NCBI RefSeq assembly: GCF_024684275.1
Contig: NZ_JAIKXF010000007.1
Location: forward strand, 1 to 21,932
Direction: 5' to 3'
DNA: 21,932 bases
From: Ruminococcus sp.
Lineage (GTDB): Bacteria; Bacillota_A; Clostridia; Oscillospirales; Ruminococcaceae
The notes under the pieces: model-generated
Databases searched by the model: none
Told to the model about the DNA's origin: nothing
Seen by the model: only the letters and a program-made list of their open reading frames with translations
Shown: piece by piece, positions 1 to 21,932 of the stretch
How positions within the stretch are numbered: the stretch's first letter is position 1
Layout of the letters: the number at the start of each line of letters is the position of its first letter
Translations under genes and position numbers: made by a program

Positions 1-1
1 A

Positions 2-541
2 AATGGCTATGATTTCGGCGTTATCCGCTTCAATACCGCTCATGAGAAGTACTTCACCGACTTCCTTGCAGAAAAGAATCTGGACAGCAAGCTCCTCTGG
101 GAGTTTGAAATGCTGGCGGTAATGTCCGCCGAGCACCCTGCTGCAGGAGCTGACAGCATAACCTACGCAGACCTGTCCTGCAAATATATAGAGCTTGGAC
201 AGGGCGATGACGCAGTTCCCTATGTTTCGGGAGCTGTTGAGAAGCTCTACGCCTCTAACCGTCCTGCTGACGTGCCTGTGAGAAAGGTATGTATGTATGA
301 CCGCGGAAGCGCTCTGGACTTCCTGCTGACCGTGCCGCAGGCGTTTATGATGGACTCGCCTATGCCTGCAAGCCTTTGCGGAAAGTACGGTCTGGTGCAG
401 AGAAAATGCGCATTCCCCGACAACAGCTACAAGGACTTGCTCATATACACATCGGGACACAAGCTCTCGGAAAACGAGCTCAAACTGGTGAACCGCCTGT
501 ATGAGGTAAGAAATGAGAGCGCCTTTGCGGAGTATAAGTGA
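2..541 (+). CDS. 3' part of an unrecognised protein gene (5' end outside window)
   Basis: An open frame runs from the left edge of the window to a TGA at 539-541, giving about 179 C-terminal residues. The first in-frame ATG is at 110, but the frame is open and codes sensibly upstream of it (NGYDFGVIRFNTAHEKYF...), so the gene very probably begins before the window. The product looks soluble: there is no membrane segment and no signal peptide in the visible part. It contains scattered cysteines (for example around VRKVCMYD and ASLCGKYG) but no clear metal-binding spacing. I do not recognise the family and assign no function. It is followed by a strong hairpin terminator, so it is the last gene of its transcript and not part of the redox operon downstream. 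Confidence 0.75.
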   Translation, partial: NGYDFGVIRFNTAHEKYFTDFLAEKNLDSKLLWEFEMLAVMSAEHPAAGADSITYADLSCKYIELGQGDDAVPYVSGAVEKLYASNRPADVPVRKVCMYDRGSALDFLLTVPQAFMMDSPMPASLCGKYGLVQRKCAFPDNSYKDLLIYTSGHKLSENELKLVNRLYEVRNESAFAEYK

Positions 542-607
542 TATATTTGCTTCGGAATAAGAATATTCTGCGCAGGAATAACCGCAATAAGTTAATTTCA
601 CGAATAT

Positions 608-634
608 GAGGACGGCAAAAGCCGTCCTCTTTTA
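608..634 (+). terminator. Rho-independent terminator of the first gene
   Basis: GAGGACGGC (608-616), loop AAAA, GCCGTCCTC (621-629), then a T-rich tail TTTTA. A perfect 9-bp GC-rich stem 67 bp after the stop codon. Confidence 0.85.
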
Positions 635-704
635 CTATTTCCCACTGTTTTACCACGCAGACAAGGCAAAGTCTGACAGCGCAAAAAAAGCCTTTTGAAA
701 CTTT

Positions 705-730
705 AATATCGATATTGGAATATCGATATT
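705..730. promoter_or_regulatory. Twin 12-bp palindrome upstream of nfnA promoter (candidate operator)
   Basis: AATATCGATATT occurs twice (705-716 and 719-730), separated by GG. Each copy is a perfect 12-bp palindrome, and the pair is both a direct and an inverted repeat with a 14-bp period. It lies 12 bp upstream of the -35 box of the nfnA promoter, a position suited to an activator or to a cooperatively bound repressor. It does not match the classical Rex box (TTGTTAA-N4-TTAACAA). Confidence 0.55.
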
Positions 731-742
731 CTACTGTTATAT

Positions 743-771
743 TTGTGCAGCATGGTTTTGTGTGATATAAT
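743..771 (+). promoter_or_regulatory. Promoter of the nfnA-nfnB-rex operon
   Basis: -35 TTGTGC (743-748), 17-bp spacer, -10 TATAAT (766-771) preceded by TG at 763-764, which makes an extended -10. The start of transcription would lie near 778, giving a leader of about 95 nt. A further imperfect palindrome, TGATATA-N8-TATATCA (763-784), covers the -10 box and start site and could be an operator. The leader contains GGGAGA (803-808) and TCTCCC (830-835), which could pair around a 21-nt loop. Confidence 0.75.
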
Positions 772-872
772 ATTCAATATATCAATGCAGCAGCTGTATC
801 CTGGGAGATCAATGGGGATATCACGGAATTCTCCCTGTGCTGTAAATCTATTCGCAAGGAAGGTATGGACTA

Positions 873-1712
873 ATGTTTGAAATTCTTGAAAAAAGAAGCC
901 TCAACCCTACTGTTACCCTTATGCGCATAAACGCTCCTAAGGTAGCAAGAAAGGCTGAGCCGGGACAGTTCATTATTTTAAGAACAGATGCCGACGGTGA
1001 GCGTATTCCTCTCACTATCGCTGATTTCGACCGCCAGAGCGGCTCGGTCACTATCATTTTCCAGATAGTAGGCGCTACTACCGAAAAACTCAATCACCTT
1101 AATGAGGGCGACTGCCTTCAGGACTTCGTAGGTCCTCTCGGCAGAGCTACAGAGACAGAGGGATTAAAGAAAGTCGCTGTCGTAGGCGGCGGCGTAGGCT
1201 GCGCTATCGCTTACCCTGTAGCAAAGAAGCTCCATGAGCTTGGCGTCGAGGTACATTCAATAGTCGGCTTCAGAAATAAGGACCTTGTTATCCTTGAGGA
1301 CGAATTCAAGGCTTCAAGCTCAAAGTTCGTGCTTATGTCCGATGACGGCACAGCAGGCGAAAAGGGACTGGTAACAGACGCCCTCAAAAAACTCATCGAC
1401 AGCGGCGAGAAGTATGACAGAGTCATCACTATCGGTCCTCTTATAATGATGAAATTCGTCTGTAAGCTCACAAAGGAGTACGGTGTACCCACTGTTGCTT
1501 CCATGAACCCCATTATGATAGACGGTACAGGTATGTGCGGCGGCTGCCGTCTGACAGTAGGCGGCGAGACAAAGTTCGCCTGCGTTGACGGCCCCGAGTT
1601 CGACGGTCATCTCATCGACTTCGACGAGGCTATGGCAAGAGGAGCTATGTATAAGCCCTTTGAGCGCCATGCTTACGAAGAAGCCTGCAATCTGTTCAAG
1701 GAGGTAAAGTGA
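873..1712 (+). CDS. nfnA: NADH-dependent ferredoxin:NADP+ oxidoreductase, subunit A (NfnA-like)
   Basis: A 279-residue flavoprotein of the PyrK/ferredoxin-NADP reductase family. With NfnB it forms a cytoplasmic electron-bifurcating transhydrogenase, in which NADPH reduces NAD+ and ferredoxin reversibly. Seen in the sequence: FAD-binding RIPLT (residues 44-48), GPLG (87-90), an NAD-binding GGGVGCA loop (105-111), and a C-terminal [2Fe-2S] site with C222, C225 and C237. An Asp (D217) stands five residues before C222. In characterised Nfn enzymes this cluster has three Cys and one Asp ligand, which favours NfnA over true PyrK, whose cluster has four Cys ligands; no pyrD neighbour is present. The start is supported by AAGGAAGG (856-863), 9 nt before the ATG. 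Its stop is one base before nfnB. In databases such proteins are also called sulfide dehydrogenase subunit beta (SudB) or dihydroorotate-dehydrogenase-like electron transfer subunit. Confidence 0.88.
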   Translation: MFEILEKRSLNPTVTLMRINAPKVARKAEPGQFIILRTDADGERIPLTIADFDRQSGSVTIIFQIVGATTEKLNHLNEGDCLQDFVGPLGRATETEGLKKVAVVGGGVGCAIAYPVAKKLHELGVEVHSIVGFRNKDLVILEDEFKASSSKFVLMSDDGTAGEKGLVTDALKKLIDSGEKYDRVITIGPLIMMKFVCKLTKEYGVPTVASMNPIMIDGTGMCGGCRLTVGGETKFACVDGPEFDGHLIDFDEAMARGAMYKPFERHAYEEACNLFKEVK

Positions 1713-1713
1713 T

Positions 1714-3099
1714 ATGGCTAATATGTCACCTACAAGAAATGAAATGCCTGTACAGGCTCCCGACGTAAGAAACAAGAATTTCAGCGAGGTAGCTCTCGGA
1801 TATACCGAAGAGCAGGCTATCGACGAGGCTAAGAGATGCCTTAACTGCAAGAACAAGCCCTGCTCAACAGGCTGTCCCGTACAGATAGATATACCTGCAT
1901 TTATCGCTCAGGTGGCTGAGGGTAATTTCGCAGAGGCATACAAGATAATCACAAAGTCAAGCTCACTCCCTGCTGTCTGCGGCAGAGTATGTCCACAGGA
2001 GACACAGTGCGAGAGCAAGTGCGTAAGAGGCATAAAGGGTGAGCCTGTTGCTATCGGAAGATTAGAGCGCTTCGTTGCAGACTGGCACAACGCTCAGCCC
2101 GAGACAGCTCCCGAAATACCTGCAAAGAACGGTCATAAGGCTGCTGTTATCGGCTCAGGTCCTTCAGGTCTTGCCTGCGCAGGCGACCTTGCCAAGAAGG
2201 GCTATGACGTTACTATATTCGAGGCTCTCCACGTTGCAGGCGGAGTTCTCTCCTACGGTATCCCCGAGTTCAGACTTCCAAAGTCTATCGTCCAGAAGGA
2301 GATAGGCGGTCTCAAGGCTCTGGGCGTAAAGGTAGAAACAAACACTGTTGTCGGCAAGACTATCTCAGTTGACGAGCTTATGAATGAGGAAGGCTTCGAG
2401 AGCGTATTCATCGGCTCAGGCGCAGGTCTCCCAAGATTCATGAATATCAAGGGCGAGAACCTCAACGGCGTATACTCAGCAAACGAGTTCCTCACACGTA
2501 TCAACCTCATGAAAGCCTATAAAGAGGGCAGTGCTACTCCTATCAAGGCAGGCACAAAGGCTGTTATCGTAGGCGGCGGAAACGTTGCTATGGATGCTGC
2601 CCGCTGCGCTAAAAGACTGGGCGCTGAGGTATACATCGTATACAGACGTACAGAGGCTGAGCTCCCTGCAAGAGCCGAGGAAGTTGAGCACGCTAAGGAA
2701 GAGGGAATCATCTTCAAGTTCCTCACAAATCCTATAGAGATACAGGCTACAGAGGACGGCTGGGTAAAGAGCGTTCACTGCCAGCAGATGGAGCTTTCAG
2801 AGCCCGACGCTTCGGGCAGAGCAAAGCCTGTTCCAATAGAGGGCGCATTCGTTGATATTGATGCTGACTGCGTTATCATGTCTATCGGTACTTCGCCCAA
2901 TCCGCTCATCAAGTCAACTACAGCAGGTCTCGACACCCAGAAGTGGGGCGGTATCATCGCTGACGAGGACGGTCTTACCTCTAAGGAAGGCGTTTACGCA
3001 GGCGGCGACGCTGTAACAGGCGCTGCTACGGTCATTCTCGCTATGGGCGCAGGCAAGAAGGCTGCTGCTGCTATGGATAAATATATGCAGAATAAATGA
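1714..3099 (+). CDS. nfnB: NADH-dependent ferredoxin:NADP+ oxidoreductase, subunit B (NfnB; GltD-like)
   Basis: A 461-residue protein homologous to the small subunit of NADPH-dependent glutamate synthase; in this setting it is the NADPH-oxidising, electron-bifurcating subunit of NfnAB. The N-terminal part carries two ferredoxin-like Cys groups (C42, C45, C50, C54 and C89, C93, C99, C103) for two [4Fe-4S] clusters. An FAD Rossmann motif follows (GSGPSG, 147-152), then an NADP-binding motif GGGN (287-290), with an RR pair at 311-312 suited to the 2'-phosphate of NADPH. The C-terminal GGDAVTGAATVILAMGAG segment is the usual second FAD motif. The ribosome site AAGGAGG lies in the last codons of nfnA, so translation is probably coupled. 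Database names include gltA/gltD and sudA. No large glutamate synthase subunit is nearby, which argues for Nfn. Confidence 0.88.
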   Translation: MANMSPTRNEMPVQAPDVRNKNFSEVALGYTEEQAIDEAKRCLNCKNKPCSTGCPVQIDIPAFIAQVAEGNFAEAYKIITKSSSLPAVCGRVCPQETQCESKCVRGIKGEPVAIGRLERFVADWHNAQPETAPEIPAKNGHKAAVIGSGPSGLACAGDLAKKGYDVTIFEALHVAGGVLSYGIPEFRLPKSIVQKEIGGLKALGVKVETNTVVGKTISVDELMNEEGFESVFIGSGAGLPRFMNIKGENLNGVYSANEFLTRINLMKAYKEGSATPIKAGTKAVIVGGGNVAMDAARCAKRLGAEVYIVYRRTEAELPARAEEVEHAKEEGIIFKFLTNPIEIQATEDGWVKSVHCQQMELSEPDASGRAKPVPIEGAFVDIDADCVIMSIGTSPNPLIKSTTAGLDTQKWGGIIADEDGLTSKEGVYAGGDAVTGAATVILAMGAGKKAAAAMDKYMQNK

Positions 3100-3120
3100 G
3101 CCCTCTGACGGAGGTATAAA

Positions 3121-3744
3121 ATGGACAAAAATATTACCTCACAGACTCTCTCTCGTCTGCCTCTTTACTTCAATTATCTCAGGTCGCTTCCCGAGGAAAA
3201 GAAAAAGGGCAATATCTCCGCAACGGCTATTGCCGAGGCTCTGAGACTCAACGATGTACAGGTGAGAAAAGACCTCGCCTCTGTGAGCAGCGGCGGCAGA
3301 CCGAAGGTGGGGTATCTTACCTCAGAGCTGATGAATGATATAGGCAGATTCCTCGGCTTTGAAAACCGCGACAGAGTGGTTGTGGCAGGCATGGGCAACT
3401 TCGGCAGGGCTATGCTGGAATACAACGGCTTTGAGGCCTACGGCTTTGATATAGTATGCGGCTTTGACCACAACAAGGACAGAGTCGGAAGCTCTATAAA
3501 CGGCAAGCCTGTACGCCATATTGACCAGCTGGAAAGCTTCTGCAAGGAAAATGATATACGTATAGGTATCATCACCGTGCCCGAAACAGCGGCACAAGAG
3601 GTCTGTGACCGTATGGCAGAGGCAGGGATAAAATTTATCCTTAACTTTGCCGCAGTACATCTCAACGCTCCAAAGGGCGTTGCGGTGCATAATGAAAATA
3701 TTTCCCTCACTCTTGCAATGCTTGCAAGGTGCAGCGCGAGCTGA
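3121..3744 (+). CDS. rex: Redox-sensing transcriptional repressor Rex
   Basis: A 207-residue repressor, normal length for Rex. Family members bind operators when NAD+ is high and release them when NADH rises, controlling fermentation and NADH-oxidising genes. Seen here: an N-terminal winged helix (SRLPLYFNYL..., residues 11-70) with the family motif VQVRKDLA (47-53), a Rossmann NAD(H) site VVVAGMGNFG (86-95), and a conserved C-terminal region (VPETAAQEV, ILNFAAVHL). The wing reads SSGGRPKVGY (56-65) rather than the usual FGxxGxGY-like sequence, so its operator may differ from the classical box. It starts 21 bp after nfnB with a GGAGG site, so it is cotranscribed with the transhydrogenase it plausibly regulates and would be autoregulated. 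Confidence 0.92.
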   Translation: MDKNITSQTLSRLPLYFNYLRSLPEEKKKGNISATAIAEALRLNDVQVRKDLASVSSGGRPKVGYLTSELMNDIGRFLGFENRDRVVVAGMGNFGRAMLEYNGFEAYGFDIVCGFDHNKDRVGSSINGKPVRHIDQLESFCKENDIRIGIITVPETAAQEVCDRMAEAGIKFILNFAAVHLNAPKGVAVHNENISLTLAMLARCSAS

Positions 3745-3842
3745 ACCGGCTCGACCGCTTTTCATTGCAGCTCTTAAACTTGCTTGCTGTCATCAGGAGC
3801 AATGGGCGAACATTGCTTACGATATATTATGTGGGAATAATA

Positions 3843-3885
3843 AAAGGACTGCTTCAGGGGGCTCCCCTTGGCAGTCCTTTTTAAT
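3843..3885 (+). terminator. Terminator of the nfnAB-rex operon
   Basis: AAAGGACTGC (3843-3852) pairs with GCAGTCCTTT (3871-3880); inside it AGGGG (3856-3860) pairs with CCCCT (3864-3868). A T-rich run follows. The roughly 100 bp between rex and this hairpin holds one more small hairpin, AGCAATG/CATTGCT (3798-3817), and no gene. Confidence 0.85.
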
Positions 3886-3925
3886 TTTAACCGCAAAAAA
3901 TCGTATAACTTTTTTGTCACTTTTA

Positions 3926-3954
3926 TTGACTTTGAAGAACATTTAAGCTATAAT
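3926..3954 (+). promoter_or_regulatory. Promoter of the small membrane protein gene
   Basis: TTGACT (3926-3931), 17-bp spacer, TATAAT (3949-3954): nearly consensus sigma-A. The ATG at 3988 gives a leader of about 27 nt. Confidence 0.85.
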
Positions 3955-3987
3955 GGGCACATAGATCAAAGCCAGGGAGGTATAATT

Positions 3988-4338
3988 ATGGCTGCTATAA
4001 ATTCTATTCAACCCAATGCTGCAACTCTGACTCCTGACGCAAACAAAAAGAGATCAAAAGTACTGCTGATAATACTTCTTGTTCTTTTTATAGCTGCATT
4101 ATTATTCTTCGGGATCTCATTATGCAAAGCTCTGCCTCACACAACCAATGAATATTATTATAAGCTTATATCTAAATTTGAAGTAGATTCTCCCCACAAT
4201 ACTGCTGTCACAAGTGCAAAGGAATATATCAGCTCATTAAGAATGAAGGCTGTTATCGACGGCGTGGTGTCTGCTTTTTCCTTTATCGGTTCTGTTTTCT
4301 GTATTTTTGCTTTAAAAAAGAAAAATAATGCCGATTGA
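3988..4338 (+). CDS. Small two-helix membrane protein of unknown function
   Basis: A 116-residue protein. The ATG at 3988 is chosen because GGGAGG stands 8 nt before it and the promoter at 3926-3954 lies between it and the farther upstream in-frame ATG at 3868, which therefore cannot be used. A short polar N-terminus ending in KKRSK is followed by a hydrophobic helix (about residues 24-46). An extracytoplasmic loop of about 40 residues comes next (HTTNEYYYKLISKFEVDSPHN is part of it), then a second helix (about 86-106) and a lysine-rich end. Positive charges at both ends suggest that both termini are in the cytoplasm. I do not recognise the family. It has its own promoter and is separated from rex by a terminator, so it is an independent gene. 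Confidence 0.75.
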   Translation: MAAINSIQPNAATLTPDANKKRSKVLLIILLVLFIAALLFFGISLCKALPHTTNEYYYKLISKFEVDSPHNTAVTSAKEYISSLRMKAVIDGVVSAFSFIGSVFCIFALKKKNNAD

Positions 4339-4435
4339 AATGTTGGATACAGTAAGAGGACTTCTGACGGTATATTTCGGATTTTCCGTGTCCTATCGAG
4401 GTGCTTGAAGGTGTATCGACGATATAATTTGAAAA

Positions 4436-4458
4436 AAAGGGCGCCTCAGGCGTCCTTT
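4436..4458. terminator. Hairpin terminator, strongest T-tract on the minus strand
   Basis: AAAGGGCGCC (4436-4445), loop TCA, GGCGTCCTTT (4449-4458), with one G-U pair when read as + RNA. The + strand tail (CAGTTTG) is weak. Read on the minus strand the hairpin is followed by seven T (4440-4428 region), at the price of one A-C mismatch. It may end the small membrane protein transcript, a minus-strand RNA, or both. Confidence 0.55.
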
Positions 4459-4635
4459 CAGTTTGTCGAAAAAGACTTTTTTATTGTACATTTGCAGGCT
4501 GATGCGGACATCAGCCCCTACTTTTCCACTTTGCAGACAAGAACAGAGAACCCAGAAAAGCTGTCCACCAGCGGCGTACAAGCGTATTCACCAAAAACAC
4601 AGTTTTTACTGCGGTGAAATTCGACTTTCTGTCAA
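4459..4635. other. Gene-free, hairpin-rich intergenic stretch
   Basis: No credible gene lies between 4338 and 4709. This part holds GGCTGATG-CGGA-CATCAGCC (4497-4516), an 8-bp stem with a four-base loop, and a compound hairpin TTCACC (4587-4592)/GGTGAA (4613-4618) with inner CAGT (4600-4603)/ACTG (4608-4611). The short open frames on both strands have no ribosome site and translate to the low-complexity kind of peptide often mis-annotated in repeats. It may be a dispersed repeat or a small RNA on the minus strand. Confidence 0.4.
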
Positions 4636-4664
4636 TTGATTTCATACGTGAAATAGCATATAAT
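4636..4664 (+). promoter_or_regulatory. Promoter of the aspartate kinase gene
   Basis: TTGATT (4636-4641), 17-bp spacer, TATAAT (4659-4664). The spacer contains the inverted repeat ATTTCA-N4-TGAAAT (4639-4654), placed where a repressor would block polymerase. The leader is only about 38 nt, too short for a lysine riboswitch or T-box. Confidence 0.75.
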
Positions 4665-4708
4665 ATATATTGCTATAAAATTATCAATGTAATAAAGGAA
4701 TGATATAT

Positions 4709-6046
4709 ATGAGTAATAAGGTCGTTAAGTTCGGCGGAAGTTCCCTTGCCGATGCAAATCAGTTCAGAAAGGTAGCCGCTATCATCAAGAGCGATGACAA
4801 GCGCAGATACGTTGTTCCCTCTGCTCCGGGAAAGAGATTCTCCGACGACATCAAGGTAACAGATATGCTCTATAAGTGCTGTGAGCTGGCAAGCAGCGGT
4901 GTGGATTTCTCTAAGGACTTCCAGATGATAAAGGACCGCTACAACGGCATTATTTCCGAGCTTGGCATTGACCTTTCCCTCGACGCTGAGTTCGACGCTA
5001 TCACTAAGGAGCTGAAGTCCCGCCCTACAAAGGACTTCGCAGCAAGCCGCGGTGAGTACCTCAACGGCAAGGTACTGGCTAAATATCTTGACTTCACATT
5101 CGTTGATGCCGCTGACGTCATCATCTTCGATACAAACGGCTCACTTCTCCTTGACGACACAGTAAAGGCTGTACGCGATAAGCTCAAGGGACTGGATAAC
5201 GCTGTTATCCCGGGCTTCTACGGCAGAACTACAGAGGGCTTCATCAAGACCTTCTCACGCGGCGGCTCTGATGTTACAGGCTCTATCATCGCAAACGCCG
5301 TAAAGGCTGAGATATACGAGAACTGGACCGATGTTTCAGGCTTCCTCGTAGCTGATCCGAGAATAGTTGACAAGCCCGACGTTATCGAAGTCATCACATA
5401 CCGTGAGCTCCGCGAGCTTGCTTATATGGGAGCATCTGTTCTCCATGAGGACGCTATATTCCCTGTGCGCTCAGCAGGTATACCTATAAATATCAGAAAC
5501 ACAAACGCTCCCGAGGACGCAGGCACTATGATCGTCGGTGACGATTACAACTTCAGCAAGGAAAGCCTCAGCCACACTATCACAGGTATCGCAGGCAAAA
5601 AGGGCTTCAGCACTATCAATATCGAAAAGGCTATGATGAACAACGAGGCAGGCTTTGGTATGAAGGTGCTCAAGGTCCTCTATGACAACGGACTTTCATT
5701 TGAGCATATGCCATCAGGTATCGACACCATGAGCATTACCCTCAGCACTGAAAAGCTTGATCCTGTACGTGACAAGGTGCTTGCAGATCTCCGCAAGGCA
5801 GTTGCTCCGGATCACCTCGAAATAGAGGACGGTATCGCTATACTGGCAGTCGTTGGACGCAGAATGAAGAATACACGCGGTACTGTTGCCCGTATATTCG
5901 CTTCTATGGCTCATGCGCGCATCAACGTTAAGATGATAGATCAGGGCTCCAGCGAGCTGAACGTAATCATCGGCGTAAGCGAGAACGACCTCCCCGAAGC
6001 TATCCGCAGGATATACGATATGTTCATCAATTCAGAAAAGCAGTAA
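4709..6046 (+). CDS. Aspartate kinase with C-terminal ACT domains
   Basis: A 445-residue aspartate kinase. It phosphorylates aspartate to aspartyl-phosphate, the first step toward lysine, threonine, methionine and diaminopimelate for peptidoglycan. Seen: the amino-acid kinase N-terminus KFGGSS (7-12), SRGEYLNGK (113-121), the FSRGGSDVTG motif (182-191) typical of aspartokinases, and VADPRIV (214-220). Two ACT domains follow (about 290-360 and 375-440), the usual site of feedback inhibition by lysine and/or threonine. The ATG at 4709 is preferred because AAAGGAA (4694-4700) is 8 nt away; the in-frame ATG at 4700 overlaps that site. No other lysine-pathway gene is adjacent. A shared terminator ends it. 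Confidence 0.92.
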   Translation: MSNKVVKFGGSSLADANQFRKVAAIIKSDDKRRYVVPSAPGKRFSDDIKVTDMLYKCCELASSGVDFSKDFQMIKDRYNGIISELGIDLSLDAEFDAITKELKSRPTKDFAASRGEYLNGKVLAKYLDFTFVDAADVIIFDTNGSLLLDDTVKAVRDKLKGLDNAVIPGFYGRTTEGFIKTFSRGGSDVTGSIIANAVKAEIYENWTDVSGFLVADPRIVDKPDVIEVITYRELRELAYMGASVLHEDAIFPVRSAGIPINIRNTNAPEDAGTMIVGDDYNFSKESLSHTITGIAGKKGFSTINIEKAMMNNEAGFGMKVLKVLYDNGLSFEHMPSGIDTMSITLSTEKLDPVRDKVLADLRKAVAPDHLEIEDGIAILAVVGRRMKNTRGTVARIFASMAHARINVKMIDQGSSELNVIIGVSENDLPEAIRRIYDMFINSEKQ

Positions 6047-6086
6047 AAAATGCAGCCTATAAGGCAGATTCCCATATAAAATATTT

Positions 6087-6122
6087 GCCCCTGAGTGTTA
6101 AAAAGCACTCAGGGGCATTGTG
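6087..6122. terminator. Terminator between convergent genes
   Basis: GCCCCTGAGTG (6087-6097) pairs with CACTCAGGGGC (6106-6116) around an A-rich loop. It is followed by ATTGTGTTT on the + strand and by an AAATATTTT tract on the minus strand, so it can serve the aspartate kinase and the convergent heptad-repeat gene. Confidence 0.8.
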
Positions 6123-6133
6123 TTTATTATGAT

Positions 6134-6163
6134 TTAGCCCATTAGGAAGCGGCTTCGCCGCCC
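6134..6163. repeat. Dispersed hairpin repeat, copy 1
   Basis: A 30-bp sequence of the form TTAGCC-N4-AGGAAGCGG-N2-TC-N-CCGCCC with an inner hairpin GCGGC-TTC-GCCGC. A second copy with the same layout lies at 12284-12312 in another intergenic gap. Confidence 0.65.
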
Positions 6164-6198
6164 CTCTTAGTTCTTAGCTCTTAGTCCTTATCACTTAG
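6164..6198. repeat. Heptamer tandem array (5 units)
   Basis: Five consecutive 7-mers on the + strand: CTCTTAG, TTCTTAG, CTCTTAG, TCCTTAT, CACTTAG. The last two units overlap the stop and final codons of the minus-strand gene ending at 6191, so the array begins inside the coding sequence. Confidence 0.7.
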
Positions 6199-8905
6199 CT
6201 CCGTCTACCAGATAAATGAACTTAACACTGCCGTCCATTTTATCCGAAATGCCAGAGTAGCTGTTGTACTCCTGTGAAGCCTCTCTCAGCGCCTTGAATG
6301 TATCTATCATCTCAGGGAGAGCCTTGTCAACTGCGCCTGTGAGGACTGATACGCCCTCGTCGTTGAATTTTATCATACCGTCATTAAGCTCCTTCGCACC
6401 GTCCTCCAGCTTCTGAGTACCGTCCGTGAGAGTTTTGCTGCCGCTCTTCAGAGTACCGATACCGTTGTAAAGAGCCGCAGAACCGTCTGAAAGCCTGCCT
6501 GCGCCGCCGCTGAGAAGCTTTATTGAATCGTAAAGAGTCTTAGCGCCGCCGCTGAGCTGTGAGCTACCGCCGTACAGCTTAGCAAGTCCGCCGTCAAGGT
6601 CTGCCGCACCTGTGCTGAGCTGACCAAGACCGCCATTGAGCGTAATAGAGCCCTGTGCGAGCTGTGCAAGACCGCTGTCCAAAGCAGCAGCGCCGTTTGA
6701 TAGCTGTCCGATACCGCCGCTCAGGTCAACTGCTCCCTGCGAAAGCTGTCCGAGACCTGCATTGAGGGCTGTATTTCCGCCGCTTAACTGTTCTATACCT
6801 TTTATAAGTGAATCCAGACCGCCGATGAGCTGACCGCTGCCTCCTGCCAGAGTACCGATACCGCTGTCCAGTGCAGCTGCGCCTGTGCTAAGGTCTGCTG
6901 CGCCCTTTGCAAGCTGTGAAACAGAGCCTGAAAGCTGTGAAGCGCCTGATGCCAGTGCCTTGCCGCCGTCGTTAAGGGAAGCAAGCCCCTGCTGCAATGC
7001 CGCAGAGCCGCCCTGTGCAGCCTCAAGACCTGTATTGAGCTGACCAAGTCCGCCGCCAAGCTGTGCTGCGCCGTTCTTTACAGAAGCCGCGCCTGTGCTG
7101 AGCGCTCCGCCCTCTGCCATAGAAGCGGATATCTGCTTCTGACCGTCGATAGTCTGCTGTAACGTTCCTATCGCCACAGCAAGCTCCTGTGAGGGAGACT
7201 GCTGATATAATGCCTGTAAAGCTGCAAGAGCCTGCTCATTTGCTGTGATAGTAGTATCCAGAGAAGCACCTGCCTGTGCGATACCGTCACTGAGCTGTGA
7301 AGCCCCTGTGCTGAGAGCCTCCGCGCCGCTTACCAGTGAAGCTGCGCCTGTCTTTGCACTTGCAATACCCTCTGCAAGGCTGTCTGCACCGTTCTTAGCA
7401 GAGCCTATTCCTGCCGACATCTGTCCTGCGGATTCACTGAGCTTTGCTGCGCCGTCATCAAGTGCAGCCGCACCTGCCCCAAGCTTTGCAGAGCCGTCCT
7501 TGACCTGCTTGCTGCCGTCCGTGAGCTTGCCTACGCCGCCGCTGAGAGTATCAGCTCCTGCCTTGAGAGCTGCTGCGCCCTCGTCTGCCTGTCTGAATCC
7601 CTCTGCCATTGTGTCAGAGCCTGCCTTTGCGTCCTTGAGACCGCTGCTGAGAGCCTCTGCGCCTGCGCTTACCTTGCCGAAGCCGTCAACCAGTGCCGCA
7701 GAGCCGCTTTTCGCAGAGCCTATGCCCTCAGAGAGCTGTGCTGCTCCGCCGCTGACCTGACCGAGACCGTCTTTCAGCTTTGCAGAACCGTCCTTTGCGC
7801 TTCCCAGACCAGCCTCAAATGTACCTGTTGAATCCGAGAGAGTTTTAGCTCCGTCTGCAAGCTTCTTTGCGCCGTTATCAAGGTCAGCCGCACCCTTTTT
7901 CAGCTCCGCAGAGCCGCCGACGAGCTTATCTATGCCGCTTGTGAGGTCTCCTGCGCCGCTGTTCAGCTTCTTGACTCCGTCATAGAGAGAGGCTGTACCG
8001 TCGGTGAGCTTCTTAGCACCGTCACTGAGCTCCTTTAGCTTGCCCATTACATCGTCTATATCAACTGTCTCATCAAGGTCAAGCTGTGAGAATACCTCGT
8101 TTGATACAACTGTTACAGAGGTGTTCATCTCGAAGCCTCTTACATCTGCGGAAAGCTCAAAGCTTTCGGGAATATCAACGTCAAGTCCCTCTATACTGCC
8201 GAGGTCAAGGCTCTCGCCAAGTCCCGGGAATGCCATGCCCACAACGATGAGCTTTTCGCCGTCGGAAATGACTCTGCCGTTTGTGACCTCAACATTGAGG
8301 TACTTATCTGTGCTGAGAAGAGCTGCACTTGCAGCCATAAACGGCGCATAGATCTCCTTGTCAGTGCCGCCTATCCTCTTTGTGACCTTCTGATTGTTCT
8401 TGTATGTCCAGCGGATAACAAGGTGTCCGCTCTTGCCCACGATACTCTCGGGAGTTACCTTCTTACCGTCAAGGAAATACTCCATAGCAACGTCAACAGG
8501 CAGGTCCTTATTGCAATTGCCCTTGTAGTAGATGTCGTCGCCGTCAGCCTTCCAGCTTATATTCTCGCCTGATACCTCAAAGGTCTCGTCACCCTTGACG
8601 TTGACGATGTCGCTGAGGTCTGAGATATCGGATATACTCGACAGTGCAGGAGCATTTTTAAGCCAGTCGCTGACAACTACGTTCTTTACGGAGGAATCGC
8701 TGTTGCAGAGAACATAAACTGTCTCGTCCTTATAGGCATTATCGCCGCTGTCAGTTCTTGCAGGGCTCTCTGCTGTCTCATTTTTCTCCTTGACCTGCGG
8801 AGCGTCCTTCTCCTTGCTGCTGTTTGCGTATGCTATAGAGCCTGTAGCGCCTGCGGAAACTGCCGCAGCTACAAGTGCTGCCATTATCTTACTGAGCTTT
8901 TTCAT
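6191..8905 (-). CDS. Exported giant xxxLxxG heptad-repeat protein (YhgE/Pip-like repeats)
   Basis: A 904-residue exported protein. It has a Sec signal peptide (MKKLSKIMAALVAAAV..., cleavage near residue 27, after IAYA), a charged linker and a globular domain (about 60-285). From about 288 to 845 it is built almost wholly of seven-residue xxxLxxG units such as KKLTDGT and AQLSEGI. The repeats fall into two arms of about 256 and 246 residues, separated by a repeat-free segment of about 55 residues (546-600). The end is not hydrophobic, unlike YhgE/Pip proteins, whose repeats are followed by membrane helices. The ATG at 8905 is chosen because AGGAG stands 8 nt upstream; the ATG at 8911 is only 2 nt from it. 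It follows the MMPL transporter gene by 123 bp with no good terminator between, so it is probably its partner. Biochemical function is unknown. Confidence 0.82.
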   Translation of the reverse strand: MKKLSKIMAALVAAAVSAGATGSIAYANSSKEKDAPQVKEKNETAESPARTDSGDNAYKDETVYVLCNSDSSVKNVVVSDWLKNAPALSSISDISDLSDIVNVKGDETFEVSGENISWKADGDDIYYKGNCNKDLPVDVAMEYFLDGKKVTPESIVGKSGHLVIRWTYKNNQKVTKRIGGTDKEIYAPFMAASAALLSTDKYLNVEVTNGRVISDGEKLIVVGMAFPGLGESLDLGSIEGLDVDIPESFELSADVRGFEMNTSVTVVSNEVFSQLDLDETVDIDDVMGKLKELSDGAKKLTDGTASLYDGVKKLNSGAGDLTSGIDKLVGGSAELKKGAADLDNGAKKLADGAKTLSDSTGTFEAGLGSAKDGSAKLKDGLGQVSGGAAQLSEGIGSAKSGSAALVDGFGKVSAGAEALSSGLKDAKAGSDTMAEGFRQADEGAAALKAGADTLSGGVGKLTDGSKQVKDGSAKLGAGAAALDDGAAKLSESAGQMSAGIGSAKNGADSLAEGIASAKTGAASLVSGAEALSTGASQLSDGIAQAGASLDTTITANEQALAALQALYQQSPSQELAVAIGTLQQTIDGQKQISASMAEGGALSTGAASVKNGAAQLGGGLGQLNTGLEAAQGGSAALQQGLASLNDGGKALASGASQLSGSVSQLAKGAADLSTGAAALDSGIGTLAGGSGQLIGGLDSLIKGIEQLSGGNTALNAGLGQLSQGAVDLSGGIGQLSNGAAALDSGLAQLAQGSITLNGGLGQLSTGAADLDGGLAKLYGGSSQLSGGAKTLYDSIKLLSGGAGRLSDGSAALYNGIGTLKSGSKTLTDGTQKLEDGAKELNDGMIKFNDEGVSVLTGAVDKALPEMIDTFKALREASQEYNSYSGISDKMDGSVKFIYLVDGAK

Positions 8906-9028
8906 ATCCATCTCTCCTTTATATGTGTATGTGTTACAATTTAGATACGGCTTAATGCGCGGAATAAAAATCGTGCTCCACAAGAAGTGAAACGCGAAAA
9001 AGCCTGCGGGGGCTCCCCACTAATGCCA

Positions 9029-11128
9029 TTAAGCGTTTTTGAATCTGTATGTGTACTTTTCTGCCTTTGGCATGAAGCCTGCGCTTGTCTTGCAGATAAG
9101 CTTATCAAATACCATGAACATTGACGGCAGTGTTACTATTACTACCACCATTGAGATAAGCGCACCTCTTGCAAGGAGCATACACAGCTCTGAGATAAGT
9201 CCGATATCCGAGTAAACGGCAACACCTACTGTAGCAGCAAAGAAGCCCAGAGCCGATGTGATTATGGACTTTATTGAGGTGCTGAGAGCGATGCCCACTG
9301 ACTCCTTTTTGTCCTTGCCGCTGTGTCTCTCTGTGCGGTATCTCGTTGTCATGAGTATAGCATAGTCAACTGTAGCGCCAAGCTGTATGGTCCCTATTAC
9401 TATAGGAGCTATGAATGACAGCGTAGAGCCTGTATAGCAGGCTGTGCCGAGGTTTATCATAATAGCCAGCTCTATGACCGATACAAGGATAACAGGCAGT
9501 GATATTGACTTGAAGGTAAATGCTATGATAAGGAATATAGCACCTATTGAAAGCAGATTTACCACCTTGAAGTCCTTATCGGTGATAGTGATGAGGTCCT
9601 TTGTTGCAGGAGCCTCGCCTATGAGCATACTGTCGGGATCGTACTTATGGGCAATATCATCTATCTTGCCGACCTGAGCATTTACCTCGTCAGAGGCTAC
9701 CTCGTACTCAGAGCCGATAAGCATTATCTGCCACTCGTCGCTCTTCAGGACATCTCTTATCTCGTCGGGAACGACCTCCTCGGGAATAGCCGAGCCTACC
9801 AGCGAATTGAAGCCTGCCGCAAACTGAACTCCGTCCACATCCTTTATTTCGGCAAGCATTTTGTTTGCGTCCTTAGCGCTCATATCCGAATCCGCCATGA
9901 GGATATGTGTGCTGTTCATGCCGTACTCCTCAGCAAGCTTTGTATTAGCGATAACGCTGTCAAGATTTGCAGGGAGTGTGCTGTCCAGCTTATAGTAAAC
10001 GCCATAATGGCTGTTGCCGTAAAGTGCAGGGATAAGTACAACTATAGCCGCTGTAAGGAATATCCACGAGTTTTTCACGATAAATGAAGATGTGCGCTTG
10101 AATGCAGGGAGGAAATCCTTGTGTGAGGTCTTTGCTATAGCCTTGTCAAAGACAAGTATCATCGCAGGAAGAACTGTTACACAGGCAATAACGCCGCATA
10201 CAACGCCCTTTGCCATTACCACGCCAAGATCAAGACCAAGTGTGAAGGTCATAAAGCACATTGCAAGGAAGCCTGCGACTGTCGTGAATGAGCTTCCCAC
10301 AACAGATGTGATAGTAGCGGCAATAGCGTGTGCCATAGCCTCCTGTCTGCTGTCAGGGTAGTAGCTCTGCTGCTCCTTGTAGCTGTGCCACAGGAATATT
10401 GAATAATCCATTGTAACACCCAGCTGTAGTACCATTGCAAGAGCCTGTGTTATAAAGGATATTTCTCCGAGGAATATGTTAGAGCCAAGATTCCAGACTA
10501 CCGCAAAGCCTATGCTCAGCATGAAGAACAATGGTATAAGGAAAGAATCCATAGTTACCATAAGCACTATGCTTGTGAGAGCTGCCGCGATCACCGCATA
10601 GATAAGAGTCTCGCTCTGAGTGATCTTTTTCATATCCAGAGTAATAGCGGACATACCGCTTACAAAACACTGCTCAGAGGCTATCCCTCTTATTTCCTCA
10701 ACGGCGTCAAGAGTTGAGTCAGCCGAGGTGGTATCGTCGAAAAATACCGCCATCATTGTATTGTCGCCCTTGTTGAAGAAATCGTAAATATCCGCTGGGA
10801 GGATCTCCTTCGGGATATTGCAGTCTGTCATGGACTGATAGCATACCACATTTGAAACGTGATCTACTGCCTCTATCTTATCGGCAGTCTCCGCCACTTC
10901 CTTGTCGCTCATTCCCTCCACCATTACAAGGGAAAAGCCGCCCTGACCGAACTGCTCTTTGAGGATATCCTGTCCCACCATAGTATTTATGTCCTTTGGC
11001 AGATAGGATAGTATATCATAGTTTACACGGGTCTTCAGATAACCCATTGCCGAGGGCAGAAGCAAAACAATGCCGAATATGAGTATCAGGGCTCTGTGTT
11101 TTGCTATCCATTCACCGAATTTCAGCAT
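9029..11128 (-). CDS. MMPL/RND-superfamily membrane transporter
   Basis: A 699-residue integral membrane transporter of the MMPL/YdfJ type, half-pseudosymmetric with about 12 membrane helices. One helix near residues 12-30 is followed by an extracytoplasmic domain (about 32-170) and a helix block (170-330). A second helix at 355-370, a second domain (372-520) and a second block (522-675) follow. Each block has the family's proton-relay type motif: GVTMDY (237-242) and GATVDY (584-589). Relatives export lipids or hydrophobic compounds using the proton motive force; the substrate here is unknown. The ATG at 11128 has AAAGGA 8 nt upstream; the longer open frame to 11257 reaches toward the promoter and is unlikely. 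It is transcribed from 11287-11315 under three TetR-type operators, and the heptad-repeat gene follows. Confidence 0.9.
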   Translation of the reverse strand: MLKFGEWIAKHRALILIFGIVLLLPSAMGYLKTRVNYDILSYLPKDINTMVGQDILKEQFGQGGFSLVMVEGMSDKEVAETADKIEAVDHVSNVVCYQSMTDCNIPKEILPADIYDFFNKGDNTMMAVFFDDTTSADSTLDAVEEIRGIASEQCFVSGMSAITLDMKKITQSETLIYAVIAAALTSIVLMVTMDSFLIPLFFMLSIGFAVVWNLGSNIFLGEISFITQALAMVLQLGVTMDYSIFLWHSYKEQQSYYPDSRQEAMAHAIAATITSVVGSSFTTVAGFLAMCFMTFTLGLDLGVVMAKGVVCGVIACVTVLPAMILVFDKAIAKTSHKDFLPAFKRTSSFIVKNSWIFLTAAIVVLIPALYGNSHYGVYYKLDSTLPANLDSVIANTKLAEEYGMNSTHILMADSDMSAKDANKMLAEIKDVDGVQFAAGFNSLVGSAIPEEVVPDEIRDVLKSDEWQIMLIGSEYEVASDEVNAQVGKIDDIAHKYDPDSMLIGEAPATKDLITITDKDFKVVNLLSIGAIFLIIAFTFKSISLPVILVSVIELAIMINLGTACYTGSTLSFIAPIVIGTIQLGATVDYAILMTTRYRTERHSGKDKKESVGIALSTSIKSIITSALGFFAATVGVAVYSDIGLISELCMLLARGALISMVVVIVTLPSMFMVFDKLICKTSAGFMPKAEKYTYRFKNA

Positions 11129-11286
11129 AATATCAATCCTTTCTTTGTGTATTTCCCGAGCATATATTGAAAGTCCGCCAGCCGTTATACCTTTAGGAGA
11201 ATAAAGCATACTGTTTTGGGAAAGAAACAGAAAATGAATTGCTGAGCGGACATTCAATATACGCCCGATTATCGTTGTTATTACAT

Positions 11287-11315
11287 AGTATATTACAAAA
11301 ATGACCGTTAGTCAA
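11287..11315 (-). promoter_or_regulatory. Promoter of the MMPL transporter gene
   Basis: Read on the minus strand: TTGACT (11315-11310), 17-bp spacer, TATACT (11292-11287). Operator 1 (11302-11314) covers most of the -35 box and part of the spacer, so bound regulator would exclude polymerase. Confidence 0.85.
11302..11314. promoter_or_regulatory. TetR-type operator 1
   Basis: TGACCGTTAGTCA, of the form TGACC-N3-GGTCA with one arm mismatch. It overlaps the -35 box of the transporter promoter. Confidence 0.8.
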
Positions 11316-11334
11316 CTGCAACTCTGTCAAAAAA

Positions 11335-11347
11335 TGACTTTCGGTCA
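11335..11347. promoter_or_regulatory. TetR-type operator 2
   Basis: TGACTTTCGGTCA, which reads TGACCGAAAGTCA on the minus strand. Its centre is 33 bp from operator 1, about three helical turns, and it sits upstream of the transporter promoter. Confidence 0.75.
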
Positions 11348-11387
11348 TATTTTTGTATACCTGCACAATTTGACATCTGAAATATCG

Positions 11388-11400
11388 TGACCGTTGGTCA
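11388..11400. promoter_or_regulatory. TetR-type operator 3
   Basis: TGACCGTTGGTCA: arms TGACC and GGTCA match perfectly around GTT. Its centre is 53 bp from operator 2 (about five helical turns), and it ends 11 bp before the -35 box of the regulator promoter, suggesting autoregulation. Confidence 0.82.
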
Positions 11401-11411
11401 TTTTTGTACCC

Positions 11412-11440
11412 TTGACAGTCACTGTTTTTCGGGATATAAT
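11412..11440 (+). promoter_or_regulatory. Promoter of the TetR-family regulator gene
   Basis: TTGACA (11412-11417), 17-bp spacer, TATAAT (11435-11440): exact consensus in both boxes. The leader to the chosen ATG is about 127 nt. Confidence 0.9.
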
Positions 11441-11573
11441 AAGTAATGTAAACTCAGTTCAGGCGGCGCAGATTATTTAATTTAACCTGTATGACAGATC
11501 CGAAATCAAATGCGAAATGCCGTCCTCGGTATTCTGCACAAAATCAAATGATAAAAAAGGGAGGGGTGTCTTA

Positions 11574-12191
11574 ATGGGCAAGGTCGATACTAACAAAAAA
11601 CTCAAGGAAAACTCACTGCTGAAAACAGCATTCGAGTTCTTTACCACAAAAGGCTTCAGCAAGACCTCCATAACCGACATCGTAAGTAAGGCAGGAGTTG
11701 CAAAGGGAACCTTTTACCTTTACTTCAAGGATAAATACGACATAAGAAACAAGCTTATATCACATAAATCCAGCCAGCTTTTCAAAAACGCAATGGCTGA
11801 TCTGGGCGGTCAGCTGGACGGTCTCCCCTTTGAGGAAAAGATGATAAGGATCATAGACCATATCATCAATCAGCTCACAGAAAATCAGGCTCTGCTGACA
11901 TTTATCTCGAAAAATCTGAGCTGGGGCGTATTCAAGAACGCCATAAATTCACCTATATCCGACGATGACGCAGACTTTTCCACCATATACGAAAAGATAC
12001 TTTCCGAAGCACCAAAGGGCATAAGATCACCTGAGATAATGCTGTTTATGATAATTGAGCTGGTTAGCTCTACCATATATTCCGCCATACTCTACAAGGA
12101 GCCCTGCTCCCTTGAAAAGCTCAAGCCCTATCTGTATAACACCATAAAAATGATAGTCGCACAGCATGAGGGAACCAGCATTAAGCAATAA
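11574..12191 (+). CDS. TetR/AcrR-family transcriptional regulator
   Basis: A 205-residue repressor of the usual TetR size. The N-terminal DNA-binding domain (about 10-58) shows the classical pattern: AFEFFTTKGFSKTSITDI, then the recognition helix region VSKAGVAKGTFYLYF and KDKYD. The rest is an all-helical ligand-binding and dimerisation part, whose ligand cannot be read from sequence. The ATG at 11574 has AGGGAGGGG (11558-11566) 7 nt upstream; an in-frame ATG at 11517 has none. It is divergent from the MMPL transporter, and three copies of a TGACC-N3-GGTCA-like site lie in the shared control region. I infer that it represses the transporter operon and probably itself, and is released by a compound that the transporter handles. 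Confidence 0.92.
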   Translation: MGKVDTNKKLKENSLLKTAFEFFTTKGFSKTSITDIVSKAGVAKGTFYLYFKDKYDIRNKLISHKSSQLFKNAMADLGGQLDGLPFEEKMIRIIDHIINQLTENQALLTFISKNLSWGVFKNAINSPISDDDADFSTIYEKILSEAPKGIRSPEIMLFMIIELVSSTIYSAILYKEPCSLEKLKPYLYNTIKMIVAQHEGTSIKQ

Positions 12192-12199
12192 AAAAATAG

Positions 12200-12240
12200 C
12201 AAAAGGCAGTCCGATCGGACTGCCTTTTGTTTATTTTTTA
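12200..12240. terminator. Bidirectional terminator, perfect 30-bp palindrome
   Basis: CAAAAGGCAGTCC (12200-12212), GATC, GGACTGCCTTTTG (12217-12229): fully self-complementary. T-rich tracts follow on both strands (TTTATTTTTTA on +, TATTTTTTTATT on -). It ends the regulator gene and, from the other side, the MATE gene. Confidence 0.85.
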
Positions 12241-12283
12241 TATCACAGCAAATATAAAAGAGATGCCCTGTTTTTTGAAGCCC

Positions 12284-12312
12284 TTAGCCTTCAGGAAGCG
12301 GAGTCACCGCCC
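12284..12312. repeat. Dispersed hairpin repeat, copy 2
   Basis: Same layout as the element at 6134-6163, differing by a one-base deletion and six substitutions: TTAGCC, then AGGAAGCGG, TC-A-CCGCCC. The inner hairpin arms GCGG/CCGC are kept. Two heptamer-like units (GCTAACC, GCTAAAA) follow at 12322-12335. Confidence 0.6.
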
Positions 12313-12338
12313 ATACAATTGGCTAACCGCTAAAATCA

Positions 12339-13679
12339 TCACCTTGTTATGTTTTTAAGCCATTTATACTTCATGTAATGCTTGTATACCGCAGGTATTT
12401 TCACAAATTCGTCCAGCGTGAGTATGAATGCTACCGCAAGGACAGGTAATTTCAGCCAGAAAGCCGCTATCAGCCCCATTGGCACCACTACACACCCGAG
12501 CGTTACAATATCGCATATCATGCCGAATCGGGTGTCTCCGCCTGACGGGAATATACCGCTTATGATAGTTGAATTCAATGAATTTCCGATAATGTAATAA
12601 GCCGCCATGAACATCATATACTTCAGGTAATATTGTGCCTGCGGATCAAGAACTATAACTCTCAGGATAATCGGTGTCAGCGCAAGTATGACCACTCCCG
12701 AGCCTGCTCCGATAAGAAGCGAAAGCCTCACGAACTTTCCGCCAGCCTTTTTGGCAGCTTCTATCTCATTTCTGCCAAGCATACCGCCGATAACGATACC
12801 TACACCTGCGGCAATGCCCCAGCAGAGGCTGGCTATCATGCTGCGAACTATGCTTGCAATGGAATTTGCCGCAACAGCGTCACTTCCCAACCTGCCCATG
12901 ATGACAGAATACATGGTAACTCCGCCGCCCCAGCCAAGCTGATTCAGCAGTATCGGCAGGGTATATCTTATGTAGTCCTTATGCAGAACGGCTTCATTAA
13001 GGCGGAAAAGCATACCGACACGAAGCGGCGGACACTTGCCGCGAAGCATTACCACAAGGATAAACACGCACTCAAAGGCTCGCGCAAGTACCGTCGCTAA
13101 AGCCGCACCTGCTATGCCCATTTCGGGGAAAGGTCCGATACCAAAGATAAGCAGACCGTTTGCGATAATATTGAAAATTACGGAAAAGCTTCCGATAAGG
13201 GAGCTCAGCCCTGCGCAGTCGCAGACCTTCATAATGCCGAAATAAGCCTGCGAGAAGCCTGCAAGCACGTATGAGAGAGCTACAGTGCGCAGATAAACTC
13301 CGCCAAGACGTATGAGCTCGGGCTTGTTGGTAAATATCCGCATTATGTATTCAGGAATTATAAATGCCGCCAGAGTGAAAAAAGCTCCCACAATGAGAGA
13401 GTATCTCATGGTAATTGCGAGGACCTTCTCGACGGTCATGTGATCCTTTTTACCCCAGTACTGAGCCGCAAGGACATTACAGCCCGACACGAAAGCCATA
13501 AAAAACAGACTGTACACAAATGCCGCCTGACCTGCCAGCGACGAAGCCGACAGCGAATCCTGATCCATAAATCCCAGCATAAAGGCGTCCGAAGCCGATA
13601 CCAGTGATGACATAAAGTACTGGAAGGCAATGGGCGCAACTATTTTAAACAGATTTTTGTATAATCCTTTATCTTTCAT
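12339..13679 (-). CDS. MATE-family multidrug efflux transporter
   Basis: A 446-residue MATE (NorM/DinF/MepA-like) antiporter with about 12 hydrophobic helices, normal for the family. It exports cationic drugs or metabolites in exchange for Na+ or H+. The N-terminal half begins KNLFKIVAPIAFQYFMSSLVSASDAFMLGF and contains SGCNVLAAQYWGKKD, a typical MATE loop after the second helix. The pseudo-repeat of the second half starts near YIRYTLPILLNQLGWGGGVTMYSVIMGRLG. The ATG at 13679 is preferred because AAGGAG is 4 nt upstream; the longer frame to 13697 runs into the palindrome at 13695-13727. It is an independent unit between terminators. The substrate is unknown. Confidence 0.9.
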   Translation of the reverse strand: MKDKGLYKNLFKIVAPIAFQYFMSSLVSASDAFMLGFMDQDSLSASSLAGQAAFVYSLFFMAFVSGCNVLAAQYWGKKDHMTVEKVLAITMRYSLIVGAFFTLAAFIIPEYIMRIFTNKPELIRLGGVYLRTVALSYVLAGFSQAYFGIMKVCDCAGLSSLIGSFSVIFNIIANGLLIFGIGPFPEMGIAGAALATVLARAFECVFILVVMLRGKCPPLRVGMLFRLNEAVLHKDYIRYTLPILLNQLGWGGGVTMYSVIMGRLGSDAVAANSIASIVRSMIASLCWGIAAGVGIVIGGMLGRNEIEAAKKAGGKFVRLSLLIGAGSGVVILALTPIILRVIVLDPQAQYYLKYMMFMAAYYIIGNSLNSTIISGIFPSGGDTRFGMICDIVTLGCVVVPMGLIAAFWLKLPVLAVAFILTLDEFVKIPAVYKHYMKYKWLKNITR

Positions 13680-13694
13680 ATATCTCCTTTTTCT

Positions 13695-13727
13695 CAAATA
13701 AAAATCATTATTAATGATTTTTATTTG
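13695..13727. promoter_or_regulatory. Perfect 33-bp palindrome upstream of the MATE gene (candidate operator)
   Basis: Arms of 16 bp (13695-13710 and 13712-13727) around a single central T: left arm CAAATAAAAATCATTA, right arm TAATGATTTTTATTTG. It begins only 16 bp upstream of the ATG, just before the ribosome site. AT-rich palindromes in this position are typical targets of MarR-like regulators, but no regulator gene is adjacent. As RNA it could also fold over the translation start. Confidence 0.65.
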
Positions 13728-13730
13728 TTT

Positions 13731-13838
13731 AGAGTTGAGAATTTAGAGTTGAAAGTTATGGTATCGCCTACGGCGATAAAATTTAAATAAAATGTGAGCA
13801 AGCGAATACTTTAACTCTCAACTCTCAACTTGCGACTG
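13731..13838. repeat. Miniature composite: inverted heptamer arrays flanking a hairpin
   Basis: Left: AGAGTTG, AGAATTT, AGAGTTG, AAAGTTA (13731-13758). Right, in inverse orientation: TTAACTC, TCAACTC, TCAACTT, GCGACTG (13811-13838). Between them lies a hairpin TATCGCC-TAC-GGCGATA (13762-13778). No coding sequence. It resembles a small mobile or slipped-strand-generated intergenic element. Confidence 0.6.
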
Positions 13839-13846
13839 ATAATATT

Positions 13847-13911
13847 CGCCCCTACATTAGGTCATTTGAGGTTATTTCGTAAGGCACGGACGCACACTGT
13901 GCGCCCCTACA
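13847..13911. repeat. Paired CGCCCCTACA repeat with hairpin
   Basis: CGCCCCTACA occurs at 13847-13856 and 13902-13911; the second copy is preceded by the hairpin CGCACACTGTGCG. On the minus strand these read TGTAGGGGCG, a motif I associate with dispersed intergenic repeats in many bacteria (recollection, not searched). Confidence 0.5.
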
Positions 13912-13917
13912 AAATGA

Positions 13918-13948
13918 CGAAAAAGCTGCCGCACAACTGTGCAGCAGC
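13918..13948 (-). terminator. Terminator of murA
   Basis: On the minus strand GCTGCTGCACA (13948-13938), GT, TGTGCGGCAGC (13935-13925), then TTTTT (13924-13920). The 11-bp stem has one G-U pair and starts 12 bp after the murA stop codon. Confidence 0.88.
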
Positions 13949-13959
13949 CATATTGCTTA

Positions 13960-15264
13960 TTAAACAGCAGCCTTATCGCTTTCGGGCTTTGTTTCCTCAG
14001 CCTTGTCAGGCACGCTTACCTTTTCGATATCAGCGCCCAGCGCACGAAGCTTGCCCTCCATGCAGTCATAGCCTCTCTCGATATGGTAAATATCCTCTAT
14101 CTCGGTGACGCCGCTTGCAGCCAGACCTGCGATTATCAGGGCTGCGCCTGCTCTCAGGTCACAAGCCTTTACGGGAGCTCCCATAAGCTTGCCTGTACCC
14201 TCGATAAGAGCGACCTTTCCGTTTACTGTTATATCTGCGCCCATTCTTCTGAGCTCATCAACATAGCGGAAACGCTGTTCCCAGATATTCTCGGTGATAA
14301 TGCTTGTACCCTCTGCAAGACAGAGAAGCGTAGCTATCTGAGACTGCATATCAGTAGGGAATCCGGGGTGCGGAGCAGTCTTGATATTGGTCTTTACAAG
14401 AGGACCGTCCACCCATACTCTGATACTGTCGTCGAACTGTTCTATGTTCACGCCGATCTTTTCAAGCTTCTTTGTGATCGACTCAAGATGCTTTGGTATA
14501 ACGTTCTTTATGAGGACATCGCCCTTTGTAGCGGCAACTGCCACCATGAAGGTGCCTGCCTCAATCTGATCGGGAATGACCGCATAGGTAGTACCGTGAA
14601 GGTGCTCGACGCCTCTTATCTTGATAACGTCTGTACCTGCGCCCATGATGTTTGCGCCCATAGAGTTGAGGAAGTTTGCAAGGTCAACGATATGCGGCTC
14701 CTTAGCAGCATTCTCGATAACGGTAAGTCCCTCAGCCTTTACAGCCGCAAGCATAGCGTTCATAGTAGCTCCGACGGTAACAACGTCGAAGAATATCTGA
14801 TTGCCGCTGAGCTTATTTGCGGTAAGGTCTATCATGCCCTGACTGAGGCTGTAGTTAGCACCGAGAGCTGTGAAAGCCTTTAAATGCTGATCTATCGGGC
14901 GGTCACCCAATGGACATCCTCCGGGCATAGAAACTCTTGCCTTATTGAATTTTCCGAGGAGTGCTCCCAGGAAGTAATATGAAGCGCGCATTCTTCTTGC
15001 ATACTCATAGGGTACGCAGAACTTATCTATTGTAGTAGGATCGATCCTGTAGGCGTCCTTGCCTATATTCTCGACCTTTGCACCCATTTCCTTGAGGATC
15101 TGGATACATATTCTGACATCGCTGATGTAGGGTACATTTTCTACGATACATGGTTCATCTGAAAGAATAACTGCGGGAAGAATAGCTACAGCCGCATTCT
15201 TGGCACCGCTTATTGTGACTTCACCCTCAAGGCGTCTTCCGCCTTTTACAACAAACTTATCCAA
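13960..15264 (-). CDS. murA: UDP-N-acetylglucosamine 1-carboxyvinyltransferase (MurA)
   Basis: A 434-residue enolpyruvyl transferase that moves the enolpyruvyl group of PEP to UDP-GlcNAc, the first committed step of peptidoglycan synthesis in the cytoplasm. Seen: KGGRRLEGEVTISGAKNAA at the N-terminus with the catalytic Lys-Asn pair, RRMRASYYF (90-98), and the active-site Cys in PGGCPLGDRPIDQH (C117). Because Cys is kept, fosfomycin sensitivity is expected. The GGCPLGDRP form is common among clostridial MurA variants. A polar tail (DKAEETKPESDKAAV) extends past the enzyme core. The start codon is TTG, supported by AAGGAG 9 nt upstream and by exact agreement with the family N-terminus. It lies 109 bp after the cyclophilin lipoprotein gene without a clear terminator, so partial cotranscription is possible. 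Confidence 0.94.
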   Translation of the reverse strand: MDKFVVKGGRRLEGEVTISGAKNAAVAILPAVILSDEPCIVENVPYISDVRICIQILKEMGAKVENIGKDAYRIDPTTIDKFCVPYEYARRMRASYYFLGALLGKFNKARVSMPGGCPLGDRPIDQHLKAFTALGANYSLSQGMIDLTANKLSGNQIFFDVVTVGATMNAMLAAVKAEGLTVIENAAKEPHIVDLANFLNSMGANIMGAGTDVIKIRGVEHLHGTTYAVIPDQIEAGTFMVAVAATKGDVLIKNVIPKHLESITKKLEKIGVNIEQFDDSIRVWVDGPLVKTNIKTAPHPGFPTDMQSQIATLLCLAEGTSIITENIWEQRFRYVDELRRMGADITVNGKVALIEGTGKLMGAPVKACDLRAGAALIIAGLAASGVTEIEDIYHIERGYDCMEGKLRALGADIEKVSVPDKAEETKPESDKAAV

Positions 15265-15373
15265 ATATTTTCTCTCCTTATTTTTCGGGTATCTTTATCT
15301 TTTCCCGAATTTCTTTCTTTTGTTCCTCGGCATGATACGCCGATAATTCACACAATTTGGTATTCAGCTAAGA

Positions 15374-16888
15374 TCAATTTTTATCATAATCGGAAATATC
15401 AAAGCGAACAGGCTCGTCCTTATATTCCGAAACCTTAACGTACTCTATAGTAACGTCCTTAGTCGGCTTATCACCTTCGCCCACCTCAACGTTCTGGACA
15501 TCGAAAACGATGTCAAGTCCGTCGAATACCTGACCGAAGATAGTATAGCTTCCGTCAAGCCACGGTGCACCGCCGTTTTTGGAATAAATTTCCTTTTCGT
15601 TTTCGGTAAAGAAGTAACCGCTGTCCTCCAGCTGTTTTATCTGGTCGCCGTCATACTTCTGACCTGTAACGATATAGAACTGGCTTCCGCTTGAAGCAGT
15701 CGAGCCGCTGTTTGCGTATGCAACAGCGCCTGCGGCGTGGATAAGATGGGAATCTGTACCGTCGTCAAAGCCCTTTTCGTATATGGACTCACCGCCTGTA
15801 CCGTCGCCCTTAGGATCGCCGCCCTGTATCATGAAATCCTTGATAACTCTGTGGAATGTAAGGCCGTCATAATAGCCCTTTTCGGCGTGTTCCAAAAAGC
15901 TTGGAACGCCCTTTTCGGCAAACTCGGGGAAGAGCTTGATCTTTATCTCTCCGTCATAGCCCTTGAGCTTCATGGAAACGATCTTTTCGCCCTTTCTCGG
16001 AGCTGTGAAGTTAGCTATTGAGATATTCTCCTTGCCAGTAGCCTGTCTGATAGCTTCGCCGTCTATCTCGTCGTATTCGTCGAGATACCAGTGTATCTCC
16101 TCGCCGTTATACTCGCCTACAGTAACCGAATCCACGATAACATCTCTGAACGGCATACTGCTCTGAGCATCGACTGCTACGTTCTGTATCTTGAATATAA
16201 CATCGAGTCCGTCGATGACCTGACCGAAAACGGTGTAATTGCCGTCAAGCCACGGAGCACCGCCGACCTTTTTATATATAGCCTTTGCGTTGTCGGAGAA
16301 AGCATAGCCTGCCGCCGCAAAGTCCGAGAAATTCTCATCTGTGGGGACTGTACCTGTTACCACATAGAACTGGCTTCCGTCAGTAGAGGTACCGCCGCTG
16401 TTTGCATAAGCAAGAGCACCTGCACAGTGGATAAGGTGGGGATCAGTACCGCCGTCGAACTTTCCGCCCCAGATACTTTCGCCGCCCATGCCTGTGCCTT
16501 CGGGATCGCCGCCCTGTATCATGAAGTCCTTGATGACTCTGTGGAACTTGAGTCCGTCGTAGTAACCCTTTTTAGCCAGCTCGACGAAGTTTTCAACGCC
16601 CTTGTCCGCATATTCGGGGAAGAGCCTGAACTTTACCGCACCATAATCCTTGATATTCATAGTAACTATGGTATCGCCCTTCTGTGGAGCTGTAAAATTT
16701 GCTATATCAACATTTTCTGCTGTAAGAGGCTCTGTTGACGCCTCTGTGGTATCTGTCCCTGAGGAACTCGTCGTACCAGAGGTGTTTGAAGCGGAACTGC
16801 CGCTTTCCTTGTTATCCTTGCCGCATGATGTAACGGCAGAGAACACCAGAGCTGTGCAGAAAATACCTGCAAGAATTCTTCTAAACAT
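15374..16888 (-). CDS. Lipoprotein with two tandem cyclophilin-type peptidyl-prolyl isomerase domains
   Basis: A 504-residue extracytoplasmic lipoprotein. The signal peptide ends in a lipobox-like VTSC (C22), followed by a Ser/Thr/Gly linker (30-55). Two cyclophilin domains follow (about 64-260 and 294-490), clear duplicates of each other. Both keep the catalytic FHRVIKDFMIQGGDP motif, with Arg at 117 and 347 and Gln at 125 and 355, and also GSQFY (171-175, 401-405). Both domains should therefore be active in folding of exported proteins at Xaa-Pro bonds. The ATG at 16888 has AAGGAG about 7 nt upstream; the longer open frame to 16993 would run through the promoter at 16932-16960 and is rejected. 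Most bacterial cyclophilins have one domain. Confidence 0.9.
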   Translation of the reverse strand: MFRRILAGIFCTALVFSAVTSCGKDNKESGSSASNTSGTTSSSGTDTTEASTEPLTAENVDIANFTAPQKGDTIVTMNIKDYGAVKFRLFPEYADKGVENFVELAKKGYYDGLKFHRVIKDFMIQGGDPEGTGMGGESIWGGKFDGGTDPHLIHCAGALAYANSGGTSTDGSQFYVVTGTVPTDENFSDFAAAGYAFSDNAKAIYKKVGGAPWLDGNYTVFGQVIDGLDVIFKIQNVAVDAQSSMPFRDVIVDSVTVGEYNGEEIHWYLDEYDEIDGEAIRQATGKENISIANFTAPRKGEKIVSMKLKGYDGEIKIKLFPEFAEKGVPSFLEHAEKGYYDGLTFHRVIKDFMIQGGDPKGDGTGGESIYEKGFDDGTDSHLIHAAGAVAYANSGSTASSGSQFYIVTGQKYDGDQIKQLEDSGYFFTENEKEIYSKNGGAPWLDGSYTIFGQVFDGLDIVFDVQNVEVGEGDKPTKDVTIEYVKVSEYKDEPVRFDISDYDKN

Positions 16889-16931
16889 GATTTCACTCCT
16901 TGAAAACGTGAAACTATACTTCAACTTATAT

Positions 16932-16960
16932 ATTATACACCACAAAAAACGTTTTGTAAA
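16932..16960 (-). promoter_or_regulatory. Promoter of the two-domain cyclophilin gene
   Basis: Minus strand: TTTACA (16960-16955), 17-bp spacer, TATAAT (16937-16932), about 45 nt before the ATG. Confidence 0.8.
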
Positions 16961-17043
16961 GAGTTTTCGCAATTTTTTGTATTTTTCAGACAAACAGAGC
17001 AGTTAAAACATGGTGATTTATTCTGAAAATCAACGGTATACTG

Positions 17044-17850
17044 TTATTTCTCAGCCTCTGCCTTTGCTTCCTCAGCAGCGGAATAGGTGCCTATAACAAC
17101 AGATTTTATCTTCACGTCCTGCACAGGGACTTTATAAGCGCCCATCTCCTGTACTTCGAGGCTTGCCAGCTTCTCTACCACGTCCATGCCCTTATATGTC
17201 TGACCGATCACAGTCATCTGCTGAGAGAAATTCGGAACGCCGCCATGCTCGATAAAGGCATCTGCCAGCTTTTCGCTTTCTGAGTAGTCTCTGATCTCCT
17301 GCTTGAACTCGTCGCTGAACTCCACTGTATTCAGTGTCATAAAGCGGCTTCCGTTATAATATGTGCCGCCGCCGAGAATTTTCTGCTTAAAGCTTCTTTC
17401 AAAAGTGGTATTCATTGCCAAAACAGCACCCTTGAATGGCCACAGGTCCTGATGAAGCTCTCTCTCGACCAGCTCATGGGAATTATCATTAGCATTGCCG
17501 TTTTTATTGGGAGCACCTGCTGCTGAGTAAACTCCGCTGTCCGAATGGAAAATATAGGTGCCGTTATAATAGCCCTGCTTTGCCAGCTCTGTAAAGTTAG
17601 CGACCGCATTCGGGGAATACTGCGGATAGAGCACGAATCGGTATTCGCCAAGAGTAGTATCCACAATAGCGATAGGATCGCCGTCCTTAGGGGGATCGAG
17701 CTGAACCAGCTTCATGGTCTCGGCTTCAATGGTGATGTAGCTGTTATTACGTGCCACAAGGGTGTTCCTGAGCATTATCACCAGTGAGGAAACGCCCATT
17801 ATAAGAGTAAATATCAGCACAAGTCTGACAGCATTGTTCTTTTTAAACAT
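17044..17850 (-). CDS. Membrane-anchored cyclophilin-like protein lacking catalytic residues
   Basis: A 268-residue protein with an N-terminal signal anchor (helix about 8-27, short cytoplasmic MFKKNN) and a cyclophilin-fold domain outside the cell (about 58-256). The family outline is plain: VDTTLGEYRFVLYPQYSPNAVANFTELAKQGYYNG, then GAVLAMN, GSRF and a C-terminal IGQTYKGMDVVEKL. The catalytic segment is not conserved. FHRVIxxFMIQGGDP is replaced by FHSDSGVYSAAGAP (101-114), so the essential Arg is Ser and the Gln is Ala. It probably lacks isomerase activity and may bind proline-containing exported proteins or partners. It ends in an Ala/Glu/Lys tail. The ATG has AAAGGA 7 nt upstream and a consensus promoter. 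It precedes the active two-domain paralogue. Confidence 0.82.
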   Translation of the reverse strand: MFKKNNAVRLVLIFTLIMGVSSLVIMLRNTLVARNNSYITIEAETMKLVQLDPPKDGDPIAIVDTTLGEYRFVLYPQYSPNAVANFTELAKQGYYNGTYIFHSDSGVYSAAGAPNKNGNANDNSHELVERELHQDLWPFKGAVLAMNTTFERSFKQKILGGGTYYNGSRFMTLNTVEFSDEFKQEIRDYSESEKLADAFIEHGGVPNFSQQMTVIGQTYKGMDVVEKLASLEVQEMGAYKVPVQDVKIKSVVIGTYSAAEEAKAEAEK

Positions 17851-17881
17851 AAAATTATCCTTTCAAAAGCATACTGTTTTT

Positions 17882-17910
17882 ATTATACCCAATAAGCCGG
17901 GCTTTGTCAA
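17882..17910 (-). promoter_or_regulatory. Promoter of the degenerate cyclophilin gene
   Basis: Minus strand: TTGACA (17910-17905), 17-bp spacer, TATAAT (17887-17882). Exact consensus in both boxes. Confidence 0.88.
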
Positions 17911-17953
17911 CTATATCGGAGAGCATTGTCCGCCATATATTCTAAATTCTCAA

Positions 17954-17980
17954 TAAAAAAACGGGCTAAAAAGCCCGTTT
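17954..17980 (-). terminator. Terminator of the ybaB-recR transcript
   Basis: On the minus strand AAACGGGCT (17980-17972), a four-base T loop, AGCCCGTTT (17967-17959), then a run of T (to 17954). It begins 2 bp after the recR stop codon. Confidence 0.88.
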
Positions 17981-17981
17981 C

Positions 17982-18584
17982 TTACATATCATTTCGATTT
18001 TCCAGCGCTTTGAACAGCGTCACCTCGTCGGCATATTCAAGTATACCGCCAACAGGAAGTCCGAATGCCAGCCTTGTGACCTTTATGCCCATAGGCTTCA
18101 GCAGACCTGCTATGTACATCGCCGTTGCGTCACCCTCTACAGTGGGATTGGTAGCCATGATGACCTCCTCGACGCCACCCTCGGCTATCCTCGCAAGAAG
18201 CTCCTTGACTCTGAGCTTATCGGGGGTTATGCCGTCCATAGGCGAGAGCAGACCGTGAAGCACATGGTAAACGCCGCCGTACTCTCTTGTACGCTCAAAG
18301 GCTGTAACGTCCTTTGGGTTCTCGACAACGCATATAACGCTCCTGTCGCGCTCGGGATCGTCGCAGATAGGACAAATATCCCTCTCTGTGAGGTTCTGGC
18401 AGCACTTACAGCAGTGAACGTTTTTCTTTGCGTCGATGAGCGCCTTTGCGAAGTCCTCTACCGCCTCGGTATCCATAGACATTACGTGATACGCAAGTCT
18501 CTGGGCAGATTTCATGCCGATACCGGGAAGCGACGCGAACTTCTCCGCCAGTATGACCAGCGGCAGCGCGTTATGATCCGCCAT
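17982..18584 (-). CDS. recR: Recombination mediator RecR
   Basis: A 200-residue protein, standard RecR length. RecR works with RecF/RecO to load RecA at gaps and forms a ring clamp on DNA. Seen: an N-terminal helix-hairpin-helix (KFASLPGIGMKSAQRLA, 15-31), a four-Cys zinc finger (C59, C62, C71, C74), and a TOPRIM domain with VVENPKDVTAFE (86-97) and ATNPTVEGDATAMYI (144-158). The C-terminal VTRLAFGLPVGGILEYADEVTL segment is typical. It lies 5 bp after ybaB. No good ribosome site stands directly before its ATG, so translation is probably coupled to ybaB. Confidence 0.95.
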   Translation of the reverse strand: MADHNALPLVILAEKFASLPGIGMKSAQRLAYHVMSMDTEAVEDFAKALIDAKKNVHCCKCCQNLTERDICPICDDPERDRSVICVVENPKDVTAFERTREYGGVYHVLHGLLSPMDGITPDKLRVKELLARIAEGGVEEVIMATNPTVEGDATAMYIAGLLKPMGIKVTRLAFGLPVGGILEYADEVTLFKALENRNDM

Positions 18585-18589
18585 TTTTA

Positions 18590-18940
18590 TCAGAAAAGAC
18601 CGGGGAGAGATACTCCGCCTGTGATCTTGCTCATTTCTGTCTCTGTAGTAGTCTCAACGTTGTTTATAGCTTCGTTTACAGCGCTGATGATAAGATCCTG
18701 AAGCATATCTATATCCTCGGGGTCAACTACCTCGGGCTTGAGTGTGAGAGACTTGATAGTCTTCTTGCCTGTGATAGTTACCTCAACTGCACCGCCGCCT
18801 GCTGTAGCAGAGAACTCTCTTGCCTCAATATCCTCCTGAAGCTCAGTGATCTGATCCTGCATCTTCTGAGCCTGCTTTATCATCTGGTTCATGTTCTGAG
18901 CGCCGCCGCCGTTGATATTCTTAGGTATTCTTGCTTTCAT
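18590..18940 (-). CDS. ybaB: YbaB/EbfC-family nucleoid-associated protein
   Basis: A 116-residue small DNA-binding protein that dimerises into a tweezer-like shape. Typical features: a Met/Gln-rich coiled start (MNQMIKQAQKMQDQITELQEDI, residues 17-38), the strand pattern FSATAGGGAVEVTITGKKTIKSLTLKPEVV, then DIDMLQDLIISAVNEAI. The extra N-terminal stretch (MKARIPKNINGGGAQN) precedes the usual MNQM start, but AAAGGAG stands about 9 nt before this ATG. It sits between dnaX and recR as in most Firmicutes, but here is separated from dnaX by 305 bp. Confidence 0.93.
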   Translation of the reverse strand: MKARIPKNINGGGAQNMNQMIKQAQKMQDQITELQEDIEAREFSATAGGGAVEVTITGKKTIKSLTLKPEVVDPEDIDMLQDLIISAVNEAINNVETTTETEMSKITGGVSLPGLF

Positions 18941-18975
18941 CTTAAAATTCTCCTTTGAAAATAATAATTCTTAGT

Positions 18976-18984
18976 TTTATATCA
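18976..18984 (-). promoter_or_regulatory. Possible extended -10 promoter for ybaB-recR
   Basis: Minus strand TGATATAAA (18984-18976): an extended -10 with only a poor -35 match upstream. A TTGACA at about 19013-19008 is too far away (26 bp) to pair with it. Confidence 0.35.
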
Positions 18985-19027
18985 AGCAAATTATTCTTGT
19001 TTCAGTCTGTCAATAAACGTATTTTAA

Positions 19028-19185
19028 GGGAACGCCTTCACTTGCAAGGCGTTCCCTCTCAAAAAACAGTCCGCCGGACTGTTTTTTGATTCACCCTTTG
19101 CGAAGCGCCTTCGATATTTGGGCTCTGCCCAAACCCGCCAGAGGCGCTGCCTCTGGACTCTGCCAAAGGAACACAGTCCCTTTGG
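19028..19185. repeat. Cluster of six hairpins between dnaX and ybaB
   Basis: Consecutive inverted repeats: GGGAACGCCTT/AAGGCGTTCCC (19028-19056); AAAAAACAGTCCG/CGGACTGTTTTTT (19061-19087); CGAAG/CTTCG (19101-19113); TTTGGGC/GCCCAAA (19117-19133); CCAGAGGC/GCCTCTGG (19138-19156); CCAAAGG/CCTTTGG (19163-19185). The second is a strong terminator in either direction and probably ends the dnaX transcript. The last four resemble compact intergenic repeat units I associate with Ruminococcus-like genomes. No gene is present; the short open frame there has no ribosome site. Confidence 0.75.
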
Positions 19186-19245
19186 AATCCCTTTCTTAGG
19201 TAAAACCGTTTTTCAAACTGAACCAAATTATATTTGCTTTTAAGC

Positions 19246-20853
19246 TTACTGATTCTCAACAGCCGTTTCTATCTGACTGTCCACAGCCTTTTTTATGAGA
19301 CTTTCCGCAAGGTTTTTCTGCTCTGCAACAGTTGTGGCGCACCTTGCCTTGATTATGAAGCGCTGTCCGAGAACGTTTGTGATAGCCGCTCCCAGAGAAT
19401 TAGCATTCTCCTTGACCTTGAAAAGCTCCATGAAGAAGCGGTTCTGAGCGGTTATAAAGATATAGTTTCCTGCTGTACCTGCAAAGGAGCCGTCAAGGCT
19501 TCCTGCAACGGCAGGATTGATATTCCTGAACTCGTCCAGAACATCGTTCCAGCGCTCACAGGGGATAATATCCTCAGGCTTGAGCTTCTTTATATCTATA
19601 GTGGGGATAATTTTCTCGTCCGCAGGAGCAGCACTTGCCTCAAGCACCTCTCGCTTTTCCTCAGCAGGCTGAACACCTGCCGCAGATCTCGGAACAGTAT
19701 TTATCTTATCCTCCAACTGTTTTATTTTATCATATATTTCAGAATTGTCAATACTTTCCGTCGTATTCTTTACATTTCCGCAAAGCTTTATGAGTGACAT
19801 CTCGAACTCAACACGCTTGTTCATAGCCCTCTGCATACGCTCGCGGCACTCCTGTAAGGCTGATAGCCTGTCCATGACTGTGGGCAGGTCAGACTTATCC
19901 GCAACAGCCTTTAGTCTTTCAAGCTCATCAGGCATACAAACTATGAGCTTATCCGCCGTATCGGGGGAAGCCTTTATGAGCATGACATTTCTCAGCTGAG
20001 TTATAAGCTCCTCGCAGAGCCTTGTGAGGTCCTTTGACATATCGTAGAGGTCTGCGGTTATGGAAAGTGCCTTTGGGGTATCAGAGTCCGATACCGCGTC
20101 AAGCATATCATAGAGATAGTCTCTGCCTGCGATACCTGCGGCATTTGAAACAGCCTCGGCATTTATGGTCTCTGCGCATACCGAGCACTGGTCAAGAAGG
20201 GATACCGCGTCACGCATACCGCCGTCGGCAAGCTTTGCTATCATAGCCGCTCCGTCCTCAGTGAGGTCCAAGTCCTCCTGCTGAGCGATATAGCTTATTC
20301 TGGCGGCGATGTCCTCCGCCTTTATCCTGCGGAAATCGTAGCGCTGACAGCGTGAAACGATTGTTGCAGGGACCTTGTGTATCTCGGTGGTGGCGAGAAT
20401 GAATTTCACATACGGGGGCGGCTCCTCCATAATTTTCAGCAGGGCGTTGAATGCGCCCGGCGAGAGCATATGCACCTCGTCTATGATGTATATTTTATAT
20501 GTGCCGCGCTCGGGAGTATAAACTGCCGCATCGCGCAGGTCACGGATATTGTCAACGCCGTTGTTAGAAGCCGCATCTATCTCAACTATATCGGTAAGAG
20601 CTCCGCTGTCTGCGTCGCGGCAGATGTCGCATTCGAGGCAGGGATTGCCGTTCTTCATATTTCGGCAGTTCACAGCTTTTGCAAGGATACGGGCACAGGT
20701 AGTCTTACCTGTACCGCGTGAGCCTGTGAAAAGGTATGCATGGGCGGTCTTTCCGCTGATTATCTGGTTTTTCAGAGCTTCTGTGGTGTATTGCTGAGAT
20801 ATGACGTCATCAAAGGTCATAGGACGCCATTTGCGGTAAAGAGCCTTATACAC
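19246..20853 (-). CDS. dnaX: DNA polymerase III subunit gamma/tau (DnaX)
   Basis: A 535-residue AAA+ clamp-loader subunit. Seen: the N-terminal YKALYRKWRPMTFDDVI signature, Walker A GSRGTGKT (44-51), a four-Cys zinc site (C63, C72, C75, C78), Walker B with DEVH (125-128) and the SRC sensor motif (167-169). The clamp-loader collar extends to about 360, then a low-complexity linker (about 370-425) and a C-terminal tau-like domain. The start is GTG at 20853, with AGGAGG 7 nt upstream; the protein begins exactly where the family does. That ribosome site overlaps the stop codon of the TPR gene, implying coupled translation. Confidence 0.95.
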   Translation of the reverse strand: MYKALYRKWRPMTFDDVISQQYTTEALKNQIISGKTAHAYLFTGSRGTGKTTCARILAKAVNCRNMKNGNPCLECDICRDADSGALTDIVEIDAASNNGVDNIRDLRDAAVYTPERGTYKIYIIDEVHMLSPGAFNALLKIMEEPPPYVKFILATTEIHKVPATIVSRCQRYDFRRIKAEDIAARISYIAQQEDLDLTEDGAAMIAKLADGGMRDAVSLLDQCSVCAETINAEAVSNAAGIAGRDYLYDMLDAVSDSDTPKALSITADLYDMSKDLTRLCEELITQLRNVMLIKASPDTADKLIVCMPDELERLKAVADKSDLPTVMDRLSALQECRERMQRAMNKRVEFEMSLIKLCGNVKNTTESIDNSEIYDKIKQLEDKINTVPRSAAGVQPAEEKREVLEASAAPADEKIIPTIDIKKLKPEDIIPCERWNDVLDEFRNINPAVAGSLDGSFAGTAGNYIFITAQNRFFMELFKVKENANSLGAAITNVLGQRFIIKARCATTVAEQKNLAESLIKKAVDSQIETAVENQ

Positions 20854-20866
20854 AGCCTTTCCTCCT

Positions 20867-21760
20867 TTACAGTTTTTTTATGAATTCGTCCTTTTGCAGG
20901 GCTACTGTTCCCTTGTAGTACTTCATAAAGTCTACGGGATTTTCGATATTATGGACTATCGCCAGCTTATACAGTCTTTCGGCTTCCTCATAGTGCCCGA
21001 GGAGCACATTTGCGATAGCTGCGCCTCCGAGGGCATTTGCGTAGTCCTCGTGCCGCTCAATCGAGTCATTGAACCATTTCAGAGCGGTCTCGCCGTCGTA
21101 TTCTTTAAGATAGACGTTGCCCATTTCACATCTGAGCTTGCTGTGATATTTGTAGCCGTCCTCCTCCATAAGGCTCTCATAGATAGCCGCAGCGCGCTTG
21201 GGATCTCCGTTTATGGAGTAGCACCTTGCTATGAAAATAGGCAGCTCAGGGATATAGAATCCGTTCTCCTGAGCGTTTTTATAGCATATTATAGCATTGG
21301 GGTAAGCATCAAGTATATCGTAGCACCGTCCGCGATAGAACTCATTTACGGCAGTTTCCTGCTTGGAAAGTCCGTTTTCCTCTCTGCCGAGGTCTGTGAA
21401 AGCCTCAAGAGCCATACGGAAATTGTTCTTGTGAAAGAGGTTCAGACCTTTCTCAAAGCGCCTTGATTTGCGGTTTATCCCTGTAAAAGCATTGCCGATG
21501 AGATCGTCGTCGAACTGGTGGAATATGCTCCTTTTGAATCTTATTATCTCAAAAAACGAAAATGAGATCCATTGCAAGAGAAAAATGACCGCCATATACA
21601 TAGAAACAACTGAAAAGGTCACTTCCTGCTCACCGAAAAATATCATCGCGGTAAATATTATCAAGGATAATACAAAGGAGACTGCAAGAGCCTTCGGGAT
21701 ACTGCGCCAGAAACACAGCAGGACGCGCCTTGTCCGTGCTGCAAGAATGGAACGGAACAT
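20867..21760 (-). CDS. Two-helix membrane protein with tetratricopeptide (TPR) repeats
   Basis: A 297-residue protein. A basic N-terminus (MFRSILAARTRR) is followed by two membrane helices (about 24-43 and 50-72). A cytoplasmic part from about 98 is built of helix pairs of TPR type, for example KGLNLFHKNNFRMALEAFTDL, AVNEFYRGRCYDILDAYPNAIICY and ALGGAAIANVLLGHYEEAERLYKLAI. TPRs bind protein partners; the partner is unknown. The ATG at 21760 is chosen because a run of G (AGGGGGG) is 6 nt upstream. The open frame continues to 21898, but that extension lies inside the SRP RNA and is not coding. Its stop overlaps the dnaX ribosome site. I know of no standard role for such a gene between the SRP RNA and dnaX. 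Confidence 0.82.
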   Translation of the reverse strand: MFRSILAARTRRVLLCFWRSIPKALAVSFVLSLIIFTAMIFFGEQEVTFSVVSMYMAVIFLLQWISFSFFEIIRFKRSIFHQFDDDLIGNAFTGINRKSRRFEKGLNLFHKNNFRMALEAFTDLGREENGLSKQETAVNEFYRGRCYDILDAYPNAIICYKNAQENGFYIPELPIFIARCYSINGDPKRAAAIYESLMEEDGYKYHSKLRCEMGNVYLKEYDGETALKWFNDSIERHEDYANALGGAAIANVLLGHYEEAERLYKLAIVHNIENPVDFMKYYKGTVALQKDEFIKKL

Positions 21761-21783
21761 TCTTATCCCCCCTATCAAAGAAA

Positions 21784-21913
21784 AATTCCGGAACATAGAT
21801 GTGCAGGCTTGCTGCGGCACACAACACGCACCGCTTAATGCTGCTCGGTCTCCCGCCTGACATGGTTCACGGGGTCTTGTTGCACAGGGCCCACACATCT
21901 ATATTTCGGAATT
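21784..21913 (-). ncRNA. ffs: Signal recognition particle RNA (4.5S-like, short form)
   Basis: The RNA scaffold of the SRP, which binds Ffh and targets nascent membrane and secreted proteins. On the minus strand the conserved M-domain binding core is plain: ACCATGTCAGG (GTCAGG at 21861-21856), hairpin CGG-GAGA-CCG (21855-21846), and AGCAGCATTAAGCGG (AGCAGC at 21845-21840). GAGA is a GNRA tetraloop in place of the common GGAA. Outer helices confirm it: ATAGATGTG pairs with CACATCTAT, and AATTCCG-type ends (21784-21790 and 21907-21913) close the molecule. A run of T follows the 3' end like a terminator. At about 130 nt it is a single long hairpin without the Alu domain of the roughly 270-nt Bacillus form. 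Its position upstream of dnaX matches Bacillus (scr-dnaX-yaaK-recR). Confidence 0.88.
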
Positions 21914-21922
21914 TCACACCCG

Positions 21923-21928
21923 TTTATA
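21923..21928 (-). promoter_or_regulatory. -10 box of the SRP RNA promoter
   Basis: TATAAA on the minus strand (21928-21923), about 7 nt before the predicted RNA 5' end near 21914-21916. The -35 box would lie outside the window. Confidence 0.6.
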
Positions 21929-21932
21929 CGAG

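Follow-up and report, generated by a model that had tools for sequence, protein, structure and literature searches.

Gut and rumen Clostridia share a two-gene module, kept together in many genomes, in which a gene for a compact MMPL transporter is followed by one for an exported heptad-repeat protein with a predicted long hairpin, here termed HEPT. The window analysed comprises 21,932 nt of Ruminococcus sp. (GCF_024684275.1, contig NZ_JAIKXF010000007.1, positions 1 to 21,932, forward strand). The existence of its TetR / MMPL / heptad-repeat gene arrangement, which an earlier note on this DNA had interpreted as an export module, is confirmed, and the interpretation itself is supported by the comparisons reported here. 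The module may allow a thick-walled cell to push greasy compounds outward; to our knowledge, the outward passage of hydrophobic compounds past the thick Gram-positive wall is poorly understood. As the best explanation of the whole, we see about an even chance that HEPT serves the upstream compact MMPL (RND-type) pump as a dedicated extracytoplasmic partner, forming an outward stalk under TetR control.

Table 1. Features of the TetR / MMPL / HEPT locus in the window (residue numbers refer to HEPT).
Feature	Position	Strand	Basis
Terminator-like hairpin behind HEPT, strong	6086..6117	both strands flagged	pattern scan
HEPT, exported head-plus-hairpin protein (predicted), 904 aa	6191..8905	-	ORF call, TIGR03057 170 bits, AlphaFold2
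C-terminal strand, residues 891-900, predicted to close head	6206..6235	-	AlphaFold2
Hairpin arm 2, residues 573-879	6269..7189	-	AlphaFold2, glycine-phase test
Tip segment, residues 546-600, interrupts heptads, dN/dS below arms	7106..7270	-	AlphaFold2, dN/dS, gap count
Hairpin arm 1, residues 283-569, heptads from 289	7199..8059	-	AlphaFold2, glycine-phase test
HEPT head, residues 58-273, predicted beta domain resembling mu-homology domain	8087..8734	-	AlphaFold2; same fold in P0050
Putative signal peptide, residues 1-27	8825..8905	-	by eye: hydrophobic stretch and AYA site; low-confidence helix 4-27 in AlphaFold2
Compact MMPL transporter, 699 aa, without coiled-coil insert	9029..11128	-	PF03176; best solved relative MmpL5
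Promoter-like TTGACT-17-TATACT for MMPL-HEPT	11287..11315	-	10/12 matches; scan not above shuffles
Operator-like site 1, overlaps -35 hexamer of MMPL promoter-like site	11302..11314	.	pattern
Operator-like site 2	11335..11347	.	pattern
Operator-like site 3, just upstream of TetR -35 hexamer	11388..11400	.	pattern
Promoter-like TTGACA-17-TATAAT for TetR	11412..11440	+	12/12 matches; scan not above shuffles
TetR-family regulator	11574..12191	+	PF00440
Terminator-like hairpin behind TetR, strong	12198..12231	+	pattern scan

The gene pairing is conserved, and the divergence of its two proteins is correlated. The earlier note had expected homologues of the heptad gene to adjoin conserved MMPL and TetR genes. 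An MMPL gene lies next upstream of HEPT on the same strand in 69 of 70 places in a class sample, in 23 of 27 new places in a phylum sample and in 20/20 loci from Ruminococcus-type or unclassified Bacillota, so that the expectation holds for MMPL; the regulator is more loosely associated, occurring near MMPL in 48 of 69 places and not found in 21. The MMPL-HEPT gap is zero or negative in 34/69 places, which points to co-transcription. No fused MMPL-HEPT protein occurs among the 70 class-sample places, where the longest head-containing open frame spans 1086 codons. No MMPL gene was present in the retrieved stretch around three distant head homologues (L174, L175 and L176), two of which have an apparent membrane helix at the C-terminus. 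Head divergence follows that of MMPL (r 0.90 over 47 loci, a value inflated by shared descent) more closely than that of TetR (r 0.68), with a partial r of 0.82. As TetR genes may be exchanged, they provide an imperfect control.

The window MMPL matches PF03176 with 169.1 bits (Pfam cut-off 20.5), and its best solved relative is MmpL5 (E 6.8e-14). It aligns along its length with coil-less MmpL5, contains no large insert and shows no 3.5-residue coiled-coil periodicity (z -1.3). MMPLs linked to HEPT have a compact size (median 697 aa) and do not form one clade in the MMPL tree, where the partnerless MMPL of L123 groups with the HEPT-linked one of L115. In several MMPL types that lack HEPT, inserts of 74-727 aa lie near the position of the MmpL5 coil, according to our own mapping on a weak alignment. 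The large PD2 insert of L126 lacks 3.5-residue periodicity (z 0.8) and thus gives no sign of a coiled coil. MMPLs of ~820 aa adjoin a second type of partner, which is exported and whose middle part contains a coil. No evidence on the substrate of the MMPL-HEPT pair was found.

HEPT starts at an ATG preceded by a GGAGAG site and contains TIGR03057 xxxLxxG heptads (170.2 bits, cut-off 18.6 in the repeat-model search). The heptad pattern greatly exceeds chance: in a single phase the two arms carry 34 and 33 glycines, whereas 5000 shuffles per arm never gave more than 17 and 18, respectively. A Pfam search at E 0.001 assigned HEPT to no family, mu-homology included. With residues 1-310 (first heptads included) as query, 3584 proteins were recovered at E 0.001 from 7990 scored candidates; they are named mostly after their repeats, if at all. 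The pairing with MMPL provides a function lead for this large protein family. The earlier note called the protein giant: the 904-aa frame stands, but its size is relative, as homologues range from about 420 to 1075 aa. Most of the exported family proteins have neither a lipobox nor a C-terminal anchor; lipobox-like starts were found by a simple pattern in 4 of 68 HEPTs, whose heads would accordingly be kept at the membrane.

AlphaFold2 models of the window HEPT and of its relative P0050 (mean pLDDT 78.9 and 81.4, pTM only 0.48 and 0.47) both consist of a head, a hairpin and a closing strand. The predicted architecture is an antiparallel hairpin rising from a beta head that combines the N-terminal domain with the final strand, with ~287 residues per arm, corresponding to ~43 nm if straight at 0.15 nm/residue. 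Kinks at 397-403 and 739-746 lie at equal distance from the tip. The tips of the two models have different shapes, that of P0050 being a differently shaped helical bundle enlarged on the second-arm side, which makes a single tip partner for the whole family unlikely. The mu-homology-like fold of the head is seen in both predicted full-length models, and no mu-homology domain occurs among the best 50 Foldseek matches of the window model. MmpS-type Ig folds are likewise absent among the best 50 structural matches, which is uninformative either way. A PDB sequence search with A4 gave matches confined to columns 203-303, mostly heptads.

The two heptad arms change length in lockstep, and these matched changes, together with the two models, back the long hairpin proposed in the earlier note. 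The arms are free of gaps in 16 of 19 comparable loci, and the other three have lost 21+21, 14+14 and 14+14 residues (L003, whose arm 2 reading frame deviates from that of the family, was excluded). Among 26 proteins of distinct length, obtained by merging equal-length copies and requiring tip, head and C-terminal motif matches, arm lengths covary with r 0.997 over the 22 retained, which represent 11 distinct length pairs. The four dropped (P0046, P0055, P0059 and L054) have weaker tip matches (E 4e-15 to 8e-05 versus 2e-23 or better), and r is 0.80 when they are put back. In each of them the first arm measures 142 and the second part is 95-179 longer; they represent either false tip matches or a tip enlarged on the second side, as in P0050. 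In rounded values, the arms differ by 46-48 in 19/22 retained proteins, by about 54 in P0033 and by about 60 in P0032 and P0034; the original length table gives 53 and 59 for these three. The tip is under stronger constraint than the arms, with dN/dS of 0.02-0.08 versus 0.11-0.20 in three comparisons, tip and C-terminus being short segments (L001 and L005 cover all segments, L013 those other than C-terminus and MMPL). Arm length varies widely across the family, and a fixed wall-spanning length is therefore not required.

The TetR gene product matches the N-terminal DNA-binding model PF00440 (49.2 bits, Pfam cut-off 24). As the earlier note described, TetR and MMPL are divergent and share a control region (11129-11573). 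Three TGAC-N5-GTCA sites occur in this region, and the window has no other strict match to the pattern. Three such putative sites are present in 19/19 Ruminococcus-type divergent regions, the window included, and two or three in 8 of 9 further strong-group regions. Even one relaxed site was found in only 4 of 18 distant regions, which limits this operator type to the nearer group. Over the whole scan, promoter-like sites show no excess over shuffles (10 versus 9.0), and terminator-like sites number 14 versus 6.0. The previously reported lack of a good terminator between MMPL and HEPT was borne out: a terminator in the gap (8906-9028) is rejected, since the hairpins flagged by pattern scan at 9020-9006 and 8993-8975 are weak and folding of the gap does not surpass that of shuffled sequences (z -1.25, 26/200 as good).

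If HEPT is an outward stalk, its head would dock on the MMPL porter domains from outside, and the hairpins, perhaps several per pump, would be directed outward, with the conserved tip contacting some partner within the wall or past it. Such an arrangement would lead a hydrophobic or amphipathic substrate off the membrane and keep it from falling back, HEPT playing in trans the role of the in-cis coiled coil in mycobacterial MmpL5. TetR would repress the operon via the three operators until substrate arrives.

Alternatively, though this is rather unlikely, HEPT could be an acceptor or carrier whose amphipathic Gly/Ala/Leu arms hold an MMPL-lifted lipid or amphiphile in solution or in the wall, with no conduit. 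This would agree with its mostly anchorless export, its nearly constant pairing with a putative exporter and the presence of apoB100 among the helical Foldseek matches of the HEPT models. However, such helical matches are matches to a common arrangement, and lockstep heptads and a constrained tip are more readily explained by a rod whose end does the work than by a binding surface. It appears improbable that HEPT is a sensor or allosteric regulator, its tip reading the wall or an outside ligand and its head gating MMPL. The long rod with symmetric kinks does connect constrained tip and head, and divergence is partner-specific, but Pfam and repeat-model searches matched no signalling domain, regulation may already come from TetR, and the P0050 tip has another shape. 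We give little credence to a surface stalk (adhesin, wall linker or phage-receptor-like) merely co-regulated with MMPL. YhgE/Pip proteins, of which Pip is a phage receptor, also carry xxxLxxG repeats, and P0036, a HEPT relative, is labelled YhgE/Pip by one source; against this stand the gene order, the overlapping reading frames and the divergence correlated with MMPL. Moreover, NCBIfam contains N- and C-terminal Pip models, none of which matched HEPT at E 0.001, and no wall anchor was seen by eye in the inspected C-termini. A Pip-type membrane protein is ruled out for the window HEPT, which also lacks a hydrophobic C-terminal segment. Accidental synteny of related species is barely conceivable: the 20 loci are all Ruminococcus-type or unclassified Bacillota, but their flanking genes change while the pair stays, the pair persists down to ~20% head-region identity, and the class and phylum samples contradict it.

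Taking HEPT as the extracytoplasmic partner of MMPL, we tentatively suggest, with somewhat less than even confidence, that Clostridia evolved their own two-part RND-type export machine, in which a compact MMPL is joined by a separately exported, length-tunable hairpin stalk with a mu-homology-like head. The two arms of this stalk would gain and lose heptads jointly, so that each lineage sets the conserved tip at its own distance from the membrane. Counting in the second partner type of the ~820-aa MMPLs, Clostridial MMPL pumps would as a rule have stalks in trans. As the partner is widespread and both its arms can be trimmed by whole heptads, the question of reach is directly testable.

A literature search covering titles and abstract beginnings, with most subscription journals outside its reach, returned no paper on a HEPT-like MMPL partner. 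HEPT shares its glycine heptad type (TIGR03057) with YhgE/Pip and other xxxLxxG proteins; Pip proteins are membrane proteins, and unlike them HEPT has another head, an MMPL neighbour and no C-terminal membrane domain. Periplasmic adaptor (membrane fusion) proteins of Gram-negative bacteria are likewise exported RND-pump partners with an alpha-helical hairpin, but HEPT has no outer membrane to reach and, given its lack of Pfam matches at E 0.001, no lipoyl, beta-barrel or adaptor domain model. The head resembles the mu-homology domain of AP complexes, COPI delta and muniscins in predicted fold, at ~10% identity and in an exported bacterial protein, which suggests that a mu-homology-like fold also exists outside the eukaryotic cytoplasm. 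As in the Staphylococcus aureus FarR-FarE system, a TetR-type regulator is divergent from an RND-superfamily efflux gene in a Gram-positive cell; the opening parts of the abstracts on FarR-FarE give unsaturated fatty acids as FarE substrates and mention no HEPT-like partner. With mycobacterial MmpS5-MmpL5 (PMC12501195), the module shares an MMPL pump, and the long outward antiparallel coiled coil and the repressor control of that system are predicted for the module as well. In the mycobacterial system, the coil is an insert at residues 493-682 of MmpL5, modelled as a tube of ~13 nm, its deletion abolishes efflux, and the separate protein, MmpS5, is Ig-like (PMC12501195). In the Clostridial module, by contrast, the predicted coil is itself a separate exported protein, ~3 times as long and carrying a mu-homology-like beta head.

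The window encodes an MMPL transporter (PF03176), a TetR regulator (PF00440) and, 123 nt behind the MMPL gene, HEPT, an exported heptad-repeat protein. HEPT starts with a signal peptide (recognised by eye), followed by a head, two xxxLxxG heptad runs and, at the C-terminus, a short tail. Glycine keeps one phase in 34 of 36 heptads of the first run and 33 of 35 of the second (maximum 17 and 18, respectively, in 5000 shuffles), with no phase slip inside either run. A close locus, from Ruminococcus flavefaciens YL228 (L001), shares 94% amino-acid identity in MMPL, 93% over the N-terminal 301 residues of HEPT and up to 100% in flanking genes. A MATE-type efflux gene (12339-13697) adjoins the TetR gene; it is present in 14 of a set of 20 HEPT loci, lying away from TetR in two (L003 and L013). 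At 15374-16993 the window also encodes a probable exported peptidyl-prolyl isomerase (named by eye) made of two similar halves in tandem, with a related gene behind it (17044-17850; by eye).

Positions of the transporter, heptad-repeat and regulator genes in the window
Gene	Position	Strand	Length
MMPL transporter	11128..9029	-	699 aa
HEPT	8905..6191	-	904 aa
TetR regulator	11574..12191	+ (opposite direction to MMPL and HEPT)	

The MMPL-HEPT pair is widely conserved. MMPL lies directly upstream of HEPT in all 20 loci of this set, including a fragment at a contig end (L010), and TetR is present in 18; the remaining two, L010 and L014, are truncated at contig ends. The 20 loci vary in their flanking genes. 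Across 291 genomes of the class, the HEPT head profile identified 70 places in 69 genomes, all of which were examined (69 fetched, the 70th being L001). In 69 of these MMPL comes directly before HEPT in the same orientation, and in the sole exception (L087) the contig stops about 330 nt upstream of HEPT. The intervening gap has a median of 2 nt and is zero or negative in 34 of 69 cases; the widest (470) occurs at L077, which has a short HEPT frame. A broader profile matched 182 of 299 phylum genomes, most matches listed spanning heptad columns only. Among the matches listed to E ~1e-6, those of at least 33 genomes reach into the head by reading; six of these genomes were already in the class sample, leaving 27 new places. 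MMPL is directly upstream in 23 of the 27 and absent next to HEPT in four, namely three orphans with other neighbour genes (L174, L175 and L176) and a 228-aa HEPT fragment (L178) whose upstream contig, about 1.6 kb long, contains no MMPL. The conserved MMPL neighbour anticipated by the earlier note is thus borne out, while its TetR partner proved looser: of 69 class places, 48 have a recognised TetR gene no more than 1.5 kb from MMPL (divergent in 28, on the same strand in 20) and 21 have none by a profile built from one branch, which may overlook other TetR branches. No description of the MMPL-HEPT pair was found in the open-licence full-text literature searched.

Two orphan HEPT-like proteins (L175:6102-8069 and L176:5423-7372) carry a C-terminal hydrophobic segment and are flanked by a small membrane protein on one side and by a copper-amine-oxidase-like protein (by eye) on the other, with mraZ-like and cell-division genes nearby. 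HEPT frames are interrupted or end early in L003, L077, L122 and L177, reflecting decay or assembly error.

The TetR-MMPL control region contains three 13-bp palindromes, TGAC-N5-GTCA, at 11302, 11335 and 11388; the window has no other strict match to this pattern. With a relaxed pattern, three or four such sites occur in 19 of 19 Ruminococcus-type divergent regions, window included (0.01-0.07 expected from shuffles), mainly spaced by 53-54 and 32-34 bp; farther relatives mostly lack them. The palindrome at 11302 covers the -35 hexamer of a promoter-like site of MMPL, a placement expected of a repressor site.

The arms of HEPT vary together in length. Of 19 comparable loci from the 20-locus set (L003 excluded), 16 show no gap relative to the window in either arm at identities down to 68%, and the other three have lost whole heptads equally from both arms (21+21 residues in L017, 14+14 in L018 and in L019). 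Among 22 rows kept for strong tip matches, out of 26 distinct rows with a tip match, head-to-tip length ranges from 142 to 276 residues in whole-heptad steps (within ~1 residue) and is tracked by tip-to-end length (r 0.997; 11 distinct pairs), the difference being 46-48 in 19 rows, 54 in one and 60 in two; the four dropped rows have unequal arms, and including them gives r 0.80. An antiparallel hairpin anchored at its base would be expected to change in this paired way, and the pattern supports the hairpin independently. The tip is more constrained (dN/dS 0.021, 0.073 and 0.077) than the arms (0.11-0.20) in three comparisons; values are 0.04 to 0.17 for the head and 0.056 and 0.078 for MMPL (two comparisons).

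PF03176 matches occur in 240 of the 291 class genomes. We fetched all 30 MMPL genes without a prior HEPT tie among the matches listed (E <=3.2e-23). Five are followed by a HEPT-family gene: L151 and L122 (HEPT in pieces) were recognised by profile, whereas L134, L135 and L138 were first spotted by eye, and the profile that scores them was built with them included. A different exported protein follows 14 others (L127, L132, L133, L136, L137 and L140-L148), whose MMPLs have about 770-850 aa (at most 847; 638 in one truncated at a contig end) and whose partners have about 1070-1180 aa (815, cut, to 1179). The L136 partner, the one read over its full length, combines repeats that we take to be GLUG-like with a long helical middle and a C-terminal membrane helix; the other 13 were assigned to its group on size and position and on resemblance at both termini and in the middle. 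These GLUG-type partners have a central coil and mostly a C-terminal membrane helix. Periodicity of 3.5 residues is strong in central parts of six of the 14 (z 8.9-14.3), as it is in the arms of HEPT (z 15.9) and in four divergent HEPTs (z 6.9-17.1), and absent from two control proteins (z -1.3 and -0.5). The GLUG-type protein is a second candidate in-trans stalk.

Four MMPLs of ~950 aa (L124, L129, L130 and L131) lack such a partner; the one aligned, L124, has a coil-like, heptad-containing insert in its first porter domain (z 4.3). L149 is a fifth, partial member of this type. A sialidase-like gene (by eye) follows MMPL in L130 and L131. Two further MMPLs, of 1402 aa (L126:3764-7972) and 1347 aa (L128:6129-10172), hold very large inserts of ~700 aa near the MmpL5 coil site, with repeated helical-looking units of ~65 residues (by eye); coiled-coil periodicity was not found in the L126 insert. 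L125 carries an insert of 109 aa and lacks a partner, L123 lacks both, and L139 and L150 stop at contig ends.

On a midpoint-rooted tree of 58 MMPLs (34 class places, L122, L134, L135, L138, 12 of the 14 GLUG-linked, and four, two and two of the remaining types), partner labels cluster with five changes against a minimum of four (0/200 shuffles as low), so partner exchange is rare. HEPT-linked MMPLs are not one clade (three changes needed), and L123 pairs with L115. The GLUG-linked group nests among HEPT-linked MMPLs, so HEPT linkage may, given the midpoint root only, be the older state.

We propose that the compact MMPL would extract its hydrophobic substrate from the membrane, with HEPT held at the pump by its head, and in a few species possibly also by lipid (lipobox-like starts in 4 of 68 HEPTs), carrying outward a rod predicted to be ~43 nm long. 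Fatty acids are a guess at the substrate, by analogy with FarE, an efflux gene of S. aureus. The best solved relative of the window MMPL is the mycobacterial pump MmpL5, whose coil position falls at about residue 448 of the window MMPL in a weak alignment, close to the inserts of other Clostridial MMPLs (after 447 and 456). The window's HEPT-linked MMPL has no insert there, and HEPT-linked MMPLs are short as a group. In MmpL5 the coil (residues 493-682) is built in cis, and according to PMC12501195 it is ~13 nm long, modelled as a tube and needed for efflux.
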